Positions 1 through 64,000 of a DNA stretch of 64,000 bases are shown piece by piece (position 1 is the first letter of the stretch; every line of letters begins with the position of its first letter). The notes beneath the pieces are model-generated. The model was not told where the DNA came from and did not search any database. It saw only the letters and a list, made by a program, of their open reading frames with translations. Source of the DNA: Polystyrenella longa (GTDB lineage: Bacteria > Planctomycetota > Planctomycetia > Planctomycetales > Planctomycetaceae). The translations under genes were made by a program, and so were the position numbers. The DNA lies in the NCBI RefSeq assembly GCF_007750395.1, contig NZ_CP036281.1:1761001-1825000 (forward strand), given 5' to 3'.

Positions 1-1
1 A

Positions 2-1339
2 ACACGCCATCCAGATCAACCTGTCACTTTGCAAACAGTCGATGGACCCGTAACAGAAACACTCGAGGGGGTGCCTACCTGCAGTGTATCCAGTAAATCG
101 GCCGACGAAATCCGTCGTCAGATTCTGATTCCTCTGTGGAATTCATACGCCTTCTTCGTGAACTACGCCCGGCTGGACGAGTTCGATACAAAGGCCGTCG
201 AAGTGCCCGTCGCCGATCGGCCCGAAATCGACCGTTGGGTCCTCTCGAATTTACAGGTCCTCGTGAAGGAAGTGAATGCAGGGTTTGAGAATTACGATAC
301 CGCTTCTGTCTGCGAAAAGGCGACGAAGTTTATCGACGAACTTTCCAACTGGTACATCCGTCGTAACCGACGTCGCTTCTGGCGTTCTCAAAATGCGGGC
401 GACACCGACAAGTTGGCAGCCTACCAGACATTGTACACCGTCTTGACGACAGTCAGTAAACTGCTGGCTCCAATCATTCCCTTCGTCACCGAGAGAATGT
501 ATCGCAACCTGGTCTTGAACAACGTCGACAATGCGCCCGAGTCGGTTCACCTGTGCGATTATCCACAAGCGGATGAATCTTTAATCGATGAAGACTTGAA
601 CCGCAGCGGAGCATTGGCGCAACTCGTCGTCAAACTGGGACACAAACTTCGCGAAGAAGCGAATCAGCGTGTTCGGCAACCTCTGGCTGAGCTGAAATAC
701 GCTACCGCAACGGCAGATCAGGCCGTGGCGATTGCCAACCTGACCGATGTCATTAAGGAAGAGCTGAACGTCAAACAGTTGACCCCGGCTGATAACCTGG
801 ATGCGCTAGTGAGTTATCATTATAAACCGAATTTGAAAACACTCGGTCCCAAATACGGCAAACTGCTCAAGCTGCTTCGGGAGAAATTACCCGAAGTCGG
901 CGATGACATGCTGGGTCCGTTACGTCGGGGAGAATCGGTAACCATCGAGTTGGAAGGCAATGAAATCTCGTTCGATCCGGAAGACGTTCTCGTCAGTACG
1001 GAGCAGTCGGCCGAATGGTTCTGCAACGACGAGCAGGGCGTGCAAATCGCTCTCTCGACTGTGCTGACCGAGGAGCTGAAGCTGGAAGGAGCCGCCCGCG
1101 ACTTTGTCCGTCAGGTTCAGCAGCTTCGTAAAGAGGCCGACCTCGAAATCGAAGACCGGATTAATATCCATTACTTCTCCGCAGACGACTCCGTTACCAC
1201 CGCCATCGAAGGTTGGACCGACTACATCCAATCCGAAACTTTAGCCGACAGCATCTCCAAAGCAACAGCGGCAAATGGAGACGCGAAAGAGGTCGTCATC
1301 GGCGAGGCCAAAGCCACGGTTTGGATCGCGAAGGTATAG
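2..1339 (+). CDS. ileS: Isoleucine--tRNA ligase, C-terminal part (cut by window edge)
   Basis: This is the C-terminal 445 residues or so of a class I isoleucyl-tRNA synthetase, the enzyme that charges tRNA-Ile in the cytoplasm. The frame is open to the first complete codon of the window, so the gene starts upstream and the HIGH and KMSKS catalytic motifs are not in view. What is visible is the helical anticodon-binding domain (LIPLWNSYAFFVNYA, then FIDELSNWYIRRNRRRFW) and the C-terminal extension with LTEELKLEGAARDFVRQVQ and LRKEADLEIEDRI. That ending, and the absence of a C-terminal CxxC zinc finger, is typical of the type 2 (eukaryote/archaea-like) IleRS rather than the E. coli type. The TTG at 29 is internal and not a real start. 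A small hairpin follows the stop. Confidence 0.93.
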   Translation, partial: TRHPDQPVTLQTVDGPVTETLEGVPTCSVSSKSADEIRRQILIPLWNSYAFFVNYARLDEFDTKAVEVPVADRPEIDRWVLSNLQVLVKEVNAGFENYDTASVCEKATKFIDELSNWYIRRNRRRFWRSQNAGDTDKLAAYQTLYTVLTTVSKLLAPIIPFVTERMYRNLVLNNVDNAPESVHLCDYPQADESLIDEDLNRSGALAQLVVKLGHKLREEANQRVRQPLAELKYATATADQAVAIANLTDVIKEELNVKQLTPADNLDALVSYHYKPNLKTLGPKYGKLLKLLREKLPEVGDDMLGPLRRGESVTIELEGNEISFDPEDVLVSTEQSAEWFCNDEQGVQIALSTVLTEELKLEGAARDFVRQVQQLRKEADLEIEDRINIHYFSADDSVTTAIEGWTDYIQSETLADSISKATAANGDAKEVVIGEAKATVWIAKV

Positions 1340-1342
1340 AAT

Positions 1343-1361
1343 GGCTGAAAGTACGTCAGCC
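1343..1361 (+). other. Short hairpin just after ileS
   Basis: Perfect 6-bp arms GGCTGA and TCAGCC flank a 7-nt loop three bases after the ileS stop codon. There is no T-tract, so it is at most a weak terminator or an RNA 3'-end stabiliser. Confidence 0.3.
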
Positions 1362-1376
1362 TAGAATTGACTTCTA

Positions 1377-2006
1377 ATGTATATTCCGCAATCTTTTCGT
1401 GAAACAGATGTAGATATCCTACATGATTTTATCGAGGAACATAGTTTTGCTACGTTAATCACACAGCAGAATGACGAGCCATTTTCCACTCACGTTCCTC
1501 TACTTCTGGATCGTACTCAAGGGCAGTTCGGTAGGTTGATTGGCCACTTCGCGACTGCGAACCCACATAGTGAAACTAAGCCCGGTCAGTCAGTACTATC
1601 CATTTTTCACGGACCTCATGCCTATATTTCACCGACTTGGTATCAAGAGTCGAATACTGTTCCCACATGGAATTATCTTGCCGTTCACACTTATGGTCGT
1701 TACCAGCCGGTTCATGAATCTGCTCAACTTCTAAAAATCCTCACGCAATATGTCGAACGCTATGAATCGGACCAATCCTCTCCTTGGACGATGCAAAACA
1801 ATTCCTCTGATTTTATCGAGAAATTATTACCAATGATTGTGGGGTTCACGATTGATATTGAGCGGATCGAAGGCAAGTTTAAATTAAGTCAAAATCACTC
1901 TATCCAACGCAGGAAGAACGTTGTTCAGTTTTTGAAACAACAGAATGATCCTGATTCACAAAACATAGCGAGCTTGATGGAGTCAGATTTGTGTTCTCCT
2001 GAATAG
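1377..2006 (+). CDS. PaiB-family FMN-binding protein
   Basis: A 209-residue protein of the PaiB family, a flavin-binding split-barrel fold. In Bacillus subtilis PaiB is described as a negative regulator of sporulation and degradative enzymes. Visible hallmarks are the N-terminal MYIPQSF, FATLITQ, the HFATANPH stretch, the GPHAYISPTWY motif and VPTWNYLAVHTYGR, all in the usual order and at the usual spacing for a protein of about 205 residues. It starts at an ATG 37 bases after ileS and has no recognisable partner downstream; the following methyltransferase is 77 bases away. The sequence is more AT-rich than ileS, which might hint at separate acquisition, but this is weak. Family membership is secure; the role in this organism is unknown. 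Confidence 0.88.
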   Translation: MYIPQSFRETDVDILHDFIEEHSFATLITQQNDEPFSTHVPLLLDRTQGQFGRLIGHFATANPHSETKPGQSVLSIFHGPHAYISPTWYQESNTVPTWNYLAVHTYGRYQPVHESAQLLKILTQYVERYESDQSSPWTMQNNSSDFIEKLLPMIVGFTIDIERIEGKFKLSQNHSIQRRKNVVQFLKQQNDPDSQNIASLMESDLCSPE

Positions 2007-2083
2007 AAGCCGGCTTTGTATGGTATTGTTTATTAGTATTTTTTGAAATCTGTCAGATATTTAGTTGTATGAAATGAATACTC

Positions 2084-2821
2084 ATGTCCCTCGGTGACTT
2101 TTCCCAGCAGGCTAAAGCCTATAGTAAAGCCCGACCCGGATATCCGGCAGAAATGCTCGATCAATTGCTATTGGATCTCGATATAATTCCGAGGAACCGC
2201 GTAGCCGACATCGGAGCAGGAACCGGAATCTTCACGCAGATGCTCGCGGCGAGAGATCTTCTGGTCACGGCGATTGAACCGAACAAGGCGATGCTTGACC
2301 AGATCGAAAATCACCCTCGTATACAGGAACAGATCGGTACATTCGAAGGGACGGGGCTATCTGCAAGTTCTCAGGACTGGGTCGTTGCGGCGCAGGCATT
2401 TCATTGGGCTGATCCCGAGCGGGCTCTTCCGGAGATTCGCCGTATTCTTAAACCGGGTGGCCAGTTCTCGGTCTTGTGGAACAATCGCCGCAATGAAGAT
2501 TCGCCATTGCTATTGTTCACCATGAAGACGATCACCGACATCATCCCTGAGTTTCAGCACGACTATCGGCAAAAGGACTGGGTCCAGGTTCTGTTGTCGA
2601 CGGGAGACTTCTCGAAAGTCGCAACACTATCCTGCGATCATTCTGTCAATATGTCACAGGAACGGTATCTCGATTTATGGCGTAGCCATAATCGTCTGAA
2701 CACAACAGCTGGGCCAGTTCGGATGCAGAAGTTGATTGATCAAATCACGCATTACCTCGACCAGCTTGGCAACAGTGATCTAGAGATCCCTTACTGTTGT
2801 GATGTCTGGTCTGTTAGCTGA
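2084..2821 (+). CDS. Class I SAM-dependent methyltransferase
   Basis: A 245-residue soluble methyltransferase of the Methyltransf_11/25 type. Motif I is VADIGAGTGIF near residue 40, followed by the acidic end of strand 2 in TAIEPNKAML and by WVVAAQAFHWADPERALPEI and ILKPGGQFSVLWN, which are the post-motif regions of this superfamily. The N-terminal FSQQAKAYSKARPGYP is the common beginning of small-molecule methyltransferases related to UbiE/trans-aconitate enzymes. The substrate cannot be read from the sequence. It stands alone and converges on the reactive-sulfur gene set, with only 22 bases between the stop codons and no clear terminator there. Confidence 0.85.
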   Translation: MSLGDFSQQAKAYSKARPGYPAEMLDQLLLDLDIIPRNRVADIGAGTGIFTQMLAARDLLVTAIEPNKAMLDQIENHPRIQEQIGTFEGTGLSASSQDWVVAAQAFHWADPERALPEIRRILKPGGQFSVLWNNRRNEDSPLLLFTMKTITDIIPEFQHDYRQKDWVQVLLSTGDFSKVATLSCDHSVNMSQERYLDLWRSHNRLNTTAGPVRMQKLIDQITHYLDQLGNSDLEIPYCCDVWSVS

Positions 2822-2843
2822 AGCTGCTTAGTTAGAATGATCT

Positions 2844-4532
2844 TCAATTCTCCATCAACCGACGAATTGACATTCCTCCCGTCAGATTACTTACTTCTTT
2901 AAAACCATGTCCCAGCAGAATACGGGTTCCCACGTGGGCGCGTTTGGCGCTGTGGCAGATGACTACGGTTGGTTGTTCCGGATCGAGTTCGTCCAGATGC
3001 TCTCGCAGTTCATCGACTTCGATCTGATAGGCCCCGGGGACAGGAGGAAGCTTCTCCTGTTCTTTCAGTGTGCGGACATCGACGATCTGTTTGCCCGCGA
3101 GGTCCGCATCGTACGCAACGATGGGAGCGAAGCCGCGGAGGTCGTTCTGGGCCGTGAAGGCAGCCAAATGAACGGGGTCTTTGGCACTTCCGTAAGGAGG
3201 GGCATAAGAAAGATCGAGTTCCGTTAAGTCTTCCACGGTCGCCTTGAATTTCATGGCTGTGGCAATGACGTCGATTCGTTTGTCGATACCAGCCGCTCCT
3301 ATTGCCTGAGCACCCAGCACGACGCCCGTTTCCGGTTCGTATATCAGTTTCAATGTGATCGTTTTCGCTCCGGGAAAATAACCGGAGTGATGACCGGCCT
3401 GCACGATGACGGACTTTGCCCGGCGGTTGAACTTCGCTGCCATCTTTTCGCTGAGTCCCGTCAGAGCCGCTCCCAGGTCGAAGACACGCACAATCGCCGT
3501 TCCCATAACGGCCGCCATCGAAGGGGATTGGTCGGTTGCGGCATGTTCTCCCGCAATTCGTCCGGCTCTATTGGCAGGGCCGGCCAGGGCGACTCTCATC
3601 GACTTTTCCAGAATCGCGTGTTCGTATTCCACCGCATCGCCGACGGCGTAAATGTTGGGATCGCTGGTCTGCAGGTACTCGTTGATTTTGATGCCGCCCG
3701 TCTCGCCGATTTCGAGACCGGCTTGTTTCGCCAGTTGCGTATTGGGTTTCACACCAATACACATAATGACCAGATCGGTATCGATTGTCATACCACTGTC
3801 CAGTGTCACACCGACGGCCCGATCTCCTTCTACCTTCAATCCCTGGATTCCGTCTCCCAGATGCAGTTGAATTTCGTGACGTTCTAGTTCTTCTTCAATC
3901 AGCCTTGCCATCTCGCGGTCGAGTGGTGGCAGGACTTGCGGGGCAAGTTCGACCAGTGAGACCTTTATTCCCAATCGGTGCAATTGTTCGACCATTTCCA
4001 GACCAATAAAACCGGCTCCGACGACGACCGCCTGTTTAACATCGCGAGTCGATGATTCGCTACTCAAGCCCTGATTAATGCGGTCCATGTCCTCGATGTT
4101 TCGTAACGAGAAGACATTCTTCGCCTTGCTCCCTTCAATGGGAGGAATAATCGGAGAGGCTCCCGGAGAGAGAATCAGCCGGTCATAATCTTGAGCGAAT
4201 TCTTCCCCGCTCTCCAGGTTCTTGACTTGAACCGACTTCGCCTCTTGATCGATCGATAGGACCTCATGTCGCGTGCGGGCATCGATCCGAAAACGTTTCT
4301 CAAAAAGTTCAGGGGTGGCGACAAGCAATTTATCGCGTTCATCAATCTCGCCTCCGATGTGATAAGGCAAACCGCAGTTCGCAAATGAAACGTAGCGATC
4401 CTTTTCAAACATGATGATATCGGCCGCTTCGTTACAGCGACGAGCGCGAGCGGCGGCGCTTGCACCTCCAGCGACACCACCCACAATGACGATTGTTCTT
4501 TTAGCTGTCGAAGCTGATTTCGAGTTATTCAT
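2844..4532 (-). CDS. CoA-disulfide reductase / NAD(P)H oxidoreductase fused to a rhodanese domain
   Basis: A 562-residue flavoprotein of the CoA-disulfide reductase family with a C-terminal rhodanese domain (CoADR-RHD). It has the FAD-binding GGVAGGASAAARARR near residues 18-32, the single redox cysteine Cys53 in FANCGLPYHIGG, an NAD(P)H-binding AVVVGAGFIGLEMVE and a second FAD motif YAVGDAVE. The C-terminal roughly 90 residues carry a rhodanese loop beginning at Cys in VICHSAKRAHVG. Family enzymes reduce CoA disulfide, CoA persulfide or polysulfide, moving sulfane sulfur between the two domains. I chose the ATG at 4532; a TTG at 4595 would add 21 residues that look non-conserved. It is the last gene of an apparent operon behind a rhodanese and an ArsR-type repressor. 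It lacks a signal peptide and should be cytoplasmic. Confidence 0.9.
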   Translation of the reverse strand: MNNSKSASTAKRTIVIVGGVAGGASAAARARRCNEAADIIMFEKDRYVSFANCGLPYHIGGEIDERDKLLVATPELFEKRFRIDARTRHEVLSIDQEAKSVQVKNLESGEEFAQDYDRLILSPGASPIIPPIEGSKAKNVFSLRNIEDMDRINQGLSSESSTRDVKQAVVVGAGFIGLEMVEQLHRLGIKVSLVELAPQVLPPLDREMARLIEEELERHEIQLHLGDGIQGLKVEGDRAVGVTLDSGMTIDTDLVIMCIGVKPNTQLAKQAGLEIGETGGIKINEYLQTSDPNIYAVGDAVEYEHAILEKSMRVALAGPANRAGRIAGEHAATDQSPSMAAVMGTAIVRVFDLGAALTGLSEKMAAKFNRRAKSVIVQAGHHSGYFPGAKTITLKLIYEPETGVVLGAQAIGAAGIDKRIDVIATAMKFKATVEDLTELDLSYAPPYGSAKDPVHLAAFTAQNDLRGFAPIVAYDADLAGKQIVDVRTLKEQEKLPPVPGAYQIEVDELREHLDELDPEQPTVVICHSAKRAHVGTRILLGHGFKEVSNLTGGMSIRRLMEN

Positions 4533-4602
4533 CAGAGGAGTTCCTTCAAGTAAATCAGAATAGCTTGGAATGAAAGAAGGCTGACGGCTAGGCAACTGGC
4601 AA

Positions 4603-5172
4603 TCAGGCGAGTGGTTTGTCAGCGGGTTGCGCAGCAGGGCGACAGACTTGATTCCACGGCATTCGCCCGAGCATCATCGCCATTCCACAAGTGTCAGTAA
4701 CACCAGCGAAGACGAGGCCCGCTCCAACGAATGCTGATAGACCATAAAACGCGGGATGCAAAAACCAGCCTGCGGCGACGCCGATCAGTACCAGGGAACC
4801 GGCGGCGATGCGGACCTGCCGTTCCAGCGAAATTACTTTCGACTCTCCTCGAACGACCTCGTATCCCTGTTCCATCCAAGCGTTCGTTCCTCCTTCCATA
4901 TTCACTACATTATCAATACCGGCGGCCATCATCTTTTCGCACGCCATCTTTCCGCGTGTTCCTGATTTGCACAGGACATACAACGGTTGGTCACTTTGAG
5001 ACGCCAACTGTTTTAACGTTTCGAAGTCCAGTTGATCGAGCGGATGGTTCTCGGCCGGAGTCGCGTGGACTTCCTGGAATTCGGCCGGGGTGCGCACATC
5101 AATCAGTTTGATTTGCTCACCTGATTTTAACTTGCGATGGACTTCTTCGGGACGAATCGTCGTAAGACTCAT
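4603..5172 (-). CDS. Rhodanese-like protein with DUF2892 membrane tail (YgaP-like)
   Basis: A 189-residue inner-membrane sulfurtransferase. Residues 1-110 form a rhodanese domain (LIDVRTPAEFQEVHA, then the catalytic loop LCKSGTRGK with Cys68). Residues of about 115-160 hold two hydrophobic segments of the DUF2892 type (AAGSLVLIGVAAGWFLHP and GLSAFVGAGLVFAGVTDTCG). E. coli YgaP, at 174 residues, has the same arrangement, so the length fits. The protein would accept sulfane sulfur at the cytoplasmic face of the membrane. It sits 66 bases after the arsR-type gene and 70 bases before the CoADR-rhodanese gene on the same strand, the expected partners for sulfide/persulfide handling. The start ATG at 5172 places the rhodanese strand 1 normally. 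Confidence 0.9.
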   Translation of the reverse strand: MSLTTIRPEEVHRKLKSGEQIKLIDVRTPAEFQEVHATPAENHPLDQLDFETLKQLASQSDQPLYVLCKSGTRGKMACEKMMAAGIDNVVNMEGGTNAWMEQGYEVVRGESKVISLERQVRIAAGSLVLIGVAAGWFLHPAFYGLSAFVGAGLVFAGVTDTCGMAMMLGRMPWNQVCRPAAQPADKPLA

Positions 5173-5238
5173 TAATAGGACTCCTGTAAATTATTGGAGT
5201 GTGGGAACAGGAACATCGGATTCTTCCGAGGTTCGCGT

Positions 5239-5547
5239 TCATGTACCAAAACGGGATTCAATACAATTCATGATCTCCGTCAGATGGGGTTCGATCACTT
5301 TGTAATAGATGTTGCGACCTTCCCGTTTGCTGTCGAGGAACTGACAGCGTTGCATCAAGCGAAGATGCTCGGAGGCCACATGGCTTTGAACACCGCAAGC
5401 CTCGGCAAGTTCGCCCACGGTGTAGTCGCCACTCAGTAACATCTGAACCATCTTTAATCGTTGAGGATGGGCCAGAATCTTCAGACATTCCGCCGCCTGC
5501 TGAAAACCGGCGTCGGTTAATGTAGCTCCAGTACCTTTGCTTTTCAT
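5239..5547 (-). CDS. ArsR-family repressor, probable reactive-sulfur or redox sensor
   Basis: A 102-residue winged-helix regulator of the ArsR/SmtB family. It has LKILAHPQRLKMVQMLLSG, the helix-turn-helix YTVGELAEACGVQSHVASEHL and the wing REGRNIYYKV. The metal-binding ELCVCDL motif of ArsR proper is absent. Cysteines lie at about positions 21, 50, 68 and 94, so a thiol-based sensor (as in BigR, SqrR and YgaV, which respond to persulfide) is plausible, but the cysteine positions do not obviously match those of SqrR/BigR. As the first gene of the set it probably represses itself, the rhodanese and the CoADR gene. An AT-rich inverted repeat lies about 160 bases upstream. Family certain; ligand inferred from neighbours. 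Confidence 0.88.
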   Translation of the reverse strand: MKSKGTGATLTDAGFQQAAECLKILAHPQRLKMVQMLLSGDYTVGELAEACGVQSHVASEHLRLMQRCQFLDSKREGRNIYYKVIEPHLTEIMNCIESRFGT

Positions 5548-5596
5548 GGTTCACCTACTTTTGAAGAGGAGACTCGTCAGTGTGGATTCATGGCCA

Positions 5597-5672
5597 CCTG
5601 CCAGGCCGAGAAATACCCCTGCCTGCCCGAGAGATGACCTCAGCTTCACGAACTCTCATTGGGCCTGGCAGG
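5597..5672 (-). repeat. Long-range 11-bp perfect inverted repeat in the arsR leader
   Basis: CCTGCCAGGCC at 5597-5607 is exactly complementary to GGCCTGGCAGG at 5662-5672, with 54 bases between. It lies between the start of the arsR-type gene and the AT-rich upstream element, so it would be part of the 5' leader if transcription starts near 5700. It could fold into a long-range RNA stem controlling the operon; no T-tract follows, so a simple terminator is unlikely. The pairing is seen directly; the function is unknown. Confidence 0.55.
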
Positions 5673-5706
5673 GATATGGTCTGATCGCTCTCTGTCGGTT
5701 TATATT

Positions 5707-5734
5707 ATATCGGTATATTGCGATAATACGATAT
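5707..5734 (-). promoter_or_regulatory. Candidate operator/promoter of the arsR-rhodanese-CoADR set
   Basis: A very AT-rich stretch with inverted arms ATATCG (5707-5712) and CGATAT (5729-5734), and a further CGATAAT between them. On the minus strand a TATAAT hexamer lies at 5709-5704. AT-rich dyads overlapping the -10 region are typical ArsR-family operators. No good -35 box is visible. Assignment is by position and composition only. Confidence 0.35.
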
Positions 5735-5812
5735 GTTAAATACAAAAAAAAGACTTTTCAAGGAGCCGTTTCTGAGTAGGAGGCAGGGCAAAACCATCCG
5801 CGCATAAAAAGG

Positions 5813-5887
5813 GGTGGCTAACGGGGCTCGAACCCGCGACCTCGGGAATCACAATCCCGCGCTCTAACCAACTGAGCTATAGCCACC
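5813..5887 (-). tRNA. tRNA-His (anticodon GTG)
   Basis: Read on the minus strand, this folds into a full cloverleaf. The 7-bp acceptor GTGGCTA/TAGCCAC is preceded by an encoded G at the -1 position opposite C73, the hallmark of tRNA-His. The D arm is GCTCAGTTGGTTAGAGC, the anticodon stem CGGGA/TCCCG encloses the loop TTGTGAT with anticodon GTG, and the T arm is GCGGG-TTCGAGC-CCCGT. The 3' CCA is not encoded: CCC and a T5 run follow, the latter being a likely termination signal. It stands alone between the reactive-sulfur genes and a TrmH-type methyltransferase. Confidence 0.97.
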
Positions 5888-6230
5888 ATCTATAAAGAAC
5901 AAATTGTCTTCAGGGGTGTTGCCGTCGGAAAATCGAGTTCCCGCGACAACGAAAGTACGATACTGCACGAATTCAGAATCTGCAAGCCTCTGGCCGCCCA
6001 TCGAACGATTTTTCAGTCAAGCGGTTGGGACACACCCTGCGTTCTATCTGCCGTCTCATATAAGACTTAGATACCGTTGATGAAAACAGGTTCGCGCTAG
6101 GAATAGCCTGTAAGGCTTGATTTTAAGGCGGGAACCCGAAATCCTGTGAAAATGGGCCCGCTTTTGTCCCGGAACGGCCCCCGATCTCGATCTATCTCGT
6201 CTTTCATCCTTGCCGAAATTAACTGTTTTT
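5888..6230. other. Intergenic, 343 bp
   Basis: No convincing gene or RNA was found between the tRNA-His 5' end and the ATG of the TrmH-type gene. Open frames here have no codon pattern or recognisable product. A weak GCGGG/CCCGC pairing followed by TTTT near 6126-6165 is too short to call a terminator. A promoter for the tRNA (leftwards) and for the methyltransferase gene (rightwards) must lie here, but no good -35/-10 pair was recognised. Confidence 0.4.
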
Positions 6231-6974
6231 ATGACGAATCCCCTGGAAGAGTATCTGGCCAGTTTCATATCCGAGCGGAGACTAGGGCTTCTGGATAAAG
6301 TGTTGGATCAGCGGACCCGGCATCTGACCGTTGTGCTGGAAGACTTTCACAAACCGCATAACGCGAATGCCTGCCTGCGAAGTTGTGACTGTTTTGGAAT
6401 CCAAGACGCGCACATCATCGAAACGGACTCCGAGTTCAAAAAGAGCCAGGGAGTTGCAGCCGGGGCGGCGGGCTGGATGACGTTGCAGCAATATAAAGAG
6501 CCCGGGACTGCTCATCAGGATTGTTTCGAGAATCTTCGATCTAGAGGCTATCGATTGTTAGTTGCTGATCTTGTTCCGGAGGCCGTTCCCCTCGACGAGC
6601 TCGATATCTCTCAACCGACGGCGATTCTGTTTGGTTCGGAACGGCGAGGAGTGTCCGAAGTTTCCCGAGAGGCTGCCTGTGGGTCTATTCGGATACCAAT
6701 GTATGGTTTTACGGAGAGCCTCAACGTCTCTGTCGCCTGTGCCCTCGTTCTCTCAAATCTGTCGACGAGATTATTCCATTCCGACATCGCCTGGCAACTT
6801 TCGGATTCCGAGAAACAAGATCTCTGGCGGCTCTGGTTGCGGAAGGCGGTCGGCTACACCTGGCCGGAAATCGAGCAGGAGTTTTTCAAACGTCACCCGC
6901 AATACGAATCACAAGCTGCAGCGTGGAGGCTCTCTCCTGTCCGCAGGCGAAAGAGCGAAAGACTGGATAAGTAG
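6231..6974 (+). CDS. TrmH/SpoU-family tRNA/rRNA 2'-O-methyltransferase
   Basis: A 247-residue SPOUT-class RNA methyltransferase. The three SpoU motifs are present: motif 1 in HNANACLRSCDCFGI, motif 2 in AILFGSERRGVS, and motif 3 in IPMYGFTESLNVSVACA. The C-terminal extension (LWRLWLRKAVGYTWPEIEQEF) resembles that of TrmH, which makes Gm18 in tRNA, so TrmH is the most likely identity, but other SpoU members modify rRNA. The ATG at 6231 was chosen because it leads directly into the NPLEEYLASFISERR helix; an upstream TTG at 6210 has no better ribosome-binding site. No operon partner; a tRNA gene lies just upstream on the other strand. Confidence 0.87.
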   Translation: MTNPLEEYLASFISERRLGLLDKVLDQRTRHLTVVLEDFHKPHNANACLRSCDCFGIQDAHIIETDSEFKKSQGVAAGAAGWMTLQQYKEPGTAHQDCFENLRSRGYRLLVADLVPEAVPLDELDISQPTAILFGSERRGVSEVSREAACGSIRIPMYGFTESLNVSVACALVLSNLSTRLFHSDIAWQLSDSEKQDLWRLWLRKAVGYTWPEIEQEFFKRHPQYESQAAAWRLSPVRRRKSERLDK

Positions 6975-7327
6975 AGTTAAATATCCACTTGTGTATAAGA
7001 TTCCATAAGCCACGCAGACCGCAAAGTTTGACTGATTGCTACAACTGAGTTATCTGCTGAATCTGTGAAGACCGATGCATTCATCACCTGATAAATAGCA
7101 GGACCGGCAAAGAACTCATAACATGAGTAACCCGATTGATCATCAACATTCGAATCACTTCCATCGTTCAAACTTCTTCCACGCCGCTCACGTGCCAGTG
7201 AGCGTGAAGTAAACAGCGACTATCGCGATCTTTTTGCCAGTAATAAGACACGATCCTCTGAGCTTGAGGCAGAGACAGAATGCCTCCTGCGTCCATTAGC
7301 CTGTTTATCTTCAAGGAAGAAAATTAG
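6975..7327. other. Intergenic, 353 bp, with one hairpin
   Basis: No gene can be supported. A 64-codon frame on the minus strand (7171-6977) has no recognisable family. The clearest structure is a 7-bp perfect hairpin, CGCTCAC at 7185-7191 and GTGAGCG at 7198-7204 with a 6-nt loop, without a T-tract. The last 60 bases must hold the translation signals of the outer-membrane protein gene; AAGGAAGAAAATTAG just before its ATG contains a usable ribosome-binding site. Confidence 0.4.
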
Positions 7328-8578
7328 ATGACCAAATTATTCACACTCAATCTGCTGGGTTGCTGTGGACTGATCCTCTTCATGGGAATGACGGTTCAAG
7401 GGGAAGTCTTCATCGAACAACTCGGGAGTGGGATCGAAGGTCAGTCGTACGACTTCTCAATTAATGAAAATTGGAATGAGGAAGACGTTCTCCAAACAGG
7501 TTGGATGGAAGGCTTGGGGCTGCAGAAAACCGAGCGAAGCTATGCAGCTAATGGGTGTGGCGAGATTGGTTGCGGCGATACGAGTTGCTGCACCCTCCCG
7601 GATTGTGCCAGCCCTGTCGACGTATTTGATGGGTGCGATGGGCTGAGTTGTACCGCAACACCGTACAGCGAATTCGGCAGTTACGGAGACACCTGTGGCT
7701 GTGGAATAGACTGTGGTTCCGGCTGTGGACTTAGTTCCGGTTGTGAATGTGGAATCGACTGTGACTGCAACAAAAAATTTATGGGATGTCTGCAATCAAC
7801 TCCCTGTGGTTGGAGCGATTTTATCAGCCCGATCACAAACCCAGTCTTCTTTGAAGATCCCCGGACGCTTTCCGAAGCGAGATTTATGTATATTAATCAT
7901 AAAACGCCACGCAATATTGGCTCGTCAACCATTCAAGTGGCTGCCTTGCAGGTACGTGCAGCCTTGACTGATCGCCTCTCGTTGATTGCAACCAAAGATG
8001 GTTTCATTATGAGTGACTTTGCTTTGGTCGATGATGGTTGGGCCGACATCGCTGCCGGTTTGAAATACAACCTTTACAAAGACGTCGATCAACAGAGAAT
8101 CCTCAGTACGGGGATGACGTTCGAAGTCCCTGTAGGAACTTCGAGATCACAACAAGGTAATGGTGACGGTGAGTTCCACATCTTCCTGACTGGTGGTGTT
8201 GAAGTTGCCGAAGGCATTCACTGGTTAAGTGGCTCTGGTTTCCGCTTGCCAGCAGACACCGCTGCCGAAAGCCAGTCGTGGTACTGGTCAAACCATCTTG
8301 ACTACGAAATCACCAAGGGGATTTACTTGCTGGGCGAGGTCAACTGGTTCCACTGGACGAAGTCCGGTCAGGGAGGAGTTAACGGAGTCGCAGGTCAGGA
8401 CCTGTTCAACTTGGGGTCGACCGGTGTCGCTGGTAACGATCTGGTCACGGGAGCCATCGGCTTTAAAGTGAAACCAACTGATAATCAGGAAATTGGTTTT
8501 GCCTGGGAACTTCCCCTTACGGAGAATCGCGACGTCATCGATGACCGCTACACCGTTGACTGGATTGTCCGTTTTTAA
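7328..8578 (+). CDS. Outer-membrane beta-barrel protein with Cys-rich N-terminal segment
   Basis: A 416-residue exported protein with a signal peptide (hydrophobic residues of about 6-24, probable cleavage after VQG). Residues 77-160 form a cysteine-rich low-complexity stretch with 17 Cys by my count, in patterns such as CGCGIDCGSGCG and CECGIDCDC. The rest alternates polar and hydrophobic residues as in transmembrane beta-strands (LSLIATKDGFIMSDFALV, ADIAAGLKYNLYKD, STGMTFEVPVG, IYLLGEVNWFHW, GAIGFKVKP) and ends in a C-terminal Phe (DWIVRF), the usual outer-membrane barrel signature. The Cys-rich region could be disulfide-crosslinked or bind metal. No defined family recognised. A strong terminator follows, so it is probably monocistronic. 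Confidence 0.75.
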   Translation: MTKLFTLNLLGCCGLILFMGMTVQGEVFIEQLGSGIEGQSYDFSINENWNEEDVLQTGWMEGLGLQKTERSYAANGCGEIGCGDTSCCTLPDCASPVDVFDGCDGLSCTATPYSEFGSYGDTCGCGIDCGSGCGLSSGCECGIDCDCNKKFMGCLQSTPCGWSDFISPITNPVFFEDPRTLSEARFMYINHKTPRNIGSSTIQVAALQVRAALTDRLSLIATKDGFIMSDFALVDDGWADIAAGLKYNLYKDVDQQRILSTGMTFEVPVGTSRSQQGNGDGEFHIFLTGGVEVAEGIHWLSGSGFRLPADTAAESQSWYWSNHLDYEITKGIYLLGEVNWFHWTKSGQGGVNGVAGQDLFNLGSTGVAGNDLVTGAIGFKVKPTDNQEIGFAWELPLTENRDVIDDRYTVDWIVRF

Positions 8579-8611
8579 ATCGAAATCAGAGAGATTACTT
8601 GATGATCCTAG

Positions 8612-8653
8612 AACTCGGTCACCCTCAAAGGTGGCCGGGTTTTTCTGTTTTTT
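8612..8653 (+). terminator. Rho-independent terminator after the barrel protein gene
   Basis: A 12-bp stem (AACTCGGTCACC pairing with GGTGGCCGGGTT, including two G-U pairs) closes a CTCAAA loop, and is followed by TTTTT, CTG and TTTTTT. It lies 33 bases after the stop codon. Confidence 0.85.
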
Positions 8654-8761
8654 ACATGAGGTATTTTCTCTCAACCTTGAATCGGCAGTCTCGATATTCG
8701 ATAAGGGAAGCATTGGACCTAAAACCAATTAACCGGAAATCAAAATCGAGTTGAGGAAGAC

Positions 8762-9217
8762 ATGATGAATCGGCGGATGCTGTCTTTAATGGGAATGGTG
8801 ATCATCGGAATGCTTATCGGTTGCGGTGGAGGTGTTGACGGTTCTTATGTCATCACCGAAGAGCAAGGGTTTCTGGAAGTTGCCTATTCGGGCAATCAAC
8901 CCGTTTATTTGATCATCTCGGATCTTCCGCAAACGGAGGTCTCGACCCCCGCAGGTTCCTCCGTGCTCGGAATGGCCAGTGGAACCAGTTCGCTCACGAT
9001 TTCAGTCGAAGGCAATGACTCGCTCAGTTTTAAGACAACGACGACCGACTTCAAAGTGCTCACTGTCGACTCCGAAGGCCATATCAATATATTGACGGAG
9101 TACGACAAAGAACCGGTGAAACAGAAACTCGTCACGGTAATCAACAATTACAATACGGCCCCCGCAGAAGACCTGGGTGACTACGCGACGGATATACGCA
9201 GGCTTACAGGGCGATAA
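8762..9217 (+). CDS. Small secreted lipoprotein of unknown function
   Basis: A 151-residue protein with a lipoprotein signal peptide: MMNRR, a hydrophobic stretch, and the lipobox LIGC with the lipidated Cys at about residue 21, followed by GGG. The mature part (YVITEEQGFLEVAYSGNQPVYL...) looks beta-rich and carries no family I recognise. A GAGGAAG ribosome-binding site lies just before the ATG. It lies between a strong terminator and a convergent trmL gene, so it is expressed alone. It could be surface-associated and related to the upstream outer-membrane protein, but only the adjacency suggests this. Confidence 0.72.
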   Translation: MMNRRMLSLMGMVIIGMLIGCGGGVDGSYVITEEQGFLEVAYSGNQPVYLIISDLPQTEVSTPAGSSVLGMASGTSSLTISVEGNDSLSFKTTTTDFKVLTVDSEGHINILTEYDKEPVKQKLVTVINNYNTAPAEDLGDYATDIRRLTGR

Positions 9218-9246
9218 GCTATAACGCAATAATGTCAATCAGTGAC

Positions 9247-9717
9247 CTACTCCGGCAATCCACCAAATTGACGGATTGCTTCGTAGACGACAGTGTTCAC
9301 CGTGCTCGCCAGATTCAGGCTGCGGACCAGTTCGGTCATGGGGAGTTTGACTTTGTGAGCCGGTTGTTCATTCAGAATACTCGGCGGCAGGCCGCGAGAT
9401 TCGCTACCGAAGAGCAAAATATCGCCCGGTTCAAACTTCGCTTCCCAGACCAGTTTCTCGGCCGTTTTGGTCAGGTACCAGACATTCACCGGTTTGATCT
9501 GGTCGTACGCTTCCTGCCAGGAATCGACGACCTGGTAATCAAGGTGCTGCCAGTAATCCATCCCGGCTCGGCGGAGATGTTTCTCGTCGAGCTTGAAACC
9601 AAGCGGGCGAATTAACCAGAGCTTCGCCCCCACGGCCACGCAGGTGCGGCCAATATTCCCGGTATTCTGTGGGATTTCGGGTTCGTGGAGAACAACATTT
9701 ATCGGCGGTTTGGTCAT
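9247..9717 (-). CDS. trmL: tRNA (cytidine(34)-2'-O)-methyltransferase
   Basis: A 156-residue minimal SPOUT methyltransferase, the typical length of TrmL (YibK), which methylates the wobble nucleotide of certain leucine tRNAs. Visible motifs are [18 protein letters not shown] at the N-terminus, [24 protein letters not shown] in the trefoil knot, and [17 protein letters not shown] at the C-terminus. The start ATG at 9717 gives the standard N-terminus. It converges on the lipoprotein gene with 29 bases between the stop codons. It is a second SpoU-type RNA methyltransferase within 3.5 kb. Confidence 0.95.
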
Positions 9718-9821
9718 CGCGTTCGGTCTGATTTCGGGTTAAAAAGGATGTGTGACAGGGTAACGGCTTGAGGATCGTTCTTCCAGCCGGACCCTCCCAT
9801 CCCGCCGAAAGAATTCCCACC

Positions 9822-11414
9822 ATGAAACTGCTTCCCTCTGTTCTCTTCATTCTGTTTACTTTCTCCCTGCAACTGGCTTCCGCCGGAGAATTGAAAATCA
9901 GGGTCGATTCGGACCAGATTCGTTTTCAGCCTCCCGAAGATCTGCCCACGAATACAACATTGCAGTTAGTCGAACGATTACCGTTCGAAGACGATGTTAA
10001 ATCAGCGGACAAGGCTCCCGTGTGGGAAGGAACAGCAGAAGCCTTCCCGGAGTCGTTGCCGAGATTCAGCGAGCAGCGTGACCGTCTCTATTCCCGCTGG
10101 GCATTGGTCGAAAAGAATTCGTCCAAACCTGTCCCCACATTCGTCTACGGTCAGCCCGCCCGTGAAATTGCAAAGCATCAAACAGCAGTCAACTGGCCCG
10201 CCAGTCCTAAAGGGTTACAATGTGTTGTTGATGTCGATGACGCTCTTAATCTGGGCGTAAAGTATGTCGCCCAGAACGTCGACATTCGTCCCTTATTTGA
10301 TTTTGCGAAACAGTCAGAACTGACTTGGAATGTCGACGGTCAACGGATCCATTTTGATCTAGCAGCCATTCGACATCTAGATAGCTATGTCAGTCGTATG
10401 ACCAAGGCGGGCGTCAATGTCTCGTTCATCCTGCTGAACTACATTCCGACTCAACCCGATGCCAACAACCCCCTGATTCATCCCAGCAGTAATCTTCAGG
10501 AGGCTCCCAATCATCTGGGGGCATTCAATCTGTCGGATGAAAATGGCTACCGGCATTACCGGGCCGTCGTGGAATTCCTGGCCGACCGTTACAGCGCCGG
10601 GAATATAGAGCAGGGAACGATCAGCGGTATCATTGTGGGTAACGAACTCCAGGCCCACTGGTGGTGGTACAACCTGGGTCAGATGAAACCAGAGGAAGTC
10701 ATCGCAGAATACGCCCGGGCATTGCGTGTCGCGCAACTGGCTGCGGCGAAGGCGCATCCTGATTTACGAGTCTATGTCTCTCTGGATCAACACTGGACGG
10801 CTCGAATGATGGACGATCCCACGAAGTTCATTCCCGGTAAGCAGTTTATGGAAGGATTGCATCAACACATTGTGGAGCGGGGCGACTTCCCCTGGCACAT
10901 GGCTCAACATCCTTATCCGCAGAACCTTTTCAACTCAAGAACATGGAATGATGAACAGGCAACCTTCGATATTAACTCACCCAAGATTACCTTCCGCAAT
11001 CTTGAAGTGCTGATGACCTGGTTGAATCAACCCGAGCATCTTTATGAAGGGAAGCCCCGCCGCGTGATACTTTCCGAACAAGGTTTTCATTGCGAAGACG
11101 GACCAGAAGGTGAAAAGATACAAGCGGCTGCCTATGCTTACGCTTTTTATCGCACGCGTCAGTTTGAAGAGATCGATGCCTTCATCCTGCATCGGCATGT
11201 CGATCATGCTCATGAAGGCGGGTTGAGGTTGGGGCTACGTGCGTTTAAGCCCGGTACGATCAGCTCGCCAGGGACTAAACGGATGAGCTACGATCTGTTC
11301 CAACACGCCGATGACAAAGACTGGCAGACTCACTTTGAATTCGCCAAACCGATCATTGGCATCCAGTCCTGGAGTGAACTCGATCCGAAGCCCGTGAAGA
11401 CGCCATCTGAATAA
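9822..11414 (+). CDS. Secreted glycoside-hydrolase-like protein (DUF5722-type)
   Basis: A 530-residue exported protein with a clear signal peptide (LLPSVLFILFTFSLQLASA). The central and C-terminal part looks like a TIM-barrel glycosidase of the DUF5722 kind. GIIVGNELQAHWWW places Asn274-Glu275 as the candidate acid/base at the end of strand 4, and RVILSEQGFHCEDG places Glu419 as the candidate nucleophile on strand 7, the arrangement of GH clan A. HMAQHPYPQNLF and DAFILHRHVDHA supply further aromatic and histidine residues. I place the start at the ATG at 9822 because the upstream TTG at 9768 lies in front of the signal peptide. It is 27 bases upstream of the FG-GAP gene and opens the polysaccharide-related run. 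Substrate unknown. Confidence 0.72.
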   Translation: MKLLPSVLFILFTFSLQLASAGELKIRVDSDQIRFQPPEDLPTNTTLQLVERLPFEDDVKSADKAPVWEGTAEAFPESLPRFSEQRDRLYSRWALVEKNSSKPVPTFVYGQPAREIAKHQTAVNWPASPKGLQCVVDVDDALNLGVKYVAQNVDIRPLFDFAKQSELTWNVDGQRIHFDLAAIRHLDSYVSRMTKAGVNVSFILLNYIPTQPDANNPLIHPSSNLQEAPNHLGAFNLSDENGYRHYRAVVEFLADRYSAGNIEQGTISGIIVGNELQAHWWWYNLGQMKPEEVIAEYARALRVAQLAAAKAHPDLRVYVSLDQHWTARMMDDPTKFIPGKQFMEGLHQHIVERGDFPWHMAQHPYPQNLFNSRTWNDEQATFDINSPKITFRNLEVLMTWLNQPEHLYEGKPRRVILSEQGFHCEDGPEGEKIQAAAYAYAFYRTRQFEEIDAFILHRHVDHAHEGGLRLGLRAFKPGTISSPGTKRMSYDLFQHADDKDWQTHFEFAKPIIGIQSWSELDPKPVKTPSE

Positions 11415-11441
11415 ACAATATTCTTTAAGCAGGTTCCTTTC

Positions 11442-13949
11442 ATGAGATCTCATTCGATCCAAACGCCTCTGATTCCATTATTACTCGGTTTGCTGTTTCT
11501 CGCTGGTGCTTCACGCATTTCCACTGCCGCAGAACCTGTCGAACCAAAATGGACGGGCCGCGGGGCTTACCGTCTGCTGCTGGAGGTTCCTGCCGATTCC
11601 AATTTGACAGACCGCAAACAGGATGAACGAGTCGTTGCCTGTCCAGTTGATTTCAAAACTTGGTTGATTGATCAGGATGTCAATGGGACAGTTGATCTGA
11701 GTACGCTGCAGTTGCATCGATTCGATCCTCAAACAGGAGAGCCGATCAAAGGGAGTGAGTATGCAGCGGCGAAAACACCTTGGGATCAACCCTGTCGATT
11801 TGAAGATGACGAGTTCAGTGACGGATACACCAGCCGAGTGGGCCGTCCTTCCGAAACGGAAGATGGACGCACTCGACAATTCCAACGCCCTCGCAAAGCT
11901 CGACTGTTCAACCGGGAGATGTCGGCAGAGCAGGGCCGGCTCATCTGGTCGCATGTCGCAGAGCAAAATAAACCTGCGGCCTATGCCCTCTATTTTGATA
12001 TCAAACAGGAACAGGACATGAAATCTGTTTCTCCCGCACCCTGGATAGGCGATGCCGATCCACTGCGACGCGAAACAGAAGAAGCCTTAGGTGGTTTTGC
12101 CCATTTTCCGGCGACCGTTGCCGACTTAAATGCCGATGGTCTGGAAGATCTCATCTCGGGAACAGAGAAAGGGGATCTAATCTGGTACCCCAACAGAGGA
12201 ACACGTGAGCGTCCTCACTTTCAAGGTTGCCAGATTCTGACGGACGAGACAGGGCCTATTGATACTGGTTGGTATGCGGCTCCTTTCGTTTACGATTGGA
12301 ACAACGATGGTTTGCTCGATCTCCTCGTCGGATCGAGTGGTAACGTCATTCTCTGGTGGCAGAATGTTGGCTCTCAAAAGAAGCATGATTTCCAGTACCG
12401 TGGTTTTGTGCAAAACGAAGAAGATCGGCTTCGTGTTCCAGAGACGCCAGTGGCGGAAGATGGAGCGAATATTTTCAAACATGACTATTACAACCAACCC
12501 TGGGTGGGAGACTTGGATGGCGATGGTCTCCCGGAGATTGTCACCGGTGGTTATACCACGGGGCGGATTTTTCAGTATCAAGGAGTGGGGCGGAACGCCG
12601 ACGGAACTCCGAAGCTGAAATATGCCGGAGAACTTGGCACTGACAAAGGACCGATTGATACCGTTTGGGCTGCGGCCCCCTGGATGTGGGACGCGAATGC
12701 CGATGGTCAATTCGACTTGCTCACAGGTGGCTGGTACTGGAGCGGAATCGAAGCCCCCGCTCCGCCCGGTGTGGCGGACTATCTTCGTTTCTATCAACAT
12801 GCGGGCAAAGAACCTTTATTGTTTGAACGCTTGCCCTTTCCGAAAACCGACTCGTTTCCGCGAGGGGTGATTACTCGACCTGTGCTCTTTTACGCAAACA
12901 GCGATCCAATGCCCGATTTATTAGTCAGCGATAATTCGGGTGAAGTTCACATCATTCCCAACATCGGTAAAGCGGGTGAACCCCGCTGGGATATGCCGGG
13001 CGAGAGGTTAACCGCTCCCTGGGGTTTTGACAGTGATTGGGACGCGACCGGTTTCGCCAGTTCCAATACCGGATCCGAATCGGGAGAGGTATTGATCGGG
13101 ACTTATCTGTGGAAACGCGAAGGATCTGCTCGCTCGCCGGAGAAAAAACTGATCGGTGCACCACGGGTAAATGGAAAGCCGATTTCTCATCCGGGACCGG
13201 GTTATGGAGATGGGTATCTATACACTCAACTCTACGACTGGAACAACGATGGTCACAACGACATTCTGTGGGGAACGCAACAGGGAAATATTTACGTTCA
13301 TCTCCATAGCGGCACAGGCGATCCCCTGGAGTTTGAACCGGGGCAACTTGTTGAACTGGCCACGGGCGAATCACTCAAAGTCGGTCCGCCTGTCGTTGAC
13401 TCGGTCGAGGAAGCAACCGACTTCACGATTCTGCAAGGTTCCCGGATTGTCTTCGCGCTGTCTGATTTCAATCAGGATGGAATCGACGATCTTCTGATTG
13501 CGGAAACATTCGCTCAACTGTGGTTGTTCCCGGGACAGGCCCCCTCAGAAAATGCGGAAGCAGCCGCACGGACTTTTGGCCCCGGCCAGTTACTCACCAC
13601 TCTGAAAACCAGGATAAATCAAATCTGCTGCTTTGACTGGAACAAGGACAGCTTTCCCGACCTATTATTAGGTGGAACGGCGACGGAGCCGGTGATTGTC
13701 TACCTCAATCAAACACAAGCGGGAGACCCTGCGTTAAGTGAGGCACAAGCGGTCGAAGGTTTGCCTTATCTGTTCTGGGGACCGCGAGTGGCTGCTACCG
13801 ACTGGAACGGCGACGGTGATGACGATCTGATGGTTCAAAGTGAATTCTTTTCCTTCTGGATTGAACGGTCCTTTCTTGATCATGGATATTTCGCGGCTCA
13901 GGTGTCGGGAAAAGCGGGAGAGTATCTCCAGCACCGCCCGAATCCCTGA
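11442..13949 (+). CDS. Secreted FG-GAP/VCBS-repeat beta-propeller protein
   Basis: An 835-residue exported protein: signal peptide to about residue 30 (PLLLGLLFLAGASRISTAAEP), an N-terminal region of about 180 residues without a recognised family, then FG-GAP/VCBS repeats forming a probable beta-propeller. At least eight calcium-loop motifs of the DxDxDGxxD type are visible, such as DLNADGLEDL, DWNNDGLLDL, DLDGDGLPEI, DANADGQFDL, DWNNDGHNDI, DFNQDGIDDL, DWNKDSFPDL and DWNGDGDDDL. Such proteins usually bind ligands at the cell surface. It shares a short spacer with the DUF5722-type gene upstream and may form an operon with it. Its own ligand or catalytic role cannot be read. Confidence 0.85.
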   Translation: MRSHSIQTPLIPLLLGLLFLAGASRISTAAEPVEPKWTGRGAYRLLLEVPADSNLTDRKQDERVVACPVDFKTWLIDQDVNGTVDLSTLQLHRFDPQTGEPIKGSEYAAAKTPWDQPCRFEDDEFSDGYTSRVGRPSETEDGRTRQFQRPRKARLFNREMSAEQGRLIWSHVAEQNKPAAYALYFDIKQEQDMKSVSPAPWIGDADPLRRETEEALGGFAHFPATVADLNADGLEDLISGTEKGDLIWYPNRGTRERPHFQGCQILTDETGPIDTGWYAAPFVYDWNNDGLLDLLVGSSGNVILWWQNVGSQKKHDFQYRGFVQNEEDRLRVPETPVAEDGANIFKHDYYNQPWVGDLDGDGLPEIVTGGYTTGRIFQYQGVGRNADGTPKLKYAGELGTDKGPIDTVWAAAPWMWDANADGQFDLLTGGWYWSGIEAPAPPGVADYLRFYQHAGKEPLLFERLPFPKTDSFPRGVITRPVLFYANSDPMPDLLVSDNSGEVHIIPNIGKAGEPRWDMPGERLTAPWGFDSDWDATGFASSNTGSESGEVLIGTYLWKREGSARSPEKKLIGAPRVNGKPISHPGPGYGDGYLYTQLYDWNNDGHNDILWGTQQGNIYVHLHSGTGDPLEFEPGQLVELATGESLKVGPPVVDSVEEATDFTILQGSRIVFALSDFNQDGIDDLLIAETFAQLWLFPGQAPSENAEAAARTFGPGQLLTTLKTRINQICCFDWNKDSFPDLLLGGTATEPVIVYLNQTQAGDPALSEAQAVEGLPYLFWGPRVAATDWNGDGDDDLMVQSEFFSFWIERSFLDHGYFAAQVSGKAGEYLQHRPNP

Positions 13950-14052
13950 GGGAGAAAGATTGCTTAATCGCCAGCCACCGTTTAGGATAAGATATATAAA
14001 CGGATGGTTATGTGTTTGGTGTGGTTTTTTGACGCTCTTGCGGGAGGCCAGA

Positions 14053-17000
14053 ATGGCCAGTAGCGGGTTTAAATCTAGAAGAGAAATTCTCTGTCTTTCT
14101 GTTCTGTGGATTGCGATGGTTCCATTCGCACCCGATCTTCGTGCCGCCGAAGACACTGTTGATAACGCCCTTTATGAGCACCATATCAAACCGCTGCTGA
14201 AAGAACGTTGCTTTGCTTGTCACGGTGTGTTGAAGCAGGAGTCCTCACTGCGAGTCGATTCGGGCGTCCATCTTTTCAAGGGGGGGGACATTGGTGCCGC
14301 CGTCGTTCCGGGAAACCTCGAAGAAAGCTGGCTCTACCAGGCAATCACGGGCGAAGCCGGTTTCCTGATGCCTCCCGAGGGAGATCCGCTCAGCGAGGAA
14401 GAAATCGCCCACGTGAAAAGCTGGATCGAAGCGGGGGCGCCCATTCCCGAAACTGACCAACCCGAAATGGATCCACAGGATCACTGGGCCTTTCAATTAA
14501 TCGAACAGCCAGCTCTTCCTGAAGTGAAAAACACAGAATGGATCGAATCGCCTGTTGATTATTTCATTGCTGCAAAACACGAATCACTCGGATTATCTCC
14601 GGCAACAAAAACCGACAAAGCGACTTTGTTAAGACGGGTTTATCTCGACCTGGTCGGATTGCCTCCCTCGCGCGAGGAACTGCATGCATTTCTGGCGGAC
14701 GACCGTCCCGAAGCGTACAACGAAGTCGTTGACACTTTGCTCGACAGTCCGCATTACGGCGAACGCTGGGGACGGCATTGGATGGATGTCTGGCGTTACA
14801 GTGACTGGTACGGACGTCGGGGTGCCAACGACATGACCAACAGCTATTCTACAATCTGGAGATGGCGCGATTGGATTATCCAATCACTGAATGCGGACAA
14901 AGGTTACGACCAGATGATTCGCGAAATGCTCGCGGCGGATCAACTCTATCCGGGAGATCGAGAGAAACAGGTCGCCACCGGTTTCATCGTTCGGAACTAC
15001 TATCGCTGGAATTATCATACGTGGTTAAAGGATAGCGTCGAGCACACCGGCAAAGCGTTCCTCGGGTTGACCTTCAATTGCTGTGAATGTCATGACCATA
15101 AATACGACCCCATAGCACAGAATGAATACTTTGCGATGCGTTCGTTCTTTGAACCGCTTGATCTACGACACAATCGAGTTCCAAACGTTGCCGATCCCGG
15201 ACCATTTCCCGATTATGTCCTGAGTAAATTAAATCCTCCCATTCGAGACGGTCAGGTGCAGGTTTATGATCGTTATCCGGAAAAAGAAACCCAGTTTTAT
15301 ACCGGAGGTGTGGAGACGAATATCGTCCCTGACAAACCGGGAATCGAGGCCGCCGGTCCTGCCTTTCTGAAGGGGGATAAACTCGAGATTACTCAAGTCG
15401 AGTTGCCTGTCGAAGCCTGGTATCCCGGGTTACAACAATTTGTCATCGATGAGGAAACCACCCAGCGAGATTCTGCAGTCAAGCTTGCCTATCACTACTA
15501 TAAAACCGAAGAAGCTTCGCTCCTGGAACAAATCCAAACCAGGGAAGAGATGTTAAACGAACTGAAGCTTCAGCAACCCTCCACTGACGATAATTCGCTC
15601 GCTTCCGCCTCCAATTTGCAGGCAATTCAATTAGCGACGGAAACTGGGCGACGCACGCTGCAACATGGACTCGGTCAAGCCGTCCAGTTTGATGACCAGA
15701 CGACACTCCAGTTTCGAATTCGCTTAATCAAAGATGGTCTCGCGAGTTTCCAACTCTCGGACGATCTCGCCGCGGGCCGGACCAGCTTGTATCTCGCCTT
15801 TACAGAAGGAAAAGTGAAAGCGTATGTGCCAGGCAAGGGGACGGTAGAGCAGGTCCTCGCCCAGTACGATCAGTTGGAAAGTCCTCGGCACTTTCAGGCG
15901 GAGCTTGCTTTCGATCCCGATGAGGACCAGGCGTTGCTTACCCTTACCGATCTGAAAACGTCGGAACCTCTGGTGACTCAAACTCCCATTTCTATTCATG
16001 GTTGGCGACCTGCAAACTCAGTGAATTGCGGAATCTTTATCGACGCCCATTCAAATACAATTGCTGAGTTTGATGACATCGTCTTCAGCCAGACGGGGAA
16101 TACGGAACCCTCGCTCAATCTGGACTTTGAATACCCACAGTACCTGCCCGGTAACGATCCCGCCGGTGCCCAGAACTGGTTAGTCTCTCGATTCAGTACT
16201 GGGGACGGGCATTCCGAAGTCGTGCTATTGGGCGAGTTAACTCCGGAACAGCTGGCCCAGCGTCAGCAATTCACAGAGTTGACCCAAAAAGTGCAAACGC
16301 CCAAACTTCAGTTGGCTGAACTCAAAACCAGGTATGAAGGCGCGACCGCTGAGTTAGTAGCTTACCAAGCCGTTGTAAAATCAGAACAGGCCCGGTATCA
16401 AAAGAGCGATGTGCCCGAAGGGGAGCTGAATCAATTGATGGCAACCGCCGCCGACCTTCGACGCACGGCCAATCACAAACAAGCCATCGCCAAAACCAAT
16501 GCGGCTGCGAATGCTGTCCATATGGCGAAACTGCTTCCACTAGATCAACAGGATCGTGACACTCAGATTAAAACCGCCGAACAAGCGGTTGCTACGGCGC
16601 AACAATCATTGACGGCCGCTGAGAAGGCTTTAAAAGATGGAACTGCCGAATACGAACCGTTAAGCCGGCAATTTCCCAAAATCAGCACCGGTAAACGGGC
16701 GGCGCTGGCGGAATGGATCACGGCGAATGAAAACCCACTCACGGCCCGCGTCGCTGCGAACCATCTTTGGGGAAGGCATTTCGGACAGCCACTCGTTTCC
16801 ACAACCGAGAACTTCGGACGCAATGGGGCCGCACCTACTCATCCCGAACTATTGAACTGGCTCGCCTCGGAACTACAACAGAATGGCTGGAGTTTCAAAC
16901 ATCTACATCGTTTGATTGTCACCAGTCAGACATATCAACAATCCTCTCGCGCCAGTGCGGACCTCAGCGGAAACAAAGAAATTGATCGCGACAATCAGTT

Positions 17001-17610
17001 CCTCTGGCATTATCCGGGACACCGCATTGAAGCAGAAGTGATTCGGGACAGTTTGCTGAAAGTAGCAGGAGAACTGGACACCGAGTTCTTCGGTCAGGAG
17101 ATTGAACACGAAGAAGGGCTGTTTACGAATCGTCGCAGTATTTATCTCTCTCATCATGGAGAGGGGAAAATGCAATTCCTGGAAATGTTCGACGTTGCCG
17201 ATCCCGCTGACTGCTACATCCGCAAATCAACCGTGCTGCCGCAACAGGCCCTCGCTCTGTCTAATAGTGAACTCGCCATGCAGAAAGGACGGCAACTTGC
17301 CCGTCGGTTGTGGGGCGAGATTGATTCTGGCTCAGCAGGGGAGGACGTGGACAATGAATTTGTCGATCAGGCCTTTGAACGAATTCTATCGCGACCCGCC
17401 ACCGAAGCAGAACGGTTCGCATCGATCAAGTTTCTCAGACAGCAGCGGGAACTTTTCACAACGACGGAAGAGCCGTTGATCGTTCCACCGACAGAAGACG
17501 AGGAACCGGCTGCGGCGGAAACACTTCCAGCGACAGAACCAGCTGCCCGTGCCCGGGAAAACCTGATCCATGCTCTGTTCAATCACACCGACTTCATCAC
17601 CGTTCGATAA
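14053..17610 (+). CDS. Planctomycete cytochrome c (PSCyt1)-DUF1549-DUF1553 protein
   Basis: A 1185-residue secreted protein of the type abundant only in planctomycetes and relatives. The start chosen is the ATG at 14053, followed by a signal peptide ending near APDLRAAED; a longer frame starting at 13840 would overlap the upstream gene. PSCyt1 carries the heme motif CFACH at residues 53-57. DUF1549 follows, with HYGERWGRHWMDVWRYSD and the NCCECHDHKYDPIAQNEYF motif that contains a second CxxCH at 343-347. A long insertion (about 480-880) includes a LamG-like beta region and coiled-coil segments. DUF1553 is C-terminal (NPLTARVAANHLWGRHFG; LHRLIVTSQTYQQSSRA; DPADCYIRKSTVLPQQALALSN). It pairs with the DUF1501 gene 54 bases downstream. 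The biochemical role is unproven; a redox function in polysaccharide breakdown is often suggested. Confidence 0.95.
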   Translation: MASSGFKSRREILCLSVLWIAMVPFAPDLRAAEDTVDNALYEHHIKPLLKERCFACHGVLKQESSLRVDSGVHLFKGGDIGAAVVPGNLEESWLYQAITGEAGFLMPPEGDPLSEEEIAHVKSWIEAGAPIPETDQPEMDPQDHWAFQLIEQPALPEVKNTEWIESPVDYFIAAKHESLGLSPATKTDKATLLRRVYLDLVGLPPSREELHAFLADDRPEAYNEVVDTLLDSPHYGERWGRHWMDVWRYSDWYGRRGANDMTNSYSTIWRWRDWIIQSLNADKGYDQMIREMLAADQLYPGDREKQVATGFIVRNYYRWNYHTWLKDSVEHTGKAFLGLTFNCCECHDHKYDPIAQNEYFAMRSFFEPLDLRHNRVPNVADPGPFPDYVLSKLNPPIRDGQVQVYDRYPEKETQFYTGGVETNIVPDKPGIEAAGPAFLKGDKLEITQVELPVEAWYPGLQQFVIDEETTQRDSAVKLAYHYYKTEEASLLEQIQTREEMLNELKLQQPSTDDNSLASASNLQAIQLATETGRRTLQHGLGQAVQFDDQTTLQFRIRLIKDGLASFQLSDDLAAGRTSLYLAFTEGKVKAYVPGKGTVEQVLAQYDQLESPRHFQAELAFDPDEDQALLTLTDLKTSEPLVTQTPISIHGWRPANSVNCGIFIDAHSNTIAEFDDIVFSQTGNTEPSLNLDFEYPQYLPGNDPAGAQNWLVSRFSTGDGHSEVVLLGELTPEQLAQRQQFTELTQKVQTPKLQLAELKTRYEGATAELVAYQAVVKSEQARYQKSDVPEGELNQLMATAADLRRTANHKQAIAKTNAAANAVHMAKLLPLDQQDRDTQIKTAEQAVATAQQSLTAAEKALKDGTAEYEPLSRQFPKISTGKRAALAEWITANENPLTARVAANHLWGRHFGQPLVSTTENFGRNGAAPTHPELLNWLASELQQNGWSFKHLHRLIVTSQTYQQSSRASADLSGNKEIDRDNQFLWHYPGHRIEAEVIRDSLLKVAGELDTEFFGQEIEHEEGLFTNRRSIYLSHHGEGKMQFLEMFDVADPADCYIRKSTVLPQQALALSNSELAMQKGRQLARRLWGEIDSGSAGEDVDNEFVDQAFERILSRPATEAERFASIKFLRQQRELFTTTEEPLIVPPTEDEEPAAAETLPATEPAARARENLIHALFNHTDFITVR

Positions 17611-17664
17611 TTCGCCTGACCGGTCGTTTATTCACAATACGATTCATCCAAAACGGGAACGATT

Positions 17665-19149
17665 ATGCCCCGCTCCAAACACAATTCTTTCTGCGGTCGA
17701 GTTAAACGACGTACTTTTCTCGCCGATATGGGTTTCGGTGCGACTGGCCTCGCGCTGGGATCGCTCATGGCTAAGGAGAATGCGGCCTCTGCAGCGACGA
17801 CAAAATCGGACCAACCTGATATCGGTCCGCATTTCGCTCCTCGCGCAAAGAATGTGATCTGGGTTTTTCTTTCTGGTGGGTACAGCCAGATGGAGACGTT
17901 CGATCCCAAACCGATGCTCAATAAATACGCTGGTAAAACATTCGATCAGACTCCTTATCCGAATCCCTTTGAAGATCCCCTCTATCAGGAACGAGCCAGA
18001 TCCGTCGTTAAGGTGAAACGGGAACACGCGACGATTCTGCCGATGCAAGTTGGGTTTAAAAAACGGGGAGAGCTGGGGATTGGAGTGACCGACTGGTGGC
18101 CACATCTTTCGACCTGTGTCGACGATATTTCTTTCGTCCGTTCGATGTATACTACCGACAATGATCACGCCGCTGAATTTCAAATGCATCATGGTCGGCA
18201 TAAACTTGATCCCAAACAGCCCGTGGTCGGTTCGTGGATCAACTACGGTCTCGGTTCCCTCAATGAAAATCTGCCCGAGTTCGTCTGTCTCGGCAACTTT
18301 AAAGACAGTCGGATAAAAGAAGACTTCGACGCGAATTATCTTGGCCCCAAGTATGGCGGAGTGATTCTCAATCTCGATCCCAAAAATCCGTTGCCCTATG
18401 GTCGCCGCGATCTGTCCATGCTGGAGCGGGAGCAACAGAACCAATTCGCGTTCGTAAACGAACTGAACCAACTTACCGCGACAGAGTACCCGGATGATGA
18501 ACAAGCCCGTGCGCGAATCAAGTCGTATGAACTTGCCTTCCGCATGCAATCCGCTGTACCCGAGACGTTAAATCTGGCAGAAGAAACGGCAGAGACACAG
18601 GCTCTATATGGAATCGACAACGAAACAACTTCCGTCTATGGCCGGAGGCTGTTAGCCGCTCGAAGACTGGCCGAACGGGGGGTTCGTTTCTCACTTGTTT
18701 ATTTAAGTGACTATGGTGAATGGGACTCTCATCTCAAATTACAGGAACTTCACGGACGCTCCTGTGAACGAGTCGATAAGCCAGTTGCCGGCTTGCTGAA
18801 AGACTTGAAACGCCGGGGCATGTGGGAGGACACGGTCGTTGTTTTCTGCACCGAATTCGGTCGCACCCCCGGTGTAGAAGTCCGCGACGGGTACAAAGCT
18901 CCTGATGGTCGTGATCATCATCCGCATGGTTTCACTGTCTGGTTCGCCGGAGCAGGGATCAAGCAGGGGCATATTCATGGGGCAACCGATGACCTCGGTT
19001 TCCACGTTGTCGATTCTCCCCACTACGTGACTGATATTCACGCGACATTGATGCACTTAATGGGACTCGATCCGCAACGTCTCGATATTCCGGGAAGACA
19101 AAGGTTGCTTTCGGATCACGGGAAACCGATTATGGATATCTTAAGTTAG
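17665..19149 (+). CDS. DUF1501 protein (Tat-exported, alkaline-phosphatase/sulfatase superfamily)
   Basis: A 494-residue protein starting with a twin-arginine signal (VKRRTFLADMGFGATGLALGSL). The body has the DUF1501 hallmarks: NVIWVFLSGGYSQMETFDPKP, a DDISFVRSMYTTDNDHAAE segment, RRLLAARRLAERGVRF, VVVFCTEFGRTPGVE and GRDHHPHGFTVWFAGAGIKQG, which hold the metal-ligand Asp/His residues of the alkaline-phosphatase superfamily. Length is normal for the family. DUF1501 genes are habitually next to DUF1549/DUF1553 genes in planctomycetes, as here with a 54-base spacer, so the two proteins probably work together in the periplasm. The reaction is not established. Confidence 0.94.
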   Translation: MPRSKHNSFCGRVKRRTFLADMGFGATGLALGSLMAKENAASAATTKSDQPDIGPHFAPRAKNVIWVFLSGGYSQMETFDPKPMLNKYAGKTFDQTPYPNPFEDPLYQERARSVVKVKREHATILPMQVGFKKRGELGIGVTDWWPHLSTCVDDISFVRSMYTTDNDHAAEFQMHHGRHKLDPKQPVVGSWINYGLGSLNENLPEFVCLGNFKDSRIKEDFDANYLGPKYGGVILNLDPKNPLPYGRRDLSMLEREQQNQFAFVNELNQLTATEYPDDEQARARIKSYELAFRMQSAVPETLNLAEETAETQALYGIDNETTSVYGRRLLAARRLAERGVRFSLVYLSDYGEWDSHLKLQELHGRSCERVDKPVAGLLKDLKRRGMWEDTVVVFCTEFGRTPGVEVRDGYKAPDGRDHHPHGFTVWFAGAGIKQGHIHGATDDLGFHVVDSPHYVTDIHATLMHLMGLDPQRLDIPGRQRLLSDHGKPIMDILS

Positions 19150-19207
19150 CACGATAGTACGCTATCACTAGCCTCTCTTTCTCCCGAATTCTTCCATTGG
19201 TTGATCC

Positions 19208-20500
19208 ATGCTGCCCCGATTTATTTTCTGTTTAGGTATCACATTTTCTGTTTGCGCTCTCTCTGCTGCAGAATGGCCCGATGTCGCGGACCTTCCCGAA
19301 CGTACCGAGTTTCCACCTGCTCTCGAAATGTTCGATGGCACTTCAGTGACGACGATCAAAGAATGGGAAGAGAATCGAAAACCGGAACTGAAAGAACTAT
19401 TTCAACAATACATGTACGGATACATGCCCGCAGCCCCGGCTGAAATTAACTTCGAGGTTCAACCGGAATTCTCCCTGCTGGAAGGGAAGGCCCGTGGATT
19501 CGAAGTTATCATTAATTATGCTGTTGATAAAGGTGGCGAGACTCTACCTCCTTTGAACTTGCTGGTCATTTTACCGACAAATAGCGATAAGCCTGTTCCA
19601 CTCTTTCTGGGAATGAATTTCTGCGGTAATCACACACTGTTGCCTAATAAAGAGATTTCACTTACGAATAACTGGGTTTACGATAGTTGTGGTGGTGTCG
19701 ATCATCAGGCCGTGGAAGGATCGCGAGGGTCTCAGTTCAATGATTGGGGTATCGATACGATCATTAATCGAGGTTACGGTTTCGCCGCCTTTCATAGTGC
19801 CGATCTGGCCCCTGACGTCGATGACTTTTCTAATGGAGTTCATCCTTACTTTTTCAAAGAGGGACAAACCTCTCCCGACCCTCACGACTGGGGCACGCTT
19901 GCTGCCTGGGCGTGGGGCGCGCATCGAGCTGTGGATTACCTAGTTACCCATCCTCAGGTAAGAAAAGAACAAATCGCGATCATCGGTCATTCACGTCTGG
20001 GGAAAACGGCCTTGCTGGCTGCTGCATTCGATGATCGCATCGCGCTTTCGATTCCACATCAGGCAGGTTGTGGGGGCACTGCACCCAACCGGGAGTCAGT
20101 AGGGGAATCGGTGGCGATTATTAACCGGGCGTTCCCGCATTGGTTTAATAATACGTTCCCGCTCTTCAGTGATGATGTCAATCGCCTTCCTTTCGATCAG
20201 CATGAACTCATCACCTTAATGGCTCCGCGTCCCGTATTGGTCAGTAACGCAGTCGAAGACAAATGGGCCGACCCCGACGGGCAATTCCGGATGCTTCAAC
20301 TGGCCGCTCCTGTATACGATCTGTATCAGGTGGAAGGATTGCTCGATCAACAGCAACCCGAACTCGGACGATTGAGCAACGGTCGCCTTGGCTACTATAT
20401 TCGTTCCGGAAATCACTCGATGACTCGTGGAGACTGGCTCGTTTTCCTCGACTATGCAGACAAATATTTCGGGAAACAGCCGGCTATGAATATGGACTGA
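19208..20500 (+). CDS. Secreted CE15-like (glucuronoyl esterase-type) hydrolase
   Basis: A 430-residue exported alpha/beta hydrolase with a signal peptide (FIFCLGITFSVCALSAAEW). The nucleophile elbow is IGHSRLGKTALLA with Ser262, and the histidine is probably His403 in SGNHSMTRGDW. LITLMAPRPVLVSNAVEDKWADP and the preceding HDWGTLAAWAWGAHRAVDYL are typical of bacterial carbohydrate esterase family 15 and related acetyl-xylan-type esterases. CE15 enzymes cleave ester links between glucuronic acid and lignin alcohols; bacterial members may act on other uronate esters. It follows the DUF1501 gene by 58 bases on the same strand, fitting a role in glycan de-esterification. Exact substrate unknown. 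Confidence 0.85.
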   Translation: MLPRFIFCLGITFSVCALSAAEWPDVADLPERTEFPPALEMFDGTSVTTIKEWEENRKPELKELFQQYMYGYMPAAPAEINFEVQPEFSLLEGKARGFEVIINYAVDKGGETLPPLNLLVILPTNSDKPVPLFLGMNFCGNHTLLPNKEISLTNNWVYDSCGGVDHQAVEGSRGSQFNDWGIDTIINRGYGFAAFHSADLAPDVDDFSNGVHPYFFKEGQTSPDPHDWGTLAAWAWGAHRAVDYLVTHPQVRKEQIAIIGHSRLGKTALLAAAFDDRIALSIPHQAGCGGTAPNRESVGESVAIINRAFPHWFNNTFPLFSDDVNRLPFDQHELITLMAPRPVLVSNAVEDKWADPDGQFRMLQLAAPVYDLYQVEGLLDQQQPELGRLSNGRLGYYIRSGNHSMTRGDWLVFLDYADKYFGKQPAMNMD

Positions 20501-20598
20501 TTGTTCATTCGAACTTCATTGTTTCTCCGGATACTCTCAACTCAATACTGCCAACCGAGTCTTTCAATTTATTCAACTCAGATAAAGACCTAATCATC

Positions 20599-21486
20599 AT
20601 GAATCACAATCGACGCTCTTTTTTGAAAAATGGCTCTCTTTTTCTGTTGGGTAGCCAGATGATTAGCAAGTCGGATTTGCTCTTCGGAGCAGTAAGTCCG
20701 ACCGTCAGCGAACGGACTCATCGGATTGCGCTGGTGACCGATATGCACTACGCCGACAAAGAGGCTGCGGGCTCGCGACACTACCGGGAGTCGCTTGATA
20801 AGTTCGATGAAGCGGCGGCGAAGTATAAAGAGCTGAAGCCGGACTTTCTGGTCGAACTGGGCGACATTGTCGACGCAGCCGACGCCGTCGATGTTGAACT
20901 CGGTTACCTGAAAACGATCAACGCTAAATTATCGCAAGTCGCTGATGAACGGCACTACGTGCTGGGCAATCATTGTGTGTACACATTGACCAAAGAAGAA
21001 TTCCTGGGTGAAGTCGGTAAAGAAAAATCGTATTACTCGTTTGATAATAAAGACAGACATTTCATTATTCTGGATGCCTGTTTCCGTCCCGATGGAGTTC
21101 CCTACGGACGAAAAAACTACGACTGGACGTCTCCTTTTATTCCGGCTGCCGAACTGGAATGGCTGGAAGCTGACCTCGCAGCCACCGATAAACCGACAGT
21201 CGTATTTACTCATCAACGACTTGATGTCGACAATCACTACGGCGCGAATAACAGTCCCGCTGTTCGGAAAGTACTGGAAGAATCTGGTAAAGTACAGGCG
21301 GTCTTCCAAGGGCACAGCCACAAGAACGAACATGTGGAACTAAACGGCATTCATTACTGTGTACTGGCGGCGATGATTGAAGGTTCGGGTGCCGAGAACA
21401 ACAGTTATTCCACATTGGAAATCTTTAATGACGGTACTCTCAAACTGAATGGTTTTCGTAAACAAAAACCGTATCAATGGAGTTAA
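20599..21486 (+). CDS. Tat-exported calcineurin-like metallophosphoesterase
   Basis: A 295-residue phosphoesterase with an N-terminal twin-arginine-like signal (NRRSFLKNGSLFLLG). All five metal-ligand motifs are present in order: DMHYAD, ELGDIVD, LGNHCV, FTHQRLD and FQGHSHKNEH. The fold is the calcineurin-like phosphoesterase, with cytoplasmic relatives acting on nucleotides and secreted ones on phosphodiesters. The ATG at 20599 is chosen because the longer frame (from 20263) overlaps the CE15 gene by over 230 bases and lacks any domain there. The stop codon overlaps the stop of the convergent esterase gene by four bases. Substrate unknown. Confidence 0.88.
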   Translation: MNHNRRSFLKNGSLFLLGSQMISKSDLLFGAVSPTVSERTHRIALVTDMHYADKEAAGSRHYRESLDKFDEAAAKYKELKPDFLVELGDIVDAADAVDVELGYLKTINAKLSQVADERHYVLGNHCVYTLTKEEFLGEVGKEKSYYSFDNKDRHFIILDACFRPDGVPYGRKNYDWTSPFIPAAELEWLEADLAATDKPTVVFTHQRLDVDNHYGANNSPAVRKVLEESGKVQAVFQGHSHKNEHVELNGIHYCVLAAMIEGSGAENNSYSTLEIFNDGTLKLNGFRKQKPYQWS

Positions 21487-22322
21487 TCTTCTTTCAGCAG
21501 CAATTCGACGGCATCGGCCAGCCAACCACTTTCCCAGTGATGTTTCCGCTGGGGGCCATCTCGGTATATCGACTTGATCTCAAGTTGCCGGAGCAGGGCG
21601 TTCATCTCCTCGTGCTGCTCTCGAAACGCATCGTAACCCCAGTGGTACAGTCGGGGTTCATTCTGAAACTGCGTCTGTTTTTCCTTAAGCAGTCGAGCCA
21701 GGTGATAATTCTCGAAGTTCTCCTGATCTCCAAAGATCGGTCCACTGCCATACGGTCCGGAGCGATCCAGCATCAAGGGGGCGTCCCAGGCGAGTGCTTT
21801 ATGAAAAAGATCTGGATGCCGTAATAGTAATGACCACGCTCCCCAGCCTGATTTACTGAAGCCGATCAGGTATCGATCATCAGATTTCGTTGAAACAGGA
21901 TAATGCTCCTCCACAAAAGGAATCACTGTTTTCAGAAAATACGTTTCCTGCTGGAGCTTCGTATCAAGCGGATGGTTGGCGTACCAGGGGAGATCGGAGA
22001 ACGTTGAGAAGAGGCAGATCACGTTGAACCGATTAGCCAAGCCATGTTTGATTGCCTCCTTTGTGCTAGTCCCCCAGCGAGTTCCAGTTCCTGCTTCGAC
22101 GGGAAGAAAATATAGCGTCCTATAAGTCCGTGCCTGGTCGAAATCGCTCGGTAGCAAGACTTGCAGCATCGTCCCGGATCGTTGATGCGGGCTGCTCAGC
22201 GGATGAGATTTCAGCTCTTGTATTGGAACGCTTTCTTCCGCCTGAATCCGAGGTGCGTCAGTGGCAAGTATGATCAGTAATAAGAAGAGGCCGCAACGGA
22301 CTGGCTTATTCTGAAGTTTCAT
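21483..22322 (-). CDS. Secreted esterase-D/PHB-depolymerase-like alpha/beta hydrolase
   Basis: A 279-residue exported hydrolase with a signal peptide (CGLFLLLIILATDAPRIQA). The nucleophile elbow is LIGFSKSGWGAWSLLL and the C-terminal HHWESGW may supply the catalytic histidine. ETYFLKTVIPFVEEHYPV before the elbow is characteristic of esterase D/tributyrin-esterase-like proteins. It is transcribed towards the metallophosphoesterase gene, whose stop codon it overlaps, and away from the sulfatase-like gene, from which it is separated by a 162-base region that must contain both promoters. Its place beside CE15 and glycosidase-like genes suggests an ester or acyl substrate from polysaccharide, but this is inferred. 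Confidence 0.8.
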   Translation of the reverse strand: MKLQNKPVRCGLFLLLIILATDAPRIQAEESVPIQELKSHPLSSPHQRSGTMLQVLLPSDFDQARTYRTLYFLPVEAGTGTRWGTSTKEAIKHGLANRFNVICLFSTFSDLPWYANHPLDTKLQQETYFLKTVIPFVEEHYPVSTKSDDRYLIGFSKSGWGAWSLLLRHPDLFHKALAWDAPLMLDRSGPYGSGPIFGDQENFENYHLARLLKEKQTQFQNEPRLYHWGYDAFREQHEEMNALLRQLEIKSIYRDGPQRKHHWESGWLADAVELLLKED

Positions 22323-22484
22323 TCTACGATCATTTCATTAGCTAATACTGCATCGATTCGTTTTGTTGATGATCTATTATAAACGGTTGGCTCCCCCATA
22401 GAGATAACTTCTACCCAGGGAATAAACAGTTTTAACATCTTCAGAATTCCATTTCCCCCGTTTCTTACTCGCCATCGTTGTTGC

Positions 22485-23732
22485 ATGAAAATCGTCGTCC
22501 TCAGTTTTGATCAACTCTCAATGTCGTGGTTGGGAACGTATGGAAACCAATGGTTACCGACTCCCAATTTTGATCGACTCGCTCTCCACTCCACTATTTT
22601 CGACCGCTGTTATGCCGAATCAGTGAATCTTGAAAACAGTTCGCACGCCTGGTGGGATGGCGGCTTTCGGAATTTGAATGGAGACACGAAATCTTCGGTT
22701 AGTCTCGCGCAAATTCTAAAACAACAGGGAGTCGATCTCACCCTATTGGTTGAAGGGGACGTGGAAGAGCATTCTGTGCCGCTGGATCAAAATGGCGATT
22801 GGAAATCAACAGGAGAAGGCGAGAACGGCACGCTTGATGAACTGATCGAACAGGGGATTCAGTCCATTGAGCAGTCGAAGTCGGGAACGTCCCAACTCAT
22901 CTGGCTGAAGGGCTTGGGAGAAGTTTCAAACGAGATTCCTGATATCCGGTTCATCGAACAATTCGCAGAGGAAGAGGGACTCGAACCAACAGACGAAATG
23001 CTGACAGAATGGCTGGTGATTATGTCCCAGCCGGAATTGTTCGAGCAATTGGAACCAGATCAGCAACAGGATTTGGAACAAATTTTTGGAGCTGCCCGCA
23101 TCCTGGAAATCGATGCCCACTTGGGCAAACTCTGGGATGCCCTATTAGACCAATCAGAAACAGGTAATCCAGAAACTGATAATGAAGAATGGCGATTGGT
23201 CATCACGGCAGCGACGGGGGAAGCGACTCCGACCCTATCGACTCGCCATGTTAGTGTACCTATGGTCATAGGCACTCCTGCTTGTGATGATGCCCGTCGA
23301 CGCCCGGCACTCGTCTCCAGTCAGGACTTGCCCGTCACCCTGATTGAGTGGTTGGTTCCAGCGGATCGCAAGGAGGTCGCTTTAGAAGAGTTCGCCGCCA
23401 TGGGAACTGCTTTGCAGGACGTGATTGAGGACCCCCAACACAATGTTCGCGATTTTGTTTGTTTTTCGGGAGCAGGGGAAGAGTTCGGTCTGGCGACCCG
23501 GCATTATCTTTTCCTCGCCCAATGGAGCACCACGATTAACACTTCTGATGAAGAATCGTGGAAATTGTACGTCCTGCCGGACGATGGAGCGAACAGGATC
23601 AATATGGCGCGGCAGTATCTGGAAGTGGCTGAAACTTTGTCGGAACAGTTAACCGCTTTCGTGCATCAAATAGAAAACGAGATTCAGCCCGGCATTGAGT
23701 TCTTCCAAGTGTCGACTTTGTCAAACAGATAG
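22485..23732 (+). CDS. Sulfatase-fold protein lacking the formylglycine motif (probable pseudoenzyme)
   Basis: A 415-residue protein that begins as a sulfatase/alkaline-phosphatase superfamily member: MKIVVLSFDQLSMSW with the N-terminal metal-ligand Asp, then YGNQWLPTPNFDRLALHSTIFDRCYAES. The expected CxPSR/SxPSR sulfatase motif that should follow at about residues 45-60 is missing and replaced by NLENSSHAWWDGG, and the second Asp of the usual DD pair is replaced by Gln. No signal peptide is seen. The middle region is very acidic and helical (EQFAEEEGLEPTDEML, EQLEPDQQQDLEQIF). The C-terminal part has sulfatase-like strands (LVITAATGEA, VSVPMVIGTP). Hence a cytoplasmic, catalytically altered member of the superfamily. 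It could bind sulfated or phosphorylated ligands. No close functional match known to me. Confidence 0.72.
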   Translation: MKIVVLSFDQLSMSWLGTYGNQWLPTPNFDRLALHSTIFDRCYAESVNLENSSHAWWDGGFRNLNGDTKSSVSLAQILKQQGVDLTLLVEGDVEEHSVPLDQNGDWKSTGEGENGTLDELIEQGIQSIEQSKSGTSQLIWLKGLGEVSNEIPDIRFIEQFAEEEGLEPTDEMLTEWLVIMSQPELFEQLEPDQQQDLEQIFGAARILEIDAHLGKLWDALLDQSETGNPETDNEEWRLVITAATGEATPTLSTRHVSVPMVIGTPACDDARRRPALVSSQDLPVTLIEWLVPADRKEVALEEFAAMGTALQDVIEDPQHNVRDFVCFSGAGEEFGLATRHYLFLAQWSTTINTSDEESWKLYVLPDDGANRINMARQYLEVAETLSEQLTAFVHQIENEIQPGIEFFQVSTLSNR

Positions 23733-24097
23733 AGGCCTTTTTTTGTACGAAGTCCTTAACTGTAAAAAAGTTAAATCGAAGCCAGAGGGGCCGGTTTCCT
23801 ATCGATTCCCCTGTCGTCGGTTTCTACAATGTGGTTAAACTGGTTAAACTTGGCATGTCGCATTCGCAGTCGAGTGTTTCCAGAATTGGCATTCGAATCG
23901 GGCTTCCGATAAATTCAAACCCGATTCGAGCTCACCCGACGTGGTTTAACAAGAACATTATCCCGCCAGCCGGGTTAAATGAAGAGACGATTGTTCGCGG
24001 TTTGAATTGTTAAGTACCGATTAAGGAAGTACTTCGGTTTAATGAACAGGCTGCCCGCTCTGATGAAATAAGTTCCAAAGCAGGGAAGAATTGATTT
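23733..24097. other. Intergenic, 365 bp, upstream of the MoxR cluster
   Basis: No gene supported. A T7 run follows the upstream stop codon (about 23739-23745) without a strong stem. The stretch holds a perfect 9-bp tandem duplication, TGGTTAAAC at 23832-23840 and 23841-23849, with an inverted copy of its core (GTTTAAC) about 100 bases on. A strong 10-bp inverted repeat is listed separately. This is where the promoter of the long rightward cluster should be. Confidence 0.45.
23893..23929. repeat. 10-bp perfect inverted repeat upstream of moxR
   Basis: TCGAATCGGG (23893-23902) and CCCGATTCGA (23920-23929) are exact complements separated by 17 bases, about 170 bases before the MoxR start. There is no T-tract, so it is either a protein-binding dyad or a leader hairpin. 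A spacer of this length suits a dimeric or paired-site regulator, but no regulator gene is adjacent. Confidence 0.5.
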
Positions 24098-25153
24098 ATG
24101 GCAGAACATGATAAGATGGGTGCAGATCAAGACTCGATTGATAAATTGAGCCGCGCTTATCACGACGTGAAAGAGCAGATGGCTCAAGTGATTGTCGGAC
24201 AACAGGACGTCGTTGATCAGTTGCTGATCGCCATGTTCAGCCGTGGGCACTGCCTTCTGGAAGGGGTCCCTGGTCTAGCCAAGACATTGATGATCAGCAC
24301 GCTCGCTCGTTGTCTCTCGATGGACTTCAGCCGAATCCAGTTTACCCCCGACCTGATGCCAGCGGACATCACCGGAACGGAAGTTCTGCAGGAAAACCGG
24401 GAGACCGGAGTCCGGGAATTTCGGTTCATCAACGGACCACTCTTCCACAATGTCGTGCTTGCGGACGAGATCAACCGGACACCTCCTAAGACTCAGGCGG
24501 CCATGCTGGAGGCGATGCAGGAACGTCAGGTGACCGTCGGTCAAACCCGCCATAAACTGAACGAGCCATTCTTTGTACTGGCGACTCAGAACCCTATCGA
24601 GCAGGAAGGAACCTACCCGCTTCCAGAAGCGCAGCAGGACCGGTTCATGTTCAAGGTGTTCGTTGACTATCCGTCGTTTGCCGAAGAGAGACTGATTGCC
24701 AAACAGACAACCGGCGTCAGCGTCGATGATATTAAACCGGTTTTGTCGGCCAAGGAGATTATCGATCTGCAAAATGTGGTCAGACAGGTACCTGTGACCG
24801 ACCATATCGTCGATTATGCCCTCGCGATCGTACGACAAACGCGCATCAATCAACCCGGTACGCCCGATTTCATCAATGAGTGGCTTAGCTGGGGGGCTGG
24901 ACCCCGAGCGGTGCAGTATCTGCTCCTCGGTGGAAAGGCTCGTGCATTGTTAAATGGTCGAACCTATGTTTCTACCGATGACATCGCCGCCCTTGCCCCG
25001 CCTGTTCTGCGGCATCGTATCGTTACTTCGTTCAGTGCCGAGAGCGAAGGCATCACCCCCGACAAAGTTGTCGAACGTCTGGTGGCGGAAACACCCTCCA
25101 AGGAAGGTGAGCTGACAAGTGACCCGAGATTACAGAAAATTTTTGCGGCCTGA
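24098..25153 (+). CDS. MoxR-family AAA+ ATPase
   Basis: A 351-residue AAA+ ATPase of the MoxR group, chaperone-like ATPases that act with vWA-domain proteins. Walker A is GVPGLAKT (Gly56-Thr63) and Walker B is VVLADEIN (about 117-124). [49 protein letters not shown] (sensor 1 and arginine region) and [20 protein letters not shown] (sensor 2 and lid) follow in the usual order and length. It is the first gene of the long rightward cluster; its 3' end overlaps the DUF58 gene by 35 bases, indicating translational coupling. MoxR proteins remodel or load metal-dependent complexes; the client here is unknown but probably among the vWA proteins encoded directly downstream. Confidence 0.96.
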
Positions 25154-26030
25154 GGAAATCTCGCGGATTTCCCAGTTGGAAGTACGGGCACGGCATATCG
25201 TGGAAGGTTTCCTTTCCGGTTTGCACCGCAGCCCCTATTTCGGCCAGTCGATCGAATTCGTCCAGCACCGGGAATACGTGCCGGGCGATGATATTCGACG
25301 TATTGACTGGAAAGCCTGGTCCAAAACAGACAAGTACTATACGAAGCTGTACGAGGAAGATACCAACCTGCGTACCACGTTGGTGGTAGACCTCAGTGAA
25401 TCGATGTCTTTCCAGTCAGGCTCAATGTCCAAATTCGACTACGGTTGCACCATCGCGGCGGCACTCAGCTATCTGTTGCTGCGCCAACAGGATTCGGTCG
25501 GACTGGTGACTTTTGCAGATGGCGTCAAAAAGCAGCTACCCCCCAGCAGTCAACGGAATCAGTTGCACGCCATTCTGGCTTCTCTCGCGGAGCAGTCGCC
25601 CGAAAAGAAAACGAACATTGCGGACATCCTCGGACGTGTCACTGAATTCCGAGCGAGGAAAGGATTTGTTGTCGTTATTTCAGATTTCTTTGTAGATCAA
25701 CAAGAACTCTTCCGTGGTCTGCAAATGCTGCGAACTCGCGGTCACGACGTCATGCTGTTTCATGTTTTGGATGATCAGGAACTCGACTTTGACTATCAGG
25801 GAACGACCCAGTTTGAAGGCATGGAAGAAACAGGCGAGCTTGTCTGTGACCCTCGCGCGCTGCGGGAAGGTTATCTCGAAGCGATGCAGTCTTTCGTGGA
25901 CGGTCTGAGAACCTACTGCGCAAAAAACATGATCGACTATCAGACGATCCGGACAAGCGAACATCTCGATGCCGCCTTGTCCTACTATTTGAATCACCGC
26001 CTCGGCCTCGGTCGCTCGGTGCGAACTTGA
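25119..26030 (+). CDS. DUF58 protein with vWA-type MIDAS
   Basis: A 303-residue DUF58 protein, the standard partner of MoxR. The start is a GTG (25119) inside the MoxR gene. The N-terminal part shows [17 protein letters not shown] and [32 protein letters not shown], the DUF58 core, followed by a vWA-like domain with an intact metal-ion-dependent adhesion site, DLSES (Asp91, Ser93, Ser95). Later strands include GLVTFADGV and [10 protein letters not shown]. No transmembrane segment is seen, so it is probably cytoplasmic or membrane-peripheral, unlike many DUF58 proteins that have N-terminal helices. It likely links the ATPase to the membrane vWA proteins that follow. Confidence 0.94.
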
Positions 26031-26101
26031 ACAATATCAAATCCGGAAATGCATGGACGGCATGCTCGGCAATTTAACTGGAGATGGAGTAACCAGGCTT
26101 T

Positions 26102-28405
26102 ATGATGAGCTGGTTGGCACAACATTTTTTTAATCCCTCCTTCGTTCTCCCTTGGGGAGCGTTGCTGCTGGCGATTCCGATTATCATTCATTTGATCAAT
26201 CGGATGCGGTATCGTCGCGTCCGATTCGCGGCGATGGAATTCCTGCTGCAGAGCCAGAAAAAAAATCGCCGTCGCCTTCTACTCGAACAACTCCTGCTGC
26301 TTTTGCTCCGTATCATCGTCGTCTGTTTACTGATTGCTCTTATTGCCCGGTTAGTGATTGACCCATCGGAGATGGCCCTGTTTCAGGGGGCTCAATCACA
26401 CCACGTCGTCTTACTGGACGATAGTGGTTCGATGCGCGAACAACTGCAGGAAGAAGATGCCTTTCAGGCAGGCCTAGAGGTTGTTCGCGAATTAGCAGCC
26501 GAAGGGGGGAAACGCCCCAATACAATACAACTGAGCCTGCTGAGGCTTTCGAACCCACAGCAACCGATTTTTTATAAACAGACGTTAAATGACGCTTTCC
26601 TGAATGAGTTGGAAACCCGTCTCGAAAATCTCAAAAGTGGCTACGGTTCGCCCGATTTGCGCGCCAGTCTGGAAGCTGCCTGGGAATTGTTCCAGCAGGA
26701 AAAAGGAATGCAGCAGCATCTGCATTTCATATCCGACTTCCGCGAGGCGGACTGGGCAACGCCTCAACCACTTGCCGAACAGTTTGAAAAACTGAACAGT
26801 GCCGATGTCTCGATTAATCTGATCCGCACCACCAATTCCCGTCAGGACAATCTTGCCCTGACCGGTTTTGAAGGTGACGTTCACATTGCTGCTGCAGGAG
26901 TCCCTGTCCGGTTGAAAACGACCGTACAAAACTTTGGCGAAACGGTCGCTCGAAATGTCCGATTAACGGTTTTTGCTGATGGTGAAAAACTCCCGATGAG
27001 TCTGGAACTCGAACAGATTAACGCCGGAGAGGCTCAAGTCAAAGAATTTGACGTCACCTTGCCGGAAGCGGGAAAACATCAACTCGAAGTCCGCCTCGAA
27101 GAAGACATTCTCTCTGCCGACAACCGCCGGTATCTGGCTTTGGATCTCTCACAGCGGGTGTCGGTCCTGATCATTGATGGTTCTCCCAGCCAAATGGGAG
27201 CGGAGTACGTCGCCGATTCTCTGGCCGCCGATTCTAACCTCACGGGGATTGATGTTCGTCTCGAAACCCCCGAGTTCCTCCGTCTGGAAACGCTCGACCG
27301 GTTCTCCTGTATTTACCTGCTTGACGTGGGGGAACTCTCGCTCGATGCCGTTGCAGCTCTGCGAAAATATGTAGAGCAGGGGGGCGGGCTGGCCTGGTTC
27401 CTGGGGCAGTCTGTGAATCCCGTTTTTTACAATGATAAACTATCTAGTAACAATCTTTCGAACGGCGAACCGATCCTGTTCCCTGTTCCGCTGGAACCGA
27501 CGAGCGAAAATCTGGTCGAACTCGATTTCGATCAGTTCGACGAACAGAATATTGCCGACTTGCAGTTCGATCCACACCCCATCTTCAAAGTGATGGAAGG
27601 TCAAGATAATCCGTTCGTCGACATGGTTCGGGTCGAGACTTATTTCCCAGTATTGCTCGGTTGGGATGCTCAGGACGCAGAATCGACTGAAGGAGTACAG
27701 GTCATTGCCCGATTGCGAAATGGGGCTCCCTTCGCGTTGGAACATCAGCTTTCAGCCGAAAGCGGAAAGATCGTCACATTCCTTTCCACGGCCGGCCCCG
27801 AATGGAACAACTGGGCATTAAACCCGAGTTACGTCATTTTTCAATTGGAACTACAGAAATACATCGCCCGGCAACAGTCCGAGTTCGCTTCACGAGAAGT
27901 CGGCGAACCGATCGATCTGGATTTACCCGCCGTCGACTACATGGAGCAGATCGACATTCTCGTTCCCGAAGAGACTGGCAAGCGACGTACCCGACTGCAG
28001 GCGGTCGCTCGTTCTGGAAGTGAGAATGGAGATGCAGAGGGGACCGCAACTGGTAGCGATCTACTGTTATCCGCTCAATTCAAAGAGACGGCTTCGCCCG
28101 GTGTTTATCAAGTCGAATTGTTGACCCAAAACCAGACAAAAGAAGAACGTTGGTTGGCGTACAACGTCCCTGAAAAGGAGAGCCGTCTCGACATCATGGA
28201 GACTGCCAAGCTCTTCTCGGCCAGCGGAGAATACGACAATATCCGTATTCATGAACCGGGCGAATTGCAGGGACTGAAGGAAGAAGAAGCAGGTCAGGAC
28301 ATCAGGAAGTTTTTATTAATTGCCTTACTTATCTTTCTGCTGTTGGAACAGTGGATGGCCTATCACATGAGTTATCACCCTCAAGCGGTTAAACAGACAC
28401 GATGA
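26102..28405 (+). CDS. BatA-type membrane protein with vWA domain and GATase1-like domain
   Basis: A 767-residue membrane protein. The BatA N-terminus has two membrane helices (FVLPWGALLLAIPIIIHLI and LLLLLLRIIVVCLLIALIA) with RMRYRRVRFAAMEFLL between them. A vWA domain follows with an intact MIDAS DDSGS (Asp106, Ser108, Ser110). Around residues 255-345 lies a CARDB-like Ig domain (VPVRLKTTVQNFGETVARNVRL), and around 390-460 a class I amidotransferase-like fold (YLLDVGELSLDAVAALRKYVEQGGGLAWFLG) without a visible catalytic Cys. A C-terminal helix (FLLIALLIFLLLEQWMAYHM) anchors the end. Most of the chain would be periplasmic. Its last four bases overlap the next gene (ATGA). It is the likely membrane client of the MoxR/DUF58 pair. 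Confidence 0.9.
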   Translation: MMSWLAQHFFNPSFVLPWGALLLAIPIIIHLINRMRYRRVRFAAMEFLLQSQKKNRRRLLLEQLLLLLLRIIVVCLLIALIARLVIDPSEMALFQGAQSHHVVLLDDSGSMREQLQEEDAFQAGLEVVRELAAEGGKRPNTIQLSLLRLSNPQQPIFYKQTLNDAFLNELETRLENLKSGYGSPDLRASLEAAWELFQQEKGMQQHLHFISDFREADWATPQPLAEQFEKLNSADVSINLIRTTNSRQDNLALTGFEGDVHIAAAGVPVRLKTTVQNFGETVARNVRLTVFADGEKLPMSLELEQINAGEAQVKEFDVTLPEAGKHQLEVRLEEDILSADNRRYLALDLSQRVSVLIIDGSPSQMGAEYVADSLAADSNLTGIDVRLETPEFLRLETLDRFSCIYLLDVGELSLDAVAALRKYVEQGGGLAWFLGQSVNPVFYNDKLSSNNLSNGEPILFPVPLEPTSENLVELDFDQFDEQNIADLQFDPHPIFKVMEGQDNPFVDMVRVETYFPVLLGWDAQDAESTEGVQVIARLRNGAPFALEHQLSAESGKIVTFLSTAGPEWNNWALNPSYVIFQLELQKYIARQQSEFASREVGEPIDLDLPAVDYMEQIDILVPEETGKRRTRLQAVARSGSENGDAEGTATGSDLLLSAQFKETASPGVYQVELLTQNQTKEERWLAYNVPEKESRLDIMETAKLFSASGEYDNIRIHEPGELQGLKEEEAGQDIRKFLLIALLIFLLLEQWMAYHMSYHPQAVKQTR

Positions 28406-30927
28406 ACTGGTTATTTTCCCAAACCATGAACGAGCCGGTATCCAGCGATGACTGGAGTGCGCTCGAATTCAACTGGCCGAGTGGTCCCGGAGAGTGGGCC
28501 ATTTACGGTGGGGGAATCCTGCTGATCATCGCTCTCTCGCTCTTCCTCACCTGGCGTGATACTCGTAGCTTACCTCGCTGGGTTTGTCTGGCGATGGGAA
28601 CGTTGAGATTACTGCTGATTGCCGGGCTGATCGTCATCGCCCTGAATCCGCAGGAACGAACGCAGAAAATGGCCTTCCGCCCTTCGCGAGTTGCGTTACT
28701 GGTCGATACATCTTTGTCCATGCGGTTTCCTGAAGAAGATCTTTCTGAAAACGATACCTCCGACGATTCCACTCAATCCAGCCGAGCGGAAGTTGTCGAA
28801 CAACTGTTGGGTGATTCGAATATTTTGAAAGAGCTACAGGCAGAGCACGAGGTCAGTCTGTATACGTTCGACACAGAATTGCATGGTCCTCACCAAGTTT
28901 TCCCCAGCTTTGATCGTCGAGGTCAAGCCCCCGGAACAGGGGGGACAAATTCGACGGAGGCGGGCGACAATTCATCTACAGAAGTTCCCGGAGCAGCAAG
29001 CGGAACTGAGAACCAGGTGCAAGCGGCAGCACCTCTCAATTGGGAGGAAATCCTGCAACCACAAGGAGTCGAAACCCGTCTCGGAGAATCCTTAGTCAAT
29101 CTGATGCGTGATGCAGGAGGCAAGACGTTTTCCGGCGTAGCCGTCTTCTCTGACGGAGGAGCGAATGCGGGTATTTCTGTCGACACCGCCAATGAAATGT
29201 CGCGAGCGACGAACTCTCGAATCGTTTCTGTGGGTGTGGGCGGTACGGCCCAACCGCTCAATCTGCAACTGACCAAAGTGCAGGCACCATCGCAGGTTCA
29301 CATTAAAGACCCCTTCGAACTGACTGTCTTTCTGCAGAGCTTCGGCTTGGCGGGAAAGACAGCCAAGTTGGAACTATTGATGCGACCGGAAAGTCAAATC
29401 GACGAAGAACCAGCACTCATTGAAACTAAAGAAGTTCAGCTGTTGGAAGACGGCCTTCCCGTAGAAGTTCAATTCGAACAGAACCCGACCGTGGTCGGTG
29501 CCTTCGAATACTTGATTCGTGGATCTGTATCTGCCGAACGGTCGGAGATTACCGAAGACGATAATATTTTGCGTCGATCAGTTACGGTTGAAGATAAGAA
29601 AACGAAAGTCCTGTTGATCGCCAGCGGTCCGATGCGTGACTATCGGTTTGTTCGTAATATGCTTTTTCGCCATCCGGGAATGACCACCGATGTCTGGCTG
29701 CAAAGCATCGATCCAACGACAGCGGGAATGGTCAGTCAGGAGTCGAATGAACTATTAACATCATTTCCAAACTCGGCGGTCGACTTAATTGAGTACGACG
29801 CGATTGTTGCCTTCGATGCCGACTGGAAACAATTTACGCAGGCCCAGTTGGAACTGCTGCATAAATGGGTGGCCGAACAAGCGGGAGGATTGATCCTGAT
29901 CGCGGGAGATGTGAACACTCCGATTCTTGCACGGGATGAATCGGACCTCGGTTTGATTAAAGAACTTGCCCCCGTCATTCTGGGAACTCAATTGAGTGGT
30001 ATCGGAATCGGCAATCGGGCCCAGCAAGCCTGGCAACTGGCATTGACCGAAGATGGTCAGTCGGCTGGATTTTTACAACTCAACGAAGATGGTAAAGGAG
30101 CCGAGGCGGACTGGTCCGAGTTCCCCGGTATCTACCGAACTTATCCGACGAACGGCGTCAAAGCGGGGGCAACCATCTACGCCCGCCATTCCGATCCTCG
30201 AAGCCAAACTTCGGACGGTCAACCCGTCTTCATGGCGTCCCAGTTTTTCGGTTCGGGATACGTGTTGTATATTGGAAGCGCCGAGCTTTGGCGTTTGCGA
30301 TCAGTCGACTACGAGTACCTCGATCGATTCTGGACGAAAACCATCCGAGAGGTTCAACAGGGTCGCGCCCGCCGGGGAAATCCTCGGGGAACGATACTAC
30401 TGGAACGATCACAATATCTGCTTGGTCAGACGGTTCGTCTACGGGTCAAGTTGCTGACCCCTCAATTGGAACCTTACCAGGCTGCGTCTGTTCCATTAGA
30501 TGTTCTGGTACTCGACCATAATTCAAAAACCTTCACGGTCCCACTCAAACCACACCCCGAACTACCAGGGCAATTTGTTGGCGAATACCGGGCCAGCCTT
30601 CCTGGAACTCATCAACTACAAGTCGAAATTCCAGATTCAAACGAACCTCTGGTGGAGAAAATTGACGTCCGACTGCCCAATCTCGAATCCGATGATCCGC
30701 GCCAGAAAGTTGCTCTTCTCTCCGATCTCGCTCGTGATACGGGAGGAACCTATTTGACTCTCAATCAGGCAAATTCCGACCTGGTCGCTCAGTTCCCTAA
30801 CCGGGGAGAAGAGTTTCTTGTGGACGAAAGCCTGTTAACGTTGTGGGACCGCCGCTGGGTTTTATTCCTGCTTGTCGGTTTCCTCGGAGTCGAATGGCTG
30901 ATTCGTAAGATTTATAAGCTGGCCTGA
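28402..30927 (+). CDS. Membrane vWA-like protein with GATase1-like domain
   Basis: An 841-residue membrane protein with a layout parallel to the preceding one: two N-terminal helices (WAIYGGGILLIIALSLFLTW and LAMGTLRLLLIAGLIVIAL), a vWA-like domain with MIDAS DTSLS (Asp102, Ser104, Ser106), a Ser/Thr/Gly-rich insertion at about 175-205, an Ig-like region, a GATase1-like domain (VDLIEYDAIVAFDADWKQ; GGLILIAGDVNTPI), another beta region and a C-terminal helix (WVLFLLVGFLGVEWLI). The ATG overlaps the stop of the previous gene, so the two are translationally coupled and probably interact. No enzyme motif is visible in the amidotransferase-like part. It probably arose by duplication of an ancestral BatA-like gene followed by strong divergence. 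Confidence 0.86.
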   Translation: MNWLFSQTMNEPVSSDDWSALEFNWPSGPGEWAIYGGGILLIIALSLFLTWRDTRSLPRWVCLAMGTLRLLLIAGLIVIALNPQERTQKMAFRPSRVALLVDTSLSMRFPEEDLSENDTSDDSTQSSRAEVVEQLLGDSNILKELQAEHEVSLYTFDTELHGPHQVFPSFDRRGQAPGTGGTNSTEAGDNSSTEVPGAASGTENQVQAAAPLNWEEILQPQGVETRLGESLVNLMRDAGGKTFSGVAVFSDGGANAGISVDTANEMSRATNSRIVSVGVGGTAQPLNLQLTKVQAPSQVHIKDPFELTVFLQSFGLAGKTAKLELLMRPESQIDEEPALIETKEVQLLEDGLPVEVQFEQNPTVVGAFEYLIRGSVSAERSEITEDDNILRRSVTVEDKKTKVLLIASGPMRDYRFVRNMLFRHPGMTTDVWLQSIDPTTAGMVSQESNELLTSFPNSAVDLIEYDAIVAFDADWKQFTQAQLELLHKWVAEQAGGLILIAGDVNTPILARDESDLGLIKELAPVILGTQLSGIGIGNRAQQAWQLALTEDGQSAGFLQLNEDGKGAEADWSEFPGIYRTYPTNGVKAGATIYARHSDPRSQTSDGQPVFMASQFFGSGYVLYIGSAELWRLRSVDYEYLDRFWTKTIREVQQGRARRGNPRGTILLERSQYLLGQTVRLRVKLLTPQLEPYQAASVPLDVLVLDHNSKTFTVPLKPHPELPGQFVGEYRASLPGTHQLQVEIPDSNEPLVEKIDVRLPNLESDDPRQKVALLSDLARDTGGTYLTLNQANSDLVAQFPNRGEEFLVDESLLTLWDRRWVLFLLVGFLGVEWLIRKIYKLA

Positions 30928-31013
30928 TCTCAACGGGTCCGATTTTAACTAAAGAATATACACTGAAAATCAAACCAGTCAAAATACCTCGACTGAACGT
31001 GAACTGAATTAAC

Positions 31014-33479
31014 GTGAGTGATCAACCTATGTCCGCCGAACCAGAGACAACTCGCACGACACCGGACGAACTCCGGGAGACTGTCTGGGGGGTTCTTGCG
31101 CAATTGCGGCAACGCATACGCAATTACATCACCGCGATTTCGGTCTCCCGCTTGGTGATTCTTTTAGGCGGACTCTTCTGGCTTTCCCTTCTGGTCGACC
31201 AACTTTACTTCATGGCAACTAACCTGGAGTTGTCCGTTGGTTTTCGAAAGTTTCTGTTGGGGGCGAGTTTCGTTGGACTGCCGGTCTTCTTACTCTGGTC
31301 GATCTGGCCCCTATTCCGTCAGATGCAATCGCGGTCGCTGGCCCTGGTGCTGGAACGTCGATTTCCCCAACTGAACGATCGTCTGATTACCACTGTCGAA
31401 TTTCTACAAGACGATCAGTCCTCGCTTCCGGAATTGACGCGGCAGATGCTCGGCCGGACAGTTCGCGAAGTGGGGCAGCAGATCAAACAGTTACCGATCA
31501 CCGATGTCTTTGAACGACGCCCAATACAGCGTGGTATCATCACCGCAGTGGCAGTGACGCTATCAGTTCTCGTATTCCTGGTAATGAATCAAGAAGCGGC
31601 CGCTCGCTGGAAAAACGCTTACGTCGACCTCGCCCCAAGTTACTGGGAACGGAATACGCAACTTGAAGTTCAAGTGGTCGCTCAACCGAGTGATCAAGTC
31701 CGGGAATTCGACAGCAATCGCGAATACAAACACGCTCGCGGACGAGATCTGGTTGTGCTGGTGACCGTGCCGGAAGGAATTAATCCGGATGGCGAGCCAT
31801 GGGTTATTCCCGAACGTGTTCGGCTGGACCTGACCTCTCACGATGAAAGCAGTTACATCGTGCTCAACCGCACGGGAGATCGCGAGTTTCAGTATACCTT
31901 CACCAAGCTGCTACATGATCTGGAATTTGACGTACAGGGAGGCGACTACCGCAGCCCGGAATCGTATCACGTACGACTGGTGGAACCTCCTCAGATCGAA
32001 GAGATAGCTCTCGAGTGTGATTACCCCGAGTACACCCGGTTGGCTCCCATTGGTCGCGATGGGCAACCTCAACTGGAAATGCTAAAAGTACAGGGAAGTC
32101 AGATCTCCATTCCGCATGAAACGAAGTTTCTGTTGAACTGTAAATCAAACAAATCACTCGTTCGAGCATCGATTCGAACCGACCATTTTGAAGTCAACCT
32201 TGATCCCGAACAGACCACTTGGACGCCTTTACGTGAAGAAGGTGAACCGCAACCCGCCCAGTCACTTAATTTACCACCTGAAGCGGGCATCTTCCCAGAC
32301 TCACGCCTGTTGTCCTTCCCTTTCGTACTCTCGAAGACAGTCGAGAATGGCGATGAACCCAACATCCCGGCCAGGTTCGGACCGAGTGCGCTAATCCGCA
32401 TTGTTCTGGAAGACGTCGATGGAGTCATTTCCGATCAGCCCATTCGGTTAAATATCACAGGCATAGAGGACGAAGCCCCACTCATCGAGACGGAACTGCA
32501 GGGGATCAGTAATTCAATTACTCGTAAAGCGGTCATACCAGTACAGGGGCTGATTCGCGACGATTATGGTGTCGTTAAAGCCCGGTTTGAATACCGTGTG
32601 GAAGAAGAAGAAAAATGGCAACCGCGTCCTTTCCGCAGTCGACCCAACGATAGCCCAGTAGAATATATACTGGAAAGAAGCGAGTCCGAAGACTACGAAC
32701 TGTTCGAGGTTCTTCCTCTTGATCTGAGTATCGGCCAACGTTTGACATTAACTGTGTATGCCGAGGATGGAGACACGATCAACGGACCCCACGAATCACG
32801 TAGCCAACAGTATGTTTTCAATATCGTCGATACGGACGAACTACTGTCGTTACTCTACAATAAGGAATTGAACCTTCGCCGACGATTCGAACGAATCATC
32901 GAAGAGATGGAGAAAGCAGAGCGAGATTTTGACGCCGCCCGACAACAAGTCGATGAACTAGAAGAATCGCTCGCTAATAGTGGTGCCGCCGAACAGCAGG
33001 TTCAATTCCAGCGGTCACTAGCTGTGGCCGGTCAACGCGGGTTATTTCAGATTCGAAAGAACCGGAGCGAGACCCGGGCTGTGGAAGAGTCGTTCCAAAG
33101 CCTGCTGGAAGAGTCAGTAAATAACGGTGTCGACACCGCCCAGATGATTGAACGAATTCAGGAACTCATTACCGACCCACTGCGGCGGGTTCACGAAGTG
33201 AGTTTCCCCAAGTTGGATGCCGAACTTGGTCTGTTCAAACTGGCCATCGAAGAAAGTCGGTCCGGTCGCTCGGAACTGACGGAAGTGACCCGAACCACCG
33301 CCCGCATTCTGGCAGAAATGCGGGGCGTTCTGGAAGAAATGCGAGATTTGCTCGAATTTCACGAGGCACTGCAGGATTTAAAGGAAATCATTGATACGCA
33401 GAAGAATCTTTCAGAAGAAACTGAAAAACAACAGAAGGAAAACCTGATTGATTCGCTGAAGTCGCTCGGAATCGAATAA
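31014..33479 (+). CDS. Large membrane protein with C-terminal coiled coil (DUF4175-like)
   Basis: An 821-residue protein with three N-terminal hydrophobic helices (SRLVILLGGLFWLSLLVDQ; FLLGASFVGLPVFLLWSIW; IITAVAVTLSVLVFLVM), a long beta-rich region of about 200-600 (YPEYTRLAPIGRD, VIPVQGLIRDDYGVVKARFEY) and a C-terminal helical coiled coil from about 610 to the end (NLRRRFERIIEEMEKAERDF; LLEFHEALQDLKEIIDTQ). It resembles DUF4175-like proteins often encoded after MoxR/DUF58/vWA genes; the family label is tentative. The start may be the GTG at 31014 or the ATG at 31029; neither has a strong ribosome-binding site. Its stop codon directly abuts the frame of the next gene. It probably spans the envelope and bridges the vWA proteins to the secreted coiled-coil protein. 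Confidence 0.78.
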   Translation: MSDQPMSAEPETTRTTPDELRETVWGVLAQLRQRIRNYITAISVSRLVILLGGLFWLSLLVDQLYFMATNLELSVGFRKFLLGASFVGLPVFLLWSIWPLFRQMQSRSLALVLERRFPQLNDRLITTVEFLQDDQSSLPELTRQMLGRTVREVGQQIKQLPITDVFERRPIQRGIITAVAVTLSVLVFLVMNQEAAARWKNAYVDLAPSYWERNTQLEVQVVAQPSDQVREFDSNREYKHARGRDLVVLVTVPEGINPDGEPWVIPERVRLDLTSHDESSYIVLNRTGDREFQYTFTKLLHDLEFDVQGGDYRSPESYHVRLVEPPQIEEIALECDYPEYTRLAPIGRDGQPQLEMLKVQGSQISIPHETKFLLNCKSNKSLVRASIRTDHFEVNLDPEQTTWTPLREEGEPQPAQSLNLPPEAGIFPDSRLLSFPFVLSKTVENGDEPNIPARFGPSALIRIVLEDVDGVISDQPIRLNITGIEDEAPLIETELQGISNSITRKAVIPVQGLIRDDYGVVKARFEYRVEEEEKWQPRPFRSRPNDSPVEYILERSESEDYELFEVLPLDLSIGQRLTLTVYAEDGDTINGPHESRSQQYVFNIVDTDELLSLLYNKELNLRRRFERIIEEMEKAERDFDAARQQVDELEESLANSGAAEQQVQFQRSLAVAGQRGLFQIRKNRSETRAVEESFQSLLEESVNNGVDTAQMIERIQELITDPLRRVHEVSFPKLDAELGLFKLAIEESRSGRSELTEVTRTTARILAEMRGVLEEMRDLLEFHEALQDLKEIIDTQKNLSEETEKQQKENLIDSLKSLGIE

Positions 33480-33575
33480 TTGACGCAGCCAGACGTCCAT
33501 CGGAAACATAGAATGGAACATCGAGACCTTCTCCCTAATGGGAGTCAAAACAGGGTCTCAGACAGGAGTTCGCAT

Positions 33576-35333
33576 ATGCTTTGTTCAACTTGGAATTCGG
33601 CTCGACCAGAGAGGCATCTAGCCATACGGAGAGGCTTCGTGCAGATCGTCGCCCTGTCGTTGGTGTTTGCTACGCTGCTATCGGGTAGTTTTGCACTTGC
33701 GCAGAATGAGGCCACACCAACTGATCCACTGAATGAGCGACAGAAGTTGCTCGCCGTGCGTTATCAACGTCTTGAAAAAATGCTCGAACAGATGGCGCAG
33801 TATATGTGGAAAACCGATCCGGAGCGGGCGGAGCTCCTAATGCGTGCCATCGGTCAGAGTAAACAAAACCGTATCAGCGACCAGATGGAACAGATCTCCC
33901 AGTTGCTCGAACAGCAACAGCTGGGGGAAGCATTCGACCGTCAGGAGGAAGCCGTCCAGGTATTGGAAGCCCTGTTCCAATTACTGCAAAGTCAGGATCG
34001 CCTTTCTGAGATTGAAAGCGAACAGGAACGGATTCAGGAGATTCTGAAAGATCTGAAACAAATTGCGGCGAAGGAAAAAAACTTGCGTATCGCTACTGAA
34101 CGTGGTGGTGATATGGAACGGCTCAGTGAAAAACAGGCCGAGATAGCCGAGCAGAATAAGAAGTTAGCTGACAAGATTAAAAAGCAGGACCAGCAACGTA
34201 ACGGGGACGAAGAAGAATCAAAAGAATCTTCTGAAGGCGAAAACGAGGACTCCGAAAATCAGGAATCTCCCCCATCTGATTCGCAACAACCAAATGGTCA
34301 GCAGGGCGATCCGAAACAAGGCGATCCGAAACAAGGCGATCCGAGACAAGGTGATCCGAGACAAGGTGATCCGCAACAAGGTGATCCGCAACAGGGTCAG
34401 CAACAACAAGGTCAGCAACAACAAGGTCAGCAGCAACAAGGTCAGCAGCAACAAGGTCAGCAGCAACAAGGTCAGCAGCAACAAGGTCAGCAGCAGAACG
34501 AGCAGCAACAACAGAATCAGACGCCCGGACGTCAGGAGATCGAAGAGGCTCAGAAGGACCTCGACGAGGCGATTGAAGAGTTGAAAAAAGACCAACGCGA
34601 GAACGCGACCGAAGAACAACGTCAGGCACTCGAAAAACTGCTGGCAGCCAAAGAGAAGCTCGAAGAGATTCTGCGACAGCTGCGGGAAGAAGAACGGGAA
34701 CTCGTTCTGGCATCTCTCGAAGCACGCTTCCGAAAAATGCTGGCGATTCAGATAACAGTTAATGACGGGACGGAAACGGTTTCACAAACACCTGCCGATC
34801 AATGGACCAGCCGTCATTTTGGACAGGTCCGGGAACTGGCCCAGCAGGAACAGTCAGTTGAACTTGAAGCGGCAAAAGCACTCAGCCTTTTGAGAGAAGA
34901 AGGATCCTCGGTCGCTTTTCCGGAGGCGGTCGAACAACTTCTCGAAGATATTCAACTGGTCGTTAAACGATTGCAGAAAGAAGACGTGGGAGACTTTACC
35001 CGGGCCGTTGAGCAGGACATCGCCACGGCACTCGAAGAAATTATTGCGACCTTGCAGCAGGAAATGGAAAAACAATCGGAACAGCAACAACAGGGACAGC
35101 AGCAAGGGGGCGGCCAACCGCCCGAACCAGGCTTGGTCGAAAAAATCGCCGAACTTAAAATGCTTCGCACGCTTCAATATCGCATTAATCGCCGCACAAC
35201 ACAGATCGGTACGTTGATCACTGGAGAGCAGGTGGAAGAGCAGGAGTTGGTTGATCAACTCGACGAACTGGCGGATCGACAGGATCGAGTCCGCGCGGCG
35301 ACATACGACATTGCCACCGAAAAGAATCAGTAG
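33576..35333 (+). CDS. Secreted Gln-rich coiled-coil protein with pentapeptide repeats
   Basis: A 585-residue exported protein. The start is the ATG at 33576, preceded by AGGAG at 33564-33568 with 7-nt spacing; the frame is open further upstream to the previous stop but has no ribosome-binding site there. A signal peptide (VQIVALSLVFATLLSGSFALAQ) is followed by long helices (ISDQMEQISQLLEQQQL; ERIQEILKDLKQIAAKEKN), an acidic linker, 13 pentapeptides of GDPKQ/GDPRQ/GDPQQ then GQQQQ type, more coiled coil and a second Gln/Gly-rich stretch near the C-terminus. No enzymatic motif. It is probably a flexible periplasmic scaffold working with the preceding coiled-coil membrane protein. The next gene starts 10 bases after its stop. 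Confidence 0.8.
   Translation: MLCSTWNSARPERHLAIRRGFVQIVALSLVFATLLSGSFALAQNEATPTDPLNERQKLLAVRYQRLEKMLEQMAQYMWKTDPERAELLMRAIGQSKQNRISDQMEQISQLLEQQQLGEAFDRQEEAVQVLEALFQLLQSQDRLSEIESEQERIQEILKDLKQIAAKEKNLRIATERGGDMERLSEKQAEIAEQNKKLADKIKKQDQQRNGDEEESKESSEGENEDSENQESPPSDSQQPNGQQGDPKQGDPKQGDPRQGDPRQGDPQQGDPQQGQQQQGQQQQGQQQQGQQQQGQQQQGQQQQGQQQNEQQQQNQTPGRQEIEEAQKDLDEAIEELKKDQRENATEEQRQALEKLLAAKEKLEEILRQLREEERELVLASLEARFRKMLAIQITVNDGTETVSQTPADQWTSRHFGQVRELAQQEQSVELEAAKALSLLREEGSSVAFPEAVEQLLEDIQLVVKRLQKEDVGDFTRAVEQDIATALEEIIATLQQEMEKQSEQQQQGQQQGGGQPPEPGLVEKIAELKMLRTLQYRINRRTTQIGTLITGEQVEEQELVDQLDELADRQDRVRAATYDIATEKNQ
34305..34499 (+). repeat. 15-bp in-frame tandem repeat, 13 units
   Basis: Thirteen head-to-tail 15-base units, each coding for five residues. 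Six units read GGxGATCCGxxACAx (Gly-Asp-Pro-Lys/Arg/Gln-Gln) and seven read GGTCAGCAxCAxxAx (Gly-Gln-Gln-Gln-Gln/Asn). Neighbouring units are nearly identical and change in steps (pairs of units share variants), as expected from unit-wise slippage. Copy number may vary between strains. Confidence 0.93.
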
Positions 35334-35343
35334 GAGACCTGAA

Positions 35344-36444
35344 ATGAGGGTGAACAGAGATCAAATCGAGAGCATTCATCGAATTCTGATGAGATGTTGC
35401 GCCATCTGTCTAGTCACTCTGTCCGTGATGGGGACTGGCGATCTACTTCTTGCTGATGCAGAGACAATCTATACCAACAGCTCTCTGGAAGATGTTCGAA
35501 CGCAAACACTCAACTGGATGATCTCGCACTCAGAACACGAAGAGTGGAAGCCCGCGTTCGAACAACTCTGGTCAACCGCTTCGCCCGAGCACCTGACAGA
35601 AACAGTGCTGGAATCTGGTCTGTTAGTTAACCCAGAAATTGAGGAATGGCGCAAAATTCCGGTAGGTTCGATTTACAACCACATGGAATCGTACGAGGCA
35701 TTACTGGAGAAACTAACAGCAGCTTCCACCAGCGAGAAACCGGACGAGCATTTCATGCTCTCTCAGGTGAGTCTCTATGTTGCCTCGACGTTGACTCGTT
35801 CGATGGAATACGACGAGGCCTGGGAGCTCTTTGCCATTTTGAAACCAGAACAACTCATCGATCCTGGAAGTTACTTCTTTTATAAATCGATCTGTGCCCA
35901 ACAACTCCTTAAGCGAGAAGCGGCACTCGAGTCATTGACTGAATTACTAGATCAGACAGAAAAGATCCCTACCCGTTACTCGCGTGTGGGTGAGTTAATG
36001 AAGATTGAACTGGAGTCCCTCGAAGAAGAATCCATTGGAGAGATTGCTCACAAGATGGGAGATTCAGAGCGTCGTCTCGAGCTGGGTCGCGCGGGGCGAC
36101 GGGTACAGAAAGTACAGAAGGACATTCTGGACTCGCTCGACAAAATGATTGAAGACCTCGAAAAACAACAGCAACAACAACAGCAGGCGGGTGCGGGTCA
36201 GGGGCAGGGGGGCCAACAGAACCAGGGGTCCATCCAACCGCTTCAGGATAGTATTATTAAAGGGTCTACGGCCCCGGGCGAAGTGGATCCTAAGAAGTTC
36301 AAAAAACAGGGAAGCTGGGGGGACCTTCCTCCCAAAGCGGAAGCCCGTGCCCGCAGTCTGATCGACCGCAATTATCCCGCCCATTACCAACAAGCCATTG
36401 AACGCTATTTCAGAAAGCTGGCCACCCGGCCGGCCGGAGAGTAG
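35344..36444 (+). CDS. Secreted helical-repeat protein of the MoxR/vWA cluster
   Basis: A 366-residue exported protein. The ATG at 35344 is preceded by AGGAG overlapping the previous stop codon; the frame extends back to 35251 but inside the previous gene. A signal-like hydrophobic region (AICLVTLSVMGTGDLLLADA) is followed by TPR-like helices (YDEAWELFAILKPEQL; YKSICAQQLLKREAALESLTELL). A coiled coil follows (VQKVQKDILDSLDKMIEDLEK), then Q8-type and Gly/Gln-rich linker, and a C-terminal WGDLPPKAEARARSLIDRNYPAHYQQAIERYFRKLA block. From memory, that block recurs at the C-terminus of proteins encoded beside BatA/vWA genes in planctomycetes. No catalytic motif. It overlaps none of the next gene, which starts 5 bases on. 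Role: probably an adaptor or scaffold of the same complex. Confidence 0.78.
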   Translation: MRVNRDQIESIHRILMRCCAICLVTLSVMGTGDLLLADAETIYTNSSLEDVRTQTLNWMISHSEHEEWKPAFEQLWSTASPEHLTETVLESGLLVNPEIEEWRKIPVGSIYNHMESYEALLEKLTAASTSEKPDEHFMLSQVSLYVASTLTRSMEYDEAWELFAILKPEQLIDPGSYFFYKSICAQQLLKREAALESLTELLDQTEKIPTRYSRVGELMKIELESLEEESIGEIAHKMGDSERRLELGRAGRRVQKVQKDILDSLDKMIEDLEKQQQQQQQAGAGQGQGGQQNQGSIQPLQDSIIKGSTAPGEVDPKKFKKQGSWGDLPPKAEARARSLIDRNYPAHYQQAIERYFRKLATRPAGE

Positions 36445-36448
36445 TTGT

Positions 36449-37642
36449 ATGAAAAGATTACTGACATCGACTTTAATTATCCTCTTCGCGAGTGGGCTCT
36501 CCGTTCTCTCTGCAGCGGATCTCCATTTGTTGAGCGGTGAAAAATCATCGGTCGAGATCAAGTCAATCAGTCCAGAGTCTGTGAAGGTATTACGAGAGGG
36601 AGAACCGGCGGAAGTATCTCTGTCTGAACTCATTTCCATTTCGTTTCCTGAGCCGGAGAGTGTCGCTGCGGAACCATTTCAGCTGACGTTACGAGATGGC
36701 TCTCGGTTGTCGGCGGCCACTCTGGAGATGAATCCGCGAACATTGAAAATTGAGTCTGAACTTTACCAGCGTGCGAGTTTGCCTACCAGTTCCGTAGGAA
36801 GTCTTCTCTTTCAACCTCTCGACGACGTTGTCGCGGGAAGCTGGCGAGATTTACTGACCAAAGAGTATGCGGCAGATGTGGTCATCATACGCAAAGGAGA
36901 TTTGCTCGACCGAATTCGAGCAGTCGTCGGTGAGATCAAAGAGGGAAAACTGCAATTGCTTCTGGATAAACGGGAAGTCGAAGTTCCACTGGAGAAATTA
37001 TTCGGTGTCATTTTTGCGACTCGAAAAGAAGAAATTCCCGATGGTCTCTGTTCAGCAACTTTTGTGAATAAACGGAGTGTCGGTCTCAAAAGTCTGAAGT
37101 TGTCCGGAGATACCTGGAAGGGTGACCTGGTTCAAGGGGGAAGTCTGGTTTTCCAGACAAGCCATCTAACCAAACTGGACTTCAGTCATGGAAAGATCGT
37201 TTATCTCTCTGATCTCGAACCGGCTGATTTGAAGTACAAACCCTTCTGGGGAGATTTCACTTGGACCTATCAACGCGATGTGAACGTCGATGGTGATCCA
37301 CTGCGTATTGGCAAGGAAGAGTTCGACAAAGGGTTATGGATTCACTCCAGAACGGAACTCGAATACCGACTTGCCCGGAAATATAGCCGCTTTCAAGCGA
37401 CGGTGGGAATCGATGAAGCGATCGCGGCAGAGATACGCTCCAAAGGGGTCGGTAAAGTCAAACTGACTATACTTGCTGATGACGAATCCAAGTTTGAAGA
37501 GATTATCTCTCCCGTGGATAAACCTCGTGAGATTGATATCGACCTGAGCGATACCCTCACATTGAAAATCATTGTCGACTATGCCGATGATCTCGACATC
37601 AGCGACCACCTGGTTCTCGGAAATGCCCGAATCCTGAAATAA
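36449..37642 (+). CDS. Secreted protein with NPCBM-like carbohydrate-binding domain
   Basis: A 397-residue exported protein. The ATG at 36449 leads straight into a signal peptide (LLTSTLIILFASGLSVLSAAD). The N-terminal half is beta-rich, with two short repeats of a strand-turn pattern (IKSISPESVKVLREGEPAEVSLSELISISFP; VVGEIKEGKLQLLLDKREVEVPLEKLFGVIF). The C-terminal 140 residues resemble NPCBM domains: KFWGD-like entry, KGLWIHSRTELEYRL, FQATVGIDEAIA, VKLTILADDE and a closing LKIIVDYADDLDISDHLVLGNARI. NPCBM domains bind galactose-type sugars in glycosidases. Here it stands without a catalytic domain, between scaffold and protease genes, spaced by 5 and 2 bases, so it is co-transcribed. It may tie the complex to a surface glycan. 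Confidence 0.78.
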   Translation: MKRLLTSTLIILFASGLSVLSAADLHLLSGEKSSVEIKSISPESVKVLREGEPAEVSLSELISISFPEPESVAAEPFQLTLRDGSRLSAATLEMNPRTLKIESELYQRASLPTSSVGSLLFQPLDDVVAGSWRDLLTKEYAADVVIIRKGDLLDRIRAVVGEIKEGKLQLLLDKREVEVPLEKLFGVIFATRKEEIPDGLCSATFVNKRSVGLKSLKLSGDTWKGDLVQGGSLVFQTSHLTKLDFSHGKIVYLSDLEPADLKYKPFWGDFTWTYQRDVNVDGDPLRIGKEEFDKGLWIHSRTELEYRLARKYSRFQATVGIDEAIAAEIRSKGVGKVKLTILADDESKFEEIISPVDKPREIDIDLSDTLTLKIIVDYADDLDISDHLVLGNARILK

Positions 37643-37644
37643 GA

Positions 37645-39471
37645 ATGAATCTCCCTGAAATCGAACGGCGAATGTTCGAAAGGATTTCGCGAGTGAGTAA
37701 TAAAGGAAAACAAAACCTGTTCGTACGCCTTGTGCTGACGCTCGGTTGCGTCTCTATTTTCAGTACGATCACCATAACTTCAGCCTGGGCAGTGGATCCG
37801 CAGGTAATCGAGACCGAGCAGGCGCGAATAGAAACGGTTGCAACCATATCAAAAGCGACCGTTTGCGTGTTCGGCTCGAAAGGGGGCGGCGGTGGTTCCG
37901 GTGTTCTCATTTCGCCAGACGGATACGCCTTGAGCAACTTCCACGTGACCGAAGCAACTGGCACATTCATGAAATGTGGTCTGGATGATGGCAAGCTATA
38001 CGACACTGTGCTGGTGGGCCTCGACCCGACGGGCGACGTCGCCTTAATTAAACTACTCGGCCGTGAGGACTTTCCGTATGCACCGCTGGGGAACAGCGAT
38101 CAAGTGCAGGTCGGCGATGAAGTTTACACCGTCGGGAACCCTTTTCTACTGGCGGCAGATTATCGTCCTTCGGTAAGTTTAGGAATTGTATCCGGCACGC
38201 ATCGGTATCAATATCCAGCAGGAACCTTTTTGGAATACACGGATTGCATTCAAGTCGACGCCGCAATTAACCCGGGGAACTCGGGTGGGCCACTCTTTAA
38301 TGACCGAGGTGAGGTCATCGGTATTAATGGTCGGGCCTCCTTTGAAAAACGAGGCCGTGTGAATACCGGTGCTGGCTACGCGATCTCCATTAATCAAATC
38401 AAAATGTTCCTCGACCATCTCAAATCGGGTCGAGTTGTCGACCACGCGACTTTAGGGGCGACTTTGGTCTCGGACGAAGATGGTACGTTGTACGTCGACC
38501 AAATTCTCGAAACAGAATCAGTATATCGACGTGGTTTGCAATCGCGTGATGAGATCATTTCCATTGCAGGAAGAACACTGACTTCCGTCAACCAGTTCAA
38601 AAATATCCTCGGGATATTCCCGGAAGGGTGGCCTGTGAAGTTGGCATTTCGTCAGGAAGGAGAAACTCAAAATATACTGGTGCGGTTGCCGGCGTTACAT
38701 TCCGAACAAGAACTGGCAGAAATTGTCAAACCGAAAAAGAGCATGCATCCCGCGATGGGAGAAGTAGAAAAACAACCGACAGGTCCTGAAGAGTATCAGC
38801 ATCTTTACGAAGCTAAACCGGGATACGCGAATTACTATTTTAATCGCGTTCAACAGGAACGAGTGCTCCAGGCTTACCGGTCGACGGTGCAGAATCTTGA
38901 GATGACGGAAGCTGCTCAAAACAAATCGGTTTGGGTGGTTACGGGTACGGAAGCGAAAGGAGCCAAGTACGAACTTGTTCTGGCACCAACGGCGATTGGT
39001 TTCCGCATCGGAAGAGGAATCTATTTGCAGCCACTTCAGGGTGAAGCGGGAATCGATGAACCTGAAGCAAGCGGCGGTCTATTGATCGCTCTGCATCAAC
39101 TTCGCGTCTGGCTCACGAACGGACCATCTGGGTTTACAGACAACTACCACTGGGGAAGCGAACCCCTCGATGGTGAGGGGCCGCTGGTCGACGTATTGGT
39201 CACCACTTGGGAGAACATGGAATCCCGCTGGTTATTCAATCAGGAAACGGGGCAACTTGTGGGACTCGATTCCCGGCGTGTGGAAGATATTGAAGCTTGT
39301 GAGCTGAGGTTCGGAAGTTATCAGCAATATGAACAGGTCTTTTTCCCAGAGCAAATTCGAGTCTCCTATTCAGGAACTTCTCTGGTGACACTGAACACGG
39401 AAGAAATCAAAGTTAACCAACCAGCCGCAGCTTCGGAAAACAAAGATGCCAAAGTGGAGGAACAGAAATGA
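37645..39471 (+). CDS. Trypsin-like serine protease (DegP/S1C type), intact triad
   Basis: A 608-residue exported protease with a signal peptide (LVLTLGCVSIFSTITITSAWA). The S1C catalytic triad is complete: His100 in LSNFHVTE, Asp131 in DPTGDVALIK and Ser213 in NPGNSGGPLF. GYAISINQIKMFLD ends the protease domain, followed by a PDZ-like segment (LYVDQILETESVYRRGLQSRDEIISIAGRTLTS). A C-terminal region of about 220 residues (from roughly residue 375) has no recognised family and contains tryptophan-rich strands. It starts two bases after the preceding gene and overlaps the following one by four. It would act in the periplasm on misfolded or regulatory substrates, and is the only one of the three adjacent trypsin-fold proteins with an intact active site. 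Confidence 0.92.
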   Translation: MNLPEIERRMFERISRVSNKGKQNLFVRLVLTLGCVSIFSTITITSAWAVDPQVIETEQARIETVATISKATVCVFGSKGGGGGSGVLISPDGYALSNFHVTEATGTFMKCGLDDGKLYDTVLVGLDPTGDVALIKLLGREDFPYAPLGNSDQVQVGDEVYTVGNPFLLAADYRPSVSLGIVSGTHRYQYPAGTFLEYTDCIQVDAAINPGNSGGPLFNDRGEVIGINGRASFEKRGRVNTGAGYAISINQIKMFLDHLKSGRVVDHATLGATLVSDEDGTLYVDQILETESVYRRGLQSRDEIISIAGRTLTSVNQFKNILGIFPEGWPVKLAFRQEGETQNILVRLPALHSEQELAEIVKPKKSMHPAMGEVEKQPTGPEEYQHLYEAKPGYANYYFNRVQQERVLQAYRSTVQNLEMTEAAQNKSVWVVTGTEAKGAKYELVLAPTAIGFRIGRGIYLQPLQGEAGIDEPEASGGLLIALHQLRVWLTNGPSGFTDNYHWGSEPLDGEGPLVDVLVTTWENMESRWLFNQETGQLVGLDSRRVEDIEACELRFGSYQQYEQVFFPEQIRVSYSGTSLVTLNTEEIKVNQPAAASENKDAKVEEQK

Positions 39472-40544
39472 AACAACAATTCCGTTTCCATCTGCTGATG
39501 ACACTGACTCTCGCACTAACACTAATACTGACATTGGGGGTAATACTTCCCTTCACGGCTTCGCAGTCGGCGCGGGCTGAAAATCGGCTTTCGCCCGTGA
39601 TCAATAAAATTCTCCCCTGCATGGTCAAGATTTTTGGGGCAGGAGGAATCAGTAGTCTGGAAAGTTACGGCACTGGATTTCTAATTTCGTCAGACGGACA
39701 TTTTGTCACCGTCTGGTCCCACGTACTTGATACAGACCGTGTTCGCGTTGTTCTGGCAGATGGCCAGAGATTAACGGCTCAAATAGTCGACTTCGATCCA
39801 CATCGTGATCTCGCCTTGCTTAAACTCGATGGTGATTTTAATGACCTTCCGCACATTAATCTGGAAGAAATCACCACGGCCAATGTAGGAACACGGGTGC
39901 TCGCCTTTAGTAACATGTTCAAAGTAGCTACGGGCAACGAGCCGGTTTCCGTGATGCACGGTGTTATCGCTTCTCGCACGGAACTGGAGGCACGTCGCGG
40001 TTCTTACGAAGTCCCCTTTGCAGGGCCGGTCTATATCGTCGATGCACCAACGAACAATTCGGGAGCAGCAGGTGGTGTCCTGACAGACTATCAAGGTCAG
40101 GTCATCGCCATGATTGGAAAAGAACTCCGTAACAGCGAAACCAATACCTGGGTTCATTACGCCATGCCCATTGAAGGGATTGCCAAAGCGGCCACGGCGA
40201 TGAAAGCGGGCAACTATGACGGTCGAGAAGGGGATCCACTCAACGAACCTGTTGATCCTAAGTCTCGAATTAAAACTCGCGATCTGGGATTCATTCTCGT
40301 TCCCGATGTCGTCGCTCGAACACCCGCCTATGTGGATCGAGTACTCAGTGAAACGCCTGCTGCGGAAGTCGGGATCCAACCTGACGACCTCATTCTGTTT
40401 ATCAATGACCAAATTGTTCCCTCGATCGAGGATGTAATGCAGGTCATGGCCCGACTGGAAGAATTTGACGACGTTAAAATTATTCTCAGACGGGGTGATC
40501 AAATTCTGACATTGGAATTCTCGGTCCCGGTTCGGGAAGATTAA
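39468..40544 (+). CDS. Trypsin-fold protein with PDZ domain, nucleophile Ser apparently lost
   Basis: A 358-residue exported protein with a signal peptide (LMTLTLALTLILTLGVILPF). It keeps the DegP-like fold: GTGFLISSDGHFVTVWSHVLD with His85, and DFDPHRDLALLKL with Asp114. The nucleophile loop, normally GNSGGP, reads NNSGAAGGV (196-204); the best alignment places Ala201 at the Ser position, though Ser198 just before could sit in a changed loop. A PDZ domain follows (AYVDRVLSETPAAEVGIQPDDLILFINDQIV). The ATGA overlap with the active protease gene indicates translational coupling. I regard it as a probable pseudoprotease that may bind peptides or regulate its neighbour. No close described relative is known to me. 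Confidence 0.82.
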   Translation: MKQQFRFHLLMTLTLALTLILTLGVILPFTASQSARAENRLSPVINKILPCMVKIFGAGGISSLESYGTGFLISSDGHFVTVWSHVLDTDRVRVVLADGQRLTAQIVDFDPHRDLALLKLDGDFNDLPHINLEEITTANVGTRVLAFSNMFKVATGNEPVSVMHGVIASRTELEARRGSYEVPFAGPVYIVDAPTNNSGAAGGVLTDYQGQVIAMIGKELRNSETNTWVHYAMPIEGIAKAATAMKAGNYDGREGDPLNEPVDPKSRIKTRDLGFILVPDVVARTPAYVDRVLSETPAAEVGIQPDDLILFINDQIVPSIEDVMQVMARLEEFDDVKIILRRGDQILTLEFSVPVRED

Positions 40545-40562
40545 AACCCATCCTGAAACTCG

Positions 40563-40590
40563 GTTGTGGCTGTGTTGTTGTGGCTGTGTT
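40563..40590 (+). repeat. 14-bp perfect tandem duplication
   Basis: GTTGTGGCTGTGTT occurs twice head-to-tail (40563-40576 and 40577-40590) in the 109-base gap between the second and third trypsin-fold genes. It is a recent slippage duplication in a non-coding spacer; no regulatory role can be assigned. Confidence 0.85.
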
Positions 40591-40653
40591 AGAGACAGTA
40601 ACACAAGGGCATGTATTACTCACCAGAGGGTTTAAGGACCGTTTAAAAGTTTA

Positions 40654-42714
40654 ATGATGAAACTCGGAACACAAATGCTGCGATCTGATTCCAAATTGCA
40701 CTGTACGCGAATTCGACTCTCGACGAGTAGGTTCACTTTGTTTTTCCTAATCGTTGGTTCACTGCTCGCCTTCTCATCCTTGGTGGATGCCGCGCAGAAT
40801 GAATCCAAGCCGTCGCTTATCAAACTTGAAGAACAAGCTTTTCAGGAAGCAGTCGCGACTGTATCGCCTTCCCTGGTTCGGATTGAAACCGTCGGCGGCA
40901 GGGAAGTCGTTCAATCACAACTCACCTCCACTGCAGCGTCGACAGGAGTCGTTGTATCTCCTGATGGGTACATCATCACGAGTTCTTATCATTTTCTTTC
41001 AAAACCGAGCTCAATTATCGTTCAGCTATTTGATGGGCGTCGATTTCCTGCAGAAACCGTCTCGCAAGACGAAATCCTCAAAGTAACTTTACTGAAAATT
41101 GAAACGGGCGGATTAATCGTCCCTCCTGCGGTTGATGCGGAGGAGATTAAAGTTGGTCAATGGGCATTGGCTTTAGGGAAGACGTATTCCGCCGAGGTTC
41201 CTAATCTCTCTGTGGGCGTCGTCAGCGCACTCAACCGCGTCTGGGGCAAAGCCGTCGCTCAAACCGACGCCAAGATTTCCCCCGTTAACTATGGTGGTCC
41301 GCTGGTTGATATCCAGGGCCGTGTCATGGGGATACTGGTTCCACTTTCGCCGGATGATAACACCGTACAGGCAGGTACAGACTGGTACGATTCGGGAATC
41401 GGTTTCGCTGTTTCTTTCCCCACGATTCAACAACATCTGGATGAAATGAAAACAGGCAAAGAGCTGAAGCGAGGACTCCTTGGTGTGGTGGTTGAAAAAG
41501 GAGAAACGATGGGTGGCCCTGCAGCTGTCGAGCAGGTTCGTTTCGGTTCTCCAGCCGAAGACGCTGGGATTGGGGAGGGAGATGTGATCGTCAAAATCAA
41601 CGATCTGCCCATCGAAACTCAGAACGACTTTAAGTTTGCAATGGGAACGCGCTACGCGGGCGAGACGCTACAAGTCGGTATCAAGAATAAAGAGGAAACG
41701 AGAACAGTCGAAGCGACTCTGGTTGATGAATTACTACCTTATGAATCGGGGTTCATCGGCATTCTGGCCGAGAGAAAATCGTTAGGATCGGCTGAGCCAG
41801 GAATCGCAGTTCGGTACGTCTACCCTGACAGTCCTGCAGATCAGGCGGGGATCAAGCCAGGAGATCGTTTGATTAAATTTAATGAAGAAACTATCGAACG
41901 CTCCGCACAGATGGAGGAGCTTATCGGGTCTAATATCGTCGATGATGAAGTTGATGTAGTGGTATTACAGAATGGCGAAGAGCAGTCACTGAAGCTGAAG
42001 CTGGCCTCGAAAAACAAAGTTTCCCTCCCTGACGAATTGGAACCGGCTCTGGTGCCCGCACTTGATCCGAACGCGTTACCCGAGGGGTTCCCGAAGACGG
42101 GGCGGCTTTCTGAAGAACTGGAAGAACTCAAACATCGTTTCTGGGCTTATGTTCCCGAAGACTACAATCCAGATTTTCCTTATTCGCTACTCGTCTGGAT
42201 ACATCCTGCCGGTCAATCGATGGAAGCACCGATGATGAAAGCATTTCGCGCGGAGTGTGATAAGCGGGGAATTATATTACTCGCCCCCCTCGCGGCAGAA
42301 GAAGAAGGCTGGAGTAACGAAGAATTCGAATTCATTGAGGAACTAATCGAGACTGTCCGCGAGCGTTATTTTATTGACCCCTGGCGAACTGTTGTTTTCA
42401 GCACGGGAGACAGCAGCCGCTTTGCCACTCAGTTTGTGTTGCGTCAACCGGAACAGGTTGCTGGACTGGCTCTATCTAATTCGTTGATACTCTCTCGTCC
42501 CCCTGAACCCGAACCCGGATTGGACCTCAGTTTCTTTCTGGGAGCTGCAAGCGATTTTCAGCAGCAGAAACAGTTAGAACAAGTCGTTGAGCAATTGCAG
42601 AACATGAAACACGAAGCAATTCTGTATAAATCGGAATCAGATTCAACGACGACTTTTCCCGAGGACTTAATAGAACGGTTATGTGTTTGGATTGATTCTC
42701 TGGATCGGATTTGA
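40654..42714 (+). CDS. Trypsin-fold pseudoprotease fused to two PDZ domains and an alpha/beta-hydrolase-like domain
   Basis: A 686-residue exported protein (signal LFFLIVGSLLAFSSLVDA). Residues of about 60-255 keep the DegP fold (STGVVVSPDGYIITSS; VGQWALALGKTY; GIGFAVSFPTIQQHL). His113 is kept, but Asp is replaced by Lys143 (DEILKVTLLKI) and the nucleophile Ser by Tyr213 (SPVNYGGPLVD), so serine-protease activity is ruled out by sequence. Two PDZ domains follow (about 275-355 with FGSPAEDAGIGEGDVIVKIND, and 365-455 with DSPADQAGIKPGDRLIKFNE). The C-terminal 200 residues resemble a PHB-depolymerase-like alpha/beta hydrolase (FWAYVPEDYNPDFPYSLLVWIHP; VVFSTGDSSRFATQFVL) whose elbow GDSSR deviates from GxSxG in the last Gly. 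It ends the cluster. A binding or sensing role is inferred. Confidence 0.85.
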   Translation: MMKLGTQMLRSDSKLHCTRIRLSTSRFTLFFLIVGSLLAFSSLVDAAQNESKPSLIKLEEQAFQEAVATVSPSLVRIETVGGREVVQSQLTSTAASTGVVVSPDGYIITSSYHFLSKPSSIIVQLFDGRRFPAETVSQDEILKVTLLKIETGGLIVPPAVDAEEIKVGQWALALGKTYSAEVPNLSVGVVSALNRVWGKAVAQTDAKISPVNYGGPLVDIQGRVMGILVPLSPDDNTVQAGTDWYDSGIGFAVSFPTIQQHLDEMKTGKELKRGLLGVVVEKGETMGGPAAVEQVRFGSPAEDAGIGEGDVIVKINDLPIETQNDFKFAMGTRYAGETLQVGIKNKEETRTVEATLVDELLPYESGFIGILAERKSLGSAEPGIAVRYVYPDSPADQAGIKPGDRLIKFNEETIERSAQMEELIGSNIVDDEVDVVVLQNGEEQSLKLKLASKNKVSLPDELEPALVPALDPNALPEGFPKTGRLSEELEELKHRFWAYVPEDYNPDFPYSLLVWIHPAGQSMEAPMMKAFRAECDKRGIILLAPLAAEEEGWSNEEFEFIEELIETVRERYFIDPWRTVVFSTGDSSRFATQFVLRQPEQVAGLALSNSLILSRPPEPEPGLDLSFFLGAASDFQQQKQLEQVVEQLQNMKHEAILYKSESDSTTTFPEDLIERLCVWIDSLDRI

Positions 42715-42861
42715 GTATGGTTGCTGACGGGTAAGGCGTCCTCAGAGCGTTGATTATCCGCAGAAAAACGAATTGAGTCAGGTTTAAAACGCGCGAATTA
42801 GTGGGGTGCTCCTCGGAATGCGTGTTTTCTCCCGGGTTATGATAAACAGAAAGTATCGCAT

Positions 42862-43674
42862 ATGTCGGCAGGGAATCTGCTGGAAGCAATTGTGTTGGGA
42901 GTCATTCAGGGAATCGCTGAATTCCTGCCAATCAGTTCATCCGGGCACCTCGTGATTTGTGCGGACATCATTAAAGCGTTTACGGGAGAGGAGTTCGACC
43001 CGGAAGCCAGCTTGCAGATGAATGTCGCGCTGCACGCAGGAACCTTGCTTTCGATCGTAATCGTTTATCGAAAAATCCTCCTCAAGATGATCTTTCAACC
43101 AAACTCCTGGTCGCCGATTCTGATCGCCACGGCTCCACTGGTTCTCATCGCGTTGACTCCCATTAAAGATATGATGGAAGCGATGGCCACTCCCATGGTG
43201 GCGGGAGTTTGTCTTTTGGTAACGGCGGCGCTGCTCTTTCTGTCAGCCCGCTTTCAAGGCAAATCGGATCCGGAGCCGCCTGCCGATATTGAGGTGCCCA
43301 TTTGGAAGGCAGCGATCATCGGATTGTTTCAGGCATTTGCACTTCTGCCGGGAATATCACGATCAGGATCAACGATCACCAGTGCCCTGTTCCTGGGGAT
43401 TTCTCGCGAGGAAGCTGCACGGTTCTCTTTCTTGATAGCCATTCCCGCGATTAGTGGAGCGACATTGCTGATGCTGAAAGACTACTTTTCAGAAGGAGCG
43501 AAAAGTTCGGTCTCCCTCATGCCTTTAGCAGTAGGCGCGCTCGTGTCCTTTCTGGTGGGGCTCTTCGCCTTGAAATGGTTATTGAAGATTATTGCCCGCG
43601 GTAAGTTGCACTATTTTGGCTGGTACTGCCTAACCGTCGGTCTACTGACAATCGGCTGGAAATTATTCATTTAG
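42862..43674 (+). CDS. uppP: Undecaprenyl-diphosphatase
   Basis: A 270-residue polytopic membrane enzyme (BacA/UppP family) that dephosphorylates undecaprenyl diphosphate to recycle the lipid carrier for peptidoglycan and glycan synthesis; it also underlies bacitracin resistance. The two signature motifs are QGIAEFLPISSSGHL near the N-terminus and LPGISRSGSTITSALFLGI in the second half, with about eight hydrophobic segments and normal length. The ATG at 42862 gives the standard start. It is on the same strand as the protease cluster, 147 bases after it, and converges on the giant-protein gene 42 bases downstream. Confidence 0.96.
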   Translation: MSAGNLLEAIVLGVIQGIAEFLPISSSGHLVICADIIKAFTGEEFDPEASLQMNVALHAGTLLSIVIVYRKILLKMIFQPNSWSPILIATAPLVLIALTPIKDMMEAMATPMVAGVCLLVTAALLFLSARFQGKSDPEPPADIEVPIWKAAIIGLFQAFALLPGISRSGSTITSALFLGISREEAARFSFLIAIPAISGATLLMLKDYFSEGAKSSVSLMPLAVGALVSFLVGLFALKWLLKIIARGKLHYFGWYCLTVGLLTIGWKLFI

Positions 43675-43680
43675 TTTACA

Positions 43681-43709
43681 TGTTCTCTTCTGAATATCGT
43701 CAGAGAACA
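43681..43709. terminator. Hairpin between convergent uppP and giant-protein genes
   Basis: TGTTCTCT (43681-43688) and AGAGAACA (43702-43709) form a perfect 8-bp stem with a 13-nt loop in the 42-base gap between convergent stop codons. There is no T-tract on either strand, so termination is suggested mainly by position. Confidence 0.35.
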
Positions 43710-43716
43710 AGTTCCG

Positions 43717-46700
43717 CTATTCCTGTGTTTCAAATGGAACGCCATAGGAACTGTCGACGATTTTACCGCGGTTGAATTGATAAAATATAAAGACGGTCGC
43801 GGCCATAACGATTAACAGTCCGACCAACGGCATTACCCAGAATTGCCACCAGATTAGTCCGACGAGAGCGAGACTGAATGGAAGGCCATATCGGGCTAGG
43901 GAAGAAGCCCACCAGGTTTTACGAGCCAGATATCGATAGGTGAGAGCAAAAACTCCGGAAACGAATAGGAGCAAACCTATTCGCACAGGGATTGTATAAC
44001 TGAAAGAAAAAATGCTTAGCTCATGTTTAAGCAGGCTTTTCTTCAGTATCAAATGAGCATCGGAGTGGTCGGGAGGCATCATTACTTCAGGAAGCTTTTG
44101 TGTTCCACGAATTGGTTGAAACTCTATTTCCAGCTTCTTGAATTCCGTTGGATTTTTCTTATCCATTCCCGCTTGGAGTAGGGCAGCATAATACCCCGAG
44201 ATTTCACTCAACATCTCTGTTCGCAATCCATCATTCTCTAAGTTCGGATAGACTTTTAACAGATCTTTAACCACGAGAAGTTCGTGTAGATTGTCGGACA
44301 GACCTTCAGCTCTGTCTCCCCGAACGGACACATAATCGTTCTGTGAAGAAAGGCTGAATAGCGTTTCTGGGGCATTGACCGATTGCAGAGCAGGAAGGGA
44401 TTGTAGTGTTTGGAGGTAGCCAGACCAACTCTGTTTTAGCGGAGCTTTCCAGGAAATCTTGACCAAGTTATATCCCTTGGGCGCTGGAATCAATAAACCG
44501 TTACCTTCGATCTGATAGTCTGCAATGGCTTGTTGATTCAGAGTGATTCCTCTTAATTGAAAATCGGGCGCCCAATAGATGGGAAAGTTCTGAGACTCAG
44601 GGCATCGTCCCATAATTGTCGTTTCGCCCAGAATGTTTTGATCTTCGAGTAATTCGCAATGAATATGCTGTAGAAAGAACTGCGCCATAGTCGGCTGTTT
44701 TTTTATGTTTTTCGAAAACTCCACTTTCTCCAGTCCTTCAGTTAAGCGGTATAACATCAGTAATGGGTCTGTTTTTTGGAGTAGGAATGGATCCTCTTCG
44801 ATTAAGCTTTCTGGAACTTCTGTCAGGCCATTCAGCTTATTAATCAGCAATGTCGTGTTGTCGATGGCAAGATAATAATCGACAGGGTGGTTACTAGCAA
44901 TCGAAATGGAATTGATTGACCATGTCTGATTTATCGGGATTGGAAAATTCAATCGGAGTGAAGAGAGAAGATCATAGGGAACTTGCTCCGGCAAGCTAGC
45001 TTCTACGATGAACTGCCCATCCTTCGTTTCGTTTAGAATGGAAAAGACAATTCCGTCATTTGTAAACGTCTTCTCATTCAGTAGCCCGGCGAATTCTGCA
45101 GGTAGGAGGATCCGCAACGACTTACTCGCCGTACGCGCTGGAATAAAGAGATCAATCTTAATGTCGTATTCGCCTCTTTTATCTAGCGATGGCTGAATAG
45201 ACGTAAGAGATTTAATAGGCTTTAGTTCTTCAATTTGTCGCAACGTGAGCGCCGGGGGATTTGTTTTGTTGAAGTTAAGAATAATGTTAGAACGGTTTTG
45301 CGATTCAGTACGATGCCCCACCATTTGAGGTTCGATATCGACTTCTAAAGTGTTTGGTACCGTTATCTGCAACTCACTGTTCGAACGCTCGATTAGCTTG
45401 TTGAATTTGACGAGAGGCAGAGTATAAGGTTCTCCCTGGATATAGGGATACTCCCCGGAGATGAAAATCTGATACTCGGAACTAACCGGTTGGTTCAAAT
45501 AAATTCTCACGTCCTCTTTGTCACGGATCCAGTGGCCCATCAAGTCGTCAGGATTGTCCTGGTCCGTAGATAAATTACTAATTCGAACGGTAGAGATTTT
45601 GACTTGTTCTGGTATCTTTATTTCATGGAAGAATACCTCTTGGTTCGGTAATGGAGTAACTCGTCCGTTAAAGGTCCAGATAACGTGATTAATCTCTGCA
45701 TTTACAGAATATCGACTCGAAAGATCGATGAAATCTTCTTCGGAAGTTATGCGTGATAAAGCGTTCTTGCGCTGGATTTGAAAGTCGAGAGCTTTACCTT
45801 TTATCAACTTGATAATTCGCCCGGGCTTCGCCTGCAGTTGTGGAGGAAACAATGTTCGAACTTGATCGTTCGACTCCGTGATGTCCATAAACTGACTTGG
45901 GTTCGTCATGGTTAAATCAATATTGGAACGCGGGATGATGCCAATGTAAAAGTTTTCCAGTGTATTTCCGTTCGTTTGAGAATCGAGAGCGGAAATGGTC
46001 ATGCGGACTGGAGTCTCTGCCTGGGGGGCTACGACCGACATTACAAAACGAGCCTCAACAGTCACGGGAAACATGTTATCTCGAGGTGTAATATCAAGCT
46101 GATAATTAATGAAATGAGAAGCCTGTTTATCAACGAAAATAGAATTGTCATCGACGACTTCATTGTTGATTCGGATTTCCTGCATAATCAGGTTTTCGGG
46201 AACTTTCCACGTGAGCGGGTAACTGCTGCCCGCATCGAAACGAAGAGCTGAATTCCAAAGGTATTGAATGCGATACGTCAATTCTACACGTGTCGGAAAG
46301 AGACTCGCCTGGCATGTTTGTCGCTCGCAGAGGAAGTAATCACTTTCCGGTGTCCATTCATTAGCCCACCGAAAATTCATGGTGTTGACGCTTCCGAGTT
46401 TGATGGAGTAGGACTTAATATCGGAGGTGTCTGGCTTTAACTCGCTTCCATTTAAGAATAGAAACTCGTCCTGAAGATCGGATTGTACCGTTAAATTACT
46501 GTTGGTAACCGCTGGAATTGCGAATGTGAATTCCCGGGAATCTTTAATTGCTGATAGCGAACGCGGATAAAACTTGATTTGCAGGAATAGTTTGCGGAAA
46601 CGAGCGGCAGACGAATTGGAGCTGAGATCGATGCTCTCTGATGTAGGACGTTCCGCAGCGGTTGGTAGTTTTCGTCGGTCGACTGAACATTTAAATCCCG

Positions 46701-49700
46701 CATGAATGGGAATTAAATTATCGAAAGCTACTTGGTTGATATGGCAATAATCGACAGCCACTTTCGAGTCGAGTGGTAATATGAAATCATATGTTGACTC
46801 CGTCTCGGGAACGGTGAGCACATAATTTGCTACAACACTTACTCCTCCGGCTGACTTAACGTCAACATGATAATCCGCTGATAGAATCCATGTGTGCGAA
46901 TTTACGTCGGGAACTGGCGGTCGATTGCGAAGTTCATAATCCAACGTATAGGGAACGTAATAATAAACATCGTCGTCACGACGTTTATTATAAGGGTAAA
47001 TGTAGATGGTTTCTTTTTCGCTGGCGAACTCTTGGGACACTCGTTGAGAACGAAGTTGCTGCTGGGCGAACCCATTAGAACAGCAGTTGAAGAAGACCAC
47101 GCAGAAAAGCAAGATCGGGGTGACCGGGTAAGCTTTTGTACTCCCGATCGGAATTTCAGGAATCTCTTTCCGTGCGAGATGACGCAGGTACATAAAACGA
47201 ATGCATGCAGACAGGACCCATCCGAGAATAGTCCCTGAAAGTAAAGCACCTAACGGAAGCTGTATCCAACCAGTCGATAACATCAAGGCCGCCATCGTTA
47301 TACCTGTAAGACAACCACAGACAAGCGTGTGGCTTTTTAATTTGTAGTTCAAAATGCACGTCAACAGACAAGAAAGAAAGAAGATCAACGAACCGAGTAA
47401 ATGATAATTTGTTGAATTCATAACTCGAAAGGAGATATTTTCAGGAATGTACATGTGCCGTAAATAGAAAGAATGATTCTGGTGGGTTAGCTGTTCGTCT
47501 GCCGGTGTCGTATAGACGACAGTTGGTCGATTGTTTCGGACCGGGGTAATTCGACCGATAGGACCCCACAAGTAATAGGGGAACTGTGCATTTGTGGATT
47601 CGTAAATAAGATCGTCGTTAGAATAAACCGTGGTTACATATTCCCGAGAAGGGGTGTTGATGAACCAACGGAAATCTTTTACAGGCAGTGAGATTCGTGG
47701 GAAAGAAGTTCGGAAGTTCCGTGTATAGAACTCTGAATCCTGAGTGGACAGTCGATAACGGATCCGTAACGAGCCACCCTCTGAGAATTGTTCCAGAGGA
47801 AGTTTGACGCCACTCTCCAGGTTCAGTTTCTTGTCGCCAAGATGACTGGAAATTATTTCGATTTCGTCAAGCCATTCTAACGTTACGGTCTCTTTACTGG
47901 ATGTATGGGGAATTTCATAGATTGCTTCATATTGCTGAATTGGATCTCTACTGACCCCGATCGTGGTGAACAACTTCAGGCTGCAAGCAGGCAAATAATC
48001 TTCATCCGGTGACCGGTTAAGGCTCGAAATCGCGAAATCATCAGACAACTGTGAATTATATTCGATGAGTTCCGAAGCCGGTCCTTTATCGGTCGGCTTA
48101 GCATTCTTCGGGAGAGGAGGGAGCGTTAGAAGGTCAGACTGGCTTTGGGAATCCAGTCTGATGGGCACTGAAGAGTTATTCTGGACAGAAAATGAAGCAT
48201 GGAACTCCATTGCGCCGGGAACGGTTAGTAGAGGAATCTTTCCTTTAAGGAATTGATTCTTATTGATGCTGTTGAATATAAACAACCGAAACGGTTCAGA
48301 CTGTCCTGACTCTAAAGTTGCTTCCCATAGTTCTCCTTGAACGGGCAATTTCCAGTATGAGAACTTTGAAAGTGGCTGTGGTAATGTCGAAACATTCTTG
48401 AGCGAGGGCGCCTGTATTTCTAATGATGTCGATTCGCTCTGTTTAAAGAGGTAAACTTTGTTTATCCGGGTACCTTCCGGGTCGATCAGAATCTTGATCC
48501 GTTCATCAACTTGTGATTCATTGACAACATAGCTGGTCTCGACGGTGACCTTGAAACTCTGTTCGGGTGTGTTGATTCTTAAGGAAGGAATCTCGCGGGT
48601 ATTTAAAAATTGCAGGACACCGATATTGTCATCGGTGGAACGATCTGAGTTTACAATGTCAAAATCTAGAACGTTGAACGGAAGGTCGTCGCGCAGAATC
48701 TCTTTGATGTATTGATTCGAATTGATATCTTCCGAGGGATCAATAAGCGAGTTCGGCAAAAAAGCGAGCAACGAGCCCAGTTGCCCTTCGTCCGAATGAA
48801 AGAATGGGAAAATCAGGTCAGTGTGGGTTTTGGGGATCTGAGAACGTGCTTCAATCAAAACGGCTTCAGTCTCACTGGAAGCGATGCCTTCGGCGAAATT
48901 CAAGTGTAATAAAGATTGCTCTCGATTCGGCCCCGTGACTGACCATTGGAACGCACTGTTAGAATCCGGGGTACCACGGCCACGCTGTCGAACATCAATG
49001 ATGTCCCATCCGAGTGGAATTCGGAATTCATGGTTAAATATCATTCCGCGGGTGCAGGTTAAAGCGATTTCAGTCGTCAGGTTCCATTCCGTACTTTCTC
49101 GAGTGATGAAACATACCTGAGCAAGATCAACTGCAACTTCCGGAAAACCGACTTCAATTTCCAACTCGCAGTCTTGAGCCAATTGTTGAAATTTCAACGT
49201 AGTTAACTGGCCTTCATTTATATATTCGAGTTGCAGGTTATCGGGATGGTGATCGCGTAGTTCCAGCGGTCTTGTAATATCGACTTCCCAGTTACTATTG
49301 AGAATCAGATTGTTCAATAGTTTAACTTTAGGTAATGCAAACGTTGCCCCTCCATCTCCAGGGTTTGCAGGCAAGCTACTGATCAGTTCCAGCTTAATTC
49401 GATGCTGATCACCTTGGATCTTGTCCGGAAACAGTATCTGAACAATCGTCCCTTCGACATCTTCGGATACTTCTTCCCAGAAAAGATTTTCGATATCACC
49501 GTATCGAAGTGAGGTGATTTCCAATCCAGGAGAGAGTTGCAGTTCGACTTTGTCGACCTGATTCTTGCGTACTTTGAACGAGATTTCACTACTGATCGAC
49601 AGGCTTTCCTGTTTAATCTTGTATCGATGGGATTCTTCCGAAAGCAGCAACTGAGAATCTTGAAAAGCATTCGCAGGTAGACTAGTCCCGCCGGCACTAT

Positions 49701-50499
49701 CCTGGAGAGGAGTCGTGCCGGGTTGATCATCGTCCGCATAGGTTAGTTTGAATGTCGCGACTGATCCTTTCAGAGACAAGATCCAATCCCGGTGTGAAGG
49801 ATAAGACGACTCTTCCGTAAGGACGACACCTTCTTCCAGTTCGAGACTGATGTTTTCTGGAAGACTGATTCTCAAACGGGTGACGGCGGAGGGAGGTAAC
49901 TGAACTTGATACAGATGGTTTTCGAATACACTTCGGTTCGTGATTGACCATTGACCTTCAATTGATCCAGACGAAGGAACCATTAATCCGATTTGATTCT
50001 CACTCAGTGTTCCCCAAATCGTAGGCGATGATTTCCAGGAAAGCTCGCTGATGAGAATGTTGAGAGGGGACAGGTTCAGGAACCGGTTATTGTCTTTCCC
50101 CGCTGAGACTTCACCAGTAAAGAAACCATCAACAAACGAGCGATGACTGGAATTGGTGGGAGTCAGTTCATTTGAACTAAACCGAATGCGGAATTCGGAC
50201 TTGAGCATCAACGGCCTTGCGGCCAGAGCTATAGAACTCTCATTCCAGAGTTTCTCAAACTCTTTTTTTTTGATTAGCGTATAACCATCCGGGGGAGAGA
50301 AGTTTTCAGGAACGCGGATGAACTCCAGTTGATGATCGGCAACTGTAGACGTAGCTTGCTCCTGACCATTGCTAATGGAGGCATTGATAGTCAGCAGAAA
50401 CCAGATCGTCATGAGGACTTTTGTGATTTGTGGGAAATCGCTACAGAGCGAGAGAGGATTCTCAGAGGTCAGTAGGGAATGCAATATACGCTTCCTCAT
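43717..50499 (-). CDS. Giant membrane-anchored protein with duplicated architecture, function unknown
   Basis: A 2260-residue protein with no family I recognise. An N-terminal signal/anchor (VLMTIWFLLTINASISNGQ) is followed by about 990 mostly beta-strand residues and then a helix cluster near residues 1030-1110 (LLGSLIFFLSCLLTCILNY; PLGALLSGTILGWVLSACI). Next comes a second signal-peptide-like stretch near 1126-1142 (ILLFCVVFFNCCSNGFAQQQ), another 1000-residue beta-rich region, and a C-terminal helix cluster near 2170-2250 (IGLLLFVSGVFALTYRYLA; PLVGLLIVMAATVFIFYQF). Each half matches the size and layout of the upstream 1181-residue protein, so this looks like a fusion of two such genes. AAGGAGG lies 6 nt before the ATG, which overlaps the previous stop by four bases. 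A periplasmic or surface structural role is inferred. Confidence 0.82.
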   Translation of the reverse strand: MRKRILHSLLTSENPLSLCSDFPQITKVLMTIWFLLTINASISNGQEQATSTVADHQLEFIRVPENFSPPDGYTLIKKKEFEKLWNESSIALAARPLMLKSEFRIRFSSNELTPTNSSHRSFVDGFFTGEVSAGKDNNRFLNLSPLNILISELSWKSSPTIWGTLSENQIGLMVPSSGSIEGQWSITNRSVFENHLYQVQLPPSAVTRLRISLPENISLELEEGVVLTEESSYPSHRDWILSLKGSVATFKLTYADDDQPGTTPLQDSAGGTSLPANAFQDSQLLLSEESHRYKIKQESLSISSEISFKVRKNQVDKVELQLSPGLEITSLRYGDIENLFWEEVSEDVEGTIVQILFPDKIQGDQHRIKLELISSLPANPGDGGATFALPKVKLLNNLILNSNWEVDITRPLELRDHHPDNLQLEYINEGQLTTLKFQQLAQDCELEIEVGFPEVAVDLAQVCFITRESTEWNLTTEIALTCTRGMIFNHEFRIPLGWDIIDVRQRGRGTPDSNSAFQWSVTGPNREQSLLHLNFAEGIASSETEAVLIEARSQIPKTHTDLIFPFFHSDEGQLGSLLAFLPNSLIDPSEDINSNQYIKEILRDDLPFNVLDFDIVNSDRSTDDNIGVLQFLNTREIPSLRINTPEQSFKVTVETSYVVNESQVDERIKILIDPEGTRINKVYLFKQSESTSLEIQAPSLKNVSTLPQPLSKFSYWKLPVQGELWEATLESGQSEPFRLFIFNSINKNQFLKGKIPLLTVPGAMEFHASFSVQNNSSVPIRLDSQSQSDLLTLPPLPKNAKPTDKGPASELIEYNSQLSDDFAISSLNRSPDEDYLPACSLKLFTTIGVSRDPIQQYEAIYEIPHTSSKETVTLEWLDEIEIISSHLGDKKLNLESGVKLPLEQFSEGGSLRIRYRLSTQDSEFYTRNFRTSFPRISLPVKDFRWFINTPSREYVTTVYSNDDLIYESTNAQFPYYLWGPIGRITPVRNNRPTVVYTTPADEQLTHQNHSFYLRHMYIPENISFRVMNSTNYHLLGSLIFFLSCLLTCILNYKLKSHTLVCGCLTGITMAALMLSTGWIQLPLGALLSGTILGWVLSACIRFMYLRHLARKEIPEIPIGSTKAYPVTPILLFCVVFFNCCSNGFAQQQLRSQRVSQEFASEKETIYIYPYNKRRDDDVYYYVPYTLDYELRNRPPVPDVNSHTWILSADYHVDVKSAGGVSVVANYVLTVPETESTYDFILPLDSKVAVDYCHINQVAFDNLIPIHAGFKCSVDRRKLPTAAERPTSESIDLSSNSSAARFRKLFLQIKFYPRSLSAIKDSREFTFAIPAVTNSNLTVQSDLQDEFLFLNGSELKPDTSDIKSYSIKLGSVNTMNFRWANEWTPESDYFLCERQTCQASLFPTRVELTYRIQYLWNSALRFDAGSSYPLTWKVPENLIMQEIRINNEVVDDNSIFVDKQASHFINYQLDITPRDNMFPVTVEARFVMSVVAPQAETPVRMTISALDSQTNGNTLENFYIGIIPRSNIDLTMTNPSQFMDITESNDQVRTLFPPQLQAKPGRIIKLIKGKALDFQIQRKNALSRITSEEDFIDLSSRYSVNAEINHVIWTFNGRVTPLPNQEVFFHEIKIPEQVKISTVRISNLSTDQDNPDDLMGHWIRDKEDVRIYLNQPVSSEYQIFISGEYPYIQGEPYTLPLVKFNKLIERSNSELQITVPNTLEVDIEPQMVGHRTESQNRSNIILNFNKTNPPALTLRQIEELKPIKSLTSIQPSLDKRGEYDIKIDLFIPARTASKSLRILLPAEFAGLLNEKTFTNDGIVFSILNETKDGQFIVEASLPEQVPYDLLSSLRLNFPIPINQTWSINSISIASNHPVDYYLAIDNTTLLINKLNGLTEVPESLIEEDPFLLQKTDPLLMLYRLTEGLEKVEFSKNIKKQPTMAQFFLQHIHCELLEDQNILGETTIMGRCPESQNFPIYWAPDFQLRGITLNQQAIADYQIEGNGLLIPAPKGYNLVKISWKAPLKQSWSGYLQTLQSLPALQSVNAPETLFSLSSQNDYVSVRGDRAEGLSDNLHELLVVKDLLKVYPNLENDGLRTEMLSEISGYYAALLQAGMDKKNPTEFKKLEIEFQPIRGTQKLPEVMMPPDHSDAHLILKKSLLKHELSIFSFSYTIPVRIGLLLFVSGVFALTYRYLARKTWWASSLARYGLPFSLALVGLIWWQFWVMPLVGLLIVMAATVFIFYQFNRGKIVDSSYGVPFETQE

Positions 50500-53400
50500 G
50501 GTGAATCCTCCTTCTCCGATGTGCTCACTGGAATTTGATGCCCAGATGGATGACGAAGCGCAGTCGAATCTTCTGATCCGATCTGTTGAGATCGCATGCC
50601 CGATTGCCAGGAAGGAGTAACAACGAAATCGCGTGATGAGTTCAGTTCGTAGTAGTCTGTTGCATGACGACGGCGTAAGAGTTCTTCAATCGCAACAGCG
50701 ATAAGAGCGAACAGGATCCCAATAATTGCAGGTTGGATTAATACTTGGATAATTGGCCAGTACCAGAGACCCGCAAGAGCAATTGCGAATAGCAGCACAC
50801 AGAATGCGAAGCTGTTGTGCAAGTAAGAAATCCTACGGAAAAGAAATCCGCATAAGAGAGCTATACCAGCGCCTGAAAATACCAGCATCGACAGGGAGAT
50901 CGTTTGAAATGAAATAGAGTCTCCTGCATCAGTTCGCGCGAAATCATAATGGTATCGATAGTTGATCCCGTCGTTTCCACTTAAAGCTTGGTATAACTCG
51001 TTCTCATTCTTTTCTACATCCGAGCGCCGATACCAGAAAAGTCCCTCACGCTGCCACGAAAACAGGGGGGCCCATTTTTCTGGCGGAATTAGTAAGTGCT
51101 GGGAATGTGAACTGGTAATTTCAGTAATGGCTTGAGGAGTCCAAATCTCCGATGAAAAACGGGGGAATTTAACCTGATAGCTGCGCAACCAGTTAGAGCT
51201 GTTTGACTGGTTCAAACGATAACTCATAACCAGTTGGTGTCGTCCTTCAATTTCATTTGAAGGAATGTCGATTAGCCACTCTCGTTTCAATTGCTCGGTA
51301 GACTTGACGACATTCACTCCATCCCAGTCAATGGTGAGACTTTGAAAGCCTAAAGGCATCGTAATCAGAATCTGTTCCGGAGAACCTTCAATCAGATAAC
51401 GGGCCTCGATCAACAATTCTTTTTGAGAACGTAGATCGATTTTGTAAAGAGCAAGTGGAACTTGAAAGTCCTGCACAGTGAGTACTTTGCTGGGGATAAG
51501 TTGAACCGTCACATCGCGGTTGTCACGATCAGGAGTATTCAATTGCCAGGTGTTTTCATTGTCACCGACGATAGGCTGCCAATTATCGGGGTTGAGTTCG
51601 ACGTCGTATTGGCGTTGCTGAGTCTTGGTTAAAGTCACCGCGCTGAATGGCGTTGCTTCCAATGTGAAATAAGGGATCTGGAAAAAATGTCTTCCGCCCT
51701 GTTCATCGACTCTTGATCGTTCGACGCGATACTGGATCGAGACCTGGAATTTACCTAAGCCCTGACTATGAGTGACCAGCAATTCTGATGCACTTCCCAT
51801 TGAAGTTGTTTTTTCAGGTTTAATTATATTGTTGTCTGCGCCCCGCACTTCCAACTCGCTGTCGCTCAGTTCGGACGGAATATACAAACGCACCAGTTTG
51901 AGTGGATCATATTTAACATCCAACGAGATGACCTGTCTCACGGTGAGGTAGTTGTTCTGATGTTCTAGTAGCTCTAGTTGGGTATTGGCAATTACTTCCT
52001 GTTTGCGAGTGATCACGTTCAGATGTAACTTTTGATCTTTGGGAGTCGTAATCGACCACTGAGAAATATTCTTCTCAGGTTCCTTGATTGAAGCCGCGAC
52101 AGAATAAAGTTCCCGCTCTTTAGCAGTGAGCGGTGAAATCTTTGTCTTGCCGTTGGGAGTTATCTGTGTTTCCAAGTTGGGTGAGGAAATAATCGAAGTG
52201 ACGGCGGGGGCGCTGAGTCGTTGGATTTCTTCATCCAAACGAGGCAATGTGAAATCCAGTTCGGGCTTTTTCAGGTCGATTGTCTTTTCAGTGAGAAAGC
52301 TGATTTCCTTCTCACCAGAAATAGGATCCAGAAACCGAATACGCAGCTGGCCAGACTCTTCATCGTATTCGATATTCTCAATATACGTTAACTGATTGAT
52401 TGGGTCGTTAAACGACGGTGTCGACCATCCTTCGTCTGAGAATTCGTTCCAATCAAATGTGAGTTCGCTCAGTTCACCTCGCAACACCTTAAGTGCCAAA
52501 TTAGCTTTTAAAGCTACCTTGAGTTTACCCGATTCTGCTAAATCCGGGTTCAACGAGACGACGTAATGGGCATCGAGCGAACTGAGAGGAGGAATTTTCT
52601 CGACTTTGAGCTTCATGTGAAAAGGTTGCGAATAAAAACTATAAGCCTGCGAGATCTTTTTTTGTGAATCCAGGCTATCCGCACTCAGATCACGAATCAG
52701 ACTTCGCTCCTGCGGAATATTACGAATGAGGAAGCTTTCCCCTTTCTGGATAGTGATCGTGCCAGGCTGTTCCAGAATCTGAGTCGAAGTCTGTTCGTCA
52801 CTTGTAGAACGGCTAGTACTCAATAGTTGAAAAGCACCATCAAGTATCAATTCATCGCTTTCAAGTGGTCTCAATGTGAGGACGTAATTAAGCGTGACCT
52901 GGCCCGTTGCCGGTTCCTTCAGGAAGACGGTCATCTCATTGTTTTCCTCAACCTCACGATTCAAATAACCTTCGCCGCTAACCTCTTCCACTTCAAAGTT
53001 CTGCGGCAATCGAATGCGCAACGTTTTGAAGCTTCCTCGTTCGTCAGGCTGAACAGTCTGCTCGACCATCATCTGGACTGATTTCTCGAGATGATCACTT
53101 AAGAATCTCAGCTCGATTTTCGTACTGGATCGCAGGACAACCGGTTTGTCTTTGACTAACGGTATAAATTTCCACGTCAGATTGATGGCATCGCTCAAAA
53201 TGGGGAACACTACCTCCGTTTTCCCTGTCTCCAATTCCCGTTGCTGGAATGTGGTATCTGGTAGCGAGATTTCCAAGTCGAGAGTAGGGAGTAACAGTGA
53301 TGCCTTGCGAATGGTTGCCTCAGAGGGAAGTGAAAGAAAAAGCATCTGCGAAGACGAATTCAACCGGTTCTTTACAACCATGTCGAGTTTGAGCTCATAG

Positions 53401-54041
53401 GTTCCTTTACCTTCGATGAGCCAGTAGTAACCAGTTTTGGGATCTGTTCGATGATGTTGCGCGTAGCCTGGACCAGTACTCTTAAAGTCGGTGAGAGTCC
53501 CCTCTTTGGCACCCAGAGGTATGATCTGGGCGCCTTCATCGGAATTGACTTGTACTTTATAGGTGAGCTCCAATTCGGCAAACTCTTCGAGAATTTCCCC
53601 CTCGACCATGATGCTGGTAATGCTGAAGTCGGGGATTTCGGTGACGGTTTGATTCAGAACCGGATCAGTCGTCTCGTTCTTTTTACGCCACTCCAGCCAT
53701 TGTTTCATGCTTTTGGTGATGTCGGCTGGAAGCGGTAACTTTTTTTGGTTCTCATCGACCAGAAAACTTTGCTCTGGAGCGGGCTTATTCGTATTTGCGG
53801 GAGGGACGTTGCTCGCCTCACTGGCGTCACTTTTCGGCTCGGCAGCGGCCATCGGACTTGCTTCAGTTTTGGGAGCGGATGACTCCTGTCCGCGCGCAAT
53901 GTCACTGTCGTAGCTCCAGAGCAGCGCGATTCCCAGCAGTATCGTCAAAACTCGCACAAGCGAACCTCGAATGCAGATAGGTACGTTAATCAGATCAATC
54001 TTGAAGGCGATATCGAGCAGTTCCCCGTGCTCTGATCTCAT
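50496..54041 (-). CDS. Large membrane-anchored beta-rich protein, function unknown
   Basis: A protein of about 1181 residues (1195 if the TTG at 54083 is used; I prefer the ATG at 54041, though neither has a good ribosome-binding site). An N-terminal signal/anchor (LVRVLTILLGIALLWSY) precedes a Pro/Ala/Ser-rich linker, a roughly 900-residue region of repeated beta-strand modules (FSITSIMVEGEILEEFAELELTYKV; VTLNYVLTLRPLESDEL; VVLRSSTKIELRFLSD), and a C-terminal cluster of three to four helices near residues 1040-1120 (LSMLVFSGAGIALLCGFLF; FAFCVLLFAIALAGLWYW; IIGILFALIAVAIEELLRR). The tail of about 55 residues is hydrophilic. The layout is the same as each half of the 2260-residue product, to whose gene it is coupled by ATGA. 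No enzyme motif is seen; a surface or periplasmic scaffold is the best guess. Confidence 0.8.
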   Translation of the reverse strand: MRSEHGELLDIAFKIDLINVPICIRGSLVRVLTILLGIALLWSYDSDIARGQESSAPKTEASPMAAAEPKSDASEASNVPPANTNKPAPEQSFLVDENQKKLPLPADITKSMKQWLEWRKKNETTDPVLNQTVTEIPDFSITSIMVEGEILEEFAELELTYKVQVNSDEGAQIIPLGAKEGTLTDFKSTGPGYAQHHRTDPKTGYYWLIEGKGTYELKLDMVVKNRLNSSSQMLFLSLPSEATIRKASLLLPTLDLEISLPDTTFQQRELETGKTEVVFPILSDAINLTWKFIPLVKDKPVVLRSSTKIELRFLSDHLEKSVQMMVEQTVQPDERGSFKTLRIRLPQNFEVEEVSGEGYLNREVEENNEMTVFLKEPATGQVTLNYVLTLRPLESDELILDGAFQLLSTSRSTSDEQTSTQILEQPGTITIQKGESFLIRNIPQERSLIRDLSADSLDSQKKISQAYSFYSQPFHMKLKVEKIPPLSSLDAHYVVSLNPDLAESGKLKVALKANLALKVLRGELSELTFDWNEFSDEGWSTPSFNDPINQLTYIENIEYDEESGQLRIRFLDPISGEKEISFLTEKTIDLKKPELDFTLPRLDEEIQRLSAPAVTSIISSPNLETQITPNGKTKISPLTAKERELYSVAASIKEPEKNISQWSITTPKDQKLHLNVITRKQEVIANTQLELLEHQNNYLTVRQVISLDVKYDPLKLVRLYIPSELSDSELEVRGADNNIIKPEKTTSMGSASELLVTHSQGLGKFQVSIQYRVERSRVDEQGGRHFFQIPYFTLEATPFSAVTLTKTQQRQYDVELNPDNWQPIVGDNENTWQLNTPDRDNRDVTVQLIPSKVLTVQDFQVPLALYKIDLRSQKELLIEARYLIEGSPEQILITMPLGFQSLTIDWDGVNVVKSTEQLKREWLIDIPSNEIEGRHQLVMSYRLNQSNSSNWLRSYQVKFPRFSSEIWTPQAITEITSSHSQHLLIPPEKWAPLFSWQREGLFWYRRSDVEKNENELYQALSGNDGINYRYHYDFARTDAGDSISFQTISLSMLVFSGAGIALLCGFLFRRISYLHNSFAFCVLLFAIALAGLWYWPIIQVLIQPAIIGILFALIAVAIEELLRRRHATDYYELNSSRDFVVTPSWQSGMRSQQIGSEDSTALRHPSGHQIPVSTSEKEDSP

Positions 54042-54565
54042 TGGATCAAGACTCGAATCGTGCAACAACTGAACGTTATTCAACGATCATTGTGAGCGGT
54101 AACTTGAGTCCCTGTCCTTTTTAGATATCTATCTCCCCAGTGGGAGACAATCGCTTCCGATTGAAGTAAGAAGTGTAAGAGTGGTCATCGATCTCAAGCT
54201 TTTAAGAATAGGATGACGCTCCTCTCATACTAATTTACGTTGAAACTGCTCAAACAATAAAGGACATTTGGCTAAATTGGACCCTTTCAGAAGAATTCTC
54301 CAACTGTACCGATTAATCGGTTTGTAAGTGGGGAATTCAACTAGCAATAGCCTTGTTGCTCCCATGGTCTTCAGGCGAAAACCTATATGTCCTGCTGAAT
54401 TCTACTTCAGCAGTTCTGTTAAAAGCATCGACATCGAGGCCTGAGTTGATGGTCCTTGAACTTTGGTTGAAATTCGCGATTCGGGCTTGCCAATAGTTCG
54501 TGACCTCGATATCGCTTCGCTGGATACGACTCTCAAGGAGCCGTCAGTGAAGATCCACGTCGAAT
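54042..54565. other. Intergenic, about 520 bp, with several dyads
   Basis: No gene is supported. A perfect 14-bp palindrome ACCGATTAATCGGT lies at 54308-54321. An 8-bp hairpin CTGCTGAA/TTCAGCAG with a 6-nt loop lies at 54392-54413. TCTCCC/GGGAGA with a 4-nt loop lies near 54130-54146. The region must hold the promoter of the leftward giant-protein genes and the end of the leftward inositol-phosphatase transcript. The palindrome is the best candidate for a regulator site. Confidence 0.45.
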
Positions 54566-55369
54566 TTATGGAACCAAGCATAGCTGTTCACTAAGTTCCG
54601 ACTGCAAAGTCGGGTTACTGCATGCCAGCAGGTCAGGGCAGTCGACATCGAAGGGAGAGCTGTCCATTTTCGTGACCACCCCACCAGCGGCCAGCAGAAT
54701 CGCAACACCGGCCGATTGATCCCAGGGCTTGAGACTCGTCGACCAGAACCCATCGAGTCGATTGGCAGCCACATAAGCGAGGTTTAAAGCAGCGGAGCCA
54801 GTGCGTTGTACGTGCTGGGCGAGCGGCAGGATATTTAAAAAGCGAGCGACAGCGGGATCGGTTCGATCGGCACAGCGGGGCAGGCTTGCCACAACCAGTG
54901 ATTCGGATAAAGGAGTCGCCTGAGACAACTTCATCTCCACGTCGTTGCAATAGGCGCCCTCACCTACTATTCCGGTAAACATTTCATCTCGATTTGGGTC
55001 ATAGATGACTCCCAAGTAGGGTTTTCCTTCATATTCCAACCCAATGGAAACCGCGTAAAACGGAAATTGATGTACGTAATTTGAGGTTCCGTCGAGGGGG
55101 TCGATGATCCATCGGAATGGAGATTTGCCCTCCGTTTGACTGAGTCCTTCCTCACCGAGGTAATGGTGATCGGGGAACCGTGACTGCAGGTACTTCTGAA
55201 TCGCCTTCTGGCTCGCCAGATCGGCGTCCGTGACCAAGTCCTGAGGACCTTTTTCACTAACGGAAAAGTGACTGACCCAGTCCTGGAGAATTCCGCCCGC
55301 TTCGCGCGCAGAGGCGATGGCCACTTTCATCAAGTCAGGGGTGACGTTATGGGTGTTCATGGTGGGCAT
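54566..55369 (-). CDS. Inositol-monophosphatase-family phosphatase
   Basis: A 267-residue Mg-dependent phosphatase of the inositol monophosphatase/SuhB superfamily. Motifs are DLVTDADLASQKAIQKYL, GEEG in HYLGEEGLSQ, the metal-binding WIIDPLDGTSNYVH, and WDQSAGVAILLAAGG, which contains the second signature with the catalytic Asp. The length is standard. Members act on inositol-1-phosphate, fructose-1,6-bisphosphate, histidinol phosphate or PAP; the sequence does not settle which. It is a soluble protein with no signal peptide. It lies downstream of fusA but behind a strong terminator, so it should be transcribed on its own. Confidence 0.93.
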   Translation of the reverse strand: MPTMNTHNVTPDLMKVAIASAREAGGILQDWVSHFSVSEKGPQDLVTDADLASQKAIQKYLQSRFPDHHYLGEEGLSQTEGKSPFRWIIDPLDGTSNYVHQFPFYAVSIGLEYEGKPYLGVIYDPNRDEMFTGIVGEGAYCNDVEMKLSQATPLSESLVVASLPRCADRTDPAVARFLNILPLAQHVQRTGSAALNLAYVAANRLDGFWSTSLKPWDQSAGVAILLAAGGVVTKMDSSPFDVDCPDLLACSNPTLQSELSEQLCLVP

Positions 55370-55469
55370 CTTTTATTGTTGGCGGAGACGGGGCAGGGGA
55401 ATCCGAAGTTCGGTTTCGAGTAAGAGGACGCGATGGAATCCTCGTTCAAAATAGCAGGCGGTAGCCAAT

Positions 55470-55507
55470 AAAAAAACCGTGATTCGATATGAGATCGAAT
55501 CACGGTT
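55470..55507 (-). terminator. Rho-independent terminator of fusA
   Basis: A perfect 14-bp stem, AACCGTGATTCGAT (55475-55488) with ATCGAATCACGGTT (55494-55507), encloses a 5-nt loop and is followed, on the minus strand, by seven T residues. It lies 48 bases after the fusA stop codon. On the plus strand only a TTTT follows at some distance, so it mainly works leftwards. Confidence 0.95.
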
Positions 55508-55554
55508 CCGTTTTATATCAAGCAGAAACTGCGTGGACGGCAGCCCAATCTGAA

Positions 55555-57678
55555 TTAGGCCATCGCCAAGCGTTCTTCTTTTTCTTTTCGTCGACGTTCG
55601 ATGATTTCAGGCTGCAAGTTCGTAGGAACTTGCTTGTATTTCGCAAATTCCATTGAGAAGGAACCCTTACCTTGAGTCATGGAACGAAGTTCGTTCGCGT
55701 AATCGAACATGGTTGCCAATGGTACTTCAGCCAGAATGATCGAAGTTCCCTGTTTGACTTCCGTATTTGTGATGACGCCTCGTTTGGTTGCCAGGTGGCC
55801 GGTAGCCGGTCCCTGGAACTCTTCCGGAACTTCAATTTCAAGCTGCATGATTGGTTCCTGAAGTGCCATTTTGGCTTTCAGCAACGACTCTCGCATGCAG
55901 TTAAAACCACAAGTTTCGAAAGCTTTCTCCGAAGAGTCAACATCGTGATAACTTCCGTCTTCGAGGTAGGCACGAACGCCCACAACTTCACACTCGGCCA
56001 ACGGGCCTTTTACCAGAGCTCGTTGAAAACCAGCATTAACAGGTTGAATGTATTCTTTAGGAATACGACCCTGACTAATACTGTTCACGAACTCGTAAGG
56101 TGCTTCCGAAACTTCATCTTCCGTCATTGGTTCAAGTTTACCAACCACGTGAGCGAATTGACCGGAACCACCCGTTTGCTTTTTATGTTTGAAGTTGAAT
56201 TCGACAGTTTTCGTCGGACATTCACGGTAAGCCACACGAGGTTCACCGACGATACATTCGCACTTGTATTCGCGTTTGATTCGTTCGGTGTATACTTCCA
56301 GGTGAAGCTGTCCCATACCGGCGATAATGGTCTGTCCCGTTTCTTCGTCAGACATGACGTGGAACGTCGGGTCTTCGCGACGGAAACGTTCCAGAGCTTT
56401 CGCCAGACGGTCTGCACCATCCCGCTGAGCTGGTTCAATAGAGAGCCGGATCACCGGTTCTGCAACGAAGATGTTTTCCAGAGAGTAATTAACGTCACCA
56501 CTGGTGAACGTATCCCCGGAAGCACAGTCAACACCAACCACAGAAAGAATATCTCCAGGGCCAGCGTAGTCGACATCTTCACGGCTGTCCGCGTGCATCC
56601 GTACCAAGCGACCGAATCGGGTTTTCTGCCCCGTACGAGCGTTGATGTAGGAATCACCTTTTTTGACTTCACCCTGATAAACACGGAAGTAAGTCAACTG
56701 GCCGAATTGCTCCATGACGGTTTTGAAGGCCATGGTGACAAGAGGCAAGTCTTTGTCCGGTGTCAAAGTGACACGTGGCTGACTTTCACCATCTTCGACT
56801 TTCGCACCGTTATCGATCGCGGAAATATCGCGGTCAAGCGGGCTTGGCAGATAGTTCACCACAGCATCCAGTAATTCCTGAACACCTTTGTTTTTGAACG
56901 CGGTGCCCATGAACACAGGAGTGATGCTCTGGTTCAGTGTAGCCATTCGAACAACTTTGCGGATTTCTTCTACGCTGATTTCCGCTTCTTCGAGCAGTTT
57001 TTCCATCAGATCATCGCTGAACAGAGAAAGCTCTTCCAGCAGATGGTGACGAGCTTCGTCCGCTTTTTCTTTGTATTCATCAGGAATCTCTTCGTAACGA
57101 ACGATTTCCCCTTTTTCGCCATCAAAGAATGCGGCTCGCATCTCGACGAGGTCGATCACGCCCTGGAAATCAACTTCTGCTCCCATCGGAATCTGCATGG
57201 GAAGCGGAGTGACTTTCAGTTTCTCGCGAATCTGGTTGATCACGTTGTCAGGATCAGCACCAGTACGGTCCATTTTGTTGATGAACGCAATACGGGGAAC
57301 CTGATATCGTTTCATTTGGCGGTCGACAGTCAAAGACTGACTCTGCACACCACCAACCGCACACAGCACCAGTACGGCACCGTCGAGCACGCGAAGACTA
57401 CGTTCCACTTCGACGGTAAAGTCGACGTGGCCCGGCGTGTCGATCACGTTGACCTGATAGTCTTTCCACCAAACCGTTGTTGCGGCAGAAGCGATCGTAA
57501 TCCCTTTTTCCCGCTCCAGGTCCATGGAGTCCATAGTGGCACCACCGTCGCCACCGCGAACCTCTTTCATGTTGTGGATTCGACCTGAGTAGAACAGAAT
57601 TCGCTCTGTAAGGGTGGTTTTACCCGAATCGATATGGGCCGAGATACCAATATTGCGATATTTCTGGAGCTTTGTCAT
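55555..57678 (-). CDS. fusA: Elongation factor G, spdEFG1/mitochondrial-like
   Basis: A 707-residue translational GTPase that drives ribosomal translocation. G motifs: G1 AHIDSGKTT (14-22), G3 [11 protein letters not shown]4 [25 protein letters not shown] covers switch I. Domains II-V follow, with the [32 protein letters not shown] and [12 protein letters not shown] regions of normal EF-G. The AHIDSGKTT form, instead of AHVDAGKTT, and overall similarity to mitochondrial EFG1 are typical of the spdEFG1 group known from spirochaetes, planctomycetes and deltaproteobacteria. The ATG at 57678 starts the canonical N-terminus; an upstream ATG at 57729 would add 17 residues that overlap a leader hairpin. 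The gene stands alone: it is not next to rpsL/rpsG or tuf, and ends in a strong terminator. Confidence 0.96.
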
Positions 57679-57716
57679 GACCGTGAAATTAATGACCAAA
57701 TGAGGTAACTGAAGAT

Positions 57717-57742
57717 CGCATTTCATCAACGTGTGAAATGCG
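57717..57742 (-). promoter_or_regulatory. Leader hairpin upstream of fusA
   Basis: CGCATTTCA (57717-57725) and TGAAATGCG (57734-57742) pair perfectly over 9 bp with an 8-nt loop, 39-64 bases before the fusA ATG. In the leftward transcript this is a stable 5'-leader stem. Overlap with the alternative ATG at 57729 argues that the shorter fusA start is right. Regulatory role is inferred only. Confidence 0.4.
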
Positions 57743-58485
57743 GGAATAGTAGTTTGTTATGTATTTTATAGGGCGAGAGCTGAATGGAAACAGGTCGTCA
57801 CATTCAGTTCTATTGCTTATTGATTATTTCAGCAAAAGAATGGTGTGTTCACTCATTCCCGTTGGGGATGCAGGAACGGAGTTCATTCTGCTGGTTCAGT
57901 CAGGTCGCTAATCGTCCGGGATTGTTACAAAGAATCAGAAATAGCGAAAGAGACTTTCTGGCATCCCCCCCTACGGGGAAATCCAATACAGGAATCTTTC
58001 CGAACTGAATCTTCGCGAAACAGTTGAAATCAGCGATTTCAGCCCGACACTCGCAGGAGCTCCATCACGGAGCTTGAATCTGACAAGGGCTGTGATCAAC
58101 AGGCTTCAGAACCAATTTTGAGCATTCCAGCATCCTGAAATTACACACAATTCCGGACAGAAGACTCTGAAGTTGTTGTGAGAGAAAGCGTTCAGCGAGC
58201 AGACGCAACTACATCGAACCCACGATATACAGGTGGGAGATGTGGTAAGAATAGTATCGTGAGTTATCCTCATAGAAAAGAGGAATCAGAGCAGATTTTC
58301 TATTCGGGTAGAAAATAGGACCTCACTTTAAGACCATACCTTCACTCGCACTCTCATTCTAACATGTTCTTAATTAAGGGGTTCCGCAACAATCATAAAG
58401 GTGAATGAGCCGTTAGCAGACAGGTCATTCAATTTCTCGTTAGGGCTTCTTAAATGGCGAATTTCCTGTTTGAATTGCTAAGATA
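57743..58485. other. Intergenic, about 740 bp, no gene found
   Basis: A long gap for this genome, between the dnaB stop and the fusA leader. No reading frame looks real; the longest are 60-75 codons and overlap each other without a recognisable product. Several small hairpins are visible: TGAAATC/GATTTCA near 58024-58041, AGCTCC/GGAGCT near 58059-58076, and a perfect 8-bp ATTTTCTA/TAGAAAAT with loop TTCGGG at 58295-58316. A small RNA could be encoded here, but no known RNA family (6S, SRP, tmRNA, RNase P) was recognised. Confidence 0.4.
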
Positions 58486-59856
58486 TTAGAGTCCGAATCC
58501 ACCCTCGGGTTCGTTTACATTCGTGTAATTCTCAAATCGCATGTATTCTGCACGCCAAGCTAGTGGGACAATCCCGGTCGGCCCGGACCTGTTTTTGGCG
58601 ATAATTACCTCTGCTTCGCCTGGTCTGTCTTCCGGGTCGTATGCGGCCGGGCGATGGAGGAAGCAGACGATGTCCGCGTCCTGTTCAATCGCTCCCGATT
58701 CTCGCAAGTCCGCCAATTTCGGACGTTTGTCTTCACGAAGTTCGAGTCCACGGTTGAGCTGGCTGAGTGCGATTACCGGGACTTCAAGGTCTTTAGCAAT
58801 GAATTTCAATCGACGTGACATCTGGGCAATCTGTTGTTCACGGGGAGCTCCTTTGTCCTCTGGCTCCAGCAATTGCAAATAGTCGATGATGATAAGTCCC
58901 AAGCCGTCCTTGCGTTTAATTCGACGTGCGATGGCGCCCACTTCACCCACGGTTCGGCCCGCTTTGTCGTCGATATAAAGCGGAAGTTCACTCAATACCT
59001 GAGATGCTTCCACAAGTTGGTGACGCTCGACTTCGTCAATGTCTCCCGCCCTCAATTTATGACCGTTGATCTTGGCCTGGATGCAGAGAAAACGTTCTGC
59101 CAGTTCCAATCGTGACTGTTCGAGGCTGAACAGGAGCACGCCTTTATTGTTCTCGCGTGCAACTCCCTCTGCCCAGTTACAAACGAGCGCGGTTTTACCC
59201 ATTGAAGGTCGAGCGGCAAGGATGATTAGCTCCGAAGGTTGGAAACCATTCGTCTTGGCGTCCATGTCCACGAAACCAGTGGCCAGTCCACTTGCACCAT
59301 CCCGCATCGATCGTTCGTTGATACGGTCCCAGGCGGAGAGCAGAATCTCTCGCATTTCAATGCTACCGGCATCTTCCTGTTGTTCGAGAATCTGGAAGAT
59401 GTTGCGTTCCGCGTTCTGCAGCATTTCGTCCGTACTGTCGGGCGATTCGTAACAGTCTTTCAGGATGTCGGTGCAGGCATAGATAAGACGACGGCGAATC
59501 GCCTTGTCCCTGACGATTTTGGCGTAATATTCGACGTGTGCCGCGTGCGGAACCGCTTCCACAATTCGAGTGAGGTACGGAGCACCACCTATCTCTTCAA
59601 GCTCGCTCCGTCGATCCAGTTCGTGGGCCAATGTCACCAGGTCGATCCCGCGGATACCGGTGTCGTACATGTGCTGGATTGCGGCGTAGATCTTCTGGTT
59701 CGACTCGTTGTAAAACAAGCTGGGGGATAGCAGTTCGATGACGTCGTCAATTTTCTCGTTGACGAGTAGGATGCCACCTAAAACCCCTAATTCTGCCTCA
59801 AGGCTCTGGGGCGGAAGGTTGCGGGTGGAGTCATTGAAGTCGGAACTTGGTGGCAT
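58486..59856 (-). CDS. dnaB: Replicative DNA helicase
   Basis: A 456-residue DnaB helicase, the hexameric 5'-3' helicase that unwinds DNA at the replication fork. The N-terminal domain starts at LPPQSLEAELGVLGGILL. The RecA-like C-terminal domain has Walker A ARPSMGKTAL (Lys221), Walker B LGLIIIDYLQLL, IALSQLNRGLELREDKRPKLADLRESGAIEQDADIV (motif H3-H4) and a final IIAKNRSGPTGIVPLAW. No intein is present; the length is normal. It is the last gene of the rplY-pth-rpsF-ssb-rplI-dnaB series, but a strong terminator after rplI separates it, so it probably also has its own promoter. Confidence 0.97.
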   Translation of the reverse strand: MPPSSDFNDSTRNLPPQSLEAELGVLGGILLVNEKIDDVIELLSPSLFYNESNQKIYAAIQHMYDTGIRGIDLVTLAHELDRRSELEEIGGAPYLTRIVEAVPHAAHVEYYAKIVRDKAIRRRLIYACTDILKDCYESPDSTDEMLQNAERNIFQILEQQEDAGSIEMREILLSAWDRINERSMRDGASGLATGFVDMDAKTNGFQPSELIILAARPSMGKTALVCNWAEGVARENNKGVLLFSLEQSRLELAERFLCIQAKINGHKLRAGDIDEVERHQLVEASQVLSELPLYIDDKAGRTVGEVGAIARRIKRKDGLGLIIIDYLQLLEPEDKGAPREQQIAQMSRRLKFIAKDLEVPVIALSQLNRGLELREDKRPKLADLRESGAIEQDADIVCFLHRPAAYDPEDRPGEAEVIIAKNRSGPTGIVPLAWRAEYMRFENYTNVNEPEGGFGL

Positions 59857-59954
59857 GGAACTTCCGTGCTAATCCATCAGAATAGGGGAGGGGATCCTCG
59901 AGGGATAGAAATCTTTGAGTTTCAAATCAGCCGAACTATTTGAAAGTACCAAAT

Positions 59955-59980
59955 AAAAAACCGGCCGTAAAAGGCCGGTT
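59955..59980 (-). terminator. Rho-independent terminator between rplI and dnaB
   Basis: On the minus strand, an 8-bp GC-rich stem AACCGGCC/GGCCGGTT with a 6-nt loop is followed by TTTTTT and ATTT. It lies 72 bases after the rplI stop codon and should end most of the ribosomal-protein transcript before dnaB. Confidence 0.92.
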
Positions 59981-60052
59981 CCAGTTCGACGTTCGAATGT
60001 CAGGAAATTGTGCCTCAGGCGAGACACAATGCCTGATTCAAGTTGCTGCTTG

Positions 60053-60535
60053 TTATTTGCTAACAGCAGGAACAACCCAAACTTTGACTTCGGTTTTGAT
60101 TTTTTCGTGGAACTCGAGCTTTACGGTGTACATACCCAGTTCTTTGAGCGGACCATCCAGTTTGATGTGTTCTGGTTCGACTTCATAGTTGGCCGTTTTG
60201 AGAGCTTTGCTGATCTCTGGAGCGGTAATCGAGCCATACAGGTGGCCTTCATGGTTGGCATTCGCTTCCAACGTGACGCTGTATTTGTTGACGTTGTTGG
60301 CGAGCTCTTTGATCGATTTCAGGCGATCTGCTTCCAGCTCATCCAAGCGAATACGGTGTTGTTCGACCATTTTCTTGTTGTGATCAGTAGCGACAGTCGC
60401 CAATCCCTGTGGAAGCAGGAAGTTACGAGCGAATCCAGGTTTTACACCTACGATATCCCCCTGGCTACCCAGGTTAGGAACGTCTTCGGCGAGCAGCAGT
60501 TCAATATTTCGTTTTGATAAGGCAGCAGGGGCCAT
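60053..60535 (-). CDS. rplI: 50S ribosomal protein L9
   Basis: A 160-residue bL9 protein, slightly longer than the usual 148-150. NIELLLAEDVPNLGSQGDIVGVKPGFARNFLLPQGLA is the N-terminal domain, followed by the long connecting helix (MVEQHRIRLDELEADRLKSIKELANNVN) and the C-terminal domain (GHLYGSITAPEISKAL ... IKLDGPLKELGMYTVKLEFHEKI). The N-terminal MAPAALSKR extension is extra. It is preceded by ssb and followed by a strong terminator, the normal place in the rpsF-ssb-rplI order. Confidence 0.97.
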   Translation of the reverse strand: MAPAALSKRNIELLLAEDVPNLGSQGDIVGVKPGFARNFLLPQGLATVATDHNKKMVEQHRIRLDELEADRLKSIKELANNVNKYSVTLEANANHEGHLYGSITAPEISKALKTANYEVEPEHIKLDGPLKELGMYTVKLEFHEKIKTEVKVWVVPAVSK

Positions 60536-60654
60536 GTTTCTAACTCTCTTGATTGCGAATGTGTCAGGTTCAACGGGATCAGTTGAATCGCTGGCAGGTT
60601 AAATCACGTTGTATTAAAGGTTATTCCGGTAAATCGCGTCCCCGAAGGGATATT

Positions 60655-61164
60655 TTAGAAGGGGACGTCATCGTCGCCACCTGGTGAGTCGTAGAAGGCT
60701 TCCGAACCGCCGGAAGAGGGTTCGTCCGGGCCGGAATCGAATCCACCACCGTACTGATTGCCGCCTCCACCACCGCTTGAACGACCACCGCCGCCTCCAC
60801 CGGTACCACCACCTCCTCCGCCACCACTATTGGCACCGACCATGGTCATGTTTTCGCAAACAACCTTGAGTTTGGATCGTTTCTGACCAGACTCTTTATC
60901 ATCCCATTGATCGAGGTTCAATCGACCTTCGATCAGAACAGAACGGCCTTTACCCAGGTATTCGCCTGCTACTTCCGCCTGACGTCCCCATAAGGTGACG
61001 TCGATGAAGGTGACTTCCTCTTTCTTGGAGTTGGACTGCTTATCGAACCAGGTCCGGTTGACTGCCAGGCCAAGATCAGTGACGGCTGTGCCCGAGGGGG
61101 TGTAACGCACTTGGGGATCGCGCGTCAAATTGCCCATCAGAATCACTTTGTTAAAGCTGGCCAT
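60655..61164 (-). CDS. ssb: Single-stranded DNA-binding protein
   Basis: A 169-residue SSB. The OB-fold occupies residues 1-110 (MASFNKVILMGNLTRDPQVRY; VTFIDVTLWGRQAEVAGEYLGKG; VLIEGRLNLDQWDD). A Gly-rich linker follows (GGGGGGGTGGGGGG), then the acidic tip DDDVPF that recruits DNA-repair and replication proteins. It starts at an ATG 188 bases after the rpsF stop and is 119 bases before rplI. Cytoplasmic tetramer expected. Confidence 0.97.
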   Translation of the reverse strand: MASFNKVILMGNLTRDPQVRYTPSGTAVTDLGLAVNRTWFDKQSNSKKEEVTFIDVTLWGRQAEVAGEYLGKGRSVLIEGRLNLDQWDDKESGQKRSKLKVVCENMTMVGANSGGGGGGGTGGGGGGRSSGGGGGNQYGGGFDSGPDEPSSGGSEAFYDSPGGDDDVPF

Positions 61165-61352
61165 GTTACTGTTCTTCCAAGGCAGTTAATTCAACTATTG
61201 AAGAGGGAGTGATTGGCTGAGTCAGCAGGGAGGTTGTACCAAAGTGGCCGTTCGGTAATCGATCGGCTCGATTGAAACAATTCCTCCTTGTCGTGACTAA
61301 GCAATCGTGTTAACGAAGTGTCGCCCACAGAGAAGCTTTTGAGAAGAGTCGA

Positions 61353-61805
61353 TCAGGAAGCGACTTCGGCTTCTGTTTTAACTTCTTCTTCCGAATCTTT
61401 CGTCTCGGTTTTTTCGCTAGATTCAGCTTTTTCGCTGTCTTCGTCGGAAGACTCATCTTCGCTGCCCTGAATTTCGTGACCACTAAGGGTTTCGAAAATT
61501 GCATCGTAAAGGACGCGAGGGTGTTTCAGCATGAGCTGGCGAATAACGGCGTCGGACAAACGGCATTGCCGAGTGACTCCGGCCATTTTAGAACCGTCCA
61601 TGCGGAATAAGACGAGGTAATGCAGGCCTTTTTTGTGGCCGTCGATTTCATAGGCGAGACGCCCGTCCTGCCAGGGACGGTGTGCGTCAATTTGAGCTCC
61701 GGCATTTTCAAGAATGCTCAGGACCTGTTGTACTGTTCCCTCGTGGTCTGCGGCAAACTGGGCGCTGTCCAGCAGGAACATGCCTTCGTAAAGATATTCA
61801 GCCAA
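61353..61805 (-). CDS. rpsF: 30S ribosomal protein S6 with acidic tail, non-ATG start likely
   Basis: A bS6 protein of about 150 residues: YLYEGMFLLDSAQFAADHEG (strand 1 and helix 1), ILENAGAQIDAHRPWQDGRLAYEIDGHKKGLHYLVLFRMDG, then VTRQCRLSDAVIRQLMLKHP, which are typical of S6. The C-terminus carries a long Glu/Asp/Ser/Lys tail. There is no ATG at the expected start; the frame is open upstream to a TTG at 61895. I chose the TTG at 61805 because AAGGGAG lies 7 nt before it and the mature N-terminus then begins just before strand 1; the alternatives are TTG 61895 or ATG 61781, which would delete part of strand 1. It is followed by ssb as in many bacteria. Confidence 0.9.
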   Translation of the reverse strand: MAEYLYEGMFLLDSAQFAADHEGTVQQVLSILENAGAQIDAHRPWQDGRLAYEIDGHKKGLHYLVLFRMDGSKMAGVTRQCRLSDAVIRQLMLKHPRVLYDAIFETLSGHEIQGSEDESSDEDSEKAESSEKTETKDSEEEVKTEAEVAS

Positions 61806-61992
61806 CTCCGGGCTCCCTTGTTCAAACAAATTTAGGTGATGACGTGTGGTTCGATGTTGAATAATCAGTTGTACAACATTTGCGTGAAATTGCAAGATGT
61901 GCCAACTCGAATCAACTTGGAGTATTCGCGATCATCGTAGTCGCGGAAGCTCTTTTAAGGCTGACTCGGAATGTTCATTGTAGGATAAAAAA

Positions 61993-62607
61993 TCAACTTG
62001 ATTCTTCGTCTGTACTTTTTTTAGTGGTTCGTTTGGTCTCTGTCGGCGAATTGAATTTATTCATCGTGCCCACAAGATCCCCTTGCATCCAGTGTTCCGC
62101 GGCGTCTGCCGCAACCTGAATTGCATGTTGGATGTCTTCCTGTTCCCTCTGACTGAACTTCTTCAGCACATAGTCGGTCACAGAAAGTTTTCCATCCGGG
62201 CGGCCGATTCCGATCCGTAATCGAGCGAAGTCGCTGCGACCTCCCAGTTGGTCAATCGTGTTCTGTAGTCCCTTTTGACCACCGGATGAACCTTTGCCAC
62301 GAAGTCGCAGGCGGCCCGTATCCAGATTTAGATCGTCACAAATGACGAGCAGATCACTAATATTCAGTTTATAAAAATCAACAATCTGTCGGATTGCCTT
62401 ACCACTTAAGTTCATATAGGTAAGTGGTTTAGCGAGTAGAACCTTTTGGCTGTTGATTTGGCATTCAGTCAGTTCAGAGTCGAATTTCAACTGAACTCGG
62501 TCAGCGTCACCTCGACGAGCAAGCTCGTTGATGACATCGAAGCCTATATTGTGACGAGTAGACTCATACTTCTTTCCGGGATTTCCCAGGCCGATGATCA
62601 GGTTCAT
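61993..62607 (-). CDS. pth: Peptidyl-tRNA hydrolase
   Basis: A 204-residue enzyme that releases peptides from stalled peptidyl-tRNA. The ATG at 62607 gives the canonical N-terminus MNLIIGLGNPGKKYESTRHNIG-type, with the catalytic His in TRHNIGFDV near residue 20, Asn in KPLTYMNLSGKA, and CDDLNLDTGRLRLRGKGSSGGQKGL. The upstream ATG at 62658 would add 17 non-conserved residues. The tail (about 185-204) is Lys/Ser/Glu-rich. It follows rplY as in many bacterial rplY-pth pairs, but with a 185-base gap that contains a strong hairpin. Confidence 0.96.
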   Translation of the reverse strand: MNLIIGLGNPGKKYESTRHNIGFDVINELARRGDADRVQLKFDSELTECQINSQKVLLAKPLTYMNLSGKAIRQIVDFYKLNISDLLVICDDLNLDTGRLRLRGKGSSGGQKGLQNTIDQLGGRSDFARLRIGIGRPDGKLSVTDYVLKKFSQREQEDIQHAIQVAADAAEHWMQGDLVGTMNKFNSPTETKRTTKKSTDEESS

Positions 62608-62676
62608 GAGTCTGTTGTCTTCAGGTGTATCGTAATTTGTTCCAAACAGAAGGGGCAATGAGGGAGCTTGTTTAAG

Positions 62677-62714
62677 CCAACTCTCCGGATCAGTCAGTAT
62701 TTCAGGAGAGTTGG
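62677..62714 (-). other. 10-bp perfect hairpin between rplY and pth
   Basis: CCAACTCTCC (62677-62686) and GGAGAGTTGG (62705-62714) pair perfectly, with an 18-nt loop, in the 185-base spacer between rplY and pth. On the minus strand it is followed by CTTAAAC, not a T-tract, so it looks like a processing site, protein-binding site or attenuation element rather than a terminator. Confidence 0.5.
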
Positions 62715-62792
62715 TGAATTTGGCTCGTTCAAGGCTATTGTAAAGCCCCTGATGTCAGGAAAGTAAGCGAGGCCGATAACAACTGGCAAAGA

Positions 62793-63425
62793 TTACTCTT
62801 CATCTTTGTCAGAACTTTTGCCCGCCAGTTCTGGCTCGGTGGGGGCGTCTTCGTCCTCTTCTTCAGTGAGATCCTCGACGGTCGGTTTGATCACGTGAGC
62901 AACCATGATGGACGCGTCTTCCAGCAAGGTGACGTTTTCAGGCAATTTCAAGTCGCCGACAGTCAGCTCGTCTCCGATATTCATGTCTGAAATGCGGACA
63001 ACGAGTTCGTGCGGAATAGAGATCGCAGGGCACTCAATGGACAAACGACGATGCATCTGTTCCAGAGAACCACCCTCGGTCACCCCGTGAGCCAAGCCTT
63101 TGAGAACAATGTTGATTTCCACCTGAACACGTTCATTCGGGTCGACACGCTGGAAGTCGACATGGTTAATGTTGACTCCGAAGGTGTCCCAATGCAATTG
63201 GGTAATGACGGCTGTTTCCGTTTTCCCGTCCAGCTGCAAATCGACGACTTTATCGTGTGATTGCAGAATGGAGTCGATGTCTTCCCGCTTTACCGTAACA
63301 GGGACAGAATCCTGTTTATGACCGAAAACAATTCCGGGAACAAGATTTTGAGCCCGCAGTTTGCGGCTGGCACGGCTGCCGATTTCGGACCGTTTTTCAA
63401 CGTCGAGATTGATTGCACTGGTCAT
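62793..63425 (-). CDS. rplY: 50S ribosomal protein L25/general stress protein Ctc
   Basis: A 210-residue bL25 protein of the long (TL5/CTC) type, which binds 5S rRNA. The N-terminal domain is SEIGSRASRKLRAQNLVPGIVFGHKQ; the C-terminal beta domain includes HWDTFGVNINHVDFQRVD, VNIVLKG-like EINIVLKGLAHGV and VVRISDMNIGDELTVGDLKLP. The tail (VEDLTEEEDEDAPTEPE) is strongly acidic. The ATG at 63425 is chosen over an upstream TTG at 63461. It is the first gene of the leftward translation/replication block. Confidence 0.96.
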   Translation of the reverse strand: MTSAINLDVEKRSEIGSRASRKLRAQNLVPGIVFGHKQDSVPVTVKREDIDSILQSHDKVVDLQLDGKTETAVITQLHWDTFGVNINHVDFQRVDPNERVQVEINIVLKGLAHGVTEGGSLEQMHRRLSIECPAISIPHELVVRISDMNIGDELTVGDLKLPENVTLLEDASIMVAHVIKPTVEDLTEEEDEDAPTEPELAGKSSDKDEE

Positions 63426-63886
63426 GACTGAATCTCCGATCAGTCTCCAGAGTGTGGGCAACTGATCGTAAAATGATGTAACGTGTTCGTGGGAAATATC
63501 TTATGGGAAATCTTCAGCCGAGCAAACTCGACTGGAATCAGCTATAAGAAGGGAGACTGTATCGTTCAGCGGACCTTGCAATACAGTGATCCGGTATCCG
63601 TACGGACGCTATACCATCCGCAAAGCCGGAAAACGACACAAGATAATAAGTGCCGTCCGACACTGCAAGTAACGGGTTATGCTTTTTTCTCCACCAACAG
63701 GGCATTATTGCTGCTGATTTCCCTGTTTTAGGCTCTCGCTGCTCGTTTTAACCCGAGAACCTTTGTTTTTGTCTTATTCGACTCAATTCTGTTCTTCTCT
63801 AGTCATTAACAGAGGGTAAAGTTGGATTGAGAATTGTGCGTGGAAAATCTGAGTGGGAAAAGCGGGAAATCTGACGGGATGACCGT
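63426..63886. other. Intergenic, about 460 bp, upstream of rplY
   Basis: No gene is supported; an 82-codon frame on the plus strand at 63483-63731 has no recognisable family. The region should hold the rplY promoter on the minus strand, but no clear -35/-10 pair was found. An 8-bp palindrome CCGTACGG lies inside GGTAT/ATACC arms near 63590-63612. Confidence 0.4.
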
Positions 63887-63892
63887 TATAAT
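63887..63892 (+). promoter_or_regulatory. Candidate -10 box TATAAT of a rightward gene
   Basis: A perfect TATAAT is followed by AGGAACC. No convincing -35 hexamer lies 16-18 bases upstream. It would place a transcription start near 63899, about 70 bases before the ATG at 63970. Confidence 0.3.
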
Positions 63893-63969
63893 AGGAACCA
63901 TGGCGCGCTCGCCACGTCTTAACAGAAACTGGGAAGGCGGAGCTGGCACGGTTGGGAAGTCATACAAGA

Positions 63970-64000
63970 ATGAAACTACTGTCGCACCGACGGAGGTTTC
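63970..64000 (+). CDS. Possible start of a rightward gene (cut by window edge)
   Basis: An ATG at 63970 opens a frame that begins MKLLSHRRRF and runs out of the window. The HRRRF stretch could be the start of a twin-arginine signal. A second, overlapping frame from the ATG at 63900 (MARSPRLNRNW...) is also still open at the edge, so the choice is unsettled. Only ten codons are visible, and the call rests on a plausible N-terminus and the TATAAT upstream. Confidence 0.22.
   Translation, partial: MKLLSHRRRF

Follow-up and report, generated by a model that had tools for sequence, protein, structure and literature searches.

The Bradyrhizobium cytochrome b/c1 precursor FbcH is a single chain that holds two membrane-anchored subunits; its internal signal peptide is cut by signal peptidase, and the two parts, which are mutually unrelated, are respiratory subunits. 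To our knowledge, conserved cellular polyproteins that are processed by signal peptidase are rare in bacteria. Ribophorin I, a subunit of the eukaryotic OST complex, is a membrane-anchored, lumenal beta protein and has domains of the M1 aminopeptidase N-domain fold. For the non-catalytic OST subunits, one paper states that prokaryotes offered no promising candidates [PMC4973528], and another describes the Planctomycetota as a phylum that stands out for giant genes and for genes whose function is unknown [PMC7716846].

Within the 64,000-nucleotide stretch of the Polystyrenella longa genome that was analysed (the window), two overlapping genes lie where the initial annotation had placed them, and all features given here are on the minus strand. 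Gene A (43717..50499) is an open reading frame of 2260 aa in which profile comparison finds units 2 and 3 fused, and gene B, or unit 1 (50496..54083), is an open frame of 1195 aa when counted from the first TTG at 54083. The ATGA in which the B stop and the A start overlap (50496..50499) is real in the sequence, and AAGGAGG at 50507-50513 stands 7 nt ahead of the ATG of A. Started at the originally chosen ATG, 54041, B has 1181 aa; the more likely start is GTG 53957 (residue 43), giving a predicted 1153 aa, because a short signal peptide begins there and aligns with the signal peptide of a congener (MRILTLLLG...). This signal peptide (residues 43-65; 53889..53957) ends ARG/QE. It is followed by a putatively extracytoplasmic part of ~990 residues (50904..53888), based on self profile alignment and a low-confidence model, with internal repeats spaced ~190 residues apart in the self profile alignment; internal repetition with a period of ~190-210 residues is found in each of the three units, and a search of 43700-54100 revealed no tandem repeat in the DNA. 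Hydropathy marks a hydrophobic stretch at the N-terminus of B and a C-terminal membrane-helix cluster that recurs in relatives (residues 1064-1132; 50688..50894), with helices near 1064, 1094 and 1114.

Gene A runs through this layout twice. Its first signal peptide (residues 1-45; 50365..50499) ends SNG/QE and opens unit 2, which extends to the predicted cut (residues 1-1145; 47065..50499) and matches B by hhalign at 99.9%, with A residues 170-1102 aligned to B 221-1135. The unit 2 helix cluster (residues 1032-1103; 47191..47406) has hydropathy maxima near 1032, 1059 and 1082, and another hydrophobic stretch near 1123-1144 lies within the putative internal signal peptide at the junction (residues 1119-1145; 47065..47145), which was assigned by motif enrichment. 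Beyond the predicted cut, unit 3 (residues 1146-2260; 43720..47064) matches B at 99.8% and unit 2 at 99.5% by hhalign and ends in membrane helices (residues 2169-2238; 43786..43995) near 2169 and 2213-2220. Hydropathy thus confirms the earlier proposal that the layout of B is doubled within A, and relatives have the same layout. The signal and helix layout in that proposal is borne out, and the description of the intervening ~900 residues as beta-rich has low-confidence models as its basis. The signal peptide at the junction had been overlooked.

The reading that we favor, and consider fairly probable, is that the three units are paralogous and membrane-anchored, that A is a polyprotein cut in two, and that all three units belong to one assembly on the outer face of the membrane. 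Each unit would comprise a signal peptide, then tandem domains that span ~900 residues and lie outside the cytoplasmic membrane, and at the C-terminus a cluster of helices, a topology read from the sequence. The unit 2 helices would return the chain to the cytoplasm, whereupon a positively charged stretch and the internal signal peptide would restart export and signal peptidase I would cut after GFA at residue 1145. In this way units 2 and 3 would be released from each other as anchored proteins in a 1:1 ratio, and units 1, 2 and 3 would most likely join in a single hetero-oligomeric scaffold or sensor at the outer face of the membrane, as suggested by conserved gene order and coupling.

The putative signal peptide at the junction ends like a signal-peptidase I site (GFA/QQQ, predicted cut between A residues 1145 and 1146). 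The one open frame of A contains two complete units, each presumably exported, and with this internal signal peptide the likely product of A is two proteins rather than one giant. In a first set of relatives, the motif small-x-A-[QDE] following a hydrophobic core, defined after that set had been viewed, occurred at 21 of 31 junctions; of the remaining hydrophobic stretches, it was present in 26 of 236 in the same A proteins and 9 of 159 in B proteins, and it was also present in the N-terminal signals of 12/28 A and 23/39 B proteins. With the definition fixed beforehand, a later set gave 17 of 28 junctions against 41 of 270 other stretches, the junctions of this set having been picked by a script that was wrong for some loci (e.g. 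L138, L140 and L173). Mean net charge was +1.5 ahead of the junction and -0.9 past it.

These same data bear on a rival that we judge somewhat unlikely, in which A remains a single chain, the junction helix re-crosses the membrane uncleaved, and a giant protein displays two outer arms. The median uncharged run at the junction (17) is nearly as long as that of the C-terminal helices (18.5) and longer than that of the N-terminal signals (15), making an uncut anchor possible, and the strict motif is missing at roughly a third of junctions (10/31 in the first set, 11/28 in the later one). The frame itself is consistently long, with 33 of 38 first-set A genes reaching at least 1800 aa and the other five comprising four that run off contigs and one interrupted frame. 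However, the motif is as frequent at junctions as in N-terminal signals and several-fold more frequent than in other hydrophobic stretches, and where unit 3 has its own gene (locus L150) it opens with an ordinary-looking, apparently cleavable signal peptide ending SAVRA/EE. On balance, A probably yields two proteins through a cut at the junction.

What the units do was approached through databases and fold modelling. Pfam returned no match for A and only DUF2808 at E 0.15, below the cut-off, for B, while NCBIfam and PADLOC returned none for either; TgpA_N was matched by 2 of 39 B relatives (best E 2.7e-5). A literature search, covering few subscription journals, found no publication on the A/B family. 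AlphaFold2 models built from three-row alignments had mean pLDDT of 42.4 (unit 3) and 36.7 (B), leaving most of each model unusable. In unit 3, the first domain (A residues 1203-1381; 46357..46893), with pLDDT block means of 38-72, resembles the saddle-like beta fold of the M1 N-domain in its low-confidence model, with VIA-align Z of 10.9-11.8 over ~144-165 residues among the 50 matches listed, and the best Foldseek matches of the unit 3 model are chains of OST complexes (E 8.9e-6). For the equally tentative model of B, the first domain gave the matching fold at Z up to 7.8, where values below 8 may reflect a mere common arrangement, and a best Foldseek E of 8.2e-3. The Foldseek and VIA-align matches mainly cover the first domain and leave room for other folds, and TM-scores are ~0.1 for the whole model. 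With E up to 0.001 as the limit, Foldseek listed 12 matches of unit 3, one of which is the pilus protein RrgB. None of the matches in a viral library was credible: the best had E 5.3e-4 with a probability of 0.16, and an M1-like aminopeptidase had E 0.015. Sequence searches against solved structures reached only E 0.16.

These models raise the prospect, which we regard as quite unlikely, that the set has a structural or chaperone-like role and not a sensory one, with arrays of M1 N-domain fold that would hold or guide exported chains. Two separate models, each of low confidence, give one fold at the matching first domain, which speaks for such a role, but the mean pLDDT values, the whole-model TM-scores and the Z of B weigh against it. 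So do the sequence comparisons: hhalign against 15 planctomycete M1 N-domains reached at most 7.4%, none of 49 genomes, the window's own among them, had a Ribophorin_I (PF04597) match with E of 1 or lower, and neither A nor B has an HExxH zinc motif. Sequence kinship with the M1 N-domain was not supported by the hhalign result, and no match to the Pfam M1 N-domain (PF17900) was listed for A, B or relatives.

That the three parts share ancestry, with A consisting of two units like B, is confirmed by the profile comparison of B and the two halves of A that the initial annotation had called for. hhalign found B, the first half of A and its second half homologous at probabilities of 99.5-99.9, with E values of 2e-33 (B and first half), 1.1e-30 (B and second half) and 5.9e-23 (the two halves), unit 2 being closer to unit 1 than to unit 3. 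It is very improbable that the likeness reflects similar make-up and terminal helices instead of descent: single-sequence BLAST does link only the first half of A to B (E 3.6e-6), with nothing significant between the second half and either, but the profile scores far exceed reversed controls (maximum 5.4%) and five column-shuffles per pair (maximum 0.1%), ectodomain profiles stripped of the helices still give 99.4-99.7%, the first domains alone match at 91.7-97.2%, and these profiles are matched by units from other classes.

Relatives, searched for in Planctomycetota and by scans of genome contigs, are widespread in the phylum, with the family profile matched in 133 of 148 genomes of the class draw (the phylum and class draws overlap, and both include the window's genome). 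The P. longa genome itself carries a second, diverged locus (L137). In the first set, A comes directly after B at 36 of the 39 places that have a B gene, the window counted; A and B are on separate contigs in two genomes (G013 and G027), and in a third (G022) no A was found in the 20 kb covered around B. The order unit 1-unit 2-unit 3 recurs in other classes. With the junctions of L138 and L140 placed by hand, and L151 and L152, which have no B gene, entered as positions 2-3, the B profile scored best for 23/23 position-1 units outside the training set, position-2 units preferred the first-half over the second-half profile in 23/25, and position-3 units showed the reverse preference in 20/25. 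Unit identity is blurred, the B profile being the top of the three for 12/25 units at position 2 and 12/25 at position 3.

Most of the complete loci read have units 2 and 3 fused, and the search for relatives with a split large gene, also proposed at the outset, yielded two. One (L150) has three clean separate genes of 1128, 1237 and 1138 aa, with units 2 and 3 in different frames across a 47-nt gap; the other (L157; 1202, 1419 and 1470 aa) has units 2 and 3 in one frame with a TAG between them. Loci L137-L156 and L157-L176 were hand-picked from match tables, the latter for short-looking frames, so two split loci among these 40 (L174 is a dummy) do not constitute a rate. In the B tree, split L157 lies next to fused L164 (SH-aLRT 99), whose A leaves the contig past the junction, and the tree gives no distinction between fusion and fission. 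From the distribution of the genes, the duplication or fusion event is not local to the window's lineage, since fused loci are present in other classes of the phylum. The earlier idea of a triplication with loss of one stop codon is supported in its first part, as the homology of the three parts and the existence of split relatives fit multiplication of a unit followed by the joining of two; loss of a stop codon is not established. An assembly or annotation artefact, for which only the single in-frame TAG of L157 might speak, has a practically negligible chance and was rejected, as numerous independent genomes, including single-contig ones, have long stop-free fused frames.

Neighbors scanned around the window's set include IMPase, EF-G, DnaB, SSB, UppP and a PDZ protease. 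Among 60 loci compared, 22 share IMPase with the window, 9 share UppP and 13 share a merged cluster that includes the PDZ protease; these three conserved neighbors gave no hint of function. A conserved block between IMPase and B (54206..54337), possibly a promoter or leader, is conserved at 80.0-80.5% over 118-120 nt in two congeners, matches no Rfam family with E of 1 or lower and is overlapped by a 46-aa frame. Elsewhere, a VWA/YfbK_C gene abuts the set in 8 of 80 sources searched, all eight belonging to other classes; the products have a ZAS-like N-terminus and one helix, and an ECF sigma gene precedes the VWA gene in 8/8 of these loci, L163 included. The VWA gene product is a probable anti-sigma factor. 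The coupling seen in some other classes, with an ECF sigma and a probable VWA anti-sigma factor, suggests a role in envelope sensing or envelope maintenance, our leading guess, which we hold weakly. The scanned neighbors of A and B include no ECF sigma/membrane anti-sigma pair, and YfbK_C has no match in the window's genome, so the sigma link is not directly applicable there.

Combining these elements, a three-subunit envelope machine, with a polyprotein cut by signal peptidase I, M1-N-domain- or ribophorin-like arrays, and, in part of the phylum, wiring to an ECF sigma factor through a VWA anti-sigma, would be possible, though we consider the combination doubtful. A widespread protein set that is nameless in Pfam, NCBIfam and PADLOC would gain a testable frame, and loci that are fused, split or interrupted by a single stop make the evolution of the polyprotein visible.

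Compared with known systems, the set resembles ECF sigma operons with a ZAS-type membrane anti-sigma in that such a pair, whose second gene encodes VWA and YfbK_C domains, stands directly ahead of it in the eight loci of other classes; unlike those operons, the window's set has no such pair among the neighbors scanned and its genome no YfbK_C match. The M1 aminopeptidase N-domain (PF17900) and ribophorin I/Ost1 (PF04597) have a fold that the first domain in the low-confidence model of unit 3 and, weakly, that in the model of B resemble; unlike them, the units have no Pfam or profile match and no HExxH, and each has a terminal helix cluster and several repeats. FbcH is also comparable: like it, A holds two anchored units in one frame, with a putative internal signal peptide and a predicted cut, but the two parts of A are paralogous to each other and to the upstream gene B.

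The window occupies G000:C1:1761001-1825000 in a genome consisting of one contig of 6,125,480 bases; PMC7716846 gives a G+C content of 50.3% for Polystyrenella longa Pla110. On its minus strand, gene B (50496-54083, a frame of 1195 aa) is followed by gene A (43717-50499, 2260 aa), with coding ends overlapping by ATGA and a good ribosome-binding site at A. Hydropathy bore out the layout first read for these genes, in which an N-terminal hydrophobic segment and a C-terminal helix cluster occur once in B and twice in A. For B, alignment with a congener makes GTG 53957 a more probable start than the proposed 54041. Upstream of B, a minus-strand block (54206-54337) shares 80.0-80.5% identity over 118-120 nt with two congeners (L177 and L178) and had no match in Rfam; it might serve the B-A unit as a promoter or leader.

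We treated B as unit 1 and the two halves of A, A1 and A2, as units 2 and 3. Among these three parts, pairwise BLAST returned a sole match, between A1 and B (E 3.6e-6). Relatives were then sampled as stretches of up to 20 kb at 40 places, with frames called, yielding clean sets that, with the window's own proteins, number 39 for B and 38 for A. At least 1800 aa were present in 33 of the 38 A genes; the five shorter ones comprise four that run off a contig end (L066, L070, L071 and L075) and L094, which is interrupted by a stop. That stop lies within unit 3 (L094 6152-6155), the remainder continuing in a second frame that overlaps the first (1418 + 565 aa), and the interruption is probably a frameshift. 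Profile comparison aligned A1 170-1102 to B 221-1135 at 99.9% (E 2e-33) and scored A2/B at 99.8% and A1/A2 at 99.5%, against no more than 5.4% for reversed and 0.1% for shuffled profiles, and the ectodomains alone still reached 99.4-99.7%. The three parts are thus detectably similar, as the initial annotation had proposed in calling A two fused copies of its neighbor's architecture. Every unit also matched itself at a start-to-start shift of 188-207 residues in profile self-comparison, and therefore contains tandem repeats.

A single-sequence search of 59 genomes found B in 40 and A in 26, and the B profile matched 133/148 genomes of the class and 97/294 drawn from the phylum, draws that overlap and each count the window's own genome. 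B is directly followed by A at 36 of 39 places, the exceptions being two genomes with A on a different contig (G013 and G027) and one with no A in the fetched stretch (G022). A second, diverged locus occurs in the window's genome (L137, G000:C1:4287000-4306900) and in others (L138-L141); a ParA/BcsQ-like ATPase gene lies immediately upstream of the B-A set of L137. A tree of 41 B proteins divides the window's type (15 rows, one class) from a second type (26 rows) on a branch with SH-aLRT 100. When units outside the training set were scored by position, with two junctions hand-placed and the B-less loci L151 and L152 included, the B profile scored highest in 23/23 position-1 units, A1 outscored A2 in 23/25 position-2 units (both misses being L151 and L152), and A2 outscored A1 in 20/25 position-3 units; the B profile was the highest of the three in 12/25 position-2 and 12/25 position-3 units. 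From these position-specific preferences, the unit order is most likely older than the divergence of these lineages. Collectively, this is a real, old and widespread three-unit family in which two units are usually fused.

The initial annotation suggested that one gene was triplicated and one stop codon lost, and proposed looking for relatives with the large gene split, of which two were found. L150 carries three separate genes (1128, 1237 and 1138 aa), each with a signal-peptide-like start, units 2 and 3 being 47 nt apart in different frames. L157 carries genes of 1202, 1419 and 1470 aa, units 2 and 3 being parted by an in-frame TAG (region ~11760-11870), which represents either recent fission or a sequence error; beyond the TAG, the bases still encode membrane-helix-like and then signal-peptide-like sequence. 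The L157 B is sister (support 99) to that of L164, whose A frame is continuous across the junction up to the contig end, so the split and fused forms may reflect either fusion or fission. Partial loci comprise L153, L154 and L165, with two single units each, and L151 and L152, with one fused pair and B absent.

Alignment of 32 A proteins gave the consensus GST...LL.A........AQ between the halves. A small-x-A-[QDE] motif after the hydrophobic core, selected after viewing this set and scored with L100 left out because its segment was not found, occurred in 21/31 junctions versus 26/236 other hydrophobic stretches of A (Fisher p 2.4e-11) and 9/159 of B (p 8.4e-14); among the N-terminal signals of these proteins, 12/28 (A) and 23/39 (B) carry it. 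Kept as it was, the motif recurred among 28 additional A proteins in 17/28 junctions versus 41/270 controls (p 4e-7), with some junctions mis-picked by script and a searched stretch 3 residues longer than before in both junctions and controls. The junction is preceded by a net charge of +1.5 and followed by one of -0.9, and median uncharged runs are 17 residues at junctions, 18.5 in anchors and 15 in N-terminal signals. Taken together, these features favor a cleavable internal signal, short of proof of cutting, and A is most likely a polyprotein. The junction of the L152 A protein (residues ~1095-1115) ends in a lipobox-like LPGC, and its unit 3 might be a lipoprotein cleaved by signal peptidase II. 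Several other-class units (among L142-L146, L150, L157 and L160) carry a VPY...-like motif shortly after the signal peptide.

A search of 80 sources placed a VWA + YfbK_C-like gene directly before the set in eight other-class loci (L151, L152, L158, L162, L163, L167, L172 and L175), these domains being named by Pfam in the three scanned (L151, L152 and L172) and the other five found through similarity to them. The N-terminus of its protein resembles a ZAS anti-sigma domain, as read from sequence with no Pfam match shown, and a single helix or a pair of close peaks follows. In 8/8 loci the gene is itself preceded by an ECF sigma gene, which for L163 lies in a stretch fetched from further upstream; two of these sigma genes are Pfam-named and the remainder recognized by similarity, and the five B proteins from these loci present in the tree form a single clade (support 100). 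YfbK_C occurs in 136/294 genomes, at listed places mostly distant from B, and none was found in the window's genome. That A and B act in envelope sensing or as a scaffold is thus a guess drawn from these relatives.

Neither A nor B matched a named family in Pfam, NCBIfam or PADLOC. Among 39 B relatives, Pfam returned TgpA_N in two (best E 2.7e-5) and DUF5693 in five (best E 0.06); across 32 first and 32 second halves of A, every family matched at most one member. HExxH zinc motifs are absent from A and B, profiles of 15 planctomycete M1 N-domains reached at most 7.4% against the units, which is no match, and Ribophorin_I was found in 0/49 genomes. With Foldseek, the B model had no match reaching E 0.001, and the unit 3 model was topped by oligosaccharyltransferase complex chains (E 8.9e-6; whole-model TM-scores ~0.1), which we take to be Ost1/ribophorin I. 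Both models, of low confidence (mean pLDDT 42.4 for unit 3 and 36.7 for B), resemble the M1 aminopeptidase N-terminal domain at the equivalent first domain: residues 85-263 of the low-confidence unit 3 model gave Z 10.9-11.8 among the 50 rows listed, and B residues 140-266 gave Z up to 7.8, a level that may reflect a common arrangement only. We regard this modeled likeness to the M1 N-domain as a lead on the fold, not as membership.
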